In this document: positions 1 through 64,000 of the stretch, piece after piece
Layout: each line of letters starts with the position of its first letter
How positions within the stretch are numbered: the stretch's first letter is position 1
Source of the DNA: a virus
DNA: 64,000 nt
Strand: one strand, 5' to 3'
Virus record (IMG/VR): IMGVR_UViG_3300019776_000213
Span: 1 to 64,000 of that record
Program-made: the position numbers and the translations under genes
The notes under the pieces: generated by a model
What the model was told of the DNA's origin: nothing
The model's database searches: none
What the model saw: the letters and a program-made list of their open reading frames with translations, nothing else

Positions 1-180
1 ATAGTCTATAAAAACTTTCAAGGCTCTATAGAATGGTGTAGTGAAGATAACTGCTTTTATGGCAAGATTCTGCATATAGAAGACTTGATAACCTATGAAG
101 GGTTTTATGAGACTGATTTGATTAACAATTTTAAATTAGCAGTTGAGCGTTATTTGCGTCTCTTGGAAAAGAAAGAATGA
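1..180 (+). CDS. HicB-family antitoxin-like protein (5' truncated)
   Basis: The reading frame is open from base 1 and stops with TGA at 178-180, so the start lies outside the window. The 59 visible residues resemble the HicB/UPF0150 fold: a YKNFQGSIEW strand, a 'CFYGKILHIEDLITYEG' core and a C-terminal 'FKLAVERYLRLLEKKE' helix. HicB antitoxins normally carry a DNA-binding domain after this helix; here the protein ends at once, so it would be a minimal HicB. No HicA toxin is visible, but the upstream DNA is not in the window. The stop overlaps the next start (ATGA), so the two are translationally coupled. The family call is from pattern recognition only. Confidence 0.6.
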   Translation: MVYKNFQGSIEWCSEDNCFYGKILHIEDLITYEGFYETDLINNFKLAVERYLRLLEKKE

Positions 181-557
181 CAAAGTGGATTATCATATTC
201 TATCTCCTCCTTCCACTCTCAGCCAAAGCATCCTCAGATCTCCATTGCAAAGCCTATATGCTTATGAGAGAAACCAATGGCACAAAGAGCATTAAGATGC
301 AAAGAGCTGTGCTAAATGTCTTGCATAATCGTATGAGAAAGTTTAATATGTCAGCTTGTAAAGTAATTCACATGAATGGGCAATTTCCTTATATGGTGAA
401 TGGATTAAAGCCTGTTAGTAATTATTGGTTGACACATGCTGAAAAATTGAGCAGAATGACTCCCTTGCTTGATAGAGACTATTTATACTTCAATACTGTG
501 AAGCATAAGTGGGGAAAAGAGCAATTGAAAGTGGGAACTATGTGGTTTTCTAAGTAA
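177..557 (+). CDS. Secreted SleB-like cell wall hydrolase
   Basis: 126 residues. The N-terminus (MTKWIIIFYLLLPLSAKA) looks like a cleavable signal peptide. The rest resembles the Hydrolase_2/SleB family: an early Glu in 'LMRETNG', then 'MQRAVLNVLHNRM', 'SACKVIHMNGQFPYM' and a C-terminal 'FNTVKHKWGKEQLKVGTMWF'. Members cleave peptidoglycan. It is separate from the lysis cassette at 30 kb and lies in the early region, so it may serve a purpose other than final lysis, such as wall remodelling or superinfection effects (inference). It overlaps the HicB-like gene by 4 nt. Confidence 0.6.
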   Translation: MTKWIIIFYLLLPLSAKASSDLHCKAYMLMRETNGTKSIKMQRAVLNVLHNRMRKFNMSACKVIHMNGQFPYMVNGLKPVSNYWLTHAEKLSRMTPLLDRDYLYFNTVKHKWGKEQLKVGTMWFSK

Positions 558-573
558 TTAATTAAAGGAGAGA

Positions 574-894
574 ATGATGTTAAATGAGTATGTGAAGAAT
601 AATAGGTCTGATAACGGTAAACACAGCGGCTTTCGTTTTGTGAAGAAAGTTGTATGTGCTGATGGATTTACTATGTCTGTACAAGCAAGTGAAATACACT
701 ACTGTGCTCCAAGAGAAAATGACGCTGAATATTATTCAGAAGTTGAAATTGGATTTCCAAGTATGGCAGATCCTCTGATTGAACAATATGCAGAAGACTT
801 AGAAAATTTAACTGATACAGTGTATGGTTATGTTCCAGTAGAGATTGTTGAGCAAGTTATTTTAAAACATGGTGGAATTAAGGAGAATGTATAA
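574..894 (+). CDS. Conserved phage protein, unknown function
   Basis: 106 residues after a strong AAAGGAG site; two adjacent ATGs (574, 577) are possible starts. The 'ADGFTMSVQASEIHYC' and 'VYGYVPVEIVEQVI' stretches look like a small protein I recognise from other tailed phages, but no function is known to me. The stop overlaps the next ATG by one base. Confidence 0.75.
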   Translation: MMLNEYVKNNRSDNGKHSGFRFVKKVVCADGFTMSVQASEIHYCAPRENDAEYYSEVEIGFPSMADPLIEQYAEDLENLTDTVYGYVPVEIVEQVILKHGGIKENV

Positions 895-1115
895 TGCAAA
901 AATTTACTAAAGAGCAAGCTATTGTCATTACAGGACTTACTGGAGTCACTGCTTGTGACTTCTCAAGTTTTCATGAAGATGTTGAAAAACGTTTAGGTTA
1001 TCCTATTTGGACTCATCAGTTTGCTGATGAAGCATTTGTAGAGAAAGTGAAACAAGCTTACAAGGATGATTTTATTGCCATGTGCTACTCAGAAAAGGAG
1101 AATGAAAATGTTTAA
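894..1115 (+). CDS. Small conserved phage protein (DUF7736-like)
   Basis: 73 residues. The 'KEQAIVITGLTG' opening and 'HEDVEKRLGYPIWTHQFAD' core match a small phage family that I recall as DUF7736. No catalytic motif is evident. The gene overlaps the next start at 1108. Confidence 0.65.
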   Translation: MQKFTKEQAIVITGLTGVTACDFSSFHEDVEKRLGYPIWTHQFADEAFVEKVKQAYKDDFIAMCYSEKENENV

Positions 1116-1434
1116 AGTTGGAGATTTAGTGAAGTGGAAAGGTACTTCTGGATTACTTACAGAGGATGGTAAATACTCTAAAGAATATGCATACGAAGTA
1201 ATAGACGCCGCTGATGATGATACTATTCTTTTAGTAGATGTTAATGGAGATGAACTTTGGGTTAATAATGAGGACTTTGAACTTGCAACAAGTAAAACAA
1301 CTGAATCTATTGTAGCAACCCCTCAAGAATCTACCTATGAACTAGCTATCTACGGGGTTGGCTTATCAGTAAATGGTAAAGTAAGTCGCTCCGCTGTTAA
1401 TAAAATATTAGAAGTGCTTGCTAAAGGGGAGTGA
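1108..1434 (+). CDS. Hypothetical protein with KOW/SH3-like N-terminus
   Basis: 108 residues. The frame is open further upstream, but AAGGAG at 1095-1100 sits 7 nt before ATG 1108, which fixes the start. 'FKVGDLVKWKG' followed by a beta-rich stretch suggests a small SH3-like barrel; the C-terminus is helical ('SRSAVNKILEVLAK'). Function unknown. Confidence 0.7.
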   Translation: MFKVGDLVKWKGTSGLLTEDGKYSKEYAYEVIDAADDDTILLVDVNGDELWVNNEDFELATSKTTESIVATPQESTYELAIYGVGLSVNGKVSRSAVNKILEVLAKGE

Positions 1435-1435
1435 T

Positions 1436-1636
1436 GTGGAAAAGTCAATGTATATAGATGCTATTATGGTACATGGTTGGAAATCTTGGGATTTTGCAGA
1501 AAAGTATCAAAGACTTGGGTTAATGGTAAATTTAGGCAATCAAATGGGTGCAGAGTTTAAATGGCTCAGGTTTAAGCTAGAGACTCTTTCAGAAGACCAA
1601 TTGAAAGATATTTATAAAGAACTTAAAGGAGAATAA
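1436..1636 (+). CDS. Hypothetical protein, GTG start
   Basis: 66 residues. AAGGGGA at 1424-1430 sits 5 nt before GTG 1436, the best start; ATG 1448 is the alternative. Trp- and Leu-rich helical protein ('MVHGWKSWDFAEKYQRLG'). Function unknown. The start abuts the preceding stop. Confidence 0.6.
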   Translation: MEKSMYIDAIMVHGWKSWDFAEKYQRLGLMVNLGNQMGAEFKWLRFKLETLSEDQLKDIYKELKGE

Positions 1637-1637
1637 T

Positions 1638-2090
1638 ATGAATGTATTTAAATATGTATTTCTGAAGTTGAAAGAGTTGTTTTCTGATAAGGATGAAACA
1701 GTCGAGTATAAATATCTTAATGACACTACTAAAGAAGTAAACACAACGGCATATCTGTTATCATCAGAGGCTAACAAAGAACGTTTGCTTAAGTCTGTAA
1801 GTCAATTGAAAGATACTAAACAACACAATGGAAAGTGTAGTCGTATACACTATTCACCTATCGGTTCAACTGTCCACATTCCGATTGAAGAAACCGTAGA
1901 CGTATATCCAGCTTCTCTGGCAGAGAATGACAAAAAGCCTAAACGAGAGTACAACCGAGCTACAAAGCAACAAGTATCACGAATTAAAGTATTAGTAGGA
2001 CGTGGAAAGAATACAAAAGCTATTGCAAAAGATGTAGGATTGCCGTATGATAATGTGAATTATTATGTGAAGAAGTTTTCTGAGGAATAA
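1638..2090 (+). CDS. Small protein with C-terminal helix-turn-helix
   Basis: 150 residues. Residues about 108-148 ('KQQVSRIKVLVGRGKNTKAI' followed by 'AKDVGLPYDNVNYYVKKF') form a typical resolvase-like helix-turn-helix, suggesting DNA binding. The N-terminal two thirds is unrecognised. It could be an early regulator, but no operator can be assigned to it. Confidence 0.6.
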   Translation: MNVFKYVFLKLKELFSDKDETVEYKYLNDTTKEVNTTAYLLSSEANKERLLKSVSQLKDTKQHNGKCSRIHYSPIGSTVHIPIEETVDVYPASLAENDKKPKREYNRATKQQVSRIKVLVGRGKNTKAIAKDVGLPYDNVNYYVKKFSEE

Positions 2091-2112
2091 TTATTTAATT
2101 AAGGAGAAGATT

Positions 2113-2499
2113 ATGTTTGATAGAATAAAACTTTCAACCGAAGTATCACAACACCCATCACATATAGATGTATATGAACATAGAGCACCTACAGCAGATA
2201 CTGCAAAGTTTCTAAAAGAATTAGAAGATAAGGCTAAAGATAATATTCTAAAATCTATACGTATTGAGAATAATTCTTTTAACTGCGTAGTTCACTATCA
2301 GATGTCCTCACTGATGCTGGATCATATTTTTATAATCATATTTAAACTTAATAACGTAGAGTCAAGAGTAGAAGTAGTTTTCAGGGATTTTGAAATTACA
2401 CAAGAGAAAATTATAAAAGGAATCCGTGATGCAGTAGCTGAAGAAATTTCAAATAAGATGTTGTGTAGTATATATAAGGAATTAAATAGAATATTTTAA
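2113..2499 (+). CDS. Hypothetical protein
   Basis: 128 residues after AAGGAGAAG. Alternating hydrophobic and charged residues, ending in 'LCSIYKELNRIF'. No motif recognised. Part of the rightward early operon. Confidence 0.65.
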   Translation: MFDRIKLSTEVSQHPSHIDVYEHRAPTADTAKFLKELEDKAKDNILKSIRIENNSFNCVVHYQMSSLMLDHIFIIIFKLNNVESRVEVVFRDFEITQEKIIKGIRDAVAEEISNKMLCSIYKELNRIF

Positions 2500-2510
2500 G
2501 GGGAATAATT

Positions 2511-2759
2511 ATGGGAACTATTGAACAATTTTGCTTGAGTAAAGACTTTGCAAGAAGCACTACAAACTATAAAGACTTGCTTATTCATAACTTCAGTGGT
2601 ATTTTCTATATTAATTATAAAATCTTTAATCAATTAATTTCACATCCTTCAATTAGATGGCACAGAGGGTGTGAGTTTGTTGAAGATGATTATGCTTTAC
2701 ATGTAGGAAATAATTTAACTCTTATTTCTGATTGGAAGCTAAAAGGTAAGGAGAAATAA
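2511..2759 (+). CDS. Hypothetical protein
   Basis: 82 residues preceded by AAGGGGAA. Aromatic-rich, with no transmembrane segment or motif recognised. It ends one base before the next start. Confidence 0.6.
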   Translation: MGTIEQFCLSKDFARSTTNYKDLLIHNFSGIFYINYKIFNQLISHPSIRWHRGCEFVEDDYALHVGNNLTLISDWKLKGKEK

Positions 2760-2760
2760 C

Positions 2761-2952
2761 ATGACAGAAAATGTGTATTATGTTTTACTAGGAGAAGAAG
2801 CCAAATGGTATGATGAAGGTATGATTGCCTTTGACCAAGGACAAGATTATTACTCATGTCCATACGCTGATGGAACAATTGAGAAGAGTTATTGGCAAAC
2901 TGGATATGCTGAAGCTAAGAATGATCCAATTGTAGAACAAATTGGAGTATGA
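2761..2952 (+). CDS. Small acidic hypothetical protein
   Basis: 63 residues preceded by AAGGAGAAATAAC. Tyr-, Asp- and Gly-rich, not recognised. Its TGA stop overlaps the spacer before the next ATG. Confidence 0.6.
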   Translation: MTENVYYVLLGEEAKWYDEGMIAFDQGQDYYSCPYADGTIEKSYWQTGYAEAKNDPIVEQIGV

Positions 2953-2953
2953 T

Positions 2954-3205
2954 ATGACAGCTCTAATAACAATCATAGGAATTGTACTTCTAGCTTATTC
3001 TGTACTAGCGGTAACAATTCTTTGTTATTTGTATTATAAACACAAAGATTCTGTAGGAGTTATTAAGTTTGTAATAGAACCTACTAAAGGTGATAATTAC
3101 AAAGTACGTGGAATAAATAAAGATACTTACACTAGGCCTCCAGCACCTAGCCCACCTCCTCCAAGAGATGCACGAGGAAGGATTAAGAAGGAGCCTTATT
3201 GTTAG
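2954..3205 (+). CDS. Single-pass membrane protein with proline-rich tail
   Basis: 83 residues. The N-terminus is one hydrophobic helix (about residues 3-28, 'ALITIIGIVLLAYSVLAVT'). A short cytoplasmic part follows, then a Pro-rich tail 'RPPAPSPPPPRDARGR' and a C-terminal Cys. The frame extends upstream to a TTG, but ATG 2954 directly follows the previous stop. Early position argues against a lysis role. Confidence 0.6.
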   Translation: MTALITIIGIVLLAYSVLAVTILCYLYYKHKDSVGVIKFVIEPTKGDNYKVRGINKDTYTRPPAPSPPPPRDARGRIKKEPYC

Positions 3206-3246
3206 AGTGGAAGACCTATGAGTAGATATTTTAAGGAGAAAGTATA

Positions 3247-3531
3247 ATGAATGTTAAACAAGCGATTGATAGGTATGGTAACACTCCGCTAATATTTAAA
3301 GAATACCATAAACTAACTTTCATATTTCAGTCTACGCCAAATGCACAGAATGATTTAATTATTAGTATAGGCGGTGATGAGCTGGATATTTATAGATTCT
3401 CGTTTTGTGATACGTACTCTGTAAATACTTTAAGTGAGATATTAACTACAGAAGGTGAAGGTATTTTACAGCATATTTATGATCTTGGTACTCAAGAGAA
3501 ATTTTGGATAGAAAATAAGGAGGAAGAATGA
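3247..3531 (+). CDS. Hypothetical protein
   Basis: 94 residues after AAGGAGAAAGTATA. Acidic, mixed alpha/beta. The stop overlaps the next ATG (ATGA). Not recognised. Confidence 0.65.
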   Translation: MNVKQAIDRYGNTPLIFKEYHKLTFIFQSTPNAQNDLIISIGGDELDIYRFSFCDTYSVNTLSEILTTEGEGILQHIYDLGTQEKFWIENKEEE

Positions 3532-3728
3532 GAAAACTTAACGACTCAATTGAAAATATACGAGTGATTGATAGTCGATCTGGATTCAGTATTGTTATTA
3601 ACTACGGTGACGGAAACACACAGAAGTGGTTTCTAGATGATGAATATTACAAGGATGATTTGGTTAATGTGTTTAAAGAGCTTGGATTCAATTCTGAGCA
3701 CGAGATTGATAATAGGGAGAAGAAATGA
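3528..3728 (+). CDS. Hypothetical protein
   Basis: 66 residues. AAGGAGGAAG inside the previous gene supplies the ribosome site; it overlaps thyX by 4 nt, so it is probably translated with it. Not recognised. Confidence 0.6.
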   Translation: MRKLNDSIENIRVIDSRSGFSIVINYGDGNTQKWFLDDEYYKDDLVNVFKELGFNSEHEIDNREKK

Positions 3729-4465
3729 CACGAGAAATTAAACGAGAACAGATTAACGTAGAATATATTGATCACATGGGAAGTGATATTCGAGTCAGCA
3801 ACGTAGCTAAAGTAAGCTTTAATAAATGGGATGATGAAGGCATTCCAATTAACAATAAACAGATAGGGCTGTTGAATTACTTAGCAACAGGGCTTCGATC
3901 TGATGAACGGGATGATTGGGAGAAACGTGCTAAAGCTAGTACACATTTTACTCCCTTCGGGCATTGCTTTTTAAGTGTGCGAGTATCTGTACCTTACTTC
4001 TTAGCACGGCAACTTGTGAAGCATCAAATTGGACTCTGCTTGAATGAGGAATCACGACGGTATATTTCAGATGATGTTGCTCTATACATTCCAGAAGTTG
4101 TTCATAGTCGTCCTGATGGGAGTATCAAACAGGGCAGTGGAGAAGTAAATACAGAGAAACATATTCGATGCAACGACGATGATCATTGTACAGCTATTGA
4201 AGCTATTGAGATGAGTTCTGAGCAAGCTGTATTAAATTACTACTCATTGTTAGAAAACAATGTAGCACCAGAAGAAGCTCGTATGGTACTTCCTTTAAAT
4301 GCAATGACACATTATGTTTGGAGTGGAAGTTTGATGGCATTCTTACGTGTAGTGAAGCAACGAGTAGACCCTCATGCTCAATTAGCTGCACAAGAGTTTG
4401 CTAATAAGTTATTGCCAATTCTGCGAGATAAGTTTCCAGAGTCTGTTAAGGCATTTGGATTTTAA
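3725..4465 (+). CDS. thyX: Flavin-dependent thymidylate synthase
   Basis: 246 residues. ThyX makes dTMP from dUMP with methylene-tetrahydrofolate, FAD and NADPH. 'FTPFGHCFLSVRVSVPYFLA' precedes the signature 'KHQIGLCLNEESRRY', which corresponds to the RHRxxSxNxxSxR region in the phage-type variant (KHxxGLxxNExSRRY). A second conserved stretch is 'EEARMVLPLNAMTHY'. Length fits the family. It sits in an early operon and works with the RNR and Grx genes at 25-28 kb to supply dTTP. Start chosen by ATGA overlap and GGGAG. Confidence 0.92.
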   Translation: MTREIKREQINVEYIDHMGSDIRVSNVAKVSFNKWDDEGIPINNKQIGLLNYLATGLRSDERDDWEKRAKASTHFTPFGHCFLSVRVSVPYFLARQLVKHQIGLCLNEESRRYISDDVALYIPEVVHSRPDGSIKQGSGEVNTEKHIRCNDDDHCTAIEAIEMSSEQAVLNYYSLLENNVAPEEARMVLPLNAMTHYVWSGSLMAFLRVVKQRVDPHAQLAAQEFANKLLPILRDKFPESVKAFGF

Positions 4466-4476
4466 GGGAGAATAAA

Positions 4477-4680
4477 ATGTTAGTAAAAGAAATGATTGAA
4501 AGGCTTCAACTTATGCCACAAAACTTAGAAGTATTCTCTATGTGTGATCACGGACAAACCCTAGAGAAAAGTATGAATCCAAGCATTTATTACATTGATC
4601 CAAGTGATTATGAAAACTATACTGACGATGAAGAAGCTGCTGAAGAGTATGGTTATACTAAAACTATAGTACTTCTTTAA
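4477..4680 (+). CDS. Small acidic protein, first of a paralogous pair
   Basis: 67 residues after AAGGGAG. The opening 'MLVKEMIERLQLMPQNLEVF' matches the next gene's 'MNVKELVLQLQSFPEDTVVL', so the two arose by duplication. The C-terminus is acidic. Function unknown. Confidence 0.65.
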   Translation: MLVKEMIERLQLMPQNLEVFSMCDHGQTLEKSMNPSIYYIDPSDYENYTDDEEAAEEYGYTKTIVLL

Positions 4681-4689
4681 AGGTATTGT

Positions 4690-4842
4690 ATGAACGTAAA
4701 AGAGCTAGTATTACAACTTCAATCCTTTCCAGAAGATACAGTAGTATTATTTGATGCACCATATTATGGAGATTGTGAAGTGATGCATATAGAATATTTA
4801 AAAGGTTCTATATTTGATGATATTTTACATAAAATAGTATAA
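4690..4842 (+). CDS. Small protein, paralogue of the preceding gene
   Basis: 50 residues, translated from ATG 4690 with AAAGG 6 nt upstream. It shares the N-terminal 'VKEL...LQ..P' helix with the upstream gene but is shorter. Function unknown. Confidence 0.55.
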   Translation: MNVKELVLQLQSFPEDTVVLFDAPYYGDCEVMHIEYLKGSIFDDILHKIV

Positions 4843-4877
4843 AGAGATAAAGAGATTGTAATCCTACGAGGTAACAC

Positions 4878-4906
4878 TTGACAAAAGCCCCAAAGCCTTC
4901 TACAAT
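4878..4906 (+). promoter_or_regulatory. Sigma-70-type promoter P1
   Basis: TTGACA at 4878-4883 and TACAAT at 4901-4906 with a 17-bp spacer. It would drive the genes from 4954 through ligase and helicase. The -10 lies inside the loop of the inverted repeat listed next. Confidence 0.8.
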
Positions 4907-4927
4907 GTTGGTAATGGGGCTTTGTTT
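4884..4927 (+). terminator. Hairpin/terminator overlapping promoter P1
   Basis: AAAGCCCC (4884-4891) and GGGGCTTT (4916-4923) form an 8-bp stem followed by GTTTATT. RNA coming from thyX would fold it as a rho-independent terminator. RNA starting at P1 lacks the left arm and escapes. The element therefore probably insulates two transcription units in one 50-bp segment. The arms match those of the terminator at 58079. Confidence 0.65.
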
Positions 4928-4953
4928 ATTAGAGTTAATTAAAGGAGAAGATA

Positions 4954-5160
4954 ATGTATATTAAATTATGAGGTGCAAATGAGAATGGTTTTCCATGTGA
5001 TTGTACTGTTGGCAAAGTTTATGAAATTATTAATATTGATGAAGATGATGATTTCTACTTTATTGATGATATCGGGGAAGAAGACTTTGCATACTGCCCT
5101 ATCAATGGGTGGATTACAGGGAATTGGCAAGTAGTTGATAAGAATGGTGATCCTATATAA
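4954..5160 (+). pseudogene. Small gene interrupted by an in-frame TGA
   Basis: An ideal AAAGGAG lies 8 nt before ATG 4954. Codon 6 is TGA (4969-4971). The frame then stays open for 62 more codons ('GANENGFPCDCTVGKVYEII' onward) to TAA at 5160. The downstream part looks like a normal coding frame, with no alternative ATG. TGA is used as a normal stop elsewhere, so this is probably a nonsense mutation, a read-through site or a sequencing error. Confidence 0.6.
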
Positions 5161-5174
5161 GGAGAGAGAGAAGA

Positions 5175-5313
5175 ATGATATTTGAAATAGGAATGCCAAT
5201 TGCATTTTTAGTGTACTGGTTTGGGGCTGTGGTTTGTAATTAATAAATATGAACAAGATATTAGAGAGCTTAAAATTGAGAATGGGCTGTTGAGAGAACT
5301 TATTAAAGGATGA
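5175..5313 (+). pseudogene. Small membrane/coiled-coil gene with a +1 frameshift
   Basis: ATG 5175 gives a 22-residue hydrophobic peptide (MIFEIGMPIAFLVYWFGAVV...) that stops at TAA 5241. The +1 frame from 5242 continues 'NKYEQDIRELKIENGLLREL' to TGA 5313. Together they look like one small transmembrane plus coiled-coil protein split by one extra base in TGTAATTAAT. It could be decay, an assembly error or programmed slippage. Confidence 0.5.
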
Positions 5314-5316
5314 AAA

Positions 5317-5877
5317 ATGAAACGTATTGACGCATACAAAGAAATATTAAATACTATCAAAGATTGTAAGAGTAAAGTTGATGGAGTTTTGAACAATGAC
5401 ATTAATATTGAACATAATTTAGAGAATCTTATAGTGTTGGAAGAGCTACAAGAGAAATTCAAAATAAATCTACAGAATACTTATAACTATCCTCCTTCAC
5501 ATATTCGGCTGAAAGACGATTTATACCTGACATACTTTGGTAAACACAACAATGCTAAAATATCATTTCCAGATGATGGAAAGCAACCTGATGATGTATG
5601 GCTTCTGCATATACACTATAGCACAGGAGCTTATATGTTTGGAAATGACTACCCGTGTAAAGTTTTTAATGCATTCTTTCAAGAATTAAAGACTTTTAAA
5701 CCATCTCATATTGATTCTGCCAATCATGCACTATATTTTACTGAAGATACTGCTAAAGACTTCTATGATAATTATAAGGATATTGAGAAGAAATACTATG
5801 AGATTGCAAAGCAATCAAGAAAGCAGAGTCAGATTGAAAAGTTAAAAGAAGAACTTAAAGAATTGGAGGGCAATTGA
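5317..5877 (+). CDS. Conserved phage protein with C-terminal coiled coil
   Basis: 186 residues. 'DDVWLLHIHYSTGAYMFG' is in the middle, and the C-terminal 30 residues are a Lys/Glu-rich helix ('QIEKLKEELKELEG'). I recall similar proteins in other tailed phages without a function. It ends just before the ligase ATG. Confidence 0.7.
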   Translation: MKRIDAYKEILNTIKDCKSKVDGVLNNDINIEHNLENLIVLEELQEKFKINLQNTYNYPPSHIRLKDDLYLTYFGKHNNAKISFPDDGKQPDDVWLLHIHYSTGAYMFGNDYPCKVFNAFFQELKTFKPSHIDSANHALYFTEDTAKDFYDNYKDIEKKYYEIAKQSRKQSQIEKLKEELKELEGN

Positions 5878-7224
5878 ATGACACTACATCAAATTATTAA
5901 AGCTTTACAACAAGCTTCTGGAAGTAATGCAAAGCAAGTTATTCTTCAGCAGAATAAAGATAATACGCTTTTGAAGGCTTATTTGAAGGCTGTGTATGAC
6001 CCTGCTATTAGCTATTACCAAACTAAAACATTAACATATAAAAATAACATGGGATATGGCTTTAATAGCGGAACTATTTCTGCTTTAATAAGCACACTGG
6101 CAAACAGAGAGCTAACAGGTATCCAAGCTAAAACTTGGTTAGACAATTTAATGAAGGCTTCTAACGATGAGTCACAAGAGTTAATTCAACTACTTATCAA
6201 ACGTTCTATAGGTGCTGGAGTAGGTGACTCATTAATATTGGGAGTATTTCCAGACTTGTACTTTATTCCGCCCTATCAACGCTGCTCACTACTTGATGAA
6301 AAGATTAAGGCTAAGTTTGAGAAGCTCAATAGTTTTATAATTCAAGAGAAGTTGGATGGAAGCTTTTGCTACCTTGTTAAAGAGGCTGGAAAGGCTCCAG
6401 AAGCGATTACAAGGGCTGGTAGTAAGTATCCTACAGAGTTTTCTGAAAAACTTGCTAAAGGGCTTCCTGATGGGTTTGTAGCTGTTGGAGAGTTACTTGT
6501 GTATAGACCTAACTACTATGAGAGAACTCTAGAACCTTTAAGCAGAAAAGAGGGAAACGGCATATTAAATAGTATTCTAAAAAGGGGAGAAGTAGATGCT
6601 AATTTAACTTTTGAATTGACAGCTTGGGACTGCTTAACTGTTAACGAATGGAAGGAAGGTAAAAGTAGTAAGCCATACCATCAAAGATTGGATAATTTAG
6701 ATGAAGTAATCTCAGATATGAGTAATGTTCGACCTATTACGACTCATTACGTAAGTAAGCTAGAAGAAGCTTATAAAATCTATTCTAAATTTACAGCACA
6801 AGGACTTGAGGGCGCTGTTATAAAAAGTAAAGATTTCAAATGGTCATCAGGTACATCTAAAGATTGTGTAAAGCTAAAGATTGAGTTTGAAATGGACTTG
6901 CAAGTAATTAGTATTACAGAAGGAACAGGAAAAGCTAAAGCGATGATGGGAAGTATTACTTTAAAATCATCGGACGGAATTATTGTGACAGACTGTGGTA
7001 GTGGATTCTCTGATGAAGATCGTGAAGAATGGTGGAATAATCAAGATAACCGAATTGGAAGTATTGTTACAGTTAAAGCAAATGACATTATTACAAAGCG
7101 AGATAGTGAAATAAGAAGCCTGTTTTTACCAATCTATATTGAGCATCGCCTTGACAAGTCAGAAGCCGATAGTTATCATAAGTGCGTTCAACAACTTGAA
7201 GCAGCCAAGAGAGGTAACAAATGA
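5878..7224 (+). CDS. ATP-dependent DNA ligase
   Basis: 448 residues. It seals nicks through a ligase-AMP intermediate. Motif I 'EKLDG' carries the adenylated Lys near residue 158, followed by 'ITRAGSKYP' (motif Ia region), 'VGELLVY' (motif III), 'EGAVIKS' (motif IV) and 'CVKLKIEFEMDLQV' (motif V). The N-terminal 150 residues form an adenylation lead domain and the C-terminus an OB fold, close to T7/T4-type phage ligases in layout. It overlaps the next gene by 4 nt. Confidence 0.9.
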   Translation: MTLHQIIKALQQASGSNAKQVILQQNKDNTLLKAYLKAVYDPAISYYQTKTLTYKNNMGYGFNSGTISALISTLANRELTGIQAKTWLDNLMKASNDESQELIQLLIKRSIGAGVGDSLILGVFPDLYFIPPYQRCSLLDEKIKAKFEKLNSFIIQEKLDGSFCYLVKEAGKAPEAITRAGSKYPTEFSEKLAKGLPDGFVAVGELLVYRPNYYERTLEPLSRKEGNGILNSILKRGEVDANLTFELTAWDCLTVNEWKEGKSSKPYHQRLDNLDEVISDMSNVRPITTHYVSKLEEAYKIYSKFTAQGLEGAVIKSKDFKWSSGTSKDCVKLKIEFEMDLQVISITEGTGKAKAMMGSITLKSSDGIIVTDCGSGFSDEDREEWWNNQDNRIGSIVTVKANDIITKRDSEIRSLFLPIYIEHRLDKSEADSYHKCVQQLEAAKRGNK

Positions 7225-7625
7225 CCAATCAAAAACTAATAAGCGCATTACAATCTCGTATTGCAAAGCGTAGAAAAGACATCTATACACTATGGTACAT
7301 GAGCGTTGATACTCACCCAGAAGACCGTGAAATGTTTAAGTCTTATGCCATATTTGAAGGAGTTAAACAAAAAGAAGATAAGCTTATTATGAAGGCGTTG
7401 ATAGAAGCTGAAAATAGTCTTCAATATATTAAGAAGTTAAAGAAGTACAATGAGGGAATGTTTGCATATTTGGTATCTAAGCAACAGGGTGAAGATGGTT
7501 GCCGAAGAAAGTTCTGGATGGCAGGAGAAGAAATTTATAAGAACTCTATATTTGAATTGAATAAAGCTGATAATTATAGAGAGTCTATGAGGTTGTCTGG
7601 TATGATTGATAAGGAGAAGTTATGA
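7221..7625 (+). CDS. Hypothetical protein
   Basis: 134 residues, strongly basic and helical ('LQSRIAKRRKDIYTLWYMSV'). ATGA overlap with the ligase and again with the next gene. No motif recognised. Confidence 0.65.
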   Translation: MTNQKLISALQSRIAKRRKDIYTLWYMSVDTHPEDREMFKSYAIFEGVKQKEDKLIMKALIEAENSLQYIKKLKKYNEGMFAYLVSKQQGEDGCRRKFWMAGEEIYKNSIFELNKADNYRESMRLSGMIDKEKL

Positions 7626-7789
7626 ACAACACTGAATATGAATTACTTACAAAGGGGCAGCTTCTTGAGATGGTGGAGAGGTTGCAAGAGGAGAATGAAG
7701 AGCTTACTATTAAGTTAGAAAAAGCAGAATGGAAGAATATTAACAGATATGAGCCTGAGTTGTCAGAAATGAAATCTAACTGGGATTGA
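7622..7789 (+). CDS. Small coiled-coil protein
   Basis: 55 residues from ATG 7622. Residues about 10-40 form one amphipathic coiled coil ('LEMVERLQEENEELTIKLEK'). ATGA overlap upstream and AAGGAGAAG in the preceding gene support translation. Function unknown. Confidence 0.55.
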   Translation: MNNTEYELLTKGQLLEMVERLQEENEELTIKLEKAEWKNINRYEPELSEMKSNWD

Positions 7790-7798
7790 GGAAGATTG

Positions 7799-8164
7799 AT
7801 GAAAACTCTTGAAGAAATGTTTCAATATGCTAAGACTATTGTGGACAATGATGAAAACGCTATTGTGATGTTTTTTGTTGATAATTATGAAATTATCAAG
7901 AGCATAAGCTCAGAACTCAGCAATGGTATAGAGTGTACTTACAAAAGTAAAGGAAGCTTGTATGTAAGAGTTAGTCCTAAGAGTATGGAAGAGTTCTGGC
8001 ACTATTTTTATGGGTTTAACATTACTCACTTATTTATAACAGGACTTCCATTGTCAAATGACCTTTATGCTGCATTGAAGAGTAGAATTAGGTCACACAA
8101 GAAGACTAAAGAACCTTTTGGGATTTATAATAGTTTTCATGTAGAGAGGTGGGAGGAGTATTGA
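7799..8164 (+). CDS. Hypothetical protein
   Basis: 121 residues. ATG 7799 is preferred over the in-frame TTG at 7796, with GAGGAAG upstream. Alpha/beta pattern, no motif recognised. Its TGA overlaps the first possible helicase start. Confidence 0.6.
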   Translation: MKTLEEMFQYAKTIVDNDENAIVMFFVDNYEIIKSISSELSNGIECTYKSKGSLYVRVSPKSMEEFWHYFYGFNITHLFITGLPLSNDLYAALKSRIRSHKKTKEPFGIYNSFHVERWEEY

Positions 8165-9813
8165 TGGGATATTGGAAATCAACTAAAGGAGAAGAAATGA
8201 GTTCAGAGAAGTTTGTTCCAAAAGAAACTATGAAGGATGTTGAAGGGTACGGTTATGCAGATATTCCTGACAGGGGAATAAGAAAAGAAACACTAGAACG
8301 CTTTGGTGTTAAAGTAGCCGTATCTACTGAGGATGGAAAAACACCAATTGCAGTATATTTTCCATCATACAATCAAAAGGGAAAGGTAACTGGCTACAAA
8401 GTACAAGACCTTACAAAAGACAAGAGTGAGAAGTTTCACTGGAGTGTTATTGGGAATGTTTCTATTCAAAACAAGTTATTTGCACAAGAGCAAAGTGAAG
8501 CCGTACAACGTAAAAGAAATACTTTGATTCTCACAGAGGGTGAGTGGGATGCAATCTCATGCTGGCAATCAATGACAGACCAAGTTAAAGGTACTAAGTT
8601 TGCAGGATTAGAGCCTTTTGTTTGTTCTATTCCTATGGGGACTGCTAATGCTGTAGAGGCAGTCCTACATAATCAAGACTTTGTACTATCGCATGAAAAT
8701 CTTAACATTTTCTTTGATGATGATTGTTGCACACCAGCAGAGAAACAAAAGAATATTATGAAAGGGCATGAAGCTCGTGAGGCTGTGGCTAATGCACTTA
8801 TTGGTTCTGGGATTACATTATTTACTACGACTACAGGAGGAGATTTTAAAGATGCATCAGACATGGTTCAAGCCAATAAAGCCGATGAACTGGCAAAGTT
8901 AGTACAATTTGGCAAGAGGGCTTTTAGTGCTGAGAAGATTGTTCATGCTGCCGATATCACTTTTGAAGAACTTATTCAGGAGCGGGAAGAAGGGTTATAT
9001 GTAGATTGTTTCCCGAAACTGATGGATAAAATTCACGGATTTCGCAAACGTGAATTAGTGCTACTCACATCTCCTAGTGGAGTTGGGAAGAGTACCGTGA
9101 CCAGTATTTTTGCTAGTGCTTTTATGAAAGCTGGAGAGAAAGTTGGCATGATTTATCTTGAGGAGACAAACAAAGAAACCCTTCAACGGATGGTTGCAGC
9201 AAAGCTTAAAGTAAACTACAACAGATTTAAGAACAAGCCATTATCCTGTGGAAAGAGCCGCGAAGAAGTACAACAAGCATATGATGAAATTGTAAATAAC
9301 GACCAACTTATTATGTTGGGGCATTTTGGTAGCTTACCTATCACAGAACTCATGAGTAAAGTGCGACACATGCATTTAGTAGAAGGATGTTCTTATATTG
9401 TGCTAGATCACTTATCAGTAGTTATATCTGGCTCAGATATTGCAAATGAGCGTAAAGAGCTTGACATGGTAATGACAGAGTTAGCAGCCTTTTGTGCAGC
9501 AAATGATGTTTGTATTATTGCTGTTTCTCATATCAAACGCCTTGACGGTCAAGATTATAAACCACCAAAAGGCAAAGAAAATGAGCCTTTTTGGATTAAG
9601 GTTACTAAAGAATCAATGCGAGGAAGCGCAGCTCTTGAACAACTGTCATTTGTTATCATTGGATTAGAACCTCAAATTCGCCCGGATAGACAGCGAGGGC
9701 TTGTGCGACTGACTTGTCTCAAAAACAGACCTTGGAGCTATTTGGGAGATTGTGATGAGTTCTCGGTTGATGAAGATACTTGGGAAGTAATATTGAATGC
9801 AGTTTCTTTCTAA
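8164..9813 (+). CDS. T7 gp4-type replicative helicase, lacking the primase zinc domain
   Basis: 549 residues from ATG 8164; a second start at 8197 (538 residues) has its own AAGGAG. Each start has a strong ribosome site, so two products are possible. A TOPRIM-like fold shows 'LTEGEWDA' and 'IFFDDD'. The RecA/DnaB-like motor shows Walker A 'SPSGVGKST', Walker B 'YIVLDHLSVV', 'VSHIKR' and the 'RGSAALEQLS' finger. T7 gp4 begins with a zinc-binding domain of about 60 residues; here there is none, as in T7 gp4B. It unwinds DNA ahead of the polymerase at 11059. Whether it can prime is doubtful. Confidence 0.88.
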   Translation: MGYWKSTKGEEMSSEKFVPKETMKDVEGYGYADIPDRGIRKETLERFGVKVAVSTEDGKTPIAVYFPSYNQKGKVTGYKVQDLTKDKSEKFHWSVIGNVSIQNKLFAQEQSEAVQRKRNTLILTEGEWDAISCWQSMTDQVKGTKFAGLEPFVCSIPMGTANAVEAVLHNQDFVLSHENLNIFFDDDCCTPAEKQKNIMKGHEAREAVANALIGSGITLFTTTTGGDFKDASDMVQANKADELAKLVQFGKRAFSAEKIVHAADITFEELIQEREEGLYVDCFPKLMDKIHGFRKRELVLLTSPSGVGKSTVTSIFASAFMKAGEKVGMIYLEETNKETLQRMVAAKLKVNYNRFKNKPLSCGKSREEVQQAYDEIVNNDQLIMLGHFGSLPITELMSKVRHMHLVEGCSYIVLDHLSVVISGSDIANERKELDMVMTELAAFCAANDVCIIAVSHIKRLDGQDYKPPKGKENEPFWIKVTKESMRGSAALEQLSFVIIGLEPQIRPDRQRGLVRLTCLKNRPWSYLGDCDEFSVDEDTWEVILNAVSF

Positions 9814-9818
9814 GCCCC

Positions 9819-9852
9819 TTGACAAGCCATTTTATTCAAAGTAGAATGGCTT
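9819..9852 (+). promoter_or_regulatory. Sigma-70-type promoter P2 inside an inverted repeat
   Basis: TTGACA 9819-9824, 17-bp spacer, TAGAAT 9842-9847. AAGCCATT (9824-9831) and AATGGCTT (9845-9852) are perfect inverted arms, so the right arm overlaps the -10 and the start region. It drives the 9881 gene and the polymerase group. Confidence 0.75.
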
Positions 9853-9880
9853 CATTCAATTAACAAACAAGGGGAGAACT

Positions 9881-10111
9881 ATGACAAAGCTTAAAGATGA
9901 ATTTATCGTATTGCACAACCCTTCACGTATGTTCCACAAGTGGGAGCTATTCTGTAAAGGAGAACAGAAGAGTGTTGTAGGAGAAACTGCTGGTGATGTT
10001 CGTATTGAAACTAAAATGGTAACTCGTAATATTGGAAAGTATTCTTCTGAAGAACGTGCTAAAGGGATGAAGATGTATTATGAGAGTTTAAATAAATTTA
10101 AAGGAGAGTAA
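9881..10111 (+). CDS. Small basic hypothetical protein
   Basis: 76 residues preceded by AAGGGGAG; first gene after promoter P2. Rich in Lys and Glu with 'RMFHKWELFCKGEQK'. Not recognised. Confidence 0.65.
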   Translation: MTKLKDEFIVLHNPSRMFHKWELFCKGEQKSVVGETAGDVRIETKMVTRNIGKYSSEERAKGMKMYYESLNKFKGE

Positions 10112-10112
10112 T

Positions 10113-10313
10113 ATGGAAAAGTTCTTTCAGTTTTTACTTTTGATGTTGTTTATTACAGCCACAAATGCGATGGGATTCTACATTATTACATCAACCATTA
10201 CACAACTATTTCATACTATTTATGCGAGTGGGTGGGGACTCAATGAGTATATATCAGGTGGGTTAAGTATTAGTGTTATACAAGTAATGATTAAGGAGGT
10301 GCGAAATGGATAA
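10113..10313 (+). CDS. Small two-helix membrane protein, paralogue A
   Basis: 66 residues with a hydrophobic N-terminal segment (about 5-30) and a second weaker one. 'YASGWGLNEYISGGL' followed by 'VIQVMIKEV' matches the next gene's 'FASGWGIGDYITGGL' and 'IVKEMIKEL', so the pair is a tandem duplication. Function unknown. Confidence 0.65.
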   Translation: MEKFFQFLLLMLFITATNAMGFYIITSTITQLFHTIYASGWGLNEYISGGLSISVIQVMIKEVRNG

Positions 10314-10503
10314 GTTATTTGAAAGATTATTTGAATTCATTTATAATACCATACTCGGAACAATTTATTTCTCATCTTTGACTGTAGTTACAATAGACCT
10401 ATTCAAACTTAGTTTTGCAAGTGGTTGGGGTATAGGTGATTATATTACAGGAGGACTTGGACTATTTATTGTAAAAGAAATGATTAAGGAGCTAAAGAAA
10501 TGA
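10306..10503 (+). CDS. Small two-helix membrane protein, paralogue B
   Basis: 65 residues, overlapping paralogue A by 8 nt and sharing its SGWG..YI.GGL core. The N-terminal half has diverged. The two may form a hetero-oligomer in the inner membrane (inference). Confidence 0.65.
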   Translation: MDKLFERLFEFIYNTILGTIYFSSLTVVTIDLFKLSFASGWGIGDYITGGLGLFIVKEMIKELKK

Positions 10504-10826
10504 GTGAATTTATTAGTGCTTTGCAGAGTCAGATTGCTGCTAATAGTAGGGAGATTACTGAGATTGAATATCAAACTAGTATTGCGATTACTTCACGAGG
10601 ATTGCTTAAAGGACTTGTAAATAGCTTATCTTATAAAGATCAATATTGCAAACAACGTATTGATATAATTGTTAAGTACGATGATGTCCTTGATGTTATC
10701 TATGAAAATAAGCAAGAGCTAAAACGCTTAGCAGCTCGTCAGAAAGTGCTGAAGAAGATGTTGAAAGCACTTTATCAGGATGCTTATTATAAGAGGAATT
10801 GCTATGTTACGGGATTAGGAGAATAA
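10500..10826 (+). CDS. Hypothetical helical protein
   Basis: 108 residues, ATGA overlap. The C-terminal 'KRLAARQKVLKKMLKAL' helix resembles the 'KRLAAKQEVLKRK' stretch in the gene at 18501, so a shared small coiled-coil module is likely. Function unknown. Confidence 0.65.
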   Translation: MSEFISALQSQIAANSREITEIEYQTSIAITSRGLLKGLVNSLSYKDQYCKQRIDIIVKYDDVLDVIYENKQELKRLAARQKVLKKMLKALYQDAYYKRNCYVTGLGE

Positions 10827-10827
10827 C

Positions 10828-11046
10828 ATGGAACTATCTAAAGTAGATATTGCTAAGGCGTTTGGACTAACTCTGCATAAGTGTTGGGATGTGGTACAAA
10901 AAGGAGAGGCTTGTAAAGAATATTGTTTCAAATTAAATGGCCGTGAAATTTGGATTACTGGGAAGTTTGAAGTGTCACAAGCATGGGAGGCTGCTGCTGA
11001 AGAATTCTTGAAGCCATTGGAAGATGTATTGTTTGGGGATTATTGA
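10828..11046 (+). CDS. Small hypothetical protein
   Basis: 72 residues after AGGAGAATAAC. Contains 'KAFGLTLHKCWDVVQKG' and a Trp-rich C-terminus. Directly precedes the DNA polymerase. Not recognised. Confidence 0.6.
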   Translation: MELSKVDIAKAFGLTLHKCWDVVQKGEACKEYCFKLNGREIWITGKFEVSQAWEAAAEEFLKPLEDVLFGDY

Positions 11047-11058
11047 GGAGGGTGGAGG

Positions 11059-13161
11059 ATGGAATTGCACGGATACTGCTATGATATTGAAGCTGATAAT
11101 CTGTACCTAGAATCATCAAAAATTTGGTATATGAAATTCAAGTCATTGGATGGTTCACGTTCAATGTCCATATACCCATTCAGAGAAACTATTGATGAAG
11201 TTAAATTAAAGTTTTATGAATGGAATAATTCTTTTGATGACGGGTGCTTTGTCGTTGGGCATAATATTCTTGGATACGATAATTGGATGTTATGGAAATT
11301 CTTTGACTTAAATTTTAAAGTAGGTAAAGATTACTTTGGTGGAAAGCCAGTGCAGTTCATTGACACACTTTATTTAAGCATGTTTATTGCACCAGATAAT
11401 CCATCTCATTCACTGGCATACTTGTCTGGTGGAACTGAGACTGAAAAGATCAATTATCGTCAAGGACTCATCGACTTAGGATTACTTGAGAAAACTTCTC
11501 CTAAAGGTGCGGAGTTTAAATTTTTCCATGATTCTATGGTTCCATACTGTGATCAAGACGTTGATGCTAATATTTCAGTATTCAAACGTTTAGTATCGCA
11601 AATGAAAGAGTTATATGGTGCAGAATGGGTTGTACCCTCTCTCCGACTAGGGCAAAAGAGTTTCTATCTGATGAACGCACAAGCATTTACTGGAGTAGCT
11701 TTTGATATTGAAAAGGCTAAATCATTACATACTGATATTGTGAAACGTGTAGAAGAAATCCGTGCTGAAGTAATGCCATTACTCCCTCTTCGTCCATTAA
11801 AGAAAGGTGAAGAGAAAGAATACACCATGCCAAAGAACCCTTATAAAAAGAATGGGGAATTTAGTAGTCACATGGTGAATTTTATAGAGAAGCATAATGG
11901 CATTAAAAACGATGATGGAACAGTTTCATTTTATGGTAAAGATTATTCCATTGTAGGTGGAGCATTGTTAGATATAAAACTTCCTATGGAATTAAAAGAC
12001 CAAGCTGAGTTTAAAGACTTCTTAATATCAGAAGGCTGGGTTCCAACAATGCACAACGTCCAGAAAGATGCTAATGGTAAAGCTGTGCGTGATCCTGTGA
12101 CTAAGCAGTTAATACTAACAAGTCCAAAATTACAAGAACAAGGAAAACTTTGTCCTAACTTGGAAGCAATGGATAATCCAATTATTAAGAAAGTAGTAAT
12201 GTATTTGAGTTTGAGAAATCGACAAGGTACATTAGAAGGTTGGCTAGAAAATCCAAGATTGCTGTGGGATGGTAGATTGAGTGCATCTGCCAGTGGTATT
12301 ACATCTACACATCGCCAGCGTCATGTCTGCGTGTGTAACGTACCTAAAGTTGGAAGTTTATTAGGTGAAGAAATGCGATCACTCTTCAAAGCTGAAGACG
12401 GTATGGCATTTGTGGGAGGGGACAGTGCAGCCCTTGAAAATAGGGTTACTGCAAGCTATACGTTCGATTATGACAATGGTAAGTATGCTGACATTATTCT
12501 CAATGGGGATAGTCATAGTTACAATGCAGTAGCATTCTTCCCAGAAGAAACTAAAGGGTTTGATCCATCATCACCAGACCATGATAAAGATCATCCAAAC
12601 TTTAAGAAATGGCGTGGCAAAGCGAAGAATGGGTTGTATTGTCTACTTTATGGAGGACAAGCCCCAAAACTTGCCCAAACTCTTGGGATACCAGCTAGTA
12701 AAGGGAAACAAGCTTTTGAAGCTTTCTGGAATGCAAATCCTGCCTTGAGGGATTTCAGGGATGCTGTCACTAATTATTGGAAGACAGTTGGAAAATCTAA
12801 GTATCTTCCTGCTATTGATGGGAGGTTGTTAGTGACTCGATCACCACACAGTCTAGTGAACCAGCTTTGCCAGAGTGCTGGGGCAATTGCTACAGATTTA
12901 GCTTTGGTGTTTTTTGATAGTGCTATGGGAGGGATTAAACTTGATGATAAGTTTAGACCATACTATAAGTATAAAGGGTGTATTGTAAAACGCACACTCT
13001 ATCAACACGACGAAGGGCAGTTTGAATGTTCTCCAGAGATTACTGAAGAAGTGGGAAAAGTATTTGTTGAATGCATTAGAAAAGCTGGAGATTATTTAAA
13101 AATGAAAGTAGCACTTGACGGGGAATACAAGATTGATGTAAACTGGATGGGGACACATTAA
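11059..13161 (+). CDS. DNA polymerase, family A, T7 type with 3'-5' exonuclease
   Basis: 700 residues, close to the 704 of T7 gp5. Exonuclease motifs: 'YDIEADNL' (Exo I), 'VGHNILGYDNW' (Exo II), 'YCDQDVDANISV' (Exo III). Polymerase motifs: A 'VGGDSAALENR', B 'RGKAKNGLYCLLYGG' and C 'YQHDEGQF'. The C-terminus 'NWMGTH' matches the conserved NWxxxH end of T7-like enzymes, so the protein is complete. It copies the phage genome with the gp4-like helicase, SSB and exonuclease in the same region. A homing nuclease gene follows directly. Confidence 0.95.
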   Translation: MELHGYCYDIEADNLYLESSKIWYMKFKSLDGSRSMSIYPFRETIDEVKLKFYEWNNSFDDGCFVVGHNILGYDNWMLWKFFDLNFKVGKDYFGGKPVQFIDTLYLSMFIAPDNPSHSLAYLSGGTETEKINYRQGLIDLGLLEKTSPKGAEFKFFHDSMVPYCDQDVDANISVFKRLVSQMKELYGAEWVVPSLRLGQKSFYLMNAQAFTGVAFDIEKAKSLHTDIVKRVEEIRAEVMPLLPLRPLKKGEEKEYTMPKNPYKKNGEFSSHMVNFIEKHNGIKNDDGTVSFYGKDYSIVGGALLDIKLPMELKDQAEFKDFLISEGWVPTMHNVQKDANGKAVRDPVTKQLILTSPKLQEQGKLCPNLEAMDNPIIKKVVMYLSLRNRQGTLEGWLENPRLLWDGRLSASASGITSTHRQRHVCVCNVPKVGSLLGEEMRSLFKAEDGMAFVGGDSAALENRVTASYTFDYDNGKYADIILNGDSHSYNAVAFFPEETKGFDPSSPDHDKDHPNFKKWRGKAKNGLYCLLYGGQAPKLAQTLGIPASKGKQAFEAFWNANPALRDFRDAVTNYWKTVGKSKYLPAIDGRLLVTRSPHSLVNQLCQSAGAIATDLALVFFDSAMGGIKLDDKFRPYYKYKGCIVKRTLYQHDEGQFECSPEITEEVGKVFVECIRKAGDYLKMKVALDGEYKIDVNWMGTH

Positions 13162-13163
13162 TA

Positions 13164-13234
13164 TTGACAAATGAGAACTTTGTGGTATAATAACGTCTAG
13201 AATAAAACATATTTTAGATTAATTTACCACAAAG
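13164..13234 (+). promoter_or_regulatory. Promoter P3 nested in a ribosome-site-hiding hairpin
   Basis: TTGACA 13164-13169, 16-bp spacer, TATAAT 13186-13191. CTTTGTGGTA (13178-13187) pairs with TACCACAAAG (13225-13234), a perfect 10-bp stem. The right arm contains the AAAGG ribosome site of the gene at 13242. Read-through RNA from the polymerase gene would hide that site; RNA starting at P3 lacks the left arm and leaves it free. Confidence 0.75.
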
Positions 13235-13241
13235 GAAGTAC

Positions 13242-14453
13242 ATGAATATCATTTATTTATTAACTAATAGTAGCAAACAAAGTGGGAAACGCTTTTACAT
13301 AGGGTCAAAACAAGAATGTCAAATAGCAGATGTTGATGGAGTTACAACAATTGTAGACAGAGAAGGAAAGCCATACTACTCATCATCTCAAAGTTTTGAG
13401 TTTAAACAAGATATGTTAAATGGTGATATATTTGTAGCATCAGTGTTGGAGCAGGTATTGGATAGAAATACTCTACTGCAAGAGGAAAATAAACATATTA
13501 CTTTAGCTAATGCTGTTGAATCTGAAGAATACTATAATATATCAAATGCTGTTTTGAACTGTCATAACCAAGATGCACTTGCTAACCTATTTGGAGAAAC
13601 AGTTAAAGACTTAGCAAAGAATAACTCCTCAATAAGCAAACGAGATAATTCAGCCAAAGAATTAGGTTTCAATAACTTCGGAGAGTTGTGTTTTTCAATA
13701 TGGGAGAGATACCAATTAAATCAAAACTGGCAGATGGTTTCAAGTTCTTTCAATAAAGAAAGACACTGGTCAAAGGTAGTTATCAAAGATTTCAATATGG
13801 AAAAGGCTAAAGATGATCTTACTAAAGTTTCAGAAGAACAGATTAGATGGCATATCGCCAGAAAATGTTCATTAGCTAAAGCTTGTGAGTTATTAGGAAT
13901 AGAATTACCAGCAGGAAGAATTTTATTAGGGGATTTCAATAAAGAATCACAAAGAGCCTATTCAGTAGCACTCTTGCTTGGTAAAACACAAGGAGAATTG
14001 GAAGCTGAGGTCACAAAAGATTTTCTGAAAGATTTACCTGTTATTGATATTTGTAAGAAGTACGGTATTAATGAGACTTCAGCAAAGAGATATTTCATGC
14101 GATGTATTAGAAGACATCTTGACCCAGAAGACATTTCATCGGAAATCCTTGAAACTCAAGAAGAAATATTAGAAGCCAAGAAGAAACGTCAGAATAAACA
14201 AACAAGGATTATCCAGTTTAAAGAGAAGTTGAAAACTATGGACAACTTAGTAAGAACAGAAGGCAGGCAATCAAATAATAAATCTGGAGTTGAAGGAATA
14301 TTCAAATCAACAAAAGGTAAATTGACTTATTGGACTGCACAATGGGTTGATAGGAATGGAAAGAAACGGAGTAAAAGCTTTAGTGTCTCGGCTTATGGTG
14401 ATGAAGAAGCTTTTGAAATGGCTGTAAATCATAGGAACGAAATGACGAATTAA
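13242..14453 (+). CDS. GIY-YIG homing endonuclease with AP2 domain
   Basis: 403 residues. The N-terminus 'IIYLLTNSSKQSGKRFYIGS' is a GIY-YIG nuclease core in the I-TevI style. The middle carries helix-turn-helix-like segments ('VIDICKKYGINETSAKRYF'). The C-terminus ('SGVEGIFKSTKGKLTYWTAQ' and following) is an AP2 DNA-binding domain. Such free-standing nucleases cut alleles lacking them and copy themselves in. It lies right after the intact polymerase gene, a common target. Expression seems controlled by P3 and its hairpin. Confidence 0.85.
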   Translation: MNIIYLLTNSSKQSGKRFYIGSKQECQIADVDGVTTIVDREGKPYYSSSQSFEFKQDMLNGDIFVASVLEQVLDRNTLLQEENKHITLANAVESEEYYNISNAVLNCHNQDALANLFGETVKDLAKNNSSISKRDNSAKELGFNNFGELCFSIWERYQLNQNWQMVSSSFNKERHWSKVVIKDFNMEKAKDDLTKVSEEQIRWHIARKCSLAKACELLGIELPAGRILLGDFNKESQRAYSVALLLGKTQGELEAEVTKDFLKDLPVIDICKKYGINETSAKRYFMRCIRRHLDPEDISSEILETQEEILEAKKKRQNKQTRIIQFKEKLKTMDNLVRTEGRQSNNKSGVEGIFKSTKGKLTYWTAQWVDRNGKKRSKSFSVSAYGDEEAFEMAVNHRNEMTN

Positions 14454-14479
14454 ATTGGGCTACTTGCCATTGATAAAGC

Positions 14480-14508
14480 TTGACAAACCACCCCAACTAA
14501 CCTACAAT
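14480..14508 (+). promoter_or_regulatory. Sigma-70-type promoter P4
   Basis: TTGACA 14480-14485, 17-bp spacer, TACAAT 14503-14508. It lies between the homing nuclease and the diphosphohydrolase gene. Unlike P1-P3, I see no clear inverted repeat here. Confidence 0.75.
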
Positions 14509-14538
14509 ACGCATATCAAATAACAAGGAGAGCTATTT

Positions 14539-15168
14539 ATGTCAACTCAAACTATAGAAGCCTACAAGTGGCTATGTGAGAATACATGGTCGTATCAAGA
14601 CTTTATCGAGGCTAGAGATAATGCTAAAATTGACTTGAGTAAAATTAGACCAGAAGATATTAACAGAAAAGGAGGAACTAGTATGACAGTAGGAGATATT
14701 AATAGCACAGAAAAAGGCTCTGGGGCACGATATAACGATGGTAAGCCTGATTATTCATTACTTGTACTAAGTGACTTTGCAGAAACTTTGAAAGTAAATA
14801 CAGCGGAAGATGAAAAGATAATGACAATCATATCACTTCTTGGTATGTTCCAACAAAACCATAATATTATTGCGTTGTATGACATCATTGAGTTAGTTGG
14901 AAATGATGCGGTGAAAGAAGCTACTCATGTGTTTACATATGGTGCTACTAAGTATGCAGCGTGGAATTGGTTGAAAGGCATGAAGTGGAGTATTCCTCTG
15001 AGTTGCGCTGTACGCCATTGCCTTGCAATTCTATCTGGCGAAGATATTGATCCAGAATCAGGTCGTAAGCATGTTGGACACGTTGTATGTAATATATTTA
15101 TGCTTATTCATTATGCGCAACACTATAAAGAAGGAAATGACCTTCCCTCAACGGAGAATTTTAAATGA
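14539..15168 (+). CDS. dATP/dGTP diphosphohydrolase N-terminal-domain protein (DUF5664-like)
   Basis: 209 residues. 'GARYNDGKPDYSLL', 'FTYGATKYAAWNWLKGMKWS', 'AVRHCLAILSGEDIDPESG' and 'HVGHVVCNIFMLIHYAQHY' match the phage family named dATP/dGTP diphosphohydrolase N-terminal, formerly DUF5664. It probably hydrolyses or senses dNTPs. Z-genome phages have related enzymes, but no PurZ is visible here, so base substitution is not supported. The first 50 residues are extra and divergent; a second ATG lies at about residue 49 after AAAGGAGG, so an internal start is possible. Confidence 0.7.
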   Translation: MSTQTIEAYKWLCENTWSYQDFIEARDNAKIDLSKIRPEDINRKGGTSMTVGDINSTEKGSGARYNDGKPDYSLLVLSDFAETLKVNTAEDEKIMTIISLLGMFQQNHNIIALYDIIELVGNDAVKEATHVFTYGATKYAAWNWLKGMKWSIPLSCAVRHCLAILSGEDIDPESGRKHVGHVVCNIFMLIHYAQHYKEGNDLPSTENFK

Positions 15169-15446
15169 TTACTAACCCACCGCTATTATATTTATCAATC
15201 TTCCTAGCATCCTGTGTCTACGTCGCCGCTCGATCAGCACAACAGATCAATGTCAGCAAGAAGCTTTATAGTCTTATTCCGTTATTTTCATTAATTATGG
15301 GCTTTCTCGATGTTTTTATTATGTCTATGATTGTTAAACATGCTACAGGAGAGCTTTGGATGATAGCCACTGCAATGGGACTAGGCGGCGGGTTAGGAAG
15401 TTGCGCAGCAGTATATTTACATGATAAACTTACAAAGGAGAAGTAA
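15165..15446 (+). CDS. Small membrane protein, three helices
   Basis: 93 residues with hydrophobic segments at about 6-22, 36-58 and 66-82, the last Gly-rich ('MGLGGGLGSCAAVYLH'). ATGA overlap with the upstream gene. I recall similar small phage membrane proteins but no function. Confidence 0.65.
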   Translation: MITNPPLLYLSIFLASCVYVAARSAQQINVSKKLYSLIPLFSLIMGFLDVFIMSMIVKHATGELWMIATAMGLGGGLGSCAAVYLHDKLTKEK

Positions 15447-15613
15447 TAGCTATAGTAAACAAAGGATACAACCTAGAGCTACTAAACTCTCATTGGTATG
15501 AAGTAGCAAAAGAAAGATATAAAAGAGCTGGTGTAGAAGCCACTGAAGAAGACCTTCTCATATTAGCAGAAGATATTATTGAAGAACATAAACTGGAGGA
15601 AATGGATGACTGA
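15446..15613 (+). CDS. Small protein with apparent ATA start
   Basis: The open frame 15446-15613 encodes about 55 residues ('AIVNKGYNLELLNSHWYEVA' onward, with an acidic helical end) and has good coding character. AAAGGAG at 15434-15440 sits 5 nt before an ATA codon; there is no ATG, GTG or TTG nearby. Either ATA is used as a weak start, or an ATG has mutated and the gene is silent. Confidence 0.45.
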   Translation: MAIVNKGYNLELLNSHWYEVAKERYKRAGVEATEEDLLILAEDIIEEHKLEEMDD

Positions 15614-15938
15614 CATCACAAAAGATCAAATTAATTCACAAGCAGATTTAAATATCCGCAATGTACAGCAGAATACAAAGCTAACATCTATCAACAATCA
15701 TAGCTTGAAGGTGCTGGAAGCCTTCTCTGAGTATCCTATGGACTACATCTTATGTGTTCTACAAACCACTGTAGCGACAGCTTTAATAGAGTTCTCAGGA
15801 CATGAAGATTCTGATAAGAATTGGAAATGGAATTTCACAGAAGCTATTGACAATGCTAGTAAATTTGATGAGAATGTGAAAGCACTGATTACAATGAATC
15901 ACCAGAACAATACTGGTCTTGTTATTGTTGAGAAATGA
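15606..15938 (+). CDS. Hypothetical protein
   Basis: 110 residues from ATG 15606, 6 nt after CTGGAGGA. The frame is open further upstream but without a site. Helical, with 'EFSGHEDSDKNWKWNFTEAI'. Function unknown. Confidence 0.65.
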   Translation: MTDITKDQINSQADLNIRNVQQNTKLTSINNHSLKVLEAFSEYPMDYILCVLQTTVATALIEFSGHEDSDKNWKWNFTEAIDNASKFDENVKALITMNHQNNTGLVIVEK

Positions 15939-15950
15939 GGAGAAAACTAA

Positions 15951-16166
15951 ATGATTAATGTCAAGATCAACTACGATGCTGCTCAAGAAATCACTACACA
16001 CTTCTTGTTTGATATTCTCAATCCAAATGAACTAAAGCATAACATAGAAGACCCACAAGAGCTTGTAAAGGCTTATGAGCGAGTATTGCGAGATATTACT
16101 ACACATACTGATGAGCGGTTGAAAGTATTTGATACAATATATAAAGAGCTTGACAATACATTGTAA
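15951..16166 (+). CDS. Small hypothetical protein
   Basis: 71 residues preceded by GAGGAGAAAACTAA. Helical and acidic, with 'PQELVKAYERVLRDI'. Promoter P5 starts inside its last codons. Confidence 0.6.
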   Translation: MINVKINYDAAQEITTHFLFDILNPNELKHNIEDPQELVKAYERVLRDITTHTDERLKVFDTIYKELDNTL

Positions 16167-16179
16167 TTTGTTGTATAAT
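16150..16179 (+). promoter_or_regulatory. Sigma-70-type promoter P5
   Basis: TTGACA 16150-16155 lies inside the end of the preceding gene. An 18-bp spacer follows, then TATAAT 16174-16179 preceded by TTG. A short TAATT/AATTA repeat flanks the -10. It would drive the membrane protein and SSB genes. Confidence 0.7.
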
Positions 16180-16206
16180 TATGTTTCACTAAATTAAGGA
16201 GAATGT

Positions 16207-16485
16207 ATGCTATCAATTATTGTTTCACTAGTTTCAATGGCACTTGCAGTATTCACTATTACAAACTTATTCAATTGGTTTGTAGCAGCAACATTTCACA
16301 TTACTGAGCTATCTTATGCAGCAGCTTTTGGTCTTAGTCTTGTTGTAGGGTATTTTACTAAAGTTAGTGTCTTCGCAGCAATAAAAACAGATAAATATGA
16401 TCCTGCTGAACGCATGGTATTCAACTTAACAGGTAATGTAATCTTGCTTACAGTAGGGTGTATTGTAAAGACATTCTTTATTTGA
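16207..16485 (+). CDS. Small membrane protein, three helices
   Basis: 92 residues, hydrophobic segments at about 3-27, 35-55 and 70-90. AAGGAGAATGT upstream. It lies between P5 and ssb. Function unknown; early location makes a holin role unlikely. Confidence 0.6.
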   Translation: MLSIIVSLVSMALAVFTITNLFNWFVAATFHITELSYAAAFGLSLVVGYFTKVSVFAAIKTDKYDPAERMVFNLTGNVILLTVGCIVKTFFI

Positions 16486-16497
16486 TTTGTAAATGTG

Positions 16498-16517
16498 ACA
16501 ACTTCATTTTAAGTTGT
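16498..16517 (+). other. Short hairpin in the ssb leader
   Basis: ACAACTT (16498-16504) and AAGTTGT (16511-16517) form a 7-bp stem with a 6-nt loop and no T-run. A weak TTGTAA/TAAGTT promoter-like pair overlaps it. It may be an attenuator or leader structure for ssb. Confidence 0.4.
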
Positions 16518-16589
16518 GGCTGGCATGGCAGTCTTAGCAAAAGCACCATGTATTAATCTAGAAACAAAATCTATAAAGGAAACTAAACA

Positions 16590-17237
16590 ATGGCAACTAA
16601 ACAATCACAATATGGTTCTGTCGAAGGTACTTTTGTATACGCTAAAGTTGGTCAACCAGATAATAAGTATCAAAGCACAGAAAAGGAATGGAGTATTGAA
16701 GTAATTGTTGATGAAGATACTGCGGATGCTTGGAATGAGCAATTTAAAAAGCAACCTGCTAAGAAGATTAAAACTTCTGAGTTTGAAACTAAATATAAAA
16801 TTCCAGTACCTTTAGCGTTGAAGAATGAGAAGAATGTCTTTGGTATTAAACTAAAACGTCAAGCTACGAATAATGGAATTGCAGTGGATGACCAATTCAG
16901 ACCAAAAGTGTTCATAGATGACTCTGAAGGAAACCGTACAGAAATTGGGCAAAGTCGTTTAATTGCTAATGGCAGTTTTGGCAAAGTGTCTTACTATATC
17001 TCTACTAACGATTTTGGTACGTTTGCTAGGTTGCAAAATGTATTGATGGATGAAGACAACTTCAAGGAATATGAGGCGTCTAACGGTAAAGCAGGAGATG
17101 AATTTGGAGTAAAACCTGTAAAGACGGAAGCACCTCGAAAAGAAGTTCTTGAGGCTCGTCCTGAGAAGGTAACTGCTGCTAAGAAAGATAAAGTCACACG
17201 TGTGGAGGATGACTATAGCGAAGAATCTCCTTTTTAA
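16590..17237 (+). CDS. Single-stranded DNA-binding protein, T7 gp2.5-like
   Basis: 215 residues. The first 150 form an OB-fold-like beta domain. The last 60 are charged and end in 'DDYSEESPF', the acidic tail with terminal Phe that gp2.5-type SSBs use to contact polymerase and helicase. AAAGGAAAC upstream. It coats single-stranded DNA at the fork. Followed by a strong terminator. Confidence 0.75.
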   Translation: MATKQSQYGSVEGTFVYAKVGQPDNKYQSTEKEWSIEVIVDEDTADAWNEQFKKQPAKKIKTSEFETKYKIPVPLALKNEKNVFGIKLKRQATNNGIAVDDQFRPKVFIDDSEGNRTEIGQSRLIANGSFGKVSYYISTNDFGTFARLQNVLMDEDNFKEYEASNGKAGDEFGVKPVKTEAPRKEVLEARPEKVTAAKKDKVTRVEDDYSEESPF

Positions 17238-17247
17238 TTTAACATTA

Positions 17248-17283
17248 GAACACACCCCAAAAATAAGCTGGGGTGTGTTCTTT
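17248..17283 (+). terminator. Rho-independent terminator after ssb
   Basis: GAACACACCCCA (17248-17259) pairs perfectly with TGGGGTGTGTTC (17269-17280) over 12 bp with a 9-nt loop, followed by TTT. It separates ssb from the homing nuclease. Confidence 0.85.
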
Positions 17284-17293
17284 GGAGATATGC

Positions 17294-17896
17294 ATGAGTA
17301 ATATTTTTCCAGATTTTAAATCTAGAGATGGTAGGTGGGTGAAATGCTTTAAATTAGAAAATTCAACAGGATTTACAAAGGCAGGAAGGTTGTGGTCAGA
17401 TGTTGCACACAGATGTAATCCAAAAGGGGCTTTTCAAAATAAGAAGCCTACCTATAAACAATGTGTAATGTCTGATAACTTCAAAAACTTTCAATATTTT
17501 GCAGAGTGGTGTCAAGACCAGATTGGCTACCTTGAAGAAGGATATCACTTAGATAAAGACATATTGTTTGAAGGAAATAAAGTATATTCTGAAGATACTT
17601 GTGTATTTATACCTAAAGATTTAAATGCCTTTTCAAAAAGATATGATAAGCCTAGAATAGGTATACCCACAGGAGTGTACATAACAAAATCAGGTAAATT
17701 TATTGCCAAAGCAGGTGACAAAGCTTTGGGTAACGTAGTCGTCGGGTTATTTAATACCGCCAAAGAGGCTTCTGATGCATACATATTACAAAAAGAGATG
17801 TATGCTGAGATTTGGTATAAACGCCTTTTGTCCAGAGAATTTTATGTTGATCCTAGAGTAATAGATAAGATGCGTGGTTGGAAATATACAGCATAA
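17294..17896 (+). CDS. HNH/AP2-type homing endonuclease
   Basis: 200 residues from ATG 17294 with GGAG 7 nt upstream. 'LWSDVAHRCNPKG', 'PTYKQCVMSDNFKNFQYFAE', 'HLDKDILFEGNKVYSEDTC' and 'IPKDLNAF' are hallmarks of phage HNH homing nucleases. The C-terminus ('GVYITKSGKFIAKAGDKA') is AP2-like. It is a paralogue of the protein at 56667. It sits directly after the ssb terminator with no promoter of its own that I can see. Confidence 0.75.
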   Translation: MSNIFPDFKSRDGRWVKCFKLENSTGFTKAGRLWSDVAHRCNPKGAFQNKKPTYKQCVMSDNFKNFQYFAEWCQDQIGYLEEGYHLDKDILFEGNKVYSEDTCVFIPKDLNAFSKRYDKPRIGIPTGVYITKSGKFIAKAGDKALGNVVVGLFNTAKEASDAYILQKEMYAEIWYKRLLSREFYVDPRVIDKMRGWKYTA

Positions 17897-17953
17897 CACC
17901 ACGTCCTGCATTTCTCGAAAGGGACTTGCAGGAATTTGTTTAAGGAGGATAAA

Positions 17954-18109
17954 ATGGAATATGCAGCAGAAATATGGTTTGGGAACGTTGTACTGAAAAT
18001 TGATCTAGAAACTTATAACAGAGCAGACGAAGCAGAAGCTCTGGAAGTTGCTCAGAAGATAGCTAAAAAGCTTGGTGGTGAGGTGGATATGATTTATGCG
18101 CAGGAGTAA
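17954..18109 (+). CDS. Small hypothetical protein
   Basis: 51 residues from ATG 17954 after AAGGAGGAT. Ala- and Glu-rich helix ('ADEAEALEVAQKIAKKLGG'). A CCTGCA/TGCAGG hairpin lies upstream at about 17911. Function unknown. Confidence 0.6.
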   Translation: MEYAAEIWFGNVVLKIDLETYNRADEAEALEVAQKIAKKLGGEVDMIYAQE

Positions 18110-18111
18110 TA

Positions 18112-18264
18112 ATGACTGATGAAGAAGCTAAAAAGTTCATGTTAGAAGCAGCAAGTAAGTACGGCTTAGAGTATGAAGTAATGTTGTCTTTTAATGGTTA
18201 TATAGAAGCTGGAGATAGTGTTGAAGCTGCTGCGGCATGTGCTCTTTATGACTGGGACATATAA
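18112..18264 (+). CDS. Small acidic hypothetical protein
   Basis: 50 residues from ATG 18112, AGGAG upstream. Helical, 'DEEAKKFMLEAASKYGLEYE'. Overlaps the next start by one base (taATG). Function unknown. Confidence 0.55.
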   Translation: MTDEEAKKFMLEAASKYGLEYEVMLSFNGYIEAGDSVEAAAACALYDWDI

Positions 18265-18341
18265 TGCAAACAGACTATACATGGCTAGACGGATGGGTGA
18301 GAGTGCCTTCAGGAGCATTTTATGAGGTGAATGATGAATAA
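18264..18341 (+). CDS. Tiny ORF, 25 residues
   Basis: ATG 18264 overlaps the preceding stop and reads 'MQTDYTWLDGWVRVPSGAFY' plus five residues. Its position in a tightly coupled chain suggests it may be translated. Weak evidence otherwise. Confidence 0.35.
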   Translation: MQTDYTWLDGWVRVPSGAFYEVNDE

Positions 18342-18504
18342 GGAGGATAAACAGTTAATTCTATGGATGGCAGCGAAAGAACTTACTAAAGATTTAATTA
18401 CTCAGTATCCTATTTTCCAAAAAGCTTACAATGATATTAAGCGAAGCACATTAAATAAGCGACAAAGATTGAAAGTAGTAGCTATGAGGAAGGGAAGACG
18501 ATGA
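18334..18504 (+). CDS. Small basic hypothetical protein
   Basis: 56 residues from ATG 18334, overlapping both neighbours. Very basic C-terminus ('KRQRLKVVAMRKGRR') suggests nucleic acid binding. The ribosome site is weak (GAGGTG). Confidence 0.5.
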   Translation: MNKEDKQLILWMAAKELTKDLITQYPIFQKAYNDIKRSTLNKRQRLKVVAMRKGRR

Positions 18505-18686
18505 CAACAGCTAAACAAAAAGCTAGGCAAGAGATTAAAGAGCTTCTGCAAAAAGATTTAGAAGTTGCTAAATACAATGTTAGGCAGAATTTATGGGAGT
18601 TCAAAAGACTTGCAGCTAAACAAGAAGTATTGAAACGTAAAGTGGCAGAATCTCAGAGGATTATATCTATGCTGGAGAAATTATGA
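18501..18686 (+). CDS. Small coiled-coil protein
   Basis: 61 residues, ATGA overlap. One long charged helix; 'KRLAAKQEVLKRK' is shared with the 10500 protein. Function unknown. Confidence 0.6.
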   Translation: MTTAKQKARQEIKELLQKDLEVAKYNVRQNLWEFKRLAAKQEVLKRKVAESQRIISMLEKL

Positions 18687-18883
18687 CTAAAGAAGAAGCT
18701 ATTGCAAAGTTAAAAGGCGGATGTTATCTTAATTGTGAATGGGGAAATTGGACAGCGTACCAATTCACATGTAGCTGTACAGACGAAGAATTTGAATGTT
18801 GTAGAGATGATTTTGATTCCATAGAAGCTACAGTAGAACATTTAGAAGACTTCTGCAAAGGGAGATGGGAAAATGTTTATTAA
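18683..18883 (+). CDS. Small Cys-rich hypothetical protein
   Basis: 66 residues with six Cys ('GGCYLNCEW', 'FTCSCTDEEFECC', 'DFCKG'), possibly a small metal-binding fold. ATGA overlap. Not recognised. Confidence 0.6.
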   Translation: MTKEEAIAKLKGGCYLNCEWGNWTAYQFTCSCTDEEFECCRDDFDSIEATVEHLEDFCKGRWENVY

Positions 18884-18895
18884 AGGAGAGATGAC

Positions 18896-19102
18896 ATGGA
18901 TATAGAACGTTACTATACATTTGAAGAATCGGCTATTAGGCAGATAAGTAAACTGCATAAGAAAAATTACGAAATACGTGCTGCCTTGTCAAATTTATCA
19001 ACTGCTACAAAGTCTTACTGTGGCAACTCAAGTCTACCTACTTATATGCATGAAGCTATGCGCGAGGCTAGAGAATGTTTGCAAAAGGTTGATGAGTTAT
19101 GA
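18896..19102 (+). CDS. Small hypothetical protein
   Basis: 68 residues after AAAGGAGAG. Helical. ATGA overlap with the exonuclease gene, so probably co-translated. Confidence 0.6.
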   Translation: MDIERYYTFEESAIRQISKLHKKNYEIRAALSNLSTATKSYCGNSSLPTYMHEAMREARECLQKVDEL

Positions 19103-20061
19103 CTAAACGAATCCTATTAGCCGATGGCGACATAATAGCATTCAGGTGTGCAGCAGCTAATGAATCACGAAGCATTAAAGTCACTCACAAAGTTACTGGA
19201 CAAGTTACTTCTCATGCACATAGAACAGCTTTCAAAGAGCATATCCGAGATGAATTTGAAGTGGATGAGTTTGAAATAGAAGATGTAAGAGAAGCTGAAA
19301 ATATTTCGTTTGCTTACAATGCTATCAACACAACAATAGAAGCTCTGAAGAAATCTTGCGAAGCCTCTGAAGTAGAAGTGTTTATGAGTGGCAAGACAAA
19401 CTTCAGAGATAGTCTTCCGTTACCTTCTAAATACAAAGGAACTAGGGAAGGACTTGATAAGCCAGTGCAATTAGAACAGTGTCGAGAATATCTCAAAAAT
19501 AAATACAAAGCTAAAATAGCTGTAAACAAAGAAGCTGACGATGACCTTACAATTCGCGCTCATGAGCTTCGCAAGCAAGGTGATATAGGAATTGTAGCTA
19601 CAATTGATAAAGATGCATACGGCACTGACATATGGCTTTACAACTGGACTAAGATGGACAAGCCTATCAGAATCAAAGGACTAGGATTTCTTGAGTTAGA
19701 TGAGAAGAAAGTGTTGCGTGGACAAGGTAGGTTATGGTACTATGCTCAGTGGGTGAAGGGGGACACCGTAGATGCCTTTAAGCCGTGCGAAGTAGCTGGA
19801 AAGAAGTTTGGGGATACAGGATGCTACAACTTATTAAAAGACTGCAAAACAGACAAAGAAGCTGTACAAGCTGTTTACAACCAATATAAATCGTGGTATC
19901 CTTCTGAACCAATTGTATACAAAGATTGGCAAGGAAATGAACAGTCAAAGACGTTGATAGAGTTCCTAGACTTGTATGCATCTTGTTGTCATATGTTGAG
20001 AGGTGACGATGACAAGTTCGATACGAAATCATTGCTTGAAAAACTCGAAATAGAACTCTAA
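19099..20061 (+). CDS. 5'-3' exonuclease, FEN-like (T7 gp6-type role)
   Basis: 320 residues. 'ILLADGDIIAFRCAAA' is the metal-binding N-terminal motif. 'FRDSLPLPSKYKGTR', 'KEADDDLTIRAHEL', 'IVATIDKDAYG' and 'WVKGDTVDAFKP' follow the order of acidic motifs and helix-hairpin-helix seen in T7 gp6/T5 D15-type nucleases. It would remove RNA primers and help recombination or host DNA recycling. Part of the replication operon. Confidence 0.8.
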   Translation: MTKRILLADGDIIAFRCAAANESRSIKVTHKVTGQVTSHAHRTAFKEHIRDEFEVDEFEIEDVREAENISFAYNAINTTIEALKKSCEASEVEVFMSGKTNFRDSLPLPSKYKGTREGLDKPVQLEQCREYLKNKYKAKIAVNKEADDDLTIRAHELRKQGDIGIVATIDKDAYGTDIWLYNWTKMDKPIRIKGLGFLELDEKKVLRGQGRLWYYAQWVKGDTVDAFKPCEVAGKKFGDTGCYNLLKDCKTDKEAVQAVYNQYKSWYPSEPIVYKDWQGNEQSKTLIEFLDLYASCCHMLRGDDDKFDTKSLLEKLEIEL

Positions 20062-20071
20062 GGAGAAAATA

Positions 20072-20503
20072 ATGACCCCATGTGAAGAGCTTGGATATAA
20101 AGTAGGCGATAAGTTTAAAGTGGTTTGCTCAGATGATGGAAATTTTAGTAAAAATACGATAGTGTATCTTGTACAGGATGATTGTACAGAGTGTCCTAGG
20201 TTTTCTAAGCTACCACTTACCAATGAAGCATATGACGAGGATGATTGGGGTTATTTGTTTTTATATGATGTAGAAAAAGTAGATATTTTAGATTGTACTA
20301 AATCCTCCGCAACATCGACAAAAGATATGCTTTCAACCTTTCAACAATTTGAAAGCTCTCTTAGAAAAGCTAACGATGTGGGGCTGTCATTCCGAAAAGG
20401 GACTTATACAATCTATTTTGATAATTATGAGTTCAAAGGAGATGAAAGTAAGATTCGTAAGACTATTGAATTGTTGACAGAGTTGTTTATTGAAGGAGAA
20501 TAA
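20072..20503 (+). CDS. Conserved phage protein with SH3-like start
   Basis: 143 residues after AAGGAGAAAAT. 'MTPCEELGYKVGDKFKVV' resembles small proteins beside replication genes in other phages. Function unknown. Confidence 0.6.
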   Translation: MTPCEELGYKVGDKFKVVCSDDGNFSKNTIVYLVQDDCTECPRFSKLPLTNEAYDEDDWGYLFLYDVEKVDILDCTKSSATSTKDMLSTFQQFESSLRKANDVGLSFRKGTYTIYFDNYEFKGDESKIRKTIELLTELFIEGE

Positions 20504-20504
20504 T

Positions 20505-21206
20505 ATGGATAATACTAATAGATTTAAAGTAGGTGACACTATAAAAGTAATTAATGAAGGAAGCACTTACCCTATTTACGAGACTTGGGCAAAGGAATAT
20601 TCACTTGAGTATTGGGTATATAACAACACGCCGGAAAATAATGATGTTGGTATAATTAAAGTGTTAGCCCCTTTAATTTCTCATCCAGACATAATGCTTG
20701 CTGGAGTTTGTATTGATGGAAAGCAATACATCATTGGATTAGATGGAATTGAGCTTGTAGAGGATAACAATACAAAAGAGTTTAATATAGGAGATATGGT
20801 TGAGATAGTAGACCCAGATAATTCCTATTCATTTTATACACAATGGGCAAAGGAACGTGGTTTATCTGGGTTTGAATATGGCAAACGTCCTATTAAAAAT
20901 ATGATCGGACAAATTATTGCTAGAGGATTGCACACTGAGGATATTGATGTAGTATATGGTGTTAAAGTTGGAGACTCACATTTTGTTATGGACGGAGCTG
21001 GCTTGACATTGTTAACTTGTGGAAAAGCAACTCCAGAACAAGAAAAGCGTGTAAATGATTCTCTAGGACTTGGATCAATCACATTGAACATTTCAAAAGA
21101 AGTTCTTGATAAATACAAAATAAAAGCCTACGATAAACAGAGTAACCATGTGTATCTTATGCGTAAAGCTTTGGCAGAATATGTTGGAGTAGATATTGAT
21201 GAGTAA
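20505..21206 (+). CDS. Hypothetical protein with internal duplication
   Basis: 233 residues from ATG 20505 (AAGGAG 6 nt upstream). Two related halves: 'FKVGDTIKVINEGSTYPIYE' plus 'TWAKEYSL', and 'FNIGDMVEIVDPDNSYSFYT' plus 'QWAKERGLSG'. Each looks like a small SH3-like barrel. C-terminus has a helical tail. Function unknown. Confidence 0.65.
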   Translation: MDNTNRFKVGDTIKVINEGSTYPIYETWAKEYSLEYWVYNNTPENNDVGIIKVLAPLISHPDIMLAGVCIDGKQYIIGLDGIELVEDNNTKEFNIGDMVEIVDPDNSYSFYTQWAKERGLSGFEYGKRPIKNMIGQIIARGLHTEDIDVVYGVKVGDSHFVMDGAGLTLLTCGKATPEQEKRVNDSLGLGSITLNISKEVLDKYKIKAYDKQSNHVYLMRKALAEYVGVDIDE

Positions 21207-21750
21207 CCTTCCTTGGATATCTCATCCGCATGTTTGGAAAACTGAAGCTGAGTTCATTCAATGGGTCAGAGGAGGTCTTCGCAAGCTATGGGCTAATCAT
21301 CCAATCAGGATTGAGTTTAAGAAGAAGATGCAAGTGAAGATGAAGAATACAAATCCAAGAAGTATGAAAAGGTTTCCAGAAGTAAATGCTTGGGAGTGCA
21401 ATATTTGTCATTGTTTGTCTCAATCTCCGCAGATCGACCACAAATCAGATACGGGAGGAACTTTCAGATCAATAGATGACATTCAAGCTTATGCTGAATA
21501 TTTATACTTCGTTGATAACAATTCACTTCAGTGCTTATGCAAGCCATGTCATGATGTTGTTACATATAGTCAAAGACTTGGAATATCCTTTGACGAAGCT
21601 GCCAATGAGAAGTACATCATCAAGATCACTAAAGAAGAACCTGTAAAAGATATTCTTTACTTTCTTGAATGTTATGGGTATAATGATTGTACGTCTGCTG
21701 CAAAGAGGAAGAAAGCTTTGCAAGAGGTATTGAAAGAATATTGTTTATAA
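21199..21750 (+). CDS. HNH endonuclease
   Basis: 183 residues. 'CNICHCLS' and 'CLCKPCHDVV' are two CxxC pairs of a zinc-bound beta-beta-alpha-metal fold; 'PQIDHKSD' carries the HNH His. It lacks AP2 or repeat modules, and sits in the replication operon with an 8-nt overlap, so it may be a phage recombination or packaging nuclease rather than a homing enzyme. Confidence 0.7.
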   Translation: MSNLPWISHPHVWKTEAEFIQWVRGGLRKLWANHPIRIEFKKKMQVKMKNTNPRSMKRFPEVNAWECNICHCLSQSPQIDHKSDTGGTFRSIDDIQAYAEYLYFVDNNSLQCLCKPCHDVVTYSQRLGISFDEAANEKYIIKITKEEPVKDILYFLECYGYNDCTSAAKRKKALQEVLKEYCL

Positions 21751-21760
21751 GGAGAAGATT

Positions 21761-21970
21761 ATGATATTTGTTGATGGCACTATTGATGGTTCGTTTGTTT
21801 ATTATAACAATAACAGAGAAATAGAGGGTGTTCACATAGTTTCTGATGAAATTTTCTTCTGGAGTGGCTCAACTTACACAAGTGTTGATAGAATTTACAT
21901 AGGAGATATCCCTAACATGATTTTAGCTCTTCAAGCAGCTTATGATAACTATAAGAAAGATAACCCATGA
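21761..21970 (+). CDS. Small hypothetical protein
   Basis: 69 residues after AAGGAGAAG. Beta-rich start ('FVDGTIDGSFVYY'). ATGA overlap downstream. Not recognised. Confidence 0.6.
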   Translation: MIFVDGTIDGSFVYYNNNREIEGVHIVSDEIFFWSGSTYTSVDRIYIGDIPNMILALQAAYDNYKKDNP

Positions 21971-22134
21971 TATTCTGCTACAAGAAACCCGATGGAACAA
22001 TTGGTCAAGTGGAAGTGGAGCTAGACGAGAATTGTTCTTTTAAAGATGCTGTTGAGTTTATCAAAGATGGGCTTAACTTAAATAAGAAGGCTGTGTTGCT
22101 AGGGCTTGTGCAAGGAGGAAAACTATGCCAATGA
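21967..22134 (+). CDS. Small hypothetical protein
   Basis: 55 residues from ATG 21967. 'GTIGQVEVELDENCSFKDAV' precedes a helix. It overlaps both neighbours, and its end carries the AAGGAGG site of the next gene. Not recognised. Confidence 0.55.
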   Translation: MIFCYKKPDGTIGQVEVELDENCSFKDAVEFIKDGLNLNKKAVLLGLVQGGKLCQ

Positions 22135-22376
22135 CAGCAAGAAAGTTGATTCAAACACTCCTTAAATTTGATAATCTTGATGATGAGGTTAAGATTGAGT
22201 ACTGTAAAATAGATTATGTACAGAAAATATATGGTAATGGTGAAGGTATATTCTTGATTCAAACTAAACAGAAATTTTACACTTTTGATGAGATGAATAT
22301 ACTAGTAGGAGAAGCTTATCAAGATGGTATAAATCATGCACTTGCTGGAGTTATAACTAATAAGGAGAAAGTATGA
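22125..22376 (+). CDS. Small hypothetical protein
   Basis: 83 residues; AAGGAGG sits 7 nt before ATG 22125. 'MTARKLIQTLLKFDNLDDEV' resembles the small 'MTVKELIEKL..' phage proteins (compare 4477). ATGA overlap downstream. Confidence 0.6.
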   Translation: MPMTARKLIQTLLKFDNLDDEVKIEYCKIDYVQKIYGNGEGIFLIQTKQKFYTFDEMNILVGEAYQDGINHALAGVITNKEKV

Positions 22377-23284
22377 ATAAACACGATTGGCATCATCAAG
22401 CTGTAGCTTTAGCAAATACTAAGACGTTGAGCTGGAGGGATATTGCTAAGATGGTAGGTAAGAGTAAATCTACAGTGTCAGATTACTTGCGGAAGTATTA
22501 TAAGGAGTTGAGTGACGATACCGTTATGGATTGTTTGCAAATATTGAAAGAGAATATTCAAGATACTGTAAAAGATTTAAAAGGTATTGGATTGGTAAAA
22601 TATGAGAAAGTACCTGACAACTCTCGAATTCTATTTATCAGTGACATGCATATTCCATATCATCATAAAAACTTGATTCCATTTTTAAGATCGTTGAAAG
22701 AACGCTACAATCCAACACGTATTATTTGCTTGGGTGATGATTTAGATAAGCACGCTTTATCTTTCCATGACAGTGACCCAGATCTTATGAGTGCAGGTGA
22801 CGAACTTCGTGCAGCACTCCCAGTTATTAAAGAACTACATACATTGTTTCCTGAAATGGACTTGATTGACTCCAATCATGGAAGTATGGTATGGCGAAAA
22901 GCAAAGCATCACGGTATTCCTCGTCATTATATCAAAAGCTATAATGAAGTGCTTAACGTGGGCGATGGTTGGGTATGGCACAATGACCTTGTGATTGATT
23001 TACCAAATGGACAACAAGTGTATGTGCATCATGGTAAAACTAAGGACGCATTGAAGGTGTCTCAATCTATGGGAATGTCATTTGTGTGTGGGCACTTTCA
23101 TGAGGATTTTAGTATTAAATATTGGGCAAACCCAAATGGATTGTATTTCGCAATGAATAGTGGATGTTTGATTGATGATGAAAGCTACGCATTTGCTTAT
23201 AATAATGTGAACTTAAATCGCCCAATTATCGGCACAACATTGATTATTGACGGAGTACCAATCTTAGAGGCAATGCCTTTGTGA
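22373..23284 (+). CDS. Metallophosphoesterase with N-terminal helix-turn-helix
   Basis: 303 residues. Residues about 8-45 ('LSWRDIAKMVGKSKSTVSDY') are a helix-turn-helix. Then comes a calcineurin-like phosphoesterase: 'FISDMHIPYH', 'CLGDDLDKHAL', 'SNHGS', 'VHHGKT' and 'CGHFHEDF', the full set of metal ligands. Likely a DNA- or nucleotide-acting phosphatase/nuclease; the HTH suggests DNA. Located between replication and dNTP genes. Confidence 0.8.
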   Translation: MNKHDWHHQAVALANTKTLSWRDIAKMVGKSKSTVSDYLRKYYKELSDDTVMDCLQILKENIQDTVKDLKGIGLVKYEKVPDNSRILFISDMHIPYHHKNLIPFLRSLKERYNPTRIICLGDDLDKHALSFHDSDPDLMSAGDELRAALPVIKELHTLFPEMDLIDSNHGSMVWRKAKHHGIPRHYIKSYNEVLNVGDGWVWHNDLVIDLPNGQQVYVHHGKTKDALKVSQSMGMSFVCGHFHEDFSIKYWANPNGLYFAMNSGCLIDDESYAFAYNNVNLNRPIIGTTLIIDGVPILEAMPL

Positions 23285-23295
23285 AAGGAAATAAA

Positions 23296-23520
23296 ATGAC
23301 TGCTGAAGTTACTTTTGTAAGACGATGGGATTATTTTTGGGAGGCTGTTTATGTCAATGGTGTCTGCAAAACTCAAGGAGAAGGATTAGATGCTGAAACC
23401 GTATTAGAAGAATTATCAAAACTTGGAATTATCAATTTAAAAACTTTGATATCTACTCCGTCAACAGCAGGCTTGTACCCAAATAATGTAGAAGATGTAA
23501 TAGAGCATAAGTGGAAGTAA
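23296..23520 (+). CDS. Small hypothetical protein
   Basis: 74 residues from ATG 23296, 6 nt after AAAGGA; the frame is open to the previous stop but lacks another site. Not recognised. Confidence 0.6.
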   Translation: MTAEVTFVRRWDYFWEAVYVNGVCKTQGEGLDAETVLEELSKLGIINLKTLISTPSTAGLYPNNVEDVIEHKWK

Positions 23521-23521
23521 T

Positions 23522-23776
23522 ATGAACACCACTCAATTCCAGCATTACAGCCTTCCATTGATCATAGGCTTGAGAAGTAATGGTCAGGTAGGCTTAGTAC
23601 CTACCAACCAATTTAAAACGATTATAGACGATTCTGGAGGCTTTACAAGCATGTTTGACATTGAAGGATTTACTATCAATAGTATTGATTATGAGTATCA
23701 AGTATGGTATAATTGCGATTCAGACTTGGAGACTTGGTTGAAGGCTCAGAATATTAGTTTAGGAGGATTTATATGA
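23522..23776 (+). CDS. Small hypothetical protein
   Basis: 84 residues, starting 2 nt after the previous stop. Beta-rich. ATGA overlap with the MazG-like gene. Not recognised. Confidence 0.55.
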   Translation: MNTTQFQHYSLPLIIGLRSNGQVGLVPTNQFKTIIDDSGGFTSMFDIEGFTINSIDYEYQVWYNCDSDLETWLKAQNISLGGFI

Positions 23777-24261
23777 GTAAAGTAGTGGGTTATGCAGAGA
23801 AAAGTATGTCACGAATTAAAATGTTTAATGAGCTTTGTGGCAACTTAGAGAATGTTGATCGTAATGTTATTGCTGGACAACTGGATCGTATTCAAGAAGA
23901 ATATATCGAACTTGTTGAAGAACTTGACTTACTCAGAGATGAAGCAATGCTAAAAGAGACTATAGATTTACATGTTGCTGTAGGAGGATTGTTAGTGATG
24001 TTTGAAGCGGCAGGGTTTAAAGTGGCAGAAGCTATGGAACGTGTAGATTTAAACAACCTAAGCAAGTACCCTAAGTTTGGTGACCCAACCCTTCCAATCA
24101 TTGTAGCTGATGCAGAAAGTAAAGGATACACTGTAACAGCCCATAGTGGGTATGGTGTATATTCATTAAAAGATAGCAATAATAAAGTACGCAAGCCAAT
24201 CACATATAAATCAGTAGAAATTAGTGATTGTGCTGTAGCAGGATTCTTGGAGGCATCATGA
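23773..24261 (+). CDS. MazG-like nucleotide pyrophosphohydrolase
   Basis: 162 residues. A metal-binding helix pair 'EEYIELVEEL' and 'KETIDLHVAVGG' gives the EExxE...ExxD pattern of all-alpha NTP pyrophosphohydrolases (MazG/PRA-PH). The C-terminal 60 residues are a separate beta-rich tail. It may cleave dNTPs or house-clean the pool, next to the RNR genes. Confidence 0.7.
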   Translation: MSKVVGYAEKSMSRIKMFNELCGNLENVDRNVIAGQLDRIQEEYIELVEELDLLRDEAMLKETIDLHVAVGGLLVMFEAAGFKVAEAMERVDLNNLSKYPKFGDPTLPIIVADAESKGYTVTAHSGYGVYSLKDSNNKVRKPITYKSVEISDCAVAGFLEAS

Positions 24262-24425
24262 ACCATTATATTTATAAAGTATACATTCGAGCAGGTAAGT
24301 TTGAAGATCACAAAGCAGCTATGGCACACATTGAAGATGCCTTATCTCGACTAGTAGACGATGAATGGATAGGAGATTATGAAGTATTAGCAATGTATGA
24401 AGATGAATATAAAGAATTTGATTAA
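24258..24425 (+). CDS. Small hypothetical protein
   Basis: 55 residues from ATG 24258 (ATGA overlap; TTGGAGG upstream). 'YIRAGKFEDHKAAMAHIEDA' is helical with an acidic end. Not recognised. Confidence 0.55.
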   Translation: MNHYIYKVYIRAGKFEDHKAAMAHIEDALSRLVDDEWIGDYEVLAMYEDEYKEFD

Positions 24426-24436
24426 GGAGACAATGT

Positions 24437-24970
24437 ATGATTAGTATTTCATTTTCAGATATGCTGTTAGTGGATGAGTTTAAAGGACTACGAGAGATTG
24501 ATCTTTTACCAGTAGAGATAGATAGTAAAGTATTGCCATATTTATATGAAGTTGGTATGGATACTAATAAAGGTTATCAAGTAGTAGTTAATAAGCATCG
24601 TAATAAGCAGAATAAGATTGTCATAGGATTCTTGTGGGCTGGAGAGATTCGTATTGACAGTGCTTTTAGAGAGAGTCCTTTCTGTTCAGCAACAGATAGA
24701 ATCATTATGAGTAGTAAGAAAGACTTCTCATTAACACAAGAGCTATGTCAATTACAAGGTGGAGGGTTGAATTATTCTAAGTTTAGCTCAGAAGAAGATG
24801 AACGTGATGAGAAGGATTATTTAGAACTTGAATTGTATGAGAAGGACTATGTAGAAGTTAGCAGCTATTTGAAGACTTTAGAAGATGTTATCTTTAATGT
24901 CCGAGGAAGCCCTTATAACGAGTGGGGAAGTTTGAAGACTTTAGAGCAATATTTAGAAAGCGTTAAATAG
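24437..24970 (+). CDS. Conserved phage protein
   Basis: 177 residues after AAGGAGACAAT. 'FKGLREIDLLPVEID' and 'VVVNKHRNKQNKIVIGFL' recall a conserved protein beside nucleotide metabolism genes of other phages. Function unknown to me. Confidence 0.65.
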   Translation: MISISFSDMLLVDEFKGLREIDLLPVEIDSKVLPYLYEVGMDTNKGYQVVVNKHRNKQNKIVIGFLWAGEIRIDSAFRESPFCSATDRIIMSSKKDFSLTQELCQLQGGGLNYSKFSSEEDERDEKDYLELELYEKDYVEVSSYLKTLEDVIFNVRGSPYNEWGSLKTLEQYLESVK

Positions 24971-24973
24971 TTA

Positions 24974-25013
24974 TTGATTTATTTGGAAAAGGTGATATAA
25001 TAGTTGCCTTTTC
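24974..25013 (+). promoter_or_regulatory. Promoter P6 inside an inverted repeat
   Basis: TTGATT 24974-24979, 16-bp spacer, TATAAT 24996-25001. GAAAAGG (24986-24992) and CCTTTTC (25007-25013) flank the -10. It drives the RNR operon. Confidence 0.65.
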
Positions 25014-25036
25014 TAACTTATAATAAGAGAGGTAAT

Positions 25037-26029
25037 ATGGCAAAGTTACGAGAACCTACAGAAAGTTTTACAATTAAGTACCCTAAGCTGGTTGAGTATG
25101 CTGATCTACAACTAAATGAATTTTACTGGAAATGGGCTGAGATACAAGTACATAAAGATAAACACCAGTTTATGACAGAACTTACAGAAGCTGAGAAACA
25201 TGCTATTCTTACAGCAGCTAAGTTATTTGTAAAGTATGAAAGCTTTGTTGGCAATGAATTCTGGATGAATCGGGTGATGAAGATGTTTCCACGACCAGAA
25301 GTCGAGCGTTTATCAGCAACATTTGGTATGGTTGAATTGTCAATTCATAGTCCATTTTATCAAGCCTTGAATACACAACTTGGATTAGATACGGATGAGT
25401 TTTGGGAAAGCTATATTGATGACCCCGTATTGAAAGAACGTATGGAGTTTCTAAATAGCTTTGTTGATAGTAATGATGACAGATTATCACTTGCTGTGTT
25501 TAGTATGATGGAAGGAGCTATTCTATTTTCAAGTTTTGCATTGTTTAAATCATTTAATAGCAATGGTCATAACTTGTTAGTAAACTTTGGTGCAGGGATT
25601 AATCAATCCGCCTTAGATGAGAATTTACATCATGAAGCTGGGGCATTTCTATTCCGTCAAGATTTGAAAGAGTCAAAGTTGAGTAAAGAGCAGAAAGATA
25701 GACTGTTTGCTAGAATTAAAGATGCTGCACTGATGTTATATAAGCATGAAGATGCAATCATTGAGAAGTTTCATGAGAAAGGCAATTTGCGAGGAATCAC
25801 TAAAGAACAATTTAAAACATTCATTAAGTCACGTATCAATCTTTGTTTGAATAACTTTGGAATTGAAAGTATATTTGATATAGCTGGTGAAGATAATCCT
25901 GTTGAGAAATGGTTTGGTGACAAGATTAAGGGATATATTGCTAACGATTTCTTTGCGTCTCTTGGAAGAGAATACAGTACACGGTTTGCAGAAAATAAGT
26001 ATGGCTGGACAGTAAAGGAGCAAGCATGA
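25037..26029 (+). CDS. nrdB: Class I ribonucleotide reductase, small (beta) subunit
   Basis: 330 residues from ATG 25037, GAGAGG upstream. It holds the di-metal centre and radical: 'VGNEFWM', 'MVELSIHSPFY' (ExxH), 'MEGAILFSSFALF' (Glu) and 'LDENLHHEAGA' (ExxH). Pairs with the large subunit gene, which overlaps by 4 nt. It makes deoxyribonucleotides for phage replication. Confidence 0.92.
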   Translation: MAKLREPTESFTIKYPKLVEYADLQLNEFYWKWAEIQVHKDKHQFMTELTEAEKHAILTAAKLFVKYESFVGNEFWMNRVMKMFPRPEVERLSATFGMVELSIHSPFYQALNTQLGLDTDEFWESYIDDPVLKERMEFLNSFVDSNDDRLSLAVFSMMEGAILFSSFALFKSFNSNGHNLLVNFGAGINQSALDENLHHEAGAFLFRQDLKESKLSKEQKDRLFARIKDAALMLYKHEDAIIEKFHEKGNLRGITKEQFKTFIKSRINLCLNNFGIESIFDIAGEDNPVEKWFGDKIKGYIANDFFASLGREYSTRFAENKYGWTVKEQA

Positions 26030-27801
26030 GTAAAAAGAAAGAATTAGATTACGAAGACTATTCAGAACTACGGAAGCAAGGTCATAAAGATGGAACAATC
26101 CCTGAATGGATGCAAAGTGCTGGAGTCCAAATGTTTATGAAGAAGTATTTGTATCAAGCTGGCACTCCTAAAGAGCAGTTTGAGCGTATTGCTAAAACAT
26201 TGTCTAGTTATGCCCCTATCATGGCAAGTCCTAGTGATACAGTATGGTTAATGAAAGATAAACAAAGTTTTAAAGATTATTGGTACAGTAAATTCTTTGA
26301 TGTATTGTGGAAAGGATATTTAGCTTGCTCTACACCATTACTTGCCAATACTGGAACAGATCGTGGATTGCCTGTGTCATGCTCAGGCGGTATTCCTGTA
26401 GAAGACAGTGTGTTGGGATTTAGTAAGGCAGCGAAAGAAGTAGCAATGCTTACTAAACACGGATTTGGCTGTGCTGTTGATCTAAGTAACATTCGTCCTC
26501 GTGGAAGTGAATTTAAAGGTGGTGGTAAGGCTGGAGGTGTTCTTCCTGTTGCTGAGTGGATGGATTTTGTAACTACTAATGTTTCTCAGGGCGCAGCGCG
26601 CAGAGGCGCAGTAGCGGTGTATTTGGACATACATCATAAAGATTTCTACGAACTAGCCGAGTATTTACAACATAACCCAGACAAGCTTAATGTTGGATGG
26701 AAGGTAAATGCAAAGTTCATTGAGAAGTTAGAAGCTGGTAACAAGGAAGCTAATAAACGGTTTGCTAAAGCCTTATATGTAAAATCTGTCACAGGTAAAG
26801 GTTATTTCAGCTTTACAGATAAAGCAGAGAAACTTAAACCTGAAGCATACGTAAAAAATAATTTATCAGTGTCTGCTCCTCAGCTCTGCAATGAGGTTTT
26901 CCTACATTCAGATAAAGACCATACTTACACTTGCGTATTAGCTTGGATGAATTTGAGCAAGTACAATGAATGGAAAGATACTGATGCTGTGTTTGTTGCA
27001 ACAGTGTTATTAGATTGTGTTGTATCTTATTTCTTAGATCAAGCCAAGAATATTGAAGGGCTTGAAAAAGCTGTTAGAATGACTGAAAAAGGTCGTGCTA
27101 TTGGCTTAGGTGCTGGAGGATTACACACTCTCTTTCAACAAGAAGGATTAGCGTTTGAGTCTCCTGAAGCTTACCTGTTGAATAAATATATTTTCGAGAA
27201 GATTGATAAAGAGTCTTTAGAAGCGTCTAAAGCATTAGCCGAAGTAGAAGGTGAACCAGAATGGTGTAAAGGTCTTGGTATTCGATTTACTCACCGTATG
27301 GCAATAGCACCAACAAAGAGTACAGCACTTATTTATGGAGGTATTTCTGAAGGTATCAATCCTGATGTTGCTTATAGCTTCACACAAAGTACAGCAGCAG
27401 GAGAAGTAGCTCGTGTTATGCCAACATTACTAAGTTTAATTAAGAGTAAAGGTTTGAATGTTGAAGCTTGCATTGCTGATGTTGAGAAAGCTAAAGGGTC
27501 AGTTCAAGGAGTTTCTTGGTTGACTTCTGAAGAAAAGGTTGTATTTAAAACTGGCTTTGAAATTCCTCAAGAGGCTATTCTTCGTTTAGCAGGTAGCCGT
27601 CAGCGTTATATTGACCAAGGACAATCACTTAACTTGTTTATTGACAAGCGACATAATGAAGAGTATATTTCATATATTCATCAGATTGCTTTCAGAGACC
27701 CATATATCAAAGGATTGTACTATATGATTGGTAAGCGTGAAGGTGATGCAGAGGAATCCTCAGTAGTTGATGAACCAGTACAGTGCGACTCATGCCAGTA
27801 A
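26026..27801 (+). CDS. nrdA: Class I ribonucleotide reductase, large (alpha) subunit
   Basis: 591 residues, much shorter than the 761 of E. coli NrdA; the N-terminal ATP-cone is missing, so dATP feedback inhibition is probably lost. Active-site Cys are in 'LPVSCSGGIP', 'APQLCNEV' and 'TCVLAWMNLSKY'; the C-terminal redox pair is in 'PVQCDSCQ'. The residue two before the central Cys is Gln, where E. coli has Asn (SNLC). 'IAPTKSTALIYG' and 'DQGQSLNLF' are also conserved. Served by the downstream glutaredoxin. Confidence 0.92.
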   Translation: MSKKKELDYEDYSELRKQGHKDGTIPEWMQSAGVQMFMKKYLYQAGTPKEQFERIAKTLSSYAPIMASPSDTVWLMKDKQSFKDYWYSKFFDVLWKGYLACSTPLLANTGTDRGLPVSCSGGIPVEDSVLGFSKAAKEVAMLTKHGFGCAVDLSNIRPRGSEFKGGGKAGGVLPVAEWMDFVTTNVSQGAARRGAVAVYLDIHHKDFYELAEYLQHNPDKLNVGWKVNAKFIEKLEAGNKEANKRFAKALYVKSVTGKGYFSFTDKAEKLKPEAYVKNNLSVSAPQLCNEVFLHSDKDHTYTCVLAWMNLSKYNEWKDTDAVFVATVLLDCVVSYFLDQAKNIEGLEKAVRMTEKGRAIGLGAGGLHTLFQQEGLAFESPEAYLLNKYIFEKIDKESLEASKALAEVEGEPEWCKGLGIRFTHRMAIAPTKSTALIYGGISEGINPDVAYSFTQSTAAGEVARVMPTLLSLIKSKGLNVEACIADVEKAKGSVQGVSWLTSEEKVVFKTGFEIPQEAILRLAGSRQRYIDQGQSLNLFIDKRHNEEYISYIHQIAFRDPYIKGLYYMIGKREGDAEESSVVDEPVQCDSCQ

Positions 27802-27815
27802 CTTAAAGGAGAATT

Positions 27816-28043
27816 ATGTTAACAGTATTCAGTAAGAACAATTGTAGTGCTTGTGAATCTGCAAAAGCTTTGTTAAAATCTAGAGGTATTGAGTTTGAAG
27901 TTCGTAATGTTGATGAAGACTTTGATGCTTTTGACTTCATTGTTGAACAAGGTCTAAGGTCATTTCCACAGATATTTGAAGGTAACAAACTGTATGTAAT
28001 GGGTGGTTTTAAAGGACTACAAGAAAAGCTTAGTAATAATTAA
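27816..28043 (+). CDS. grx: Glutaredoxin
   Basis: 75 residues. Active site 'NNCSACESAKALL' (CSAC), cis-Pro in 'LRSFPQIFEG', and 'YVMGGFKGL'. A compact Grx fold that reduces the RNR large subunit. Located 14 nt after nrdA with AAAGGAG. Confidence 0.88.
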   Translation: MLTVFSKNNCSACESAKALLKSRGIEFEVRNVDEDFDAFDFIVEQGLRSFPQIFEGNKLYVMGGFKGLQEKLSNN

Positions 28044-28046
28044 AGC

Positions 28047-28090
28047 TTGACAAACAAAGTGTAGAGGTCTAATATAGAGGCTTCTACACT
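28047..28090 (+). promoter_or_regulatory. Promoter P7 inside an inverted repeat
   Basis: TTGACA 28047-28052, 17-bp spacer, TAATAT 28070-28075. AGTGTAGA (28058-28065) and TCTACACT (28083-28090) flank the -10. It drives the small genes 28.1-29.7 kb. Confidence 0.7.
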
Positions 28091-28106
28091 ATTTAAGGAG
28101 AGAACC

Positions 28107-28286
28107 ATGTGGACATTGGTATTTGTATTTGCTAATTCTGTGTCTAATGTAGCAGCACCTTCAACAATCATTATTCCAGCTTTCAAGAGTAAAGAAGCTT
28201 GTATGTCAGCACAACAATCATTGATAGATCAAGCTAAGGTTCGACAGCATGTTATAAGAATGAACCTATGTGTAAAAGGCGACTAA
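28107..28286 (+). CDS. Small exported or membrane-anchored protein
   Basis: 59 residues from ATG 28107 after AAGGAGAG. The N-terminus 'MWTLVFVFANSVSNVAAP' looks like a signal peptide; two Cys follow (residues 32 and 55), which could pair in the periplasm. Function unknown. Confidence 0.5.
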   Translation: MWTLVFVFANSVSNVAAPSTIIIPAFKSKEACMSAQQSLIDQAKVRQHVIRMNLCVKGD

Positions 28287-28287
28287 C

Positions 28288-28518
28288 ATGAAATGGCATG
28301 GACGCTTCATAAACACTAAAGAATACCGTAAAAGTAAGCATTCAAAGCGAACTATTTACAGGTGGGAATTGTCAGAGTGTGGACAATGGGTTATTATCTC
28401 TACAAATGATATTGACTCAGCTAAAGTAGTAATGCATCAAAGTGAGTTTGCAAGAAATGTAAACTTGAAGTTATTTAGGTACACTGATAAAGATATGCCT
28501 AGATATGTTTTTAAATAA
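28288..28518 (+). CDS. Small basic hypothetical protein
   Basis: 76 residues, rich in Lys and Arg ('TKEYRKSKHSKRTIYRW'). It starts 1 nt after the preceding stop. Not recognised. Confidence 0.55.
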   Translation: MKWHGRFINTKEYRKSKHSKRTIYRWELSECGQWVIISTNDIDSAKVVMHQSEFARNVNLKLFRYTDKDMPRYVFK

Positions 28519-28531
28519 CAAGGAGAGAATT

Positions 28532-28858
28532 ATGAAAACTTTACGAGAATTGTTAATTGAGTATAACCAAGCTGAAGATTATGATATTGACGATGGTAGC
28601 CTAGAAGAAACACTGCGAGAGTGTTTTGATGTTGCATGGGAAGGAAGTGATAGAGAACATCGCTGGCGTATTGATTACGATGTTGTAGTGAAAATTCCAG
28701 ACGGATGTTTATCACGCTTCTTTAAATTTACATCTTGTAAAGGTACTAATGATAATAGTTGGGAAGATGCTGGGTATGTTTTTGAAGGAATTGATAATGT
28801 TGTAGAAGTTTACCCTAAGGCCGTAACAAAGATTATCTATACAACAGAGGAGGAATAG
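28532..28858 (+). CDS. Hypothetical protein
   Basis: 108 residues from ATG 28532, 7 nt after AAGGAGAG; the frame is open further upstream without a site. Acidic. Not recognised. Confidence 0.6.
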   Translation: MKTLRELLIEYNQAEDYDIDDGSLEETLRECFDVAWEGSDREHRWRIDYDVVVKIPDGCLSRFFKFTSCKGTNDNSWEDAGYVFEGIDNVVEVYPKAVTKIIYTTEEE

Positions 28859-28860
28859 AC

Positions 28861-29049
28861 ATGAAATACTATAAAATCAGTGAAGATGAATTGTTGAGTT
28901 TGCTTAAAGAATCTCGACAGTTGTACTCATTAGAGCGTGCTGGAGTAGATAATTGGGAAGGGTACGATGAGAGATGGGAGTATCTTGAAGATTACGAAGA
29001 ACCAAGTCTTGAAAGCATTGCAGAAGAATATGAAGAAATTAATCAATAA
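28861..29049 (+). CDS. Small acidic hypothetical protein
   Basis: 62 residues with GAGGAG upstream; Glu-rich C-terminus ('YLEDYEEPSLESIAEEYEEI'). Could mimic DNA charge, but no family is recognised. Confidence 0.55.
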   Translation: MKYYKISEDELLSLLKESRQLYSLERAGVDNWEGYDERWEYLEDYEEPSLESIAEEYEEINQ

Positions 29050-29058
29050 GGAGAAAGC

Positions 29059-29436
29059 ATGACAACAAACATTAAATCAGCAGCAAATGAAATTGAATCT
29101 AAAGTACGAGTAATTAATCAGAAGCAAGAACTCTTGAAAGATTATATTGAGCAACTAGAAGCTGTGCAATCTATTGATGAACAAATTAAAGAGCTTCAAG
29201 AGAAACGTAAGGCAGTAGTAGCTGCTGATGTAGAATGTGCAGCTTTAGCAGAGGAGATTAAAGCTCTTGGTAAGGAGCTTACTCAAGCTGCTAAGTTTGC
29301 TGCTAAGAACACATCATTCAAACCTGCTGTAGTGAAGGCTTTCTTTAAAGCTAAAGTGGAGAGTGATGATAAGGTGGAAGCTGTGAAGAAAAAAGGTGCA
29401 GATTTTGCATTCTTAGAATCAGAAGTACAATCTTAA
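29059..29436 (+). CDS. Coiled-coil protein
   Basis: 125 residues after AAGGAGAAAGC. Residues about 8-75 form a charged coiled coil ('DEQIKELQEKRKAVVAADVE'). The C-terminus is Lys-rich. Function unknown. Confidence 0.65.
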   Translation: MTTNIKSAANEIESKVRVINQKQELLKDYIEQLEAVQSIDEQIKELQEKRKAVVAADVECAALAEEIKALGKELTQAAKFAAKNTSFKPAVVKAFFKAKVESDDKVEAVKKKGADFAFLESEVQS

Positions 29437-29460
29437 TTAACAACCCTGAAAGGAAACAAC

Positions 29461-29715
29461 ATGAACTATCTTACAATTTTGAAACTTATCATTCAACTTC
29501 TCCCACTTGTATTAGATACCGTGAAAGCAGCAGAAGCTGCAATCCCCCAATCTGGTGCAGGAGCTGCTAAACTCTTGTTTGTTAAAGAGCTGTTGACAAG
29601 CACTGTAGAGATTAGCACAGACATTGACAAAGCAGCATATTCTTCAGCCATTGAGAAAGTTATCAGCCTTGCTGTAGCTTTGTTTAATAAGACTGGTGTG
29701 TTTGCCAAAGCATAG
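29461..29715 (+). CDS. Small hydrophobic helical protein
   Basis: 84 residues. 'MNYLTILKLIIQLLPLVLDT' is a hydrophobic or amphipathic helix, followed by a Gly/Ala-rich hinge and further helices. Last rightward gene before the convergent lysis genes. Function unknown; not obviously a holin. Confidence 0.6.
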   Translation: MNYLTILKLIIQLLPLVLDTVKAAEAAIPQSGAGAAKLLFVKELLTSTVEISTDIDKAAYSSAIEKVISLAVALFNKTGVFAKA

Positions 29716-29741
29716 CATTCTATAAAGCATAATAACAAAAA

Positions 29742-29771
29742 GAGGGAGACTACCATTAAAGTAGCTCCCTC
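29742..29771 (-). terminator. Terminator between convergent operons
   Basis: GAGGGAG-A-CTAC (29742-29753) pairs with GTAG-CTCCCTC (29761-29771), an 11-bp stem with one bulge. Read leftward the stem is followed by TTTTTGTT, so it ends the late transcript. Confidence 0.75.
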
Positions 29772-29864
29772 ATAAAAGCGGATTATTCCGCTGCATGTCA
29801 GCTCTCTCAGAGCTAATTGATACAAGTGTATTGGTATTGTAATATCACTCGTGTTCTTAAATAC

Positions 29865-30290
29865 TCAATGGTCTGTAAATAGCTTACGTCTTGATTCCAT
29901 GTCTGCCAAAGCTGATTCCAACTGTTCTTTTGTGTAGGCTGGAGCGTTAGGGTCTGTTTGCAAGCTTCCTTTTGCAGACTCATTGAGTAGTGTAGGTTGT
30001 ATTGCTGGCAAAGCTTCTGATACGTCTGATTTTGCTGGCAATCCCACTTTCTTGCTTGTGGTGATAGTGAGGATGACATTGACAATGGTGATAAAACCAC
30101 CGCCAATAGAAATAGCCATATCTTGATCAATTGGAAGGTCATAACCAAAAGCCTTTGCAAGAGCTACAATGGAAAGGATAATACCTGCTAAGATGTTAGC
30201 TGTAATCTGCTTATTCTTCCAGCTATCAGGGTTAGCTACTTCTTGTCCTTTGCGGAATAAATCATAAAATAGTTTTAGTTTCTCAAACAT
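29865..30290 (-). CDS. Holin-like membrane protein
   Basis: 141 residues. Two hydrophobic stretches at about 30-50 ('ANILAGIILSIVALAKAFG') and 60-78 ('AISIGGGFITIVNVILTI'), then a soluble acidic C-terminus. It is last in the leftward lysis cluster next to the M15 endolysin, which suggests a holin or lysis accessory role. The family is not proven. Confidence 0.5.
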   Translation of the reverse strand: MFEKLKLFYDLFRKGQEVANPDSWKNKQITANILAGIILSIVALAKAFGYDLPIDQDMAISIGGGFITIVNVILTITTSKKVGLPAKSDVSEALPAIQPTLLNESAKGSLQTDPNAPAYTKEQLESALADMESRRKLFTDH

Positions 30291-30299
30291 AATAGTTCC

Positions 30300-30743
30300 T
30301 TATTTTAATCCTTTAGAGTATGAAGCAACTCCGTTAGTGAATGTTGCTGTCAATACTTCCCTTCTTTGAGGCTTATCTGTACACAAGCCTAAGTGAATCC
30401 AATTTCCTTCGTAGATTATTTGGTGGAATTGAATATCACTCTCCACAATAGCTTTTACAATATCTTTTAACTGTAACGATGGTATTGTAAAGTCTGCTGC
30501 CAATCCAAGCTTATGAGCGCTGTTTTCAGCCCCTCCAACAGCTTTATTCAACATAGGACATCTATACCCACTAGAGATTACCAAAGGCTTGTTAAACAGC
30601 TTTCTGACGGCTTCTAGGGTATTTGCAAGAACATATAGATTACCAAGAACACTCGGACTTGGTGTGTTGTCAATGTTGTGACGTGTTGCATACTGAGATG
30701 CTGTAAGTTCTTCAAGTGTAAAGTGTTCTGATAATTTAGTCAT
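30300..30743 (-). CDS. Peptidase M15-type endolysin (D-Ala carboxy/endopeptidase)
   Basis: 147 residues. 'FTLEELTASQYATRHNIDN' and 'ISSGYRCPMLNKAVGG' precede the zinc motif 'SAHKLGLAADF'; 'NWIHLGL' supplies the last His. This matches peptidase M15_3-type phage endolysins that cut peptidoglycan stem peptides. No signal peptide, so it needs a holin. It overlaps the upstream gene by 4 nt. Confidence 0.85.
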   Translation of the reverse strand: MTKLSEHFTLEELTASQYATRHNIDNTPSPSVLGNLYVLANTLEAVRKLFNKPLVISSGYRCPMLNKAVGGAENSAHKLGLAADFTIPSLQLKDIVKAIVESDIQFHQIIYEGNWIHLGLCTDKPQRREVLTATFTNGVASYSKGLK

Positions 30744-31087
30744 TTCTTTATATTCTCCAACATCTTAATAATGATAGTCATCTGCTGAGTAACATTCTGC
30801 TCAAGCTTCTCCATCTTGTCACTAAGACGCTTTTCCATTGTTTCTAATTCGTGTTGATGGCGAGCTTCTATCTTAGATACTAACTTCTCATTATCTGCTC
30901 GGAGATATGTGAGTTCGTTGCTCCAGCGTTGCTCAGTTTCTTTCACACGCTCCGTATCAGCTTTAAGCTTGATAGCGTCTGATTGAGCCTTGCTCTCTTC
31001 ACGTAATAATTTCCACACTACTCCTAACAGCGAACCTAGTAGTCCTAAGAAGCCTGTTAGTAGCCACATCCAAACTTCTGTAGGCAT
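30740..31087 (-). CDS. Membrane-anchored coiled-coil protein, spanin-like candidate
   Basis: 115 residues from ATG at 31087, preceded by AAGGAAAG. One N-terminal transmembrane helix ('MWLLTGFLGLLGSLLGVVW'), then a long charged coiled coil to the end. This shape and place fit an inner-membrane spanin (Rz-like), but no outer-membrane partner is seen. Overlaps the upstream gene by 31 nt. Confidence 0.5.
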   Translation of the reverse strand: MPTEVWMWLLTGFLGLLGSLLGVVWKLLREESKAQSDAIKLKADTERVKETEQRWSNELTYLRADNEKLVSKIEARHQHELETMEKRLSDKMEKLEQNVTQQMTIIIKMLENIKK

Positions 31088-31461
31088 AACTTTACTTTCC
31101 TTTTTAAATAGTTTATAATTATTGGTGATACGAGAACAAAGCAAATGATCTGCATGTATTCTAAATACTGTGCTACAATGTAATAGGAGTCAAATCTTGG
31201 ATGTATTATATTTATTATGTGGCTTATTCCAAGCATAGATGTTATACATAATAATGGAATGCTGACGATGCTAGTCTGGTATGCGCAAATTATAACCATT
31301 GTCAGTTCAGAAGATATGCAGACAAAATTCCATAAGTAATAATTAGTTATGTAGTCAGTGGGCAGATACCGTGTTAATGCTATTAAGAGTGCTAACATTA
31401 TTGTAACAGAATCTGCCCTATTTAGATACAATGCAGCTAGAAGGATAGCTGCATAAATCAT
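31057..31461 (-). CDS. Polytopic membrane protein, holin candidate
   Basis: 134 residues with four to five hydrophobic helices and a basic C-terminus ('LKRKVKLCLQKFG'). It opens the lysis cluster and overlaps the spanin-like gene. Either this or the 29865 gene could be the holin. Confidence 0.5.
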   Translation of the reverse strand: MIYAAILLAALYLNRADSVTIMLALLIALTRYLPTDYITNYYLWNFVCISSELTMVIICAYQTSIVSIPLLCITSMLGISHIINIIHPRFDSYYIVAQYLEYMQIICFVLVSPIIINYLKRKVKLCLQKFGCGY

Positions 31462-31462
31462 A

Positions 31463-32158
31463 TTAGTTAGCTACTGGAGTTGGCGGAGGCGATTTTCCTC
31501 CTCCTGTTTGTGGCGGAGTTGGGTTTGTGATCGGATCACCTTCCGGAGCAGACATATTAAGTTTCAGCATAATTTGATTTTCCTTCTCTATATAATCACT
31601 CTCTGAAAGAGTGTGGTTGACATCTTCGATATTAAAGATGTTTGATTTCCTGATGTTATCAACAGCAGGTAAAATTTGTAAATTAAACTCGTTGTGAAGT
31701 CCACAAACTAAGTCATTAGTAATAGGCACAATATGATCTACGTGATAAGAAACACCAAGCCAAGCTTCAAACCTTTTAGCTTTACCATATACGGAATTAA
31801 TATGCTCTTGATTAGCCCAACAAACCGAAGCATTTCTTTTAAGTGCTTTTCTTCTGGCATGAGCAGCATTGCAAACGTGTCTATTCTGTTTCTTGTAAAG
31901 ACTCTTCTTTAACTTTATAGACTCTTTATTCTTTTCTCGGTACTTCTTAGACCTTATCTTGACATCAGCTATATTTCTGTAGTATCTTTCTTTATCCTTT
32001 TGACGTATTGTTTCTGCATTTTCAGTACGTCTGTCTCGTTCTTTTTGAGCTAAACACTCTTTACACTCAGACCGATGTTTTCCAGATTCTTTTCTTATGC
32101 GATATTCACTCAGTTCCTTAACCCTGTGACAAATCCTACACTCCTTACAATCCCTCAT
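31463..32158 (-). CDS. HNH endonuclease fused to a Pro-rich tail
   Basis: 231 residues. Four Cys in an N-terminal zinc ribbon ('CKECRICHRV', 'SECKECLAQ'), a basic middle, then the HNH core 'YHVDHIVPI', 'GLHNEFNLQILP'. The last 30 residues, beginning with an internal Met ('MSAPEGDPITNP'), are Pro/Gly-rich and unlike a nuclease, so they may be a former separate small gene. ATGA overlap with the tail gene upstream. Probably a homing nuclease inserted at the tail/lysis junction. Confidence 0.75.
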   Translation of the reverse strand: MRDCKECRICHRVKELSEYRIRKESGKHRSECKECLAQKERDRRTENAETIRQKDKERYYRNIADVKIRSKKYREKNKESIKLKKSLYKKQNRHVCNAAHARRKALKRNASVCWANQEHINSVYGKAKRFEAWLGVSYHVDHIVPITNDLVCGLHNEFNLQILPAVDNIRKSNIFNIEDVNHTLSESDYIEKENQIMLKLNMSAPEGDPITNPTPPQTGGGKSPPPTPVAN

Positions 32159-32592
32159 ACTCCACCACTACCTTCATGCATAGTAGACAATGTAGCGTGT
32201 AAAGTATTAGGAGTAAATCTCCAAGGCTCTTTCATTCCCAAGGATGCTGCCACAGCTTCTGAGCAGAACCATTTCTTCTTGTTATCACCAATAAACCCAA
32301 TAACAAAATGAAGATTGCCTTTCAGATCATAACCTTGTCCTTGGTGAGTTGTAAACCATTTTCTAGCAACTTCTTCATTGACATTTCCAACATCTACAAA
32401 ATCCCAATTATCACTGGAATATGTGATATTCTTAAATCTTACCCCACCATCAATGAAGCTGGCAGAAGCTGATATGTTGTCGCTAAAAATAAGTTCACAG
32501 TGGGAATATGTACCTCTGTCCCATGCTCTTACAATAACATTGTACAATCCTGAAATACCTGTATGTGTTCCCTTATAGAAAGCGACAACCAT
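32155..32592 (-). CDS. Papain-fold (NlpC/P60-like, YebB/YiiX type) tail cysteine peptidase
   Basis: 145 residues. 'GTYSHCELIFSD' (catalytic His) and 'WFCSEAVAASLG' (Cys) show the permuted NlpC/P60 order used by phage tail-tip and related peptidases. It may cut host wall peptides during entry. It follows tail fibre genes. Confidence 0.6.
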   Translation of the reverse strand: MVVAFYKGTHTGISGLYNVIVRAWDRGTYSHCELIFSDNISASASFIDGGVRFKNITYSSDNWDFVDVGNVNEEVARKWFTTHQGQGYDLKGNLHFVIGFIGDNKKKWFCSEAVAASLGMKEPWRFTPNTLHATLSTMHEGSGGV

Positions 32593-32593
32593 A

Positions 32594-32914
32594 TTAACCT
32601 CCGAAATAAAGTTTTCTTAAAGATAAGTTTTCTAGGTTACTAACAGGGCGATAAATAATCGCTTGTATGAGTTCTAGAGTAACTAAGTTACAAACTGTTG
32701 CAATATAATTCAGAGCTGTTAGCACATCTGGTCTGCGCAGGTCTATCCATTTACGAACAGATACATCTAACAATAGTGCCTTTACACCAGCATCTGTTGA
32801 TGTAATCACTTGCATCTTAGCAGCACCAAATCTATCAAAGAATGCACCAACGTCTATAAGATTAGTGTATTCTGGTAGGTCTGAATTTACTTCGCATGAG
32901 ATATATTCTTGCAT
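32594..32914 (-). CDS. Tail-region hypothetical protein
   Basis: 106 residues, between the propeller protein and the peptidase. Contains 'DVGAFFDRFGAAKMQVITST'. The stop/start junction with the upstream gene overlaps by one base. Not recognised. Confidence 0.65.
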   Translation of the reverse strand: MQEYISCEVNSDLPEYTNLIDVGAFFDRFGAAKMQVITSTDAGVKALLLDVSVRKWIDLRRPDVLTALNYIATVCNLVTLELIQAIIYRPVSNLENLSLRKLYFGG

Positions 32915-34185
32915 TATTTCACCCTTACATAGCCGAAGTTAGGTCTTGATGGGACATTGCTTAAAGCTGCCAATGGTTGTACAAATGGAGCAGAAGACCC
33001 CGTGTACTCACTCGAAGTGAACCAGTTGTTTGCATATATCATCCTGTTACCAGCCGTACCAGTACCATTCTGAACGAATATCATCCCTGTTCCTGCTGGA
33101 ATACATGCCAAGCCAACATTAGTATTTGGTATGGTATTAGGGATAATTTGCCGAGTAGTAAACTTTTGAAAGTCTGTGGTGTATGCGAACTGGAAGGCAC
33201 TGCCAGTGGTAGCTTGCCCAGTTCCTGTCCCTATAATAAATCTTGTACCGTCAAAATGGATACTAACTTCATTCAAGAATGCAAAACTTGCAGTACTTGT
33301 ACTACTTGAAGCATATAATCCCGAAGGAGTAATATTTGTCCAGCTACCAGTTGCACCCGTAGTAGATGTATAAATCTGTGATGTAGTAGTAGCTACAAAC
33401 ATACCAAGACCTACTGAAAAACTTGTACATATTGCTGGCATAGTCACTGATGTCCAAGCTGTACCTACTGCATTAGTACTCTGCAAAGCAACTGTAGAGC
33501 CTGTGCAAGTTATTAGCCAGCGTGAAGCTCCTAATGATGGTAGGTTAAGAATAATTGGCAAACCTGTTAAAGTTGTTAAGGGAACTGTTTGGGCTGTTAA
33601 AGTAACACCATCGGATGTTGTAGCTATTTGAGTGAAACCAGAATTATATCCTGATACGATAACCGCAGTAGTGCCATCCCAAGCTATTCTTGCCAAGTTA
33701 GCAGTATTCTCTGCCAAAGTTACCGTACCACCAGCAGTAAATGATGTCCCTGTTGTTGAATATGAACATCTAATTGTTGTAGACCCTGAACCTGCTGCAA
33801 GAATGAATCTGGAACCGTTCCAGATAACAGAATAACCATTTAAGCCAGAAAGATTATGTGCTACGGTGCTCCAACTTGCACCACTATTTGTTGATACTAA
33901 CACATTAACAGAATCATTATAACAAAGAACAATAGTACCAGAGCCATTATTAGCACAGCCAGTAATCTTAGCAAATGAGACTGGTAACGTCACTGTGCCA
34001 GCTCCATGCACCATAATTGTTTCAACCCCCGCTGTCAGTGGGTATGTACTAGTAAGTGCAACTACACCACTTCGCAAGAATACACTACCATCTGCACGAT
34101 TAATTGTCGTACCTGAATCTGGAAAATATGTGGCATCACCTATAAGAAATCCACCACCAGACATAAATTGATTAATATTACTCAT
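32914..34185 (-). CDS. Asp-box beta-propeller tail protein
   Basis: 423 residues from ATG 34185. Repeated beta blades with an Asp-box-like turn ('STNSGASW') and looser copies ('TTSDGVTL'). Ser/Thr/Gly-rich, typical of receptor-binding or sugar-binding tail fibres. It is a paralogue of the 43835 protein: 'FLRSGVVALTSTYP' here matches 'YLKTGVVTLAAVYP' there. Located after the tail fibre genes, so it is likely the host-recognition part. Confidence 0.7.
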   Translation of the reverse strand: MSNINQFMSGGGFLIGDATYFPDSGTTINRADGSVFLRSGVVALTSTYPLTAGVETIMVHGAGTVTLPVSFAKITGCANNGSGTIVLCYNDSVNVLVSTNSGASWSTVAHNLSGLNGYSVIWNGSRFILAAGSGSTTIRCSYSTTGTSFTAGGTVTLAENTANLARIAWDGTTAVIVSGYNSGFTQIATTSDGVTLTAQTVPLTTLTGLPIILNLPSLGASRWLITCTGSTVALQSTNAVGTAWTSVTMPAICTSFSVGLGMFVATTTSQIYTSTTGATGSWTNITPSGLYASSSTSTASFAFLNEVSIHFDGTRFIIGTGTGQATTGSAFQFAYTTDFQKFTTRQIIPNTIPNTNVGLACIPAGTGMIFVQNGTGTAGNRMIYANNWFTSSEYTGSSAPFVQPLAALSNVPSRPNFGYVRVK

Positions 34186-34862
34186 ACTAAAGCCCACCCC
34201 CTTGTTCCACCAACATACAACAACTCAAAAGAGATGTTCTTATTTGGCACTAGCATATTTTCTAAAACACCTTCGATTGGAATACCACCAGAAACATTTA
34301 CTGTTAAATTGGCTGCACCGAAGTTCCCATATAAATCTTTGAAAGCAATCTTTGATTGATTCTGTACCAAGAATGTACTTGGCAGTGTAATAACTACTGC
34401 AACTGAAGTTGTATCAATTAGTAGATTATCACCAGCAACTGCTGTATAATTATTATTCACTACAAACCAAGCGGCATTTACTTGCAATAATGTCCAATTT
34501 GTAGGATCATTCTTAGGGTCAGTGGTAGATGAGCTTGATGCAGTAGTTTTGCGATAAGTTTGAAAATTTATCAAGCTGATTGCATTTGAATATTGAGCAT
34601 ACACTTGCCCACTTACCCAAGGAGCTGCATTGGCTGTAGCTACTACAGTATTCTTAGAGTTTACTGCATCTGTAGCTGCTGCTTGAGCTATACTAGCATT
34701 TGTAGCGGTTGTTGCAGAAGCTGTGTTAATTTCTCCTGCCACTGTATTAATTTGTGTTACCATTGGTGGAAGAGCTGCTACAAATGTATCAGATGTTGTT
34801 ACAAATGTAGGAGCATCCATCGTCCTAGCCGGAGCTGGAGGTAGAGCTGTAATTGTTGTCAT
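34182..34862 (-). CDS. Tail fibre protein
   Basis: 226 residues. The N-terminus 'PPAPARTMDAPTFVTTSDTF' is the common opening of phage tail fibre proteins (virion-attachment). An Ala/Thr-rich helical shaft follows and then a beta-rich C-terminal domain. Overlaps both neighbours by 4 nt. Confidence 0.7.
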   Translation of the reverse strand: MTTITALPPAPARTMDAPTFVTTSDTFVAALPPMVTQINTVAGEINTASATTATNASIAQAAATDAVNSKNTVVATANAAPWVSGQVYAQYSNAISLINFQTYRKTTASSSSTTDPKNDPTNWTLLQVNAAWFVVNNNYTAVAGDNLLIDTTSVAVVITLPSTFLVQNQSKIAFKDLYGNFGAANLTVNVSGGIPIEGVLENMLVPNKNISFELLYVGGTRGWALV

Positions 34863-35755
34863 GTAAGTCCTTCAACGTAGAGAGAGCACATAGAATATGT
34901 TGGGTATGGTATTGTTATTGAGAAATCTCTGTAGAACCCATAAATCTTTGTTGCTTCGATGTTATCATCACCGATGTAGTAAATAGGTGTATCCCTGTAC
35001 CCTGTTAATACTCCATGCAATTCATCAATGTAACTATTTGGTAACAAGAAAGTAAATTCACCTTTCTTGCGAAACGTTCTTGGAACAATAGACACATTAC
35101 CAAAAGCATCAACAGTTTTAGTGGAAAAAGAATCTATACCTACTTTTGCTCCAACTTCTGTACTACCCAAATCTTTAAAGTTGCCTAGTAACAATCCACC
35201 AATCTTGGCTGTTCCAGAAGGTGCAGCTACTGTTATAGTGATAGTAGCGTTATTGGTAATTGGTAAATCTGTAAAGCTATCACCAGTATCTCGCTTAATT
35301 GGTTCAAAGAAGTAGCTATACCAATCTGTAATACCAGAATAAGATGTCAAACTTTGAGTTTTATTGTAAACAGTCCCATCCAAGGGGTCGTTCACAAGTA
35401 TAGATATTGAGTTAGCATCAACATTCAAGAATGCAACTGAATTGCACCTTCCTGACATCTGGTATACGTTAACAATTGAAGCTGCATTAGTAGTTTGAGA
35501 CTGGACATATTGATCATGCAACTTCCAACGATTAGTAGCACTTACAAATAACCAATTAACAGTATCTGTAACAGGGTTGTGACCAACATTAGAAGCTGTT
35601 AAGCTTTTGTATATCTTATGTACCCCTGTTGTTACTATTACTTGGTCATTCAGGTTGTAAGTTGTACCAGAGTTGTAGACTGGAAAATCATTCTCTGGTA
35701 CATTTGACGATATTAACGTAGAGTCAGTAATTGTGTACGGTTGTATAAGCTTCAT
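34859..35755 (-). CDS. Tail tip/fibre-associated protein
   Basis: 298 residues, beta-rich. 'YNSGTTYNLNDQVIVTTGVH' resembles a carbohydrate-binding (CBM5/12-like) or fibre adaptor stretch. It follows the tape measure gene, where distal tail proteins are encoded. No exact family. Confidence 0.6.
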   Translation of the reverse strand: MKLIQPYTITDSTLISSNVPENDFPVYNSGTTYNLNDQVIVTTGVHKIYKSLTASNVGHNPVTDTVNWLFVSATNRWKLHDQYVQSQTTNAASIVNVYQMSGRCNSVAFLNVDANSISILVNDPLDGTVYNKTQSLTSYSGITDWYSYFFEPIKRDTGDSFTDLPITNNATITITVAAPSGTAKIGGLLLGNFKDLGSTEVGAKVGIDSFSTKTVDAFGNVSIVPRTFRKKGEFTFLLPNSYIDELHGVLTGYRDTPIYYIGDDNIEATKIYGFYRDFSITIPYPTYSMCSLYVEGLT

Positions 35756-35770
35756 AGTTTCCTTTCACAA

Positions 35771-38700
35771 TTAAGCTGTTGGTAGAGATGTAGTAACCCA
35801 GATACCAGCTCCAAAATCATTTCTGGTAAGTACTTTAGCAGTCTTATCAGTAGAAGTGGCAATAGCTTGTTGCTGTGCATTACTTTCTGTACGCATTTTA
35901 CTTACCTCCTCTTTCAATGATTTTATTTCTGTTATAAGTTCTGCATTATTTTTTCCAGTGTATGCTGCTGGAACAATCTCTTCACCTGCGTGAATCTGTG
36001 CTATCATGTCTTTAGGCACACTGTCTGTACCAACATCAAAGCTTGGTAAAGTTACGCCATAGTTTGTAGAGTAGCCAGTTGCAGTTTGAGCCAAGCTATT
36101 AGCTGTCATCGAGCGAATATAAGCTAATTCTTCTGCTGTTCTTGCATTCTTCTCTGCTAAAGTTAACAATGCTTGAGATAATGAAGGAAGCAATTTAGCA
36201 GCTTCTTGGTCACCCGATCTGGCTTGAGCAGTTGCAATAGCAAACTTTGACTGAGCTTCTGCAAACCCCATCCCAGATGCTTCATCTACTAATCCACGAA
36301 TGCGTTTTACTTCGTCCATGATTGTGTTAGTGATAGACTGCCATGCATCTTTTACAGCTTTAGCAGCCTGAGCAGCTTGGTCAGCGGCTTGTTGTGCAGC
36401 CTGAGCAGCAGCTTGATCTGCTTGAGCTTTTGCAGCAGCCGCAGCTTGTTCATCTTGTAATGCCCAAATACGCTTTTGCAACTCTTGGTTAGAAGGGTCT
36501 AACTTATCAAGCTCGCGTTGACGGAGTTCATCAGTCTTACCTTGCAACTGTAACAACTGAGTCTCTAACCCATAACGTTCATCAGCAGCAGCTTTCAATC
36601 TTGCTGTAGAAGCATCCATTGCAGACTTCTCATCTTGCAAAGCATACAATCTTCTCAATAAGGCTTGTGTACTAGCATCAGCACCTTCAAGTTCTTTGGC
36701 GCGTATCTGTTCTGTTGTCATATCAGACTTCAGAAGTGCATCAATTTGATCTTGAATTCCTTTGTTAGTGGTTGCTAATGCTTCTGCAAGAGCTGTTGCA
36801 CTATTAGCGCTAGAATTACTATAGTCTGCCACTTGTTTGAATGTAGGAGCTAATAGCATCAAAGCTGCATACATTGCTCTACCAGAGTCAGTAGAAAGAT
36901 CAATACCTTGAACTAACTTCTTATAATCGTCAATTGTATTGATATTTGTGATATGATACTGGTCAAATATTTTGGCAACTTGATCCTGTGAAGGTTTAAT
37001 CTTCTCTGCTTCTGATAAGAAGTTTTGAGCAAAATAAGCTGACTGAGAGATGAAAGCCTCTAACCCACCAGATGCTTGTACTAAGGCATCCTTCATCTGC
37101 ACAAGTTGTTCAGTAGTATAATTAACAAACTGAGAAAAAGCCGCATCAGCAGTTTGAAATACTTGCATCATACCAGTGCTGAAAGTTAATCCAAAATTCT
37201 TAACAGCAGCATCAACAGTAGTAACTTCAACAGCTAAACGTGTCAATGTTTCAGCAGCAGATTCATTCTCTTTAGCCAACCCTGCATAAGAGCCAATAAT
37301 AGATGTTGCCATCTTATTACCAATATCTTTAAACATATTTGAGATATTGGTATTAGTTTCATCAGCAGTTTTACCAATTGCAAATGACATTTCATCATTA
37401 CGTTTTGAAATATCGTCAGCATTGATTCCAAGAATCTTAGCATAATCTTGTGTAGACGTTTTTAAAGCTGCATAACTATCGTTCAAAGCTTTCAACAAAG
37501 CTTTATCACTTGTAAGGCTTGCTGTGTCTGTATAACCAACACCATCAGCCATTGCAACAGAGTTTGCTAAGTTATAAGACCATGTACCAGACCGATCACT
37601 TCTGAACATACCACCTTGTTGACTCCAGTTAACATTTCTGTTAATATTTTCAGTACCAAGAGTGCCAGATACATTAGAGCCAGTAATTTGCTTCTCGCCC
37701 ATGCTGAAACCAGATTTCAGTACACTATAAACAGCATAGGCTGCTGCAATGTACGGTACAGCTTGTAACACAGGGGCTAACGCACTACCTATTTGCATAC
37801 CAACTGTTGATCCAAGCCCAGACCCTACACCAGCACCATTAATACCACCGCCAACAGATGCTAAGAAATCTGAGCCAATCTTTGTACCTATGCTACCTAA
37901 TGAGGAACCAATCTGACCTGCAAAGTTAGTACCCAGATTCATAAAACTAGAGAACAAATTTCCAACACCACTAACCATACTAGAACCAGTACTAGCAGCA
38001 TTTACACCAGATGCAGAAGCTGCTAATGGATTCAATAGACTAGCTCCCATAGCAGCAATAGGTTGAATGATCGGACTAAGAACAAGTCTAGCAAACCATT
38101 CTTTCATGTCTTTGATAAGTTTCTTAACAAAGCTTGTACCATTGGAAGATAATGCTTCGTATAAGCCATCACCAATTTTCTTGTTAGCGGCTTGCCAATC
38201 TGCTTCGTACTTTTTAGCAGCTTTATCTGTCTCTGCTTGCTCATTCAGTTGCTGACGGAACTTTACTGTACGTTGCAACTGTTCGATGAGTTGAGCATTT
38301 AATACTAACTCTTTTTCTTTGTTAGCTTGGACTGAAAGTAACTCTTGTTCTTCTAAAGCGTATTGAAGATTAACTTCTTCTTTAGATTTAGCTAACTTGC
38401 CATGATTCTTAATAGCTTGCTCTAATACGTCTGCTTCTTTTGTAGCAGTATCTAAAGCTTTCTCTCTTGAAGAAATATCTTCTTGAGTTGCTTTTAGTTC
38501 ATCTTTCTTGGCATTATAAAGTTTTTCAATAGCAATTGTTTCTTGTGTAGTTGCTATTGCACTTCTAATAATAGCTTCTTCTTGCTTTAATTGAACAAGT
38601 GTTCCTTTTTTAGTTGATTCTGCTCTACGAGAGATATTTACTTCTAACTCTTGTTCAAGCTTAACAAGTTGCTTTTCACCAGCAGTGCGTTTATCATCTA

Positions 38701-41089
38701 AACCAGTTTTACTTATTTGCTCATAAGCTTGTTGAATCTCTTTAAGTGCTGCTAAAGCTTTCTGATCGTAATCAAGAGAAGTTTTCTTGAAAGTATTAGT
38801 CTCAGTATATTTCTCTTTGATCTTTGCAACTGCTTTTTCATAATCTGTTGCACTCAGCTTTGCTTTGTCAAGACCTTCAATTTCATCTTTCATCAAAGCT
38901 GCATCATCAAACTTTAATTTCTTATTAAGCTCTGCACGATATTTAATGGACTCATTTTCTTTATTCTTTAAGTCAATTAATCCTTGTACTGCATTTGCTT
39001 GTGCTACTTGTTGTTCTAAAAATGCTTTATCTGTTTTATTTCTACTGATGCTTAATTCCATAGACTCGATAATAGCGGTCTTACCTTTCTTTTCAAGACC
39101 TTCTCGCATTTTACTTAATTCTTGTTCTCCGGCAATAATAGACTTATTCAATTCCTCTATTCTTGTCTTTTCTTTAGCATATTTTTCTTCACCTGAGTCC
39201 ACGGCTTTAGCTTGATTTACTTTATAAATAGTTTCAAGTTGCTTTGTAAGTTCCCTGTTAACTCTGGCAATATTGCCTACTTCAGTTTCTGCATACTCAG
39301 TAGTTTTCTTAACTGCATCACCACCAGCTATTTTGTAGTCAATCCAAGCTGCCGTTGCATATCCAATCGCACCACCAATAGCAAGTAAAGCTGGAATTAC
39401 TGCTGCTAAAGATAAAGCTGTCAATGCTGTTCCTGCTACCGCTATAGCTGCTGCCAGCGCATCAAAAGCTATAGCTGATTTAACAAGCCACTCTGCTAAA
39501 TTTATTGCAATCATAGAACCTATCAAAATTGATATTGGCTTTAAGTTGTCATAAATAGCTATGAAGGTTTTAATTAATATTTCTGCAATTCTTGGAAGGG
39601 ATTGCTCAATGCTGGTTACTGTTTCTGCCAACTTCTCATTAAGTCCTGTACTCTTAGACATCTCACCAATTGCTTTGTACCAAGCATTTTTAAGACGTTG
39701 CATAGCACCATCAACAGTGAGTGGGAGGCTTTCAAAATCCTGTCTCCACTTAGGAAGGGCATTAGCCATAGCATCAGATAATAACTGAGCACCAATCTTG
39801 CCTTCTGACCCCATTTTCTTCAGGGTTTTAGTAGTATTTTCACCCCACTTACCAGTTCTTCTCAGTTCATCTTCAATAGCTCGAAGAATCATTGGCGCGC
39901 CTTCGGCTACAGCATTAAACTCTTGACCTTGTAGCTTTCCAGAGTTCATAGACTGAGAGAATTGAAGCATAACAGAAGAAGCTTCTTGTGCAGTTGCACC
40001 AGAGAGTTTCAAGGCTAAGCCCATTCCTTCTACCATTCCCATAGTATCTTGAGATGACTTACCAAGCTGTTGCAAAGGAACCGACATCCTTATGTATAAC
40101 TTGGATGCATCTTCAAGTGGAATACGAAGCTTTTGAGCTAAATCATATAATCCAGACTGAGTACGTATAGCTTCTTGAGAAGACCCTGTAGCAATTTTTA
40201 ATTTAGATTGCATCATCTGCCAAGCATCGCCTTGCTCAATGATGCCTTTAGCCATGTTCACACCAATATAAGCGGATGCAGCTACAGCCATAGACTTCAG
40301 AGTATTATTCCAGATGGAACCATGACCATTCATATTCTTAATGGTCTCTGTAGCTTCTTGGTGAGCCTTATTAGCGTCTTTTACTTTTGCTGTATACTGC
40401 TCATAATCTCTCTTCTGCTGGATAAGATTTCTCTTATCTTCTTCTGCTTTCATTGCTTTATTCATAGCAATTGCTTCAGCTTGAGTTCTTGCATAGTCTT
40501 TTGCAGAGGCATTGTAAGAATCCATTTGCTGTTTCTGAGCATTGAGATTTCTTCTATTTTCTTCAGCTATGAGAGCTTTATTCATGGAGATAGCTTCAGC
40601 TTGAACACGAGCATATTCTTTCATAGCTGCGTTATAAGCTTCTTGTTTTTGCTTCTCTGCCAATAAATTTCTTCTAGCTTCTTCTGCTATTAAAGCCTTA
40701 TTTATAGCAAGTGCTTCTTGATGAGCCTTAGTATATTCTTTAGCAGAAGCATTATAAGCATCAATATCTCGCTTTTGTTGCAGAAGGTTCCTTCGGTCTT
40801 CCTCAGCAATGAGTGCCTTATTAATGCTTATTGCTTCAGTATGAGCTTGTACATATTGTTTAACAGCTACGTTGTAAAGTTCTGTGTCACGCTTTTGTTG
40901 AATAATAGCTTGCTTATCGGCATCGTTAATAAGCTTTGTGTTACTAGCAGTATTAGCTGTAGCTATAAAAGACTTAGTTTCTTTATCGACACTCTTAGCT
41001 GCTTCCGCTAAGTCTTTTAAGTCGCCAGTAGCTTTTGTAATACCTTCCGACTTAATTTGAATTGCCAAGCTGGAAATGTCGATTGCCAT
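35771..41089 (-). CDS. Tail tape measure protein
   Basis: 1772 residues, the longest gene in the window. Residues about 68-255 are tandem 40-residue coiled-coil repeats. Then comes a conserved tape-measure N-terminal domain ('LAQKLRIPLEDASKLYIRMS'), hydrophobic segments near 530-590, long coiled coils, Gly/Ala-rich stretches and two C-terminal 'RLYALQDEK / RIWALQDEQ' repeats. By the usual 1.5 A per residue rule the tail would be of the order of 260 nm. It follows the chaperone genes as expected. Confidence 0.93.
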   Translation of the reverse strand: MAIDISSLAIQIKSEGITKATGDLKDLAEAAKSVDKETKSFIATANTASNTKLINDADKQAIIQQKRDTELYNVAVKQYVQAHTEAISINKALIAEEDRRNLLQQKRDIDAYNASAKEYTKAHQEALAINKALIAEEARRNLLAEKQKQEAYNAAMKEYARVQAEAISMNKALIAEENRRNLNAQKQQMDSYNASAKDYARTQAEAIAMNKAMKAEEDKRNLIQQKRDYEQYTAKVKDANKAHQEATETIKNMNGHGSIWNNTLKSMAVAASAYIGVNMAKGIIEQGDAWQMMQSKLKIATGSSQEAIRTQSGLYDLAQKLRIPLEDASKLYIRMSVPLQQLGKSSQDTMGMVEGMGLALKLSGATAQEASSVMLQFSQSMNSGKLQGQEFNAVAEGAPMILRAIEDELRRTGKWGENTTKTLKKMGSEGKIGAQLLSDAMANALPKWRQDFESLPLTVDGAMQRLKNAWYKAIGEMSKSTGLNEKLAETVTSIEQSLPRIAEILIKTFIAIYDNLKPISILIGSMIAINLAEWLVKSAIAFDALAAAIAVAGTALTALSLAAVIPALLAIGGAIGYATAAWIDYKIAGGDAVKKTTEYAETEVGNIARVNRELTKQLETIYKVNQAKAVDSGEEKYAKEKTRIEELNKSIIAGEQELSKMREGLEKKGKTAIIESMELSISRNKTDKAFLEQQVAQANAVQGLIDLKNKENESIKYRAELNKKLKFDDAALMKDEIEGLDKAKLSATDYEKAVAKIKEKYTETNTFKKTSLDYDQKALAALKEIQQAYEQISKTGLDDKRTAGEKQLVKLEQELEVNISRRAESTKKGTLVQLKQEEAIIRSAIATTQETIAIEKLYNAKKDELKATQEDISSREKALDTATKEADVLEQAIKNHGKLAKSKEEVNLQYALEEQELLSVQANKEKELVLNAQLIEQLQRTVKFRQQLNEQAETDKAAKKYEADWQAANKKIGDGLYEALSSNGTSFVKKLIKDMKEWFARLVLSPIIQPIAAMGASLLNPLAASASGVNAASTGSSMVSGVGNLFSSFMNLGTNFAGQIGSSLGSIGTKIGSDFLASVGGGINGAGVGSGLGSTVGMQIGSALAPVLQAVPYIAAAYAVYSVLKSGFSMGEKQITGSNVSGTLGTENINRNVNWSQQGGMFRSDRSGTWSYNLANSVAMADGVGYTDTASLTSDKALLKALNDSYAALKTSTQDYAKILGINADDISKRNDEMSFAIGKTADETNTNISNMFKDIGNKMATSIIGSYAGLAKENESAAETLTRLAVEVTTVDAAVKNFGLTFSTGMMQVFQTADAAFSQFVNYTTEQLVQMKDALVQASGGLEAFISQSAYFAQNFLSEAEKIKPSQDQVAKIFDQYHITNINTIDDYKKLVQGIDLSTDSGRAMYAALMLLAPTFKQVADYSNSSANSATALAEALATTNKGIQDQIDALLKSDMTTEQIRAKELEGADASTQALLRRLYALQDEKSAMDASTARLKAAADERYGLETQLLQLQGKTDELRQRELDKLDPSNQELQKRIWALQDEQAAAAAKAQADQAAAQAAQQAADQAAQAAKAVKDAWQSITNTIMDEVKRIRGLVDEASGMGFAEAQSKFAIATAQARSGDQEAAKLLPSLSQALLTLAEKNARTAEELAYIRSMTANSLAQTATGYSTNYGVTLPSFDVGTDSVPKDMIAQIHAGEEIVPAAYTGKNNAELITEIKSLKEEVSKMRTESNAQQQAIATSTDKTAKVLTRNDFGAGIWVTTSLPTA
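40325..40888 (-). repeat. Tandem 120-bp repeats in the tape measure gene
   Basis: Four full units of 40 codons (residues 68-227) and one partial unit (228 to about 255). Consensus pieces: 'YNASAKEY', 'QAEAI', 'NKALIAEE', 'RRNL', 'QKR'. Units differ by substitutions only, consistent with in-frame duplication that could change tail length. Confidence 0.8.
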
Positions 41090-41101
41090 ATTATTCCTTT
41101 A

Positions 41102-41961
41102 TTAATCTTCTTCGCCAAGCTTATCAAAAAGCTTATTCATTTGTTCTTGTACTTTAAGGCGTTGCTGTTCTTTTTCATCAGCAATAGCTCTTGTGATTGG
41201 GTCAAGTACATTAACTTCTTCATTTGCACTTAATCTCTCATTAACATAAGCCTTGCTCATATTCATTATCTGAGAAACTTCCCACACATCTAATTCTCTT
41301 TGTGTTGCTGTTGTCCAAGCGGTTATCTCGCTCCAAGACAACGGTATTACTCCATTCATATTACTTCCACAAATCCCTGCCTCATAAAACAAAAGAACTA
41401 GATACTCAGCAGTTACTTGTGGTAAATTGAGTTCTAGTTCTTGACCTTCTTTTTGTTTTAATTGTGCGAGCCTACTCTTCTTAGCATCTTTAGGAGTACT
41501 GTGATACCATCCTAATTGACTTGCAAATAGAGTAAGCTCTTGAGACAGGGTTAGAAAAAATTTGAATCGTTTTCTACTGCTGCTTTTACTTGTTCAAACA
41601 ACCAGTAAAAGTCTGGATCAGAATATAACTCAAACAGAGCTTCTGGAGTATTAACATCATTGCCTTCATAGACCATATCAATACGGTCTGTACAAGCAAC
41701 TGCAAAATCAACATCATCTTTGCGAAGTTTTCCTACCGTCAATTCCGGAGGTGCAATCTTCTTTGACAACTTCTGTTGATCAAGAACACTCTTCAAGCGA
41801 CTATCATTGAAGTCGCGGTATTGCTTAGATGCCTTACCAAACAAATAAACATTAACTACTTTACCTTGATCATCTACCAAGTCTTCACCTGTTGTAGGGT
41901 GTTTAATAGCGACAGGTACTGAATTTGTTTTAGCTTTTAATTTTGAGATATCGAATGACAT
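41102..41961 (-). CDS. Tail assembly chaperone, frameshifted (lambda G-T-like) product
   Basis: A -1 shift at A_AAT_TTT joins codons 41961-41557 to the -1 frame 41557-41102, giving about 286 residues. The extension begins 'LTLSQELTLFASQLGWYHST' and ends 'KLFDKLGEED'. Without the shift, the downstream frame lacks a clear start next to the first gene; an ORF from 41392 is only its C-terminal part. Ratio control of the two products is the known mechanism in long-tailed phages. Confidence 0.8.
41551..41961 (-). CDS. Tail assembly chaperone, short (lambda G-like) product
   Basis: 136 residues ending 'VENDSNFF' at TAA 41551-41553. It sits between the tail tube and tape measure genes, the classical chaperone place. 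The last codons contain a slippery sequence that links it to the downstream frame. Confidence 0.75.
   Translation of the reverse strand: MSFDISKLKAKTNSVPVAIKHPTTGEDLVDDQGKVVNVYLFGKASKQYRDFNDSRLKSVLDQQKLSKKIAPPELTVGKLRKDDVDFAVACTDRIDMVYEGNDVNTPEALFELYSDPDFYWLFEQVKAAVENDSNFF
41557..41563 (-). promoter_or_regulatory. Programmed -1 frameshift site
   Basis: On the minus strand the heptamer A_AAT_TTT (X_XXY_YYZ) lies three codons before the zero-frame TAA and is followed by TTC TAA. P-site AAT to AAA and A-site TTT to TTT re-pairing is permitted. Confidence 0.8.
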
Positions 41962-42056
41962 GTTATTTCCTTTATGTTAGAATACCTATCTTTGTAGGTT
42001 ATTTCTATTATTAAAATTAAGAGGGAGAATTAACTCCCTCCATAAGAACTACTTAG

Positions 42057-42509
42057 TTAAGGTGCAGGTACAAATACAATCTTGGAGTCAATTTCCAACT
42101 GGGCAGAACCAGCATGGATACTGTCAGAGTTGCCAATCTTGTCATGCAAGCTCATGATTTTGCATGTAAAATACTTAGTAGAGCCATTTTGATTGATGAT
42201 GCGGAAAGCCCAAGAATCATCAGAAGCTGATGCTGTTGACAATTGAATCTGACCAGCAGAGGTATCAACAATAGCGAAATCCATAGAGATAGAACCTTGA
42301 TCCAAGGAACCACGGAATTTCTTTTTAATACGTGTTGCCAAAGGCAAATGTTCAATTTTATTGTAAGTAGCACCAAAGTCACCAATGGATGTCACTTCAT
42401 CAATGATAACGTAAGTTTTAGCGCTAAAACCAGCAGCATCTTCAGTTGCTACGCCGGATGTTGTTGCAATAGATATACTTGAACCAGCAGAAGAGTTAAT
42501 AGTTGCCAT
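42057..42509 (-). CDS. Major tail tube protein
   Basis: 150 residues. 'TSIGDFGATYNKIEHLPLAT' and 'FRGSLDQGSISMDFAI' fit the gpV/tail-tube fold. It lies directly before the chaperone gene, on the expected side. It forms the stacked rings of the tail. Confidence 0.75.
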   Translation of the reverse strand: MATINSSAGSSISIATTSGVATEDAAGFSAKTYVIIDEVTSIGDFGATYNKIEHLPLATRIKKKFRGSLDQGSISMDFAIVDTSAGQIQLSTASASDDSWAFRIINQNGSTKYFTCKIMSLHDKIGNSDSIHAGSAQLEIDSKIVFVPAP

Positions 42510-42524
42510 TTCTTATTTCCTTTA

Positions 42525-42878
42525 TTATTTAAATACTGTAACTTTTAAACCTGCTGCGCCAGACAATGTTACAGTGCCATTACCTGCCAAGTATGCAGAA
42601 ATCTTATCTAAGTTTACAAACTTGCAAACACCTGCTGCCAGAGTCACTGACAAACCTGCTGACAAATCCATAGTAGTGCCTGTAGCTGGAACAACATAAG
42701 CTGCACTAGGAGCAGAACCTTTGATAACTACTGTCAAGCTACCTGCTGTTTGATTATCCAATTCAACAAACTGATTAGCACCTGATACATAAGTCAGCGT
42801 ATCAGAAGCTGTAGCAACATTTACAGTTGCTGTACCAACACCATTAATAGTGGTGTCTGTAGATGTTAAGACTGCCAT
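42525..42878 (-). CDS. Beta-rich virion protein, unknown
   Basis: 117 residues, Thr/Val/Ala-rich beta strands. Located between the tail terminator and tube genes. It could be a decoration or tail accessory protein; no family recognised. Confidence 0.6.
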   Translation of the reverse strand: MAVLTSTDTTINGVGTATVNVATASDTLTYVSGANQFVELDNQTAGSLTVVIKGSAPSAAYVVPATGTTMDLSAGLSVTLAAGVCKFVNLDKISAYLAGNGTVTLSGAAGLKVTVFK

Positions 42879-42922
42879 TTATATTTCCTTTTAATTAATG
42901 CCTTACGGCTAGAATGGTAAAA

Positions 42923-43327
42923 TTATGATCCACTTTCATATCTATACCTGAAACGTATTGGAGTCACACCCCATTGCGCATCAGAAAGCGGGCTTTGTAT
43001 TGTTCCGGTGGATTCAATACTCACCTTCCCAGTTTTAGGAAATACTGGAAACCACTCAATCAAGCTTTGAGCAATCGTCTCAGCTTCTTTCGTACCGTTA
43101 CCATCTTTGTTGTAGATGTTTATCTGCATCGTTCCGTACATAGCGTAACGAACACCATTGATATTTTTGTTGACACTCGCAGAAGGAATGAGATATATTT
43201 CTAAGAATGTATTGTTGGGTTTAGTGAAAGGAACACCTTCAAAAGCTATAGGATATTTATCTCCTTGTGTAGCATTCCAATCTCTTAGTTTTTGCTCTAG
43301 TTCAAGGCGTATAACTCGTTGACTCAT
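42923..43327 (-). CDS. Tail terminator protein
   Basis: 134 residues. 'LEQKLRDWNATQG', 'GVPFTKPNNTFLEIYLIPS' and 'YGTMQINIYNKDGNGTKEAE' match phage tail terminator (DUF4128/gpU-like) proteins that cap the tube. Confidence 0.7.
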   Translation of the reverse strand: MSQRVIRLELEQKLRDWNATQGDKYPIAFEGVPFTKPNNTFLEIYLIPSASVNKNINGVRYAMYGTMQINIYNKDGNGTKEAETIAQSLIEWFPVFPKTGKVSIESTGTIQSPLSDAQWGVTPIRFRYRYESGS

Positions 43328-43340
43328 GTATTATATTCCT

Positions 43341-43769
43341 TTATAATTTAGCTTTAGCATTTGTCATTGCTTTTGCAACCATGCCGTAAGGAGCTGCATT
43401 TCTCCACCGAGGATCGTCAGTTGTTTTCCAACCAAGCATCTCAGCACGATAGGCATAAGATATATTATTGGTTAGAGTGACATCACCATCTTTGCGGAAA
43501 AAGTATTTAGCATTGACAAGACTATTAATACGGTCTAAGCTGTTAAAGCCGTAGTCATCTTTAGAGTCACCAGACTCGGATGAAAAGCCATTATTAGATG
43601 GATACCAATTATTGACAAGAACACCATCTGCATAAGGGGAGCCTTTAGCAGGGCTAGGAGTTCCATGCACAACATCTCTGAAAGTTTCAACTGCAAGTGT
43701 TGTTAACTTGGTATCAACTTCTGTAAGCAAGGCTTCTGTATTTTTTAATATTTGTTCGTAGAAGTCCAT
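43341..43769 (-). CDS. Neck/tail completion protein, HK97 gp10-like
   Basis: 142 residues. Helical start, then 'HGTPSPAKGSPYADGVLVNN' and 'AYRAEMLGWKT', as in gp10-like tail component proteins. First gene after a strong promoter at 43792. Confidence 0.65.
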   Translation of the reverse strand: MDFYEQILKNTEALLTEVDTKLTTLAVETFRDVVHGTPSPAKGSPYADGVLVNNWYPSNNGFSSESGDSKDDYGFNSLDRINSLVNAKYFFRKDGDVTLTNNISYAYRAEMLGWKTTDDPRWRNAAPYGMVAKAMTNAKAKL

Positions 43770-43791
43770 GCTTATTATCTTTCAATGCGTG

Positions 43792-43819
43792 ATTATATCA
43801 GAAATTTCTTATATGTCAA
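43792..43819 (-). promoter_or_regulatory. Leftward promoter before the neck/tail genes
   Basis: On the minus strand TTGACA (43819-43814), a 16-bp spacer containing the palindrome AGAAATTTCT, and TATAAT (43797-43792). The gene start is at 43769. Confidence 0.75.
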
Positions 43820-43834
43820 TATGTTTATGATGTT

Positions 43835-45010
43835 TTATGCTACTCGTTTATATAATGTTGTATATCCATAGCCACTATCAAGTTGTTTCCAGTTATCAAT
43901 GATATAAACTGGTATAGATAATGTAGAAGTGGTTGAAGATACTGTCTCAGCATTTGTAACAAGATAACCATTTGTTGATGTAAATGCTGGAGCACTTCCT
44001 ACATTAACTGTTGCACCAAGGTTAAAGGTTGGTACGTTGTCAGTTCCTGTAAAGGTATATAGGCTTGCAGAAGTGTTGGTGTATAGAACACAAGAGCCAT
44101 TAATGACAACTTTAGAACCTGTAGTATCTAATCCTGCAACTGGAAACGAAGCTCCATATTTCAATGTGACAGCTACACTAAAATTTACGGCATTATCTAT
44201 GCTGACTTTATAACTAGTGCCATTTAAGCAATAGAGATTAGTACCATCAGAGTATATCCAATTCCCAAAGTTTGCAGAGCCATTTTGTAATGCCCAAGTA
44301 GCGCCATCAGACGTTACATAAATGAAACCATCAGTTCCTAGTGCGTAAAATGACGTTGTAGGAGCATGATAAGTAATATCTTGGAAATGTATTGGAGTTG
44401 CTACTTCTACCCAACTATTCGCATTAGACGTTACATAAGCCACAGGAGAGTTTGATACAGTTGCCATTGTGACAGCAATACCTTTACCATTTCCTTCTGT
44501 GTATTGCATTCTTGCTATACTACTTGGTTGTGTGGTGTGAGTACCAGATATGAACCATCCAATACCTGTATTAGATACCCATCTTCCATTTGTTCCAAAA
44601 GCTATGTATTTAGAAAATAGCTTAGAATAAAACATTGAATCTGGTTTAGACCAAGTACCACTGTTAGTAGCATTACCTGCTGCAACAATTGTTACACCGC
44701 CGTCATCTGAGTATGAGAATACATTACCAGTTGTTCCTACTATGCGACTTGCAAAGTTTCCAGTTTTCCAAATTGTGTCTGGGCTAGAGCTTAATACGCT
44801 AGTTGTAGGATAGCTTGCAATAGCTGTAGCAGAAGATGGATACACTGCTGCTAAAGTGACTACACCAGTTTTAAGATACTTGTACGTACCTTCTGTAAGC
44901 ATTGGTTGACCGTACAATGACCCTATGATAAAAGAATCAATGGGTGTAGGAGCTGAGCCGGTGTTGCCAACTCCGCCAGAAGAAACTTGCTGCGGGTATA
45001 CATTTATCAT
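43835..45010 (-). CDS. Asp-box beta-propeller protein in the head module
   Basis: 391 residues, with blades of the type 'VTSDGATW' and 'SYSDDGGVTIV'. It is a paralogue of the tail propeller at 32914. Its place among connector genes suggests a virion-surface decoration or neck fibre that binds host or environmental sugars (inference). Confidence 0.6.
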   Translation of the reverse strand: MINVYPQQVSSGGVGNTGSAPTPIDSFIIGSLYGQPMLTEGTYKYLKTGVVTLAAVYPSSATAIASYPTTSVLSSSPDTIWKTGNFASRIVGTTGNVFSYSDDGGVTIVAAGNATNSGTWSKPDSMFYSKLFSKYIAFGTNGRWVSNTGIGWFISGTHTTQPSSIARMQYTEGNGKGIAVTMATVSNSPVAYVTSNANSWVEVATPIHFQDITYHAPTTSFYALGTDGFIYVTSDGATWALQNGSANFGNWIYSDGTNLYCLNGTSYKVSIDNAVNFSVAVTLKYGASFPVAGLDTTGSKVVINGSCVLYTNTSASLYTFTGTDNVPTFNLGATVNVGSAPAFTSTNGYLVTNAETVSSTTSTLSIPVYIIDNWKQLDSGYGYTTLYKRVA

Positions 45011-45018
45011 GTTTATCC

Positions 45019-45288
45019 TTATTCTTGCACAAGCACAGAGCCATCTTTGTCATTTAAAGAGTGCGCCCATAATCCTGAAGCTCCTGCATCTACATATACG
45101 GTGGAGAGTGCAACTACTGGCATTCCAAAGGTAGAGTCTGTAGGAGTTGTAGCTTTGATAGCTAGTGTGATTGGCACAGTTCCTTTATTGGTTACTGCAA
45201 CCTTAGTACCTACTACAATAGAGCTTGCAGCATATAAGTCGATCCAAGTTTGTTTAGGAAGTATGATGTCGCTCTTTGTATCTGCCAT
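45019..45288 (-). CDS. Small beta-rich virion protein
   Basis: 89 residues, 'ILPKQTWIDLYAASSIVVG' onward. It directly precedes the propeller gene and may anchor it. Not recognised. Confidence 0.6.
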   Translation of the reverse strand: MADTKSDIILPKQTWIDLYAASSIVVGTKVAVTNKGTVPITLAIKATTPTDSTFGMPVVALSTVYVDAGASGLWAHSLNDKDGSVLVQE

Positions 45289-45339
45289 GTATTTATCGCC
45301 TTAATTCTATTATTGTATAAACGTATAACTATTTGTAGA

Positions 45340-45732
45340 CTAGCGTCTGAGGTGCAACTCGTACAGTACGTTATTCGTACCAGAAGGATTAACTTCCTTC
45401 ATGTTCATTATCTTATATTCTGTGTTGCCAACCTGAATCTTATCTATATTAGCTTTTACTTCTGGCGGAACTAAGCCTGAGCCAGTCTTCTCAATAGGCT
45501 GCATGAAACATTGCTTGTCACCAGCTAAGATAAGAGTGTTAAATTCTTGTTTCTCACCAGCACCCATTTGTGGGTACTCTGTGAGCAATACTTTTACATC
45601 AAACAGGAACTCATCAACAATGTTTTCACCATCTATATAAGTTCCATCTGAGTAAGTCTTTAAAGTAGCTAGTCCACCAAACATGGACATCATATTAGCT
45701 ACCACACCGTCAAAGGGAGATAGATAACTCAT
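45340..45732 (-). CDS. Head completion/stopper protein
   Basis: 130 residues. Size and location between the adaptor and tail terminator genes fit a head-tail stopper. Contains 'NTLILAGDKQCFMQPIEKTG'. Family not certain. Confidence 0.5.
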   Translation of the reverse strand: MSYLSPFDGVVANMMSMFGGLATLKTYSDGTYIDGENIVDEFLFDVKVLLTEYPQMGAGEKQEFNTLILAGDKQCFMQPIEKTGSGLVPPEVKANIDKIQVGNTEYKIMNMKEVNPSGTNNVLYELHLRR

Positions 45733-45734
45733 TG

Positions 45735-46151
45735 TTATACTCCGTCAGTGCCAGCAATGATAGCAAGTACTTCATCAGCAGTAAGACCTGCCCATGCACC
45801 TTCCCAATTATCTTTGAATGTAACAATAGGATTGACAGTGTTAGTCCCAGCGCCGTAGGGGATTGGAGACACATCTGACATATTTGGATTCAACATTATA
45901 TTTTTAATGTAATCCATGTAGTTCTTATAACCTTCACTGCCCCAAATTTCGATGAAAGAAAGGCGCTGGTGGGAGCGTTGAGATAAGATAGCTGCAATGT
46001 ACCCTGCACAAACTTTAGCAGACCTATTGATATTATTGTCGTTATCTGTTAAAGTTTGGTTCAATACAGCATCGGAAAGCAATGTTATGTCATTTACATC
46101 TCCAATTTTTAACCTAAGCTTACCTACGTTTGTTGTTGGATCAATGACCAT
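45735..46151 (-). CDS. Head-tail adaptor (gp6-like)
   Basis: 138 residues from ATG 46151, preceded by AAGGATAACACA. A further ATG at 46187 is possible, but its first 12 residues look non-native. 'KLRLKIGDVNDITLLSD' and 'AAILSQRSHQRLSFIEIWG' are typical of connector adaptors. Acts under the portal. Confidence 0.65.
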   Translation of the reverse strand: MVIDPTTNVGKLRLKIGDVNDITLLSDAVLNQTLTDNDNNINRSAKVCAGYIAAILSQRSHQRLSFIEIWGSEGYKNYMDYIKNIMLNPNMSDVSPIPYGAGTNTVNPIVTFKDNWEGAWAGLTADEVLAIIAGTDGV

Positions 46152-46188
46152 TGTGTTATCCTTGTGATTAATTATAAATCTCCTCATT

Positions 46189-46228
46189 AAAGTAACCTCT
46201 TACTTTATGTAAAAAGTTACTTTGTCAA
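46189..46228 (-). promoter_or_regulatory. Leftward TTGACA box with inverted repeat before the adaptor gene
   Basis: On the minus strand TTGACA (46228-46223) is followed by AAAGTAAC (46223-46216) and, 19 nt later, GTTACTTT (46196-46189). The -10 is weak (TAAAGT at 15 bp). The right arm lies next to the first possible start. It may be a promoter, or a hairpin after the capsid gene. Confidence 0.4.
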
Positions 46229-46248
46229 GAGACTATTTTATATTACTT

Positions 46249-47277
46249 TTAGTTAGAAGTAGTCGCTGTAACTACCAAATTTGGTCTCAACAAGCATGAA
46301 ACATGGTTACTTTCGCTCTCAATTTGTATAGCAGTACCATTCAAAGCAGGTTGCTCGAAGTAGTACACTTGCTCACCAAGAGTATTTACCAGACCGAAAC
46401 GTTCTGCTGGTGCAAAGTAAGTCATGAATGCATCTGTACCAGTTGGCAAGAAGTAAGCTTCACCAGCATTCAACAAACGTACGCCGTTATAAGCATCACG
46501 CATTTCGATGAAACGTACACCCATATGGAAGAACTCACGATGGTAAGCTACAGCAGTGTTACCGTTTGCTGTCATACGTTGACGCAGAGGTTCTTGTGTA
46601 GATGTATAGTATTGGTAAGCCTGCTTGATTGTTGGATGGATAATCAGTTTAGAGAACCATTCTGGAGAGCACAAGCAAACAACACCAGTAATTGTAACCA
46701 TACCAGAGTTATCTTGAATAGCTGCAATAGCTTGTTCAATTTTAGCAGTGATTTCAGTTGTTGGCGTACCGAACAAGAAGTCGATAGATGTACGAGTTGC
46801 ACCGAATTCAGTGTTCCAGTCTTGTACCACTGTGCCGTTAGGCGCAAATACTGTACCAGAAACGATAGCTTGGGCACGAGCTTTTTCAAGAGTAGCTGCA
46901 TGAGACAAACGGATACGCTCCATTTTACGCATACGTACTGCTTCCATGCTATCGGCAGCAGACAAGTCTTCATACGCAGATTTACCTTGAATATCTTTTG
47001 GAAGAATTTGATCATCCAATGGGAAGTGAGGCACTGCGAATGTATGAATTTTACGAGAGTAATCTTTGTTTTGGTTAGAACGGTCGCCACGTACACGATC
47101 CAGAACGATACCAAAATCTTTATTGATCTCTTGGAAAGCAACTACTTGCTCTGCAACAGACTGTTCTTGGAAAATACCAAGTTGCCCAATAGTACCCCAT
47201 GTATTAGGGATAATATTAATTGCTCTCGTGTAATCAATTACATTAAAGGGCGAGTTAAAGTCACGAATGATAGACAT
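46249..47277 (-). CDS. Major capsid protein, lambda gpE-like
   Basis: 342 residues. 'TWGTIGQLGIFQEQSVAEQV', 'REFFHMGVRFIEMRD', 'GEAYFLPTGTDAFMTYFAPA' and 'QVYYFEQPA' are typical of phage major capsid protein E. It follows the gpD-like gene, as in lambda-type heads. Confidence 0.9.
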   Translation of the reverse strand: MSIIRDFNSPFNVIDYTRAINIIPNTWGTIGQLGIFQEQSVAEQVVAFQEINKDFGIVLDRVRGDRSNQNKDYSRKIHTFAVPHFPLDDQILPKDIQGKSAYEDLSAADSMEAVRMRKMERIRLSHAATLEKARAQAIVSGTVFAPNGTVVQDWNTEFGATRTSIDFLFGTPTTEITAKIEQAIAAIQDNSGMVTITGVVCLCSPEWFSKLIIHPTIKQAYQYYTSTQEPLRQRMTANGNTAVAYHREFFHMGVRFIEMRDAYNGVRLLNAGEAYFLPTGTDAFMTYFAPAERFGLVNTLGEQVYYFEQPALNGTAIQIESESNHVSCLLRPNLVVTATTSN

Positions 47278-47309
47278 TATATGTTTTCCTTTTTAATTGT
47301 TAGTTTATT

Positions 47310-47735
47310 TTAGTTTGTAGCTTCTACTAAAATCCCGACAGATTTCAAGGAAGCATAAGCTGCCAACTTCTGTGCATTAGTACTGAAACTTGCATCCAAC
47401 TTCAATGCCCCTAGACTGAGAACTACTTTACCGCGTGTCAGAGCCAGTACAGGAGTGTCTGTAGTAGCTGCGATAGCTGTATCTTGAGCCAGACCTGTTT
47501 TACCATCACCAATAAACACTGCTACTGGATTCTGAGAGCCATCTGCTGCTGCTTGTTTAGATACGATATATTTACCAGATGCTGTAATCTTGCCCAACAC
47601 TGTACCTACAGAGTATGTGACAGCAGAAGCTTCATTTACTGTCAGAACATCTGTAAATAGTTCTGGGTTATTAGGAGCATCATACTTTTTAACGAGATTA
47701 GATAAGCGGTTGCTATCTGTTGCAATAACTGCCAT
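47310..47735 (-). CDS. Head decoration protein, lambda gpD-like
   Basis: 141 residues. 'SVGTVLGKITASGKYIVSKQ' and 'GDGKTGLAQDTAIAA' with 'LTRGKVVLS' match the HDPD family that stabilises capsids after expansion. Between scaffold and capsid genes. Confidence 0.8.
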   Translation of the reverse strand: MAVIATDSNRLSNLVKKYDAPNNPELFTDVLTVNEASAVTYSVGTVLGKITASGKYIVSKQAAADGSQNPVAVFIGDGKTGLAQDTAIAATTDTPVLALTRGKVVLSLGALKLDASFSTNAQKLAAYASLKSVGILVEATN

Positions 47736-47755
47736 TTTATATTTTCCTTTAAAGA

Positions 47756-48250
47756 TTATTTAGAATGATATTTTTCAGCGAGTTTTGCTTCAAGCGAACT
47801 CTGCGTATCTTCTACTTTGGACAAATCCACATCACCAGTGATACCAGCTTCTGTGAACATTGGAGATGCTGCTTCTTTCTCCATCGAGACAGCCATTGCT
47901 CCAACAATAGCTTCAAACTGTGCATCAGCAAGACCTTCAGTAGCTTCCAATAGAGCATCTGCTTTACCAGTGCCAACTGCTGCTACAATCTTTTCTTTAC
48001 GTGCTGCCAACTCTTTTTCTTTTGCTTGTGTTGCAAGCAACTGCTTAGCTTCTTCAGATTTATCTAAAGCTGCTTTGATCACTTCATAATCAGCAGAAAG
48101 TTTTGTGTATTTATCAGAAAGTTCTTGGAAGATACCTACTTGGTCTTCTAAGGATTTCTTGGTAGCTACAAGTTGATCGGAGAGTTCTGCTGCTGACATC
48201 TCTACATCACCTTGGTTGCTTTTCATAAATTTTTGGATGCCTTTAAGCAT
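47756..48250 (-). CDS. Head scaffolding protein candidate
   Basis: 164 residues, mainly a charged coiled coil ('DQLVATKKSLEDQVGIFQEL'). It lies between the protease and decoration genes, the usual scaffold position, and overlaps the protease stop by one base. Confidence 0.65.
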   Translation of the reverse strand: MLKGIQKFMKSNQGDVEMSAAELSDQLVATKKSLEDQVGIFQELSDKYTKLSADYEVIKAALDKSEEAKQLLATQAKEKELAARKEKIVAAVGTGKADALLEATEGLADAQFEAIVGAMAVSMEKEAASPMFTEAGITGDVDLSKVEDTQSSLEAKLAEKYHSK

Positions 48251-49128
48251 TACATACTCCCTTTATTTTGTGAAACTACATATTTTACAAACTCTCGATT
48301 AGTCATAACCCCACTAACCAATTCATTGCTGAGAGATTGATCAGCATCAAATGTTGCTGCTTCAAAACCTCGAATGATCTTCGCATCAAGTCCAGTGTAC
48401 TTAGCAACATGCTCTACAAAAGAATTGTTCATTTTATCAACACTATCTTGAATTTCTTGCAAGAACTCTTTCTTGAAAGCTCCAGATTCATCGAATGGTA
48501 CTTTGTTAGCGCCAGAGGTAATATAGATACGTTTATATCCTTCTTCTTTATCATGTTCGCTCGTATCTAACAGAGCTACTACACAACCAATGCTTCCTGC
48601 ACAAGCTGTAGGATTGATGTATAATTCGTCGCACACACATGCAATTGCATAAGCTGCTGAGCAGGCAATTTCATCAATGTAGCCAATTAGCTTTACTCCA
48701 GCTTCATCACACATTGCACGAATGTTATTGGCTGTCTCAAAACAGTGTGCCGCCGAGCCGCCGCCAGAACTGAAATTGAGAATGATAGTTGTGTTACCAT
48801 CTTCAATAGCTTCTTCAACGTCTTCTTCAAGTTGCTGATAAGAAGTACCAACTAATCCGCACATCGTCATAACTGGTTTGTACGTCAGACTGCCACAAAC
48901 TTCAATCACTGTAACTGGAAGTGGAGACTCATCAAAGTCATCCATATCATCAGGTTCTTCTTCCTCATCCTCTTGTTCTTGTGGCATATCTGCTTGAGGA
49001 ACTAGGAGTTGAAGTCCTTCATTCCTCTTTTGTAGATAGCTAAGAATAGTTTCAAAAGATTGTGTATCAATCAGTTGTGGTGTGTTATACAAACTTGATG
49101 TAAGCCTTATTAGGCTATGATTTATCAT
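48250..49128 (-). CDS. Prohead protease, S49 (SppA-like)
   Basis: 292 residues. 'NFSSGGGSAAHCFET', 'DEIACSAAYAIACVCDELY' (nucleophile Ser), 'AGSIGCVVALLD' and 'TSGANKVPF' (base Lys) are the S49 motifs. An acidic linker of about 30 residues lies before the domain. It matures the prohead. Confidence 0.85.
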   Translation of the reverse strand: MINHSLIRLTSSLYNTPQLIDTQSFETILSYLQKRNEGLQLLVPQADMPQEQEDEEEEPDDMDDFDESPLPVTVIEVCGSLTYKPVMTMCGLVGTSYQQLEEDVEEAIEDGNTTIILNFSSGGGSAAHCFETANNIRAMCDEAGVKLIGYIDEIACSAAYAIACVCDELYINPTACAGSIGCVVALLDTSEHDKEEGYKRIYITSGANKVPFDESGAFKKEFLQEIQDSVDKMNNSFVEHVAKYTGLDAKIIRGFEAATFDADQSLSNELVSGVMTNREFVKYVVSQNKGSM

Positions 49129-49140
49129 ATTTAAGGCTCC

Positions 49141-50643
49141 TTATGGCGCATTAGATTTATTAGCAACAGAGTTGTCTCGTGTGCTTGTTGAGTTAGAGCC
49201 ACCATTAAGTCCTCCAACATCTGTATTGAAGCTCTTACCTGTCTTAGTTTCTACTTGACCTGTATTGATTGCTTCTAAGTCTGGAGGAGCATTTTTATCT
49301 TTTTCTGATGCACCAATAGATTTACGAACAATATTCAATACTTCACGATCTACTTCTAACAGACCAACAGCTTTAACACGTTGCAGATAAGCTCCAAGAG
49401 AATCTAAATCTGGCTGCTCAATATCACTATAAACAAACTGAGCCATACGTTCGCAAGACCAACCGTTAGCTCTGTAGATATCCCGCATCAAGTCTTGATT
49501 CAAAGTTTCTTGTATTTCTTTTAACTTGGAGTCAATAGCAAGAGATAAGATAGATGTTTTGGATTCTGCAAGACTGTAACTACCACTACCAGAGCTACCA
49601 AGCTGCACAACGTCAACATTGAGAGCAGACAATATATACTGGCGTAATGTGTCGATTGCTTTTTGAGTGTCATATTTTGCTTTACCTTTGGCTTCCATTA
49701 GTTCATACTTGAACATAGGAAGTTTGGAATCAGGATCAATAAAGTTAGGGACTAACAAGCCTCGTTGAGTGCCAGCATTATAGTTATCAATAATTGTCTG
49801 GAAGGCTGCTGCTGTAGCTTTATCTTCAGGACTGGCATCTGGTGAAAGATATTTAGGAGGAATCTCAATTTTAAGAATACCTTGAACATCTTTGGTGATA
49901 CCTAACAGAAGGGACTCTTGCAACAATGTCATCTGCTTATAAGCAAGATAAACATTCTTGTAAATACTATTACCTTCTGGATTACCCTTTGTAGCATTTG
50001 TATTGAATAGAAGAATCTTTGATCTGTCCATTTCAATAAGACCACGATCATTCAATCTATCCATGAACAAATATGCACGTTCCATGTATTGCAGAGATTG
50101 CTGAACATTTAAGATTTCAGAGCCATCTGGAGAAAATTGCCAACGGCGTATTGTCTCAGGGTTACGAGTAGGTAACTTTTTAAGTCCTATTAACCCATCG
50201 TTGAACTTAGAACCATTCTTTAACAAGCGTCTGCGAAAGACTTTCTCATTAATTGCAAAACCATATTCTAAATAAGGAATAACTGATTCTATGAAATAGT
50301 TCCAACTATGTTCCATATCATGCATCATAGATTCTACGATATCTGCACGTTCTTTATCTCTTTCATCTGACTCTGGATGAGCCTCTACTCTCCAATTTAC
50401 CCTTGTCATCATAAACCTATAAACATTCATCGCTGTTCCAACCGTTGGGTTGTTTCGCATTTCGTTAATAGTTTTGATAAAGGCTGGATATCGAAAAGCT
50501 CGTTGCTGTTCTTCAAAGATATGACCATTTGTACTTCGTAGACCAATAAACCCTTGCTCTTTCATTTGGATTCGTGGTATAGTCACACCATCATCAGGAC
50601 TAGCAGCACTGACTACGCCATCTGGCGTGTTAATATCTGGCAT
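49141..50643 (-). CDS. Portal protein, Mu gp29/DUF935-like
   Basis: 500 residues. 'NPTVGTAMNVYRFMMTRVNW', 'GFAINEKVFRRR', 'NRDL..'-like core and 'LSALNVDVVQLGSSGSGSYS' fit DUF935-type portals. Forms the dodecameric DNA gate between terminase and head. Confidence 0.85.
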   Translation of the reverse strand: MPDINTPDGVVSAASPDDGVTIPRIQMKEQGFIGLRSTNGHIFEEQQRAFRYPAFIKTINEMRNNPTVGTAMNVYRFMMTRVNWRVEAHPESDERDKERADIVESMMHDMEHSWNYFIESVIPYLEYGFAINEKVFRRRLLKNGSKFNDGLIGLKKLPTRNPETIRRWQFSPDGSEILNVQQSLQYMERAYLFMDRLNDRGLIEMDRSKILLFNTNATKGNPEGNSIYKNVYLAYKQMTLLQESLLLGITKDVQGILKIEIPPKYLSPDASPEDKATAAAFQTIIDNYNAGTQRGLLVPNFIDPDSKLPMFKYELMEAKGKAKYDTQKAIDTLRQYILSALNVDVVQLGSSGSGSYSLAESKTSILSLAIDSKLKEIQETLNQDLMRDIYRANGWSCERMAQFVYSDIEQPDLDSLGAYLQRVKAVGLLEVDREVLNIVRKSIGASEKDKNAPPDLEAINTGQVETKTGKSFNTDVGGLNGGSNSTSTRDNSVANKSNAP

Positions 50644-50665
50644 TGTAGCTCCTTGTTGCTAGTGA

Positions 50666-50699
50666 ACATGAGATTGTTAATTAAAACAGAGTCTCATGT
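50666..50699 (-). other. Hairpin in the portal mRNA leader
   Basis: ACATGAGA (50666-50673) and TCTCATGT (50692-50699) form a perfect 8-bp stem with an 18-nt loop in the 5' leader between the promoter at 50721 and the portal start. Possibly an mRNA stabiliser. Confidence 0.6.
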
Positions 50700-50720
50700 T
50701 ACATTTAATTTATGCTGCGG

Positions 50721-50748
50721 ATTATATCACAACTTTTCCATTTGTCAA
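50721..50748 (-). promoter_or_regulatory. Leftward promoter for the head operon
   Basis: On the minus strand TTGACA (50748-50743), 16-bp spacer, TATAAT (50726-50721). It lies between the terminase and portal genes. Confidence 0.85.
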
Positions 50749-50766
50749 TAGTTTTGTTGTAAATAA

Positions 50767-52218
50767 TTAATAAACTGTTGGAATTGGAGAGGATTGTGAT
50801 AGGTTTGGTATGGCGAATGTGGGGATTGTATAAGATTTTAGCAGTGCTTTCATGGCCGACGCGCAGGAGTCCCATAAATCGTCCTTTTGCTTTCTGTTAC
50901 CATCAATGAAATTTTCAAGTTCTGTAAATAAAAACTCATTCCATTCAGGGTCAACCAATACTTTTACAAACCCTGCTTCAGCTAGAGTAAGGAACGGTTG
51001 CATCCTTTGTAATTTGCTCTTGGTTCCACCTGTCCTATCAACCCTTGCATCTACTCCTGCGTCTACTAGTGTCTTTAAGAAAAACATTGTTGCCGCTTTA
51101 GCTGCTACACCAACGTCCTCTGGTATATATACAGGGCAATTAATTCCCAAACCTTTATCTCTTTTATCTGTTTCAATAATAGTATCAAGAACACCATTTA
51201 TTAGTTTGCGATACTTTTCAGCGTGATGTATAATATAATAACCGTCTTTAGTTTTTGACATCATGACAGATGCAGTCCAGTCTGGGTCTGGATAAGCCTC
51301 AGAAGGTAAACTGCCTGCCAAGTCCATTGCCCTTACCGTACTTACTATGTTATCAGGTAATTCTGTAATCATCTCACACCAAGCTCGTTTAAAGTAGCCT
51401 TGTGTTTCTTGAATAGCGTGCCAGCTTCCTAAGAAAAGACGTTCTCGTTCAGTTCTTTTAAGATTTTGTAAACGGTTCAGGTATGCTGGCTGCTCACGGC
51501 ACAGCACAGGATTGTCAAGAATTGTCGCAGAGATATAAGTGTAGCTTTGAGCATGTATAGTGTCTCCATATAGTGTTTCAAGTTCCTCTTTTGAGTCTGC
51601 TGTTACAGTTTCGCCATTATACGTAGCATACCATCGTTCTTTTCCAGATAATTCAGGTCGTGGAATACCTGTATCCATGTCTAGGTATGCTTGTACAAAC
51701 TTATATAAGTAAGAAGTTCTTGATGGGTTAGCTGTGCAAATTAACTGATGTGGTGCTTTAGCTTTAGACCTGATACGTGATTCAAGGTATTTAATTTGCA
51801 CTTCACTATGCCATTGAGCTTCATCGAATATTACTAATGAGTATTGTCCACCGTCGAAGTTATTAATATCCCTGTCTGCACCACATACTTTAAACTGTAC
51901 TTGCGCGCCAGATGGAAAAGTTGCAGACATCGTAGGGTGAGACTTGAACTTAGCCCCATAATCCCTCCACATATCCTGAGCTTCCATGAACAGACCACCA
52001 GCTTGAGTAAGTTGTGTACTTGTCTCACGAATAAACACTGCCCTAAAAAAGGGGTCATTAACATATTTTAATATTAACATCAGTGCTTGGTGTGACTTGC
52101 CTGATCCAGCACCGCCGCCGAAGATGACGAAGTTAGACTTACAGTTTAAAAACATCTTATGAGCTTCTGAGGAAGGAGCTAATACCTTCCTCTTATTCTC
52201 TTTAACCTCTTTACTCAT
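50767..52218 (-). CDS. terL: Terminase large subunit
   Basis: 483 residues. Walker A 'FGGGAGSGKSHQ', Walker B 'SLVIFDEAQW', coupling 'ICTANPSR', and a C-terminal nuclease domain starting 'VRAMDLAGSLPS'. It cuts and pumps the concatemer into proheads. It is separated from the TerS-like gene by 1.8 kb of unusual DNA. Confidence 0.93.
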   Translation of the reverse strand: MSKEVKENKRKVLAPSSEAHKMFLNCKSNFVIFGGGAGSGKSHQALMLILKYVNDPFFRAVFIRETSTQLTQAGGLFMEAQDMWRDYGAKFKSHPTMSATFPSGAQVQFKVCGADRDINNFDGGQYSLVIFDEAQWHSEVQIKYLESRIRSKAKAPHQLICTANPSRTSYLYKFVQAYLDMDTGIPRPELSGKERWYATYNGETVTADSKEELETLYGDTIHAQSYTYISATILDNPVLCREQPAYLNRLQNLKRTERERLFLGSWHAIQETQGYFKRAWCEMITELPDNIVSTVRAMDLAGSLPSEAYPDPDWTASVMMSKTKDGYYIIHHAEKYRKLINGVLDTIIETDKRDKGLGINCPVYIPEDVGVAAKAATMFFLKTLVDAGVDARVDRTGGTKSKLQRMQPFLTLAEAGFVKVLVDPEWNEFLFTELENFIDGNRKQKDDLWDSCASAMKALLKSYTIPTFAIPNLSQSSPIPTVY

Positions 52219-52414
52219 TAATTACCTCCGTTTTATTGTTATCTATATTGACACGGAGGTTTATTTCATCTATAATTAACTGCCTAAGACTGTCAATATC
52301 TACGTCGTAGAAACACTCAGAATACCCATGAAAATATTTTACTGGTTGATCATAATTAGACTTTAGATATTTCAATATTATTTGTTCTATATCCCTGCAA
52401 TAGATACCATTCAT
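52211..52414 (-). CDS. Small hypothetical protein before terL
   Basis: 67 residues, overlapping terL by 8 nt. No good ribosome site precedes ATG 52414. Acidic C-terminus; its last codons contain the GGAGG used by terL. Not recognised. Confidence 0.5.
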   Translation of the reverse strand: MNGIYCRDIEQIILKYLKSNYDQPVKYFHGYSECFYDVDIDSLRQLIIDEINLRVNIDNNKTEVINE

Positions 52415-52454
52415 GCAGAAGTTATCTATTATTTTAAAGTCTAACTTACTCTTT

Positions 52455-53081
52455 CTACGAATGTAGGCACAACGCGCACTTCTGACAGCCTAGACTTACA
52501 AGATGAATAGATGGCTTTTGTTTAAACACACCGTGCTTACTACATATAATTTTTACATAAGTAGCAGTATTTACATAATCTACCAAAGAGTAATCATACC
52601 TGTTACCGTGTCTGCTCTTTGCTTTTTCAATAAACTCTTCTGTCGTTAATAACTTGCTCTTGCATAAGTTATAGCAAAATTCTTTACCACATGAAGGACA
52701 ACCTTGTTTCATATTTACATGCGCATAAGGCGACTGAGCGAACTCACCATGTTTTCCACAAATTATCTTGACTTTAGAGTCGCAATCAGTATATTCTATT
52801 AGTGAGTAGTCATACTTATCTCCATGAATTGATTTTGCATTTGCTATAAAACCATCTTTACCTATCTTTTTGTGTTTACTTTTAAGACTATTTCCACACT
52901 TAGTGCAACCATAGCCATTTATATGCCAAGTAGGAGTTTGTAATACGTCACCATGTACAGGACAGCCTATTATTACCTTTTCAGTGCTGCATTTATACAC
53001 TACTTTACTGTAGTTGTACTTAGTTCCATGTTTAGCAATAGCTTTCTTAATAAAATCTTCTGTTGTAACTTTTATTCCCAT
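52455..53081 (-). CDS. DUF723-type zinc-ribbon repeat protein, probable homing nuclease
   Basis: 208 residues made of three repeats of about 65 residues: 'FIKKAIAKHGTKYNYSKV', 'FIANAKSIHGDKYDYSLI' and 'FIEKAKSRHGNRYDYSLV', each followed by a 'CxxHG' strand and a 'GCxxC' zinc knuckle. Such repeats occur in phage DUF723 proteins linked to homing endonucleases. No nuclease core is evident, so it may be only the DNA-binding part. It sits between the TerS-like and TerL genes. Confidence 0.65.
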   Translation of the reverse strand: MGIKVTTEDFIKKAIAKHGTKYNYSKVVYKCSTEKVIIGCPVHGDVLQTPTWHINGYGCTKCGNSLKSKHKKIGKDGFIANAKSIHGDKYDYSLIEYTDCDSKVKIICGKHGEFAQSPYAHVNMKQGCPSCGKEFCYNLCKSKLLTTEEFIEKAKSRHGNRYDYSLVDYVNTATYVKIICSKHGVFKQKPSIHLVSLGCQKCALCLHS

Positions 53082-53083
53082 AT

Positions 53084-53169
53084 AACCCTTCCAAGGTTGT
53101 TTTCAAATAGTATTATTTCTGACAACTCAACACGTATTGGAAGGGTTTGCCAAGCTGCCAGAAATAATA
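53084..53169 (-). repeat. Interleaved inverted repeats at the DUF723 gene start
   Basis: Repeat A: AACCCTTCCAA (53084-53094) with TTGGAAGGGTT (53137-53147). Repeat B: TATTATTTCTG (53111-53121) with CAGAAATAATA (53159-53169). Both are perfect over 11 bp and they interleave (A-B-A'-B'), a pseudoknot order. One arm of A holds the GGAAGGG ribosome site of the DUF723 gene. Confidence 0.7.
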
Positions 53170-53173
53170 ACAC

Positions 53174-53338
53174 TCAAAAGCAAAAAGCCACTACAGGAAC
53201 CCCTATAGCAGCCTCTTGTATTACTCTATCACAGAAGACTCTCTGCAATATATCTGGCTCACACGCTTCCATTGTCCAGACTTGCTGCAACATTCCTTGC
53301 AGCTTCTCCACAAATATAGACCTACTTATAGGTCGCAT
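53174..53338 (-). CDS. Small ORF upstream of the DUF723 gene
   Basis: 54 residues from ATG 53338: 'MRPISRSIFVEKLQGMLQQV' then a helical middle and a hydrophobic end. GAGGG lies 12 nt upstream. Protein-like composition, but no homology is recognised and the start codon lies in a hairpin. It could be a remnant of an older gene. Confidence 0.35.
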   Translation of the reverse strand: MRPISRSIFVEKLQGMLQQVWTMEACEPDILQRVFCDRVIQEAAIGVPVVAFCF

Positions 53339-53420
53339 TTAAAGCAGCACCCTCAATCGAGGTAAGGAGAGGAGGAGAAAAACCCTCAAAAGAAGATGCT
53401 AGTTTAAATGCACCTTATAA
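53326..53420 (-). repeat. Long imperfect hairpin
   Basis: TTATAGGTCGCATTTAAA (53326-53343) pairs with TTTAAATGCACCTTATAA (53403-53420), about 17 bp with two single-base bulges. The loop holds a pyrimidine-rich tract. Next to it are two direct copies of ACTATAAATAG (about 53429-53453). Confidence 0.55.
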
Positions 53421-53502
53421 TAGGGGAACTATAAATAGAGATACTATAAATAGTAACGATCCTGCTGATAAGATGACTTTAGCTTGATCAGAGCCTTATA
53501 AC

Positions 53503-53578
53503 TGGAGCGACGTGTCGGAGTCGAACCGACGACATATAGATTGGAAATCTATCGTTCTTCCAACTGAACTAACATCGC
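53503..53578 (-). tRNA. tRNA-Gly (TCC)
   Basis: 76 nt with encoded CCA. Acceptor GCGATGT/ACGTCGC (one G-T), D stem GTTC/GAAC, anticodon stem ATAGA/TCTAT around loop TTTCCAA (anticodon TCC), T stem GTCGG/CCGAC. It reads GGA codons, useful in an AT-rich phage. Confidence 0.9.
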
Positions 53579-53586
53579 TTTGAAAC

Positions 53587-53631
53587 TGGCAAACGTGGTA
53601 GGATTTGAACCTACGACTTTCGGTTTTGGAG
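53587..53631 (-). pseudogene. 3' half of a tRNA-Trp (CCA)
   Basis: On the minus strand: loop CTCCAAA (anticodon CCA), anticodon 3' stem ACCGA, T arm GTAGG/CCTAC with TTCAAAT, acceptor CACGTTT, discriminator G and CCA. U72 and G73 are tRNA-Trp identity features. The expected 5' stem (TCGGT) and acceptor (AAACGTG) are absent; GTGAT sits there instead. Either a broken tRNA or one interrupted by inserted sequence. Confidence 0.6.
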
Positions 53632-54010
53632 ATCACATAATATTCGCTATTCGCAAATACAGAATAATTGCCCCGTATTACTCAGTGAGAAAGTGCCGAG
53701 GACTTTAGGAATCGTCATTCCATTTCTTTTATTACAAGGGACATTTCTACACACTTATTCGGATTTCATCATCACCGTATCAAGGCATGTGTCTTCGGTG
53801 AATCGTGTAGAGGGTTTAGTTGCAGTACATAGCGTCAATTCGCACACAGATGCCTACCTGTTTTATCCCAATAACCCATTAGCACGTAAGTGCCACCTCG
53901 AACTGCATTTTACTACATCACTCGCATGGGTAACAACTTCTGTCCATCGCACCAGTGATACAAACTAAACGGTAAGAGCCTTTCTGTTAACAGGATACGA
54001 TCTAGTTTGT
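53632..54010 (-). ncRNA. Promoter-led structured leader of unknown type
   Basis: From the probable start near 54010 the RNA has ACAAACTA/TAGTTTGT (54003-54010 with 53960-53967) and then an ATCACT...AGTGAT stem (53917-53922 with 53954-53959) whose inner GC-ATGG/CCAT-GC adds 6 bp. A TGCAGT/ACTGCA pairing (53821-53826 with 53902-53907) encloses GCAC-GTAA-GTGC. No supported protein gene. It runs straight into the half tRNA-Trp. I find no group I or II intron core and no tmRNA signature. Confidence 0.45.
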
Positions 54011-54016
54011 TTTATA

Positions 54017-54046
54017 ATTATACTACATACACCTATGATTTGTCAA
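54017..54046 (-). promoter_or_regulatory. Strong leftward promoter for the tRNA block
   Basis: On the minus strand TTGACA (54046-54041), 18-bp spacer, TATAAT (54022-54017). Transcription would start near 54010 and run through the tRNAs towards the DUF723 and terL genes. Confidence 0.85.
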
Positions 54047-54054
54047 GTGTTATT

Positions 54055-54420
54055 TTATTCCACGTCAACAATATTATCAAAATCAATCAAAGGAGTATTA
54101 TCTTCATCTTCCTCAGTCTCAAACTCGCCATCTGGAACAGAATCTTTAAAGTATTGCAACTGTTTCTCTAGACGATAAATCTTATCCATATTCTCTTCTT
54201 TAAGAACATCAAGATATTTTGTAACAAGAATCTTAGCTGCTGTCACTTTCATACTAGTAGCTTCTTGAGGGTCATTAATAGTGCTTGCAAGAAACTCTAC
54301 AGAATTATTAAAATACTTTGAAAGCTTACGTCTTGCTGAATCTCTGCTCTTATTCTTAGTGATGAAGCCTCGTGCTACTTGGGTTGTAGTCACTTTAGTT
54401 GGTTGATCTGGTAGTGCCAT
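54055..54420 (-). CDS. Terminase small subunit candidate
   Basis: 121 residues from ATG 54420, AGGAG 8 nt upstream. A basic helical N-terminal half ('SRDSARRKLSKYF', 'MKVTAAKILVTKYLDVLKEE') and an acidic C-terminus fit small terminases in size and layout. It is upstream of terL on the same strand. The family match is not certain. Confidence 0.5.
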   Translation of the reverse strand: MALPDQPTKVTTTQVARGFITKNKSRDSARRKLSKYFNNSVEFLASTINDPQEATSMKVTAAKILVTKYLDVLKEENMDKIYRLEKQLQYFKDSVPDGEFETEEDEDNTPLIDFDNIVDVE

Positions 54421-54449
54421 TATGTTGCTCCTATTCCTTAATAAGTCGA

Positions 54450-54477
54450 ATTGTATCAGAAAATTCTCATTTGTCAA
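54450..54477 (-). promoter_or_regulatory. Leftward promoter for the TerS-like gene
   Basis: On the minus strand TTGACA (54477-54472), 16-bp spacer, TACAAT (54455-54450). It is back to back with the rightward promoter at 54504. Confidence 0.8.
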
Positions 54478-54503
54478 GTATTATTTGCAATATAAATTAA
54501 CAC

Positions 54504-54531
54504 TTGCATTTTTCAGAAGTTGTGGTATTAT
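54504..54531 (+). promoter_or_regulatory. Rightward promoter for the PhoH operon
   Basis: TTGCAT 54504-54509, 16-bp spacer, TATTAT 54526-54531. CTTGCA/TGCAAG (54503-54508 and 54541-54546) flank it. Divergent from the TerS-like promoter. Confidence 0.65.
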
Positions 54532-54562
54532 TCGGATTATTGCAAGAAACAAGGAGAAAGTA

Positions 54563-54781
54563 ATGAATATTGACACAGCAACACTTGACGAACTTACAGA
54601 CTTCTTATATGATTGTGACTGCCCACTATTCACAGCACAAGCTCTAAAAGATATGTGCAAAGAAAGTGGCAACACTATTACAATGTATAAGGTACAAATA
54701 GCAGAACAGTCAGTAATTGCAAGATCAGCATTAGAACGTATGGAATATTTGATTTACCAATTAGAACAGGAGCAACAATGA
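54563..54781 (+). CDS. Small hypothetical protein
   Basis: 72 residues from ATG 54563, 6 nt after AAGGAG; the open frame further upstream overlaps the promoter. Helical. ATGA overlap downstream. Confidence 0.65.
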   Translation: MNIDTATLDELTDFLYDCDCPLFTAQALKDMCKESGNTITMYKVQIAEQSVIARSALERMEYLIYQLEQEQQ

Positions 54782-54915
54782 TTGACGACACAATGCCAGA
54801 AGATAGTCTTGATAACTTTGATGTCAACAAATATTTAGATGAGTATTATTTACAAGAAGAACTAAAAGAGGAAGATGTTAATATTCCAAATTTAGATTGG
54901 TCAAATTACGATTGA
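54778..54915 (+). CDS. Small acidic protein
   Basis: 45 residues from ATG 54778; 17 Asp/Glu and only 2 Lys, no Arg. AGGAGCAACA upstream. Might mimic DNA or be a disordered linker; not recognised. Confidence 0.5.
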   Translation: MIDDTMPEDSLDNFDVNKYLDEYYLQEELKEEDVNIPNLDWSNYD

Positions 54916-54925
54916 AAGGGCTTAC

Positions 54926-55159
54926 ATGGTAAAAGTAACAACATGTACTGAAAATAAAGCCTTTGCTGTAGAGAATACAGAAACAGGCACAGGATACTAT
55001 GGAGGGGAATTTGAATATAATTCAATCTCTTTCAAAGATGGAATTGTAGATTTTCTTCAAGAATACTTAATGCTTGAAATTGAAGAAGCTACTTGCGCAG
55101 CCAAGCAGTTAGAGCTTTGGCACGAATTATTAATTTTACAAGGAGAAAACATTGTCTGA
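54926..55159 (+). CDS. Small hypothetical protein
   Basis: 77 residues, GAAAGGG upstream. Beta-rich first half, helical end. Overlaps the next gene by 8 nt. Confidence 0.6.
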   Translation: MVKVTTCTENKAFAVENTETGTGYYGGEFEYNSISFKDGIVDFLQEYLMLEIEEATCAAKQLELWHELLILQGENIV

Positions 55160-55580
55160 TACAATTAACATTATTGAAAAAACGGTGGCTGGATTTGTAA
55201 CTGAAGCTGAAAAACTTATTAAAGATGGTTATGTATTCTTTGAAGAAGGCTTGGAATATCCTACTCAAGGCTTCTTGTACGAAGCTGTTATGAAGAAAGG
55301 TAAAGCAGTTCCTGTAGAAGACAATTCTCCACATGTTACAATTGCATTTGCAAGCTTTGGTGACTTTGCTATGACTATTCAAAAGTATGTAGCTAATAAC
55401 TATGATGTTGATCTTCGGGATGGATATGCGCCTGATCTTACACATCAGTTTATTGCTACTCTACATAAGCGTCCTGAAGAAATTATTCCAACTTCTAAGT
55501 TCGAAGATGTTGAAAAGCAATTTGTGAAACCACGAGCTAAACCTAATAAAGCTAAGACAGGAGGTGACAATGACGTATGA
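55152..55580 (+). CDS. Hypothetical protein, TTG start
   Basis: 142 residues. AAGGAG sits 7 nt before TTG 55152 and no ATG is near. The middle is alpha/beta, the C-terminal 30 residues are Lys/Pro-rich ('KPRAKPNKAKTGGDND'). Not recognised. Confidence 0.65.
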   Translation: MSDTINIIEKTVAGFVTEAEKLIKDGYVFFEEGLEYPTQGFLYEAVMKKGKAVPVEDNSPHVTIAFASFGDFAMTIQKYVANNYDVDLRDGYAPDLTHQFIATLHKRPEEIIPTSKFEDVEKQFVKPRAKPNKAKTGGDNDV

Positions 55581-55842
55581 AGCACCGAAACGATTCACTG
55601 CTACGAATGACGTTACTGGAGCATTAATTAAGAGTAAAACTGATAACCATGAAGCTTACGCTAATGGGTATGAAATCTTGAAGAATGGTGTTGCACAAGT
55701 AAATAACTATCCTGAAACTAAGTTCCCTATCCGTGGAAGAGTTAGTAAGAAAGTGCTTGCTGACTTAGAACACTATGTTATTGACAACAACACAACTATT
55801 GAAGATGTAGTTGAACTTGCACTAATAGACTATTTTAAATAA
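55570..55842 (+). CDS. Small hypothetical protein
   Basis: 90 residues from ATG 55570, 5 nt after AGGAGG; GTG 55564 is the alternative. C-terminus 'RGRVSKKVLADLEHYVIDN' looks like a small DNA-binding-type helix pair (ribbon-helix-helix-like at best). Confidence 0.6.
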   Translation: MTYEAPKRFTATNDVTGALIKSKTDNHEAYANGYEILKNGVAQVNNYPETKFPIRGRVSKKVLADLEHYVIDNNTTIEDVVELALIDYFK

Positions 55843-55854
55843 TTAGCCTATACA

Positions 55855-55877
55855 TAGCCAGTGAAGCAAGCTGGCTA
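55855..55877 (+). other. Hairpin upstream of phoH
   Basis: TAGCCAG (55855-55861) and CTGGCTA (55871-55877), 7-bp stem with a 9-nt loop, directly followed by TAAT so that a TATAAT box overlaps the right arm. No -35 is seen and no T-run follows. Confidence 0.45.
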
Positions 55878-55907
55878 TAATAATAATATCTAATGGAGGA
55901 ATAATCC

Positions 55908-56666
55908 ATGTCACGTAATGCACAGCGCAATACCCGTAAGACAAAAGAAGTATTAGGTGCAAAGCCTCAAACTAAAGAGAAGTTTTCTCATAATACTCAG
56001 ACTGAGATAAACGATTTTACACCAACAGAGGCTCAGAAAGTATTAATCAATAAGATAAGAGAGAATACGTTAGTGTTTGTAGACGCTCCTGCTGGTAGTG
56101 GCAAGAGCTCGACTATCATGTGGCACTTTGCTAAAGAATACTTAGTCAATCGTTATAAACAAATCATGGTTGTGAGGACTCCTGTCGAATTTTGTGATGA
56201 TAAGATTGGATTCTTACCAAATGGTCTTGATGATAAACTAGAAGTCCATTTTGCATCTACAAAACAGATACTTGAGCAATTTCTAGGTACTGGTAGAGTA
56301 GCTGCTGATACAGGAAGTCGTATTCATTTTAAAATACCAAACTTCATGCTTGGGTGTACATTAAAAGATACTCTACTTCTTGTAGATGAAGCTCAACAGA
56401 TATCTCCAAAAATCCTAAAGCTTATTCTTGAACGTATAGGTGAAGGATGTAAAGTAGTGGTTGCTGGGTCTTCTGAGCAATTGTTTGATGCTCATAATAA
56501 ACGAGATGGTCTTGCCGATGCAGTAGCTCGATTCTTTGATTATGAAGAAGAAACTGATAGTCTATTACCTCGTTTTAAGAATATCGCTTACCACGAGTTT
56601 GACGTTGAGGATTGTATGCGTGATGAGATTGTTAAAGATGTAATACGTGCCTATAGGGGGGAATAG
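55908..56666 (+). CDS. phoH: PhoH-family ATPase
   Basis: 252 residues. Walker A 'DAPAGSGKSS', 'MVVRTPVEF', 'IGFLPNGLDDKL', Walker B 'TLLLVDEAQQ' and 'VVAGSSEQLFD' are PhoH/ribosome-linked P-loop motifs. Role in phages is uncertain (RNA or phosphate metabolism). GGAGGAATAATCC upstream. Confidence 0.85.
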   Translation: MSRNAQRNTRKTKEVLGAKPQTKEKFSHNTQTEINDFTPTEAQKVLINKIRENTLVFVDAPAGSGKSSTIMWHFAKEYLVNRYKQIMVVRTPVEFCDDKIGFLPNGLDDKLEVHFASTKQILEQFLGTGRVAADTGSRIHFKIPNFMLGCTLKDTLLLVDEAQQISPKILKLILERIGEGCKVVVAGSSEQLFDAHNKRDGLADAVARFFDYEEETDSLLPRFKNIAYHEFDVEDCMRDEIVKDVIRAYRGE

Positions 56667-57425
56667 ATGACAAACAAAGAGAAATATGAAGGTGCACGAT
56701 TTGAAAGTAAATCTTATGGATGGTACACTGTTATTGAATATAATAACTCTATCGATATAACAGTTAAATTTGATACAGGCTTTATAAAGAAATGTGCGTT
56801 AAAAGAAATGTTATCTGGTGGTATTAAAGACCCAACTGTCCCAAATGTTTATGGAGTTGGGTTTATTGGAGCTGGTAAATATACTTCACAAATTGTTAGA
56901 GGAAACAATAATCCGTGTTATGACTCTTGGAAGGACATGTTAAAGAGGTGCTATTCAGAAGATACAAGATCAAGAAAGTATTACTTCGGATGTACTGTTG
57001 ACAATGAGTGGTTAAATTATCAGAACTTTGCAGAATGGTATTACTCTAATATTAAATGTAGTGGTAGAGTAGAAGTAGATAAAGACCTATTAATAAAAGG
57101 AAATAAAATATATTCAGCAAAGACATGTTCTCTGGTTCCACAACAAATCAATACATTATTCTCAGGAGCTGGTAAAAAGTACAGAGGTAAGTATCCTTTA
57201 GGGGTACATTTTAGTAAAGAACGCAAACAATTTGCTGCGAGACTGGAGAGAAGAGGAGAAGCAAAAACACATTTAGGGTGGTTCACTACTGCTGAGGATG
57301 CATTTCTGTGTTATAAACATCATAAAGAGATTCATGTAAAAGAAACTGCCAATAAGTTTAAGGATATGATATCTGAAGAAGTTTATGATGCTCTGATGAA
57401 ATATGAAGTTGACATAAATGACTAA
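56667..57425 (+). CDS. HNH/AP2-type homing endonuclease
   Basis: 252 residues starting one base after phoH, with GGGGGGAA in the phoH end as ribosome site. 'WKDMLKRCYSED', 'YFGCTVDNEWLNYQNFAEWY', 'EVDKDLLIKGNKIYSAKTCS' are shared with the 17294 nuclease. The C-terminus ('YPLGVHFSKERKQFAARLER') is an AP2 domain. Inserted between phoH and the ClpP-like gene. Confidence 0.8.
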   Translation: MTNKEKYEGARFESKSYGWYTVIEYNNSIDITVKFDTGFIKKCALKEMLSGGIKDPTVPNVYGVGFIGAGKYTSQIVRGNNNPCYDSWKDMLKRCYSEDTRSRKYYFGCTVDNEWLNYQNFAEWYYSNIKCSGRVEVDKDLLIKGNKIYSAKTCSLVPQQINTLFSGAGKKYRGKYPLGVHFSKERKQFAARLERRGEAKTHLGWFTTAEDAFLCYKHHKEIHVKETANKFKDMISEEVYDALMKYEVDIND

Positions 57426-57438
57426 GAGGGAGACCAAT

Positions 57439-58074
57439 ATGAAGAAATACCACTCCGATGAAGAAAACTTTAAAGATGAAAATCTATTTAAAGTTACTGC
57501 AAAGCCAATGACAACATTTTATGAGTGCAATATTGATGATGTTTTTGTTCACTCAAGTCAATTTGATGATATTGTCTATATACTTGAAAATGCAGTAGAT
57601 GGAGATATTATAAAGATGAACTTATCATCTGATGGTGGTTCATTGGTAGCAGTACTTCCTGTACTTGGTGCAATGGAGAAAACTAAAGCTCATGTACATT
57701 GTCATATTGTATCAGATATTGCTTCTGCTTGTACATTTCTACCAATGTATGCTGGTTCTGTAGATATCAATAACTACGTATCAGTAATGTTCCACAATGT
57801 TCACTATGTTACTGCTGGAACAGGTCATACAGTGAAAGATTATGTAGACTACACTGATAAAGCTACTTATAAACTTTTACATGATATGTATCACCACTTC
57901 TTTGATGAGGATGAAATAAGCAGAATTCTGCAAGGAAAGGAATACTGGATGGATTCTGAAGAGTTTATGCTTCGTTACGAAATGATGATGGATGAACGTG
58001 AGAAGGAAATGGCAGAGTTTATGGAGGCTATTTCTGGAAAAGATAAGCCAGATGATGTAGATAAGGAAGTCTAA
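57439..58074 (+). CDS. ClpP-like serine protease
   Basis: 211 residues from ATG 57439, 6 nt after AGGGAG; an earlier ATG at 57418 lacks a site. 'MNLSSDGGSLVAVLPVLGAM', 'SDIASACTFLPMYAGS' (nucleophile Ser) and 'FHNVHYVTAGTGH' follow the ClpP/crotonase fold. No other Clp parts are present; it could process a phage protein or act on host targets. Confidence 0.7.
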   Translation: MKKYHSDEENFKDENLFKVTAKPMTTFYECNIDDVFVHSSQFDDIVYILENAVDGDIIKMNLSSDGGSLVAVLPVLGAMEKTKAHVHCHIVSDIASACTFLPMYAGSVDINNYVSVMFHNVHYVTAGTGHTVKDYVDYTDKATYKLLHDMYHHFFDEDEISRILQGKEYWMDSEEFMLRYEMMMDEREKEMAEFMEAISGKDKPDDVDKEV

Positions 58075-58078
58075 TAGA

Positions 58079-58119
58079 AAAGCCCCTAGTCCAATTAAGG
58101 ATTTAGGGGCTTTGTTTTT
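58079..58119 (+). terminator. Rho-independent terminator
   Basis: AAAGCCCCTAGTCC pairs with GGATTTAGGGGCTTT through a 14-bp stem (one G-T), followed by GTTTTT. It ends the PhoH operon. Confidence 0.9.
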
Positions 58120-58188
58120 ACATGTTGAAAAACCATACTTGTGATACGGTGAAACTTCTGCGCTTTCTATAGTGAGGCTGCTTCTGTT

Positions 58189-58464
58189 TTACAATCTTTC
58201 AGTGATTGTTTGCTGCTTATCTATCCACTCACTAAAACCATCTATTAGGAATTTGACATGTACTTTGCCATCTTCAGATGCTAGGAAATCATTAATTTTA
58301 GATATATTTTTAGAAAAGATTACTTGTTGTGATTCATTCATTGCACTCCCTAACAATGTGAAGGTTTTAAACTTCTGTAAAGTGTGCAACACAAGATATG
58401 GGTTATGCTTTACAACTTCCGATATGAACTCAGGAGTCATTTGTTGAAGGAGTGCGGGAATCAT
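58189..58464 (-). CDS. Hypothetical protein after the Gly-rich virion candidate
   Basis: 91 residues, helical ('FISEVVKHNPYLVLHTLQKF'). It follows the 58471 gene after 6 nt and is probably co-transcribed. Not recognised. Confidence 0.6.
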   Translation of the reverse strand: MIPALLQQMTPEFISEVVKHNPYLVLHTLQKFKTFTLLGSAMNESQQVIFSKNISKINDFLASEDGKVHVKFLIDGFSEWIDKQQTITERL

Positions 58465-58470
58465 TATCTA

Positions 58471-59646
58471 TCAACCATTTACGCGTGTATTAGCACTTGT
58501 AGGATTGCCAGAAGCTGTCATTGTACCCAAGTTAACAATACCATTGGAAATATGTTGGTTTTGAGAAAGCAATGTACTCAAGGCAGTTGCTAGAGTTTGG
58601 TACTGCTGCTGTTGCTGAGCTTGCAATTGGTTTTGGTTAACATTCTGCGTAACATTGACTTCAATATCACGGCTACGCGAGATAGCACGTTGTTCCAATA
58701 ATGCAGATTCAGCAGTTGCCAATTGTCGATTCAAAGTTGCTTCGTATTGAGATACGATCAATGCACGAGTACGATCACCGTCATCACGGATTGTGTTAGC
58801 CAAGCTGTAAGTGTTTTGCAGACCTGCTGTTGCTAAGTTAGCAATACCAAGATTTACACTTGCTATGCCATTCTGTACTACATCTTGTGTAGCATTCTCG
58901 GAAGCAATAATTGTAGCAGTGGTTGTCGCAATATCTCGTGCCAAACCAGTCTGGTTACTAAGGATATTAGAAGTTGAAGCATTGATCTGAGCATTGATGT
59001 CATTCTGTGTAGCCGCCAAAGAAAGTTGTACTTGGCTTTCAGCCAGAGGAACGGCTGATTTAATATCACCTAACGTCTGCATAATAGCATTGTTCTGCAC
59101 TTGACTCGTAACAGCATCCAAGCCAGTTTGCAATTGAGTAGGAGTAACAAAGTTACCTACGCCATCACCATTGCCAAGCAAACCGTTGCGGTTCAGCAGA
59201 GTGCCACCTAAGATACCACCTAACAAGCCAGCACCAAGACCTGCTCCAGCTCCTGCACCAACTCCACCACCCATGCCATAAGCTGCTGGCATACCACTGA
59301 AAATATTTAAATCTTCTACTTTGTGCGTCATTTCTTTTTCCTTTAAGGATGTGTTATATTCAGGTACAGCCGCATGAATTTGATCATTAGGTGTAGTGAC
59401 ATATAACGAGGAAGTATTGCCGTTGTAAGTTACTTCGACATTACTAGGGATAGATGATGTAGCACCATCTAGTTTGAAATATAACCTATCGCCAGCTTTT
59501 ACATGCAGATGATGTAATTCTGTTTTGGCATCGTTGATATATGCTGATAAAGTTATATGTTTTGGGTATTTTACTTCTACAATTCCATCCGTTGGGATGG
59601 ATACGGTGTTTGTAATGCCACCAACATTTTCAATATTTGACCACAT
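58471..59646 (-). CDS. Gly-rich, coiled-coil protein, possible virion protein
   Basis: 391 residues from ATG 59646 with AAGGAG. A beta-rich first 110 residues; a Gly/Ala-rich hydrophobic stretch near 120-150 ('GMGGGVGAGAGAGLGAGLLG'); a long Ala/Gln/Asn-rich helical region; and a Gln-rich part 'NQLQAQQQQQYQ'. Similar layouts occur in phage proteins of unknown function; a membrane-active ejected protein is one idea (inference). Confidence 0.6.
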   Translation of the reverse strand: MWSNIENVGGITNTVSIPTDGIVEVKYPKHITLSAYINDAKTELHHLHVKAGDRLYFKLDGATSSIPSNVEVTYNGNTSSLYVTTPNDQIHAAVPEYNTSLKEKEMTHKVEDLNIFSGMPAAYGMGGGVGAGAGAGLGAGLLGGILGGTLLNRNGLLGNGDGVGNFVTPTQLQTGLDAVTSQVQNNAIMQTLGDIKSAVPLAESQVQLSLAATQNDINAQINASTSNILSNQTGLARDIATTTATIIASENATQDVVQNGIASVNLGIANLATAGLQNTYSLANTIRDDGDRTRALIVSQYEATLNRQLATAESALLEQRAISRSRDIEVNVTQNVNQNQLQAQQQQQYQTLATALSTLLSQNQHISNGIVNLGTMTASGNPTSANTRVNG

Positions 59647-59751
59647 CAAATACTCCTTGGCGTATATTGTTGTGTTGCTCGATGAGCAGAATAGATATAC
59701 ATGAAATATATCTGAAGGATTATCAGAATAAGCTTCTATTTTGATAACGGC

Positions 59752-59779
59752 ATTATACAGTAATTTATCAGAAAAGCAA
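59752..59779 (-). promoter_or_regulatory. Leftward promoter for the Gly-rich gene
   Basis: On the minus strand TTGCTT (59779-59774), 16-bp spacer, TATAAT (59757-59752). About 105 nt of leader follow before ATG 59646. The interval 59650-59917 otherwise holds only these two promoters. Confidence 0.65.
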
Positions 59780-59858
59780 TAGTATTTTAATAATATTTAT
59801 GTAACATTGTGTGACAATTGGTATTGAGAAGTAAGATTGAAATATTTAAAGATATTAC

Positions 59859-59886
59859 TTGCTTTATTTAGAAATGTGTATATAAT
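59859..59886 (+). promoter_or_regulatory. Rightward promoter
   Basis: TTGCTT 59859-59864, 16-bp spacer, TATAAT 59881-59886. The same boxes and spacing as the divergent promoter at 59752. Confidence 0.75.
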
Positions 59887-59917
59887 ACGGACATTAGTAA
59901 ATTTAAGGAGAAATAAA

Positions 59918-60217
59918 ATGGAACAATTGATTGCTAATATAGAAGAAGCTTTGAAAGATCATTCTCGTTGGGAGGAAGTATCAAGTAAAATAGGGGTTGT
60001 TATTAAGGATAATAATACAGGAGTTGAGTTCGGATTACATGTTGTAGGTGCTGTATCGTATAACCCTTACTTTAAATTTGTTTTAATGTACGGTGGAATA
60101 GTAATAGAAGTCAATAATCAATATGTGTCAGATTTGATGAAACATTTTAATAAGAAGAGAGATGAAAAGAGATTAGTACCACTTATGGAAATATATTGCC
60201 CTAAGGAATTTAAATAA
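59918..60217 (+). CDS. Small hypothetical protein, first of three related genes
   Basis: 99 residues from ATG 59918 after AAGGAG; the longer open frame overlaps the promoter. 'IANIEEALKDHSRWEEV' resembles 'IIDSFKDLDRWELV' (61364) and 'IIESFNDINRWDNI' (61687), so this is a small paralogous family. Confidence 0.65.
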   Translation: MEQLIANIEEALKDHSRWEEVSSKIGVVIKDNNTGVEFGLHVVGAVSYNPYFKFVLMYGGIVIEVNNQYVSDLMKHFNKKRDEKRLVPLMEIYCPKEFK

Positions 60218-60387
60218 TGTACAGCATAGTGCTAATCTTATTATTGTTCATATTCCTAATCCCACCTCCATTGTCAGGATTGGTAGTACTATTTATGTTT
60301 CTTATAATAGCTCCATTCTACACATTAGGATTCCTATTTGGAGTGTGGGCTTTGTATTCATTGATGAAGAAGTGGATGGGGAGGTGA
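60217..60387 (+). CDS. Small hydrophobic membrane protein
   Basis: 56 residues from ATG 60217, almost wholly hydrophobic (two helices) with a basic C-terminus ('LMKKWMGR'). It overlaps the preceding stop by one base. Function unknown. Confidence 0.55.
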   Translation: MYSIVLILLLFIFLIPPPLSGLVVLFMFLIIAPFYTLGFLFGVWALYSLMKKWMGR

Positions 60388-60388
60388 T

Positions 60389-60574
60389 ATGAATAAAGTA
60401 ATTGTTATTAGGGAAGTTAGTGGAAAAGCTTGTGAAGGGTGTATTGTTAATGGTTGGAGTGATTGCGGAAAGTTTGTAGAGGGTATGGTTGATAATGGAG
60501 TTGGAGATTGTGTTAGTGTTATAGATGGTCAGTTTGTTAATTATATTTACACTGTTGTGAAAGAAGAATCATGA
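60389..60574 (+). CDS. Small hypothetical protein
   Basis: 61 residues, GGGGAGG upstream. Val- and Gly-rich with four Cys ('KACEGCIVNGWSDCGK'). ATGA overlap downstream. Confidence 0.55.
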   Translation: MNKVIVIREVSGKACEGCIVNGWSDCGKFVEGMVDNGVGDCVSVIDGQFVNYIYTVVKEES

Positions 60575-60909
60575 TAATCTCAATAGACTACGACGACACA
60601 TACACCAAAGACCCTATCTTGTGGAATAACTTTATTATTCAAGCTAGGAATAGAGGGCATACAGTATACTGTATCACAGCAAGAGATGAAGAATACTCTG
60701 GAGAGGAAGTAAAAGAAGTTTTAAAAGGACTTGTTGATGGGATATTCTTTACGAACCAAGCACCTAAAGAGGCTTATATGCTGAAGTATCATGATATTGT
60801 TATTAATTGTTGGATTGATGATAATCCTAGAAGTATTATAAGTAGGAGTAAGAATAACAAAGATGTATACTACTCTAACAAACTTGGCTACTACGAAGAG
60901 GAGAAATAA
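60571..60909 (+). CDS. HAD-family phosphatase
   Basis: 112 residues. 'ISIDYDDTYTKD' (motif I DxDxT), 'CITARDE' (motif II) and 'CWIDDNPRSI' (motif IV) define a small HAD hydrolase without a cap. Similar phage enzymes act on nucleotides or polynucleotide ends. Start fixed by ATGA overlap. Confidence 0.75.
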   Translation: MIISIDYDDTYTKDPILWNNFIIQARNRGHTVYCITARDEEYSGEEVKEVLKGLVDGIFFTNQAPKEAYMLKYHDIVINCWIDDNPRSIISRSKNNKDVYYSNKLGYYEEEK

Positions 60910-60910
60910 A

Positions 60911-61081
60911 ATGTCATTAGAATTTATTGTTGGTTACTTAGTGGTATGCTTTATCTATTATTTGCTAATGCTCTTATTCAGCTATAAAACTAGAGATGAG
61001 ATAACATTAGGGGATGTACTTGGTTGGCTTATTTTCTGCTACCTACCTATTGCAAATATATATATGTATTTCCACTATTAG
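60911..61081 (+). CDS. Small two-helix membrane protein
   Basis: 56 residues from ATG 60911, 7 nt after GAGGAG. Helices at about 4-24 and 35-52. Not recognised. Confidence 0.55.
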   Translation: MSLEFIVGYLVVCFIYYLLMLLFSYKTRDEITLGDVLGWLIFCYLPIANIYMYFHY

Positions 61082-61142
61082 TTGTGCTTGATAGACTTAG
61101 CGGTGACTGGACTGAAATTGTAGTGTTTTCTAAGGATAAGAA

Positions 61143-61364
61143 ATGATGGAAATATTAATTTACATAGCAGTCTGTACAATAATTACTTTAACATCTTTAT
61201 ATTTCTGGGTAGAAGCTTTTGAGGAGTTATCTATAGGAGCTATTCTATTTTGTGCGATATTCTGCTTTATACCAGTACTGAACTACTTTATAGTAATATT
61301 GTGGCTACCATTAGTTTTTATTAAGTTGGATAAGATTGTTATTTTTAGGAAGGAGAAGAAATAA
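61143..61364 (+). CDS. Small two-helix membrane protein
   Basis: 73 residues (61146 also possible). 'ELSIGAILFCAIFCFIPVLN' resembles 'EITLGDVLGWLIFCYLPIAN' in the gene before, so the two are paralogues. Confidence 0.55.
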   Translation: MMEILIYIAVCTIITLTSLYFWVEAFEELSIGAILFCAIFCFIPVLNYFIVILWLPLVFIKLDKIVIFRKEKK

Positions 61365-61687
61365 TGTTATTAAGTAAAGAAACAGAGCAAGCTATTATTG
61401 ATAGCTTTAAAGACTTAGACCGTTGGGAGCTTGTTAAAGGATATGAAGCTAGGGACGGAGGGTCATTAGGTATAATGATGCGATATTGCTATTCTTCCTT
61501 ATGGAGGGATAAGATTACTGGAACTATTATGGAATTTGAATCAGATAAGCTTGTATTTATTGATACATTGGAAATAAAACTAGGTGATAGTAGTATTCCT
61601 CTATACGCAAAGTATATGATTGAAGGTAAAGATTACTTGAAATTACAAGCCGTTGTAGATTCTATCAATAAGAAGTGGAGTATTTAA
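61364..61687 (+). CDS. Small hypothetical protein, related family member 2
   Basis: 107 residues after AAGGAGAAG. Shares the N-terminal 'SFKDLDRW' helix with 59918 and 61687. One-base overlap with the next gene. Function unknown. Confidence 0.6.
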   Translation: MLLSKETEQAIIDSFKDLDRWELVKGYEARDGGSLGIMMRYCYSSLWRDKITGTIMEFESDKLVFIDTLEIKLGDSSIPLYAKYMIEGKDYLKLQAVVDSINKKWSI

Positions 61688-62010
61688 TGATAAAAGAATT
61701 ACAGCTGGGAGAAGGCCTAGAAGCTATCATTATTGAAAGTTTTAATGATATTAATAGATGGGATAATATATCTAGCTACGAATCAAAAACAAGGAAAGAT
61801 GTATTGTATGAGCCTTTCCATATGCTTTCTACTGTTTATGTTGACAGTGTTACAGGTTCTGTAATAGAGCTTCACCATAGTGGTGTTAAGGTGGATTATA
61901 TAAGTGCTAGTAAGAAGCTTTCAGATGCATTCCATGAGATGATAAATAAGAAATCTATTAGTAAGCAAGAAGAGTTACTTAAGAATTTAAAGAGTAAATG
62001 GAATGCTTAA
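61687..62010 (+). CDS. Small hypothetical protein, related family member 3
   Basis: 107 residues from ATG 61687, which overlaps the preceding TAA. Contains 'SFNDINRWDNI' and the same strand order as its neighbour. Last gene before the non-coding region. Confidence 0.6.
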   Translation: MIKELQLGEGLEAIIIESFNDINRWDNISSYESKTRKDVLYEPFHMLSTVYVDSVTGSVIELHHSGVKVDYISASKKLSDAFHEMINKKSISKQEELLKNLKSKWNA

Positions 62011-62023
62011 ATTTTAATCAAAT

Positions 62024-62658
62024 AGTGCTGTGGATAACTTTTATTATCTTCAGCTATTTGTAGTCATCTTCAAACCTACTAAAAGCCATTATAATGTTTC
62101 TTTAAAGAATCTTTCTAGGAAATATTATGGTGGCTTATTCTTTATTACTTCTTCAAAATTCTGTTCTGAATTTTATCTTATTTCATATCTGAAACATTCT
62201 ATTCTGTATTGATTTCAATACAGCTTATTAGGTGTTTCTGTCTCAAGATGGTAATATATAATTAATTTTAAGGTCATACTTAGTGCTGTATTTGTTGTAA
62301 GGATATTGACAAAATATCTTAAATATGAGTGCTAATCGAGCCACTTTGGTACTCAATATAATATCATAGTATTAACTATCATCAATTACTATTTCATAGC
62401 TATAATCTATTAAAATATTTCTTCTGAGTAATTTTATTGTAAATTTTAGTGCTGATAGCTGGCAAATATCTATGGTGAAAATACCAGATATTGTGAGTTT
62501 TATTTGCAGAATTTTATTATAAAAATTTTTAGATTGTGACTATGTTTGTTACTATTTGGAAATTATTTGGTTAGAATATCTATAGGATAATGTGCTAGAT
62601 TTAGCTATGAGAGTGCTCGTTTTAGACATTTTAAGTTTGCTATTTGTGTGGCAGTGCT
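62024..62658 (+). repeat. Dispersed AGTGCT repeat
   Basis: AGTGCT occurs at 62024, 62282, 62328, 62448, 62612 and 62653, all in one orientation, with a TGTGCT at 62592. Several extend to TTAGTGCTG. A random AT-rich stretch of this size should hold well under one. Confidence 0.5.
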
Positions 62659-63136
62659 GAGACGTATTGGTGGTTTAACAGGCACCGCCACCCTTCTTAT
62701 CAAAATAATTATAATTTCAAAATATCCTTTAAAATCAAATAGTTAGATATCCTTTAGCACGTAATAAACAAATGTTTTGTTCGTGTTAGACCTACTGCTG
62801 CCTTGATAGTCTCTCCCTATCGCTGGATAGAGCCTCACTAGAACGCTGTATAAGGCGTTGATACTCATCTGGCTACTACCCTATTACCTACCCTTAGAAC
62901 TCGTCTCCTAGAGCCTATACGCAAGCCGCATATGCAGAGTAATGGCATCTGGTAGCTATAAACTGCTACTATCCTGCCAGCGCATAGCAGAATGTTGCTC
63001 ACTCAATAACATTCATGATAGATAATTGCAATCGTGTTGCAGATAATGATAGATTCGCAGTGATAGGGATTCTCAGTTATGCGGGGAGGACCTCGATTGC
63101 CCTCTCGCATTATTATAAAGACTGCGTTTTATATTT

Positions 63137-63152
63137 TAGGTCACGTGACCTA
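63137..63152. repeat. Perfect 16-bp palindrome
   Basis: TAGGTCACGTGACCTA, centred on CACGTG, 52 bp before the DnaA-box array. A TTGCT/AGCAA hairpin follows at 63157. A likely dimeric-protein site or cruciform. Confidence 0.7.
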
Positions 63153-63203
63153 TTATTGCTAAGAAGCAATTTAACATCAAGGTAACCATGCAGGATGATA
63201 GAG

Positions 63204-63288
63204 TTATCCACAGGACACTATAAAGTTATCCACAGCTATCACATACTTATCCACAGATATTACTAAGTTATCCACATAGTTATGCACA
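63204..63288 (+). promoter_or_regulatory. DnaA-box array
   Basis: Perfect TTATCCACA at 63204, 63226, 63247 and 63268 plus TTATGCACA at 63280. Start-to-start spacing is 22, 21, 21 and 12 bp, so the perfect boxes lie on one helix face. Another perfect box, inverted, is at 62029-62037. This is the consensus strong DnaA box. Confidence 0.85.
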
Positions 63289-63584
63289 GGCTACAACATA
63301 ACATACCTGACAGGATACCTTGTCGGTGTCACTGCTATACTCACTTATACATTGCTATACTTTGATATACATCTGTACATATGACATGATAACACAATGC
63401 CTCGTATAAGCCTTTAAATACCCTTTACAGAAGACTTACACCATGCTGCTATGATTCCCTAGCCTATGCTATTTAAATTGATTATAGGCTGTTCTGACAA
63501 GCCATATGATTGATATCCACCGTCATACTAAATGAATTGCATAGATGACTGGAACATTGAGAGATATGCTAAAGCATAAAAGAA

Positions 63585-63610
63585 AAGCCCACCGATTAGG
63601 GCAGGCTTTA
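63585..63610 (-). terminator. Terminator after the last leftward gene
   Basis: AAAGCC (63585-63590) and GGCTTT (63605-63610) with inner CCC/GGG options. Read leftward it ends in GGGCTTTTCTTTT, suited to the gene at 63633. Confidence 0.65.
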
Positions 63611-63632
63611 TTATGAAGATTGTAGGACTGAA

Positions 63633-63989
63633 TTATTCAGGCAATTTAAAGAAGCATGATGCAGGGATGTCTCGATACTTATCATTGAATATCACTTTAT
63701 AATAAAGCTCCTCGCCATCACTTGATGGGTAATGGGTCTTATACAGCACAGTGTACTTCTTGCCAAGCTCCCCACCATACTTATTATCACATAACACCAC
63801 TTGCAACACTGGCATTCCCATCTCTTCAGGGCTAGCAGGTCTAAACAATGTATGACTAAATGCATTGTGAGTATACCCTTTATCATTCTTGACCACATAA
63901 TGACCAGAAGTTGCATTGACAAATACTTCTTGCATCACTTCATAACACTTACCCAGCGTGAGATAATACCCTGAATCTTCAGTATTCAT
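63633..63989 (-). CDS. Hypothetical protein
   Basis: 118 residues, beta-rich: 'GYYLTLGKCYEVMQEVFVNA' and 'GELGKKYTVLYKTHYPSSDG' suggest two SH3-like barrels. It reads away from the right window edge, divergent from the HicB-like gene if the ends join. Not recognised. Confidence 0.6.
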   Translation of the reverse strand: MNTEDSGYYLTLGKCYEVMQEVFVNATSGHYVVKNDKGYTHNAFSHTLFRPASPEEMGMPVLQVVLCDNKYGGELGKKYTVLYKTHYPSSDGEELYYKVIFNDKYRDIPASCFFKLPE

Positions 63990-64000
63990 ACACCCTACAT

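What the first reader, a model, noticed from the sequence alone, without database searches (positions are those of the whole stretch)
63137..63288. Host-type DnaA-box origin in a phage with a T7-like replisome
Four perfect TTATCCACA boxes at 21-22 bp spacing plus a near-perfect fifth, next to a 16-bp palindrome and an AT-rich non-coding stretch. T7-type phages normally start from phage RNA polymerase promoters. This suggests DnaA is recruited to load a T7-like polymerase/helicase, or is titrated away from the host origin.
Basis: partly seen in the sequence, partly recalled or inferred. Interest (0 to 1): 0.7.

Follow-up and report, generated by a model that had tools for sequence, protein, structure and literature searches.

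The report
DnaA-box array at phage genome-end junction
This virus of bacteria carries a tidy row of binding sites for its host's replication-starting protein DnaA, and gene order puts the row where related viruses have the ends of their packaged DNA, so it is more likely tied to the genome ends than a simple copy of the host's replication origin.

Summary
Four exact TTATCCACA boxes (63204, 63226, 63247, 63268) and TTATGCACA (63280) lie on one strand at 22/21/21/12-bp steps; chance expectation is about 3e-12. They sit in the longest ORF-free stretch of the 79,766-bp record (62011-63632), between two gene blocks that converge on it.

The reading "host-type origin in a T7-type phage" is only partly supported. 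The replisome is T7-like, but the phage is related to Pseudomonas phages M1, PaP1 and PseuGes_254, and no T7-type RNA polymerase was found. GC skew changes in the terminus-like sense, following gene strand. No easily melted DNA adjoins the boxes; the AT-rich block is 450-950 bp away.

Gene order puts the gap where PaP1 (1190 bp) and PseuGes_254 (628 bp) have experimentally or PhageTerm-mapped terminal repeats. A relative (L309) keeps two exact boxes in the same gap. Exact terminal repeats of T7-like phages A7 (177 bp) and ZK1 (292 bp) hold DnaA-box arrays, conserved above their surroundings across seven aligned relatives.

Best reading: a host-DnaA-binding array at the genome-end/concatemer junction. 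What DnaA does there (terminal-repeat duplication or processing, initiation, titration, entry) is inferred.

The parts
63204..63212 (+). DnaA box 1, TTATCCACA
   Evidence: exact match
63226..63234 (+). DnaA box 2, TTATCCACA
   Evidence: exact match
63247..63255 (+). DnaA box 3, TTATCCACA
   Evidence: exact match
63268..63276 (+). DnaA box 4, TTATCCACA; with box 5 it matches the box pair of relative L309 (same TAG linker, 12-bp step)
63280..63288 (+). DnaA box 5, TTATGCACA (one mismatch); the aligned L309 box is exact
62011..63632 (.). Convergent non-coding gap, longest ORF-free stretch of the record; proposed terminal-repeat / concatemer-junction region by synteny with PaP1 and PseuGes_254
   Evidence: PMC3652863, PMC11512268
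63137..63152 (.). 16-bp perfect palindrome TAGGTCACGTGACCTA, role unknown
63584..63609 (-). Terminator-like hairpin ending the right-hand (- strand) gene block
62029..62037 (-). Single exact DnaA box in reverse orientation at the left edge of the gap (15-nt perfect inverted match with box 2 and its flanks)
62024..62658 (+). AT-rich half of the gap with six AGTGCT motifs (62024, 62282, 62328, 62448, 62612, 62653)
8149..9813 (+). T7-type primase-helicase (phrog_239; DnaB_C)
11059..13161 (+). Family-A DNA polymerase; closest named relative phage M1, 46.8% identity

Best explanation
The element is an array of binding sites for the host's DnaA protein, placed in the phage's genome-end region: the terminal repeat, which is the junction between units in replicating concatemers. 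Shown: the array, its phasing and orientation, its place between two converging gene blocks, synteny of that place with two mapped terminal repeats, a conserved box pair in a relative's syntenic gap, and DnaA-box arrays filling exact terminal repeats of T7-like phages. Inferred: that this phage's own repeat lies here, that host DnaA binds, and what follows. Proposed mechanism: DnaA-ATP binds the same-facing boxes cooperatively as a directional oligomer at the junction, and locally opens DNA or halts polymerases there. That would help copy the terminal repeat a second time, which every packaged genome needs because a concatemer junction holds it once, and help process the junction for packaging.
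For: Array and chance value. PaP1's ends were mapped experimentally, 1190 bp (PMC3652863); PseuGes_254's by PhageTerm, 628 bp (PMC11512268), confirmed as an exact repeat. Both lie where the right-end gene block and the left-end block converge, as here: ClpP-like 57418-58074 and PhoH on the left, small - strand genes on the right. Relative L309 (PhoH 52%) has a 1799-bp convergent gap with two exact boxes, 83% identity over 48 bp to ours, E 2.6e-8, the only box pair in its 82-kb record. A7's 177-bp exact terminal repeat holds 4 exact boxes and ZK1's 292-bp repeat holds 6. Across seven Molineuxvirinae-type sequences aligned to the ZK1 repeat, box positions are 85% conserved against 67% outside, p 8e-6. 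T5's annotated injection-stop region within its terminal repeat has one exact and three near boxes. PseuGes_254's repeat carries its own short-motif arrays. The array lies downstream of both converging gene blocks, not at a gene start.
Against: The physical ends of this phage are not known; the record is linear with no end repeats and no reads were available. The terminal repeats of PaP1 and PseuGes_254, the equivalent gaps of M1 and Barba6A, and the fetched L307 and L308 stretches lack box clusters, so the array is not required for this kind of end. Boxes in L309 face the other way relative to its flanks. In IMG/VR, arrays are not generally near contig ends (13 of 81 within 300 bp, 6.8 expected; overall distribution not distinguishable from uniform) and many lie between diverging genes, so arrays are not confined to ends. 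No step of the proposed mechanism was tested.
Confidence: 0.45

Rival explanations
1. A true DnaA-dependent replication origin: host DnaA binds the array, melts nearby DNA and lets the phage primase-helicase load and start synthesis, perhaps helped by the phage's O-like/DnaD-like HTH protein.
For: Five same-facing boxes in helical phase; O-like/DnaD-like protein at 65858-66328, 2.6 kb away (phrog_391 9e-12, HTH_36 41.8 bits); no phage RNA polymerase found to prime origins; Lactococcus phage 949 has seven exact boxes in a roughly 1-kb non-coding stretch. It could coexist with a terminal location.
Against: No destabilised DNA next to the boxes; skew sign is that of a terminus; no DnaA or DnaC-type homologue found; T7-type helicases do not need the DnaB loading that DnaA provides (general knowledge); the O-like gene and the boxes do not travel together in relatives; PseuGes_254's authors predict its origin elsewhere, at the diverging-gene site (PMC11512268).
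Confidence: 0.3
2. A DnaA sink: boxes multiplied by phage replication titrate DnaA and stop new rounds of host replication.
For: Same-facing, mostly perfect boxes; such arrays occur in many unrelated phages; datA-like titration is known in E. coli (general knowledge).
Against: Five boxes per genome matter only at high copy number, late in infection; the fixed position at the genome-end junction and conservation of boxes within terminal repeats would not be needed.
Confidence: 0.12
3. A genome-entry or end-holding signal, as proposed for T5's injection stop: DnaA or structured DNA holds or pulls the first-entering end.
For: T5's injection-stop region combines repeats, palindromes and DnaA boxes (PMC13250531); here a perfect palindrome and a small hairpin lie just left of the boxes.
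Against: No two-step DNA entry is known to me for PaP1-like phages; T5's boxes are fewer and weaker; A1/A2-like genes were not sought.
Confidence: 0.06
4. Chance cluster or an accidental tandem repeat without function.
For: Most relatives examined at the equivalent gap lack boxes.
Against: Expectation about 3e-12; linkers between boxes differ, so not a recent duplication; a box pair is conserved in L309.
Confidence: 0.02

Closest known systems
DnaA-box arrays in exact terminal repeats of T7-like phages (Shigella phage A7, Klebsiella phage ZK1 and relatives)
   Same: Several same-facing boxes, mostly at about 11- and 21-22-bp steps, in non-coding DNA
   Different: Those ends are exact repeats in the deposited records; here the terminal repeat is inferred from synteny. 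A7 has a T7-type RNA polymerase; this phage appears not to. Similarity was found only across the box array itself.
T5 injection-stop signal in the left terminal repeat
   Same: DnaA boxes with palindromes in non-coding DNA of a terminal repeat
   Different: T5 has one exact and three near boxes there, a 10-kb repeat with pre-early genes, and two-step entry
Terminal repeats of PaP1 (1190 bp) and PseuGes_254 (628 bp)
   Same: Same place in the gene order: the junction where the small-gene block and the opposite block (ClpP, ligase in PaP1) converge
   Different: No DnaA boxes; PseuGes_254's repeat carries ATTGTGTA and CATCATG motifs instead
Bacterial oriC (E. coli type)
   Same: Multiple R-type DnaA boxes in non-coding DNA
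   Different: No adjacent AT-rich melting element; boxes all one way; helicase is phage-encoded and T7-type

Membership tests
oriC-type DnaA-dependent origin | Cluster of DnaA boxes | tested here: met
oriC-type DnaA-dependent origin | Adjacent easily melted AT-rich element | tested here: not met
   Windows beside the array are of ordinary stability (about 25th-80th percentile); extremes lie 450-950 bp away. DnaA-trio elements were not tested.
oriC-type DnaA-dependent origin | GC-skew shift from - to + at the site | tested here: not met
   Shift is + to -, confounded by gene strand
oriC-type DnaA-dependent origin | Replication starts there in a DnaA-dependent way | not testable with these tools
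   Needs infection experiments
Phage direct terminal repeat / concatemer junction of the PaP1/PseuGes_254 kind | Position between converging blocks at the mapped ends of relatives | tested here: met
   PMC3652863, PMC11512268
Phage direct terminal repeat / concatemer junction of the PaP1/PseuGes_254 kind | Sequence present at both physical ends of virion DNA | not testable with these tools
   Record is a linear metagenome contig without end repeats; no reads
Phage direct terminal repeat / concatemer junction of the PaP1/PseuGes_254 kind | Short-motif arrays in the repeat (a possible shared trait rather than a strict definition) | tested here: inconclusive
   Present here, in PseuGes_254 and in the Barba6A gap; weak or absent in the M1, L307 and L308 gaps and the PaP1 end
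T7-like phage (Autographiviridae) | Single-subunit phage RNA polymerase | tested here: not met
   PF00940: no match here, A7 positive control 4e-111; the record may be incomplete
T7-like replisome | Primase-helicase and family-A polymerase | tested here: met
DnaA-titration site (datA-like) | Reduces free DnaA and host initiation | not testable with these tools
   Needs experiment

The most novel reading that the evidence does not exclude
Unrelated tailed phages with fixed genome ends have independently recruited host DnaA to their terminal repeats, as a general device for copying or processing the concatemer junction, the place where T7 has its CCTAAAG repeats and T5 its injection-stop signal; DnaA would then be a host factor for genome-end biology, not only for origins.
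Probability: 0.2. Interest if true: 0.8.

Novelty: new variant of a known kind. Interest (0 to 1): 0.55.

Why it matters
DnaA is regarded mainly as the protein that starts chromosome replication and regulates some genes. Arrays of its sites in the exact terminal repeats of T7-like phages, in T5's terminal repeat and at the equivalent junction here suggest that host DnaA has a role at phage genome ends. How a concatemer junction that holds the terminal repeat once yields two copies per virion is a long-standing question, and these arrays give it a concrete host factor to test in laboratory phages such as ZK1, A7 or T5. Full-text searches (10 in all, open-licence papers only) found no description of DnaA boxes in Autographiviridae terminal repeats.

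Tried and rejected
Relatives through neighbouring proteins: 63633-64166 and 61675-62010 gave no relatives; the 56667-57425 protein gave only distant ones at about 40%, without box clusters; the primase-helicase gave none in genome contigs. Long array-bearing contigs as relatives: one weak terminase match and one primase-helicase match among 25, so unrelated phages. Arrays as a general contig-end feature: only a mild excess within 300 bp of ends, no overall trend, so an all-arrays-are-ends claim was rejected. Co-occurrence of array and HTH_36 initiator: 5 of 25 other records, no clear link. Structured RNA in the gap: no Rfam match. Homology of the gap to M1 or PaP1: none beyond noise. Homologues of the O-like protein in named phages and plasmids: none at 1e-5. 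An initial RNA-polymerase absence test had no positive control and was repeated with A7.

Full report
What is there. The window is 1-64000 of a 79,766-bp virus record. Four exact TTATCCACA boxes start at 63204, 63226, 63247 and 63268, and TTATGCACA at 63280, all on the + strand. A first-order model expects 0.6 exact boxes in 64 kb and about 3e-12 clusters of four. The linkers differ, so this is not a recent duplication. A perfect 16-bp palindrome lies at 63137-63152. The boxes sit in 62011-63632, the longest ORF-free stretch of the record. Genes to its left are on +, genes to its right on -, so transcription converges on it. A terminator-like hairpin at 63584-63609 ends the right-hand block.

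What phage this is. The primase-helicase is phrog_239 and the polymerase family A; ligase, 5'-3' exonuclease-like protein, ribonucleotide reductase and ThyX are also encoded. Best matches are Pseudomonas phage M1 (Ounavirinae; helicase 70.5%, polymerase 46.8%), PaP1-like phages (terminase about 38%) and three unnamed contigs with PhoH 52-62% identical. A T7-type RNA polymerase was not found, while the same profile found A7's at 4e-111. The premise that phage promoters should drive replication here therefore does not hold.

Is it an oriC copy? Against: DNA next to the boxes is of ordinary stability, and the easily melted block is 450-950 bp away; the skew changes from + to -, the wrong sense for an origin, though gene strand explains it; no DnaA or DnaC-type homologue was found. 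For: an O-like/DnaD-like HTH protein is encoded at 65858-66328. That gene and the boxes do not co-occur in relatives: L307's record has a weak homologue and no box pair, L309's record has the box pair and no HTH_36 match.

Where it is in the gene order. PaP1's 1190-bp terminal repeat was mapped by run-off sequencing (PMC3652863). PseuGes_254's 628-bp repeat was found by PhageTerm (PMC11512268) and is exact in the record. In both, small genes run rightward to the right end and the left block (PaP1: ClpP and ligase) runs leftward to the left end. M1, PseuGes_254 and this phage share an inversion of the replisome block relative to PaP1, which leaves the junction in place. By this synteny the gap 62011-63632 is the terminal-repeat junction. 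This is inference: the phage's own ends are unknown.

Conservation. L309 (from an 82,011-bp record) has a 1799-bp convergent gap with two exact boxes 12 bp apart; 48 bp align to ours at 83%, E 2.6e-8, including the TAG linker. They are the only box pair in that record. M1, PseuGes_254, Barba6A and the records of L307 and L308 have no box pair; PaP1 has a single exact box, not at its ends.

The wider pattern. Neighbouring boxes face the same way in 826 of 880 pairs and favour 11-12 and 21-22 bp (the second scan selected for 21-22). Most are intergenic, more often between diverging than converging genes, and they are not generally at contig ends. In two named phages with exact terminal repeats, however, arrays lie inside the repeat: A7 (177 bp, 4 exact boxes) and ZK1 (292 bp, 6 exact boxes). 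About 20 Klebsiella/Proteus relatives match most of the ZK1 repeat. In seven sequences aligned, box positions are more conserved than the rest (0.85 against 0.67, p 8e-6). T5's annotated injection-stop region has one exact and three near boxes, and a 2026 paper mentions DnaA boxes there (PMC13250531). PseuGes_254's repeat has its own motif arrays, ATTGTGTA and CATCATG. Short-motif arrays may thus be usual in such repeats, with DnaA boxes one version.

Mechanism. Shown: array, context, synteny, conservation in one relative and in T7-like terminal repeats. Inferred: host DnaA binds cooperatively, and the complex acts at the concatemer junction, most likely by local opening or by halting polymerases, to help copy the terminal repeat and process the junction. 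A true origin is the main rival and need not exclude a terminal place. Titration and entry control are less likely. Confidence is 0.45 for the best reading and 0.3 for the origin.

Noticed in passing
L005:1-177 (Shigella phage A7) and L006:1-292 (Klebsiella phage ZK1): Exact direct terminal repeats of T7-like phages are filled with DnaA boxes; no paper describing this was found in the library searched.
   Followed up: partly
window 62024-62658: A second short motif, AGTGCT, occurs six times on + and never on - in the AT-rich half of the gap, against 35 on + in the whole record.
   Followed up: partly
L291:1-628: PseuGes_254's terminal repeat holds ATTGTGTA and CATCATG seven times each (both strands), against 4-5 copies of CATCATG/TTGTGTA in 25 kb outside it.
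   Followed up: partly
L304:5819-5985 (Pseudoalteromonas phage H101, record 51818-51984): Two pairs of exact DnaA boxes in a 780-bp non-coding gap between converging genes; H101's ends were not examined.
   Followed up: no
record 65858-66328 (L004:5858-6328, - strand): O-like/DnaD-like HTH protein of 156 aa; no match in named phages or plasmids at 1e-5.
   Followed up: partly
record 78011-78649 (L004:18011-18649, + strand): Serine recombinase of the invertase/resolvase type; a homologue lies near the PhoH gene in L307.
   Followed up: no
L045, L105, L124 (IMG/VR contigs): Very long DnaA-box arrays, up to 23 boxes in 0.5 kb, on other viral contigs.
   Followed up: no
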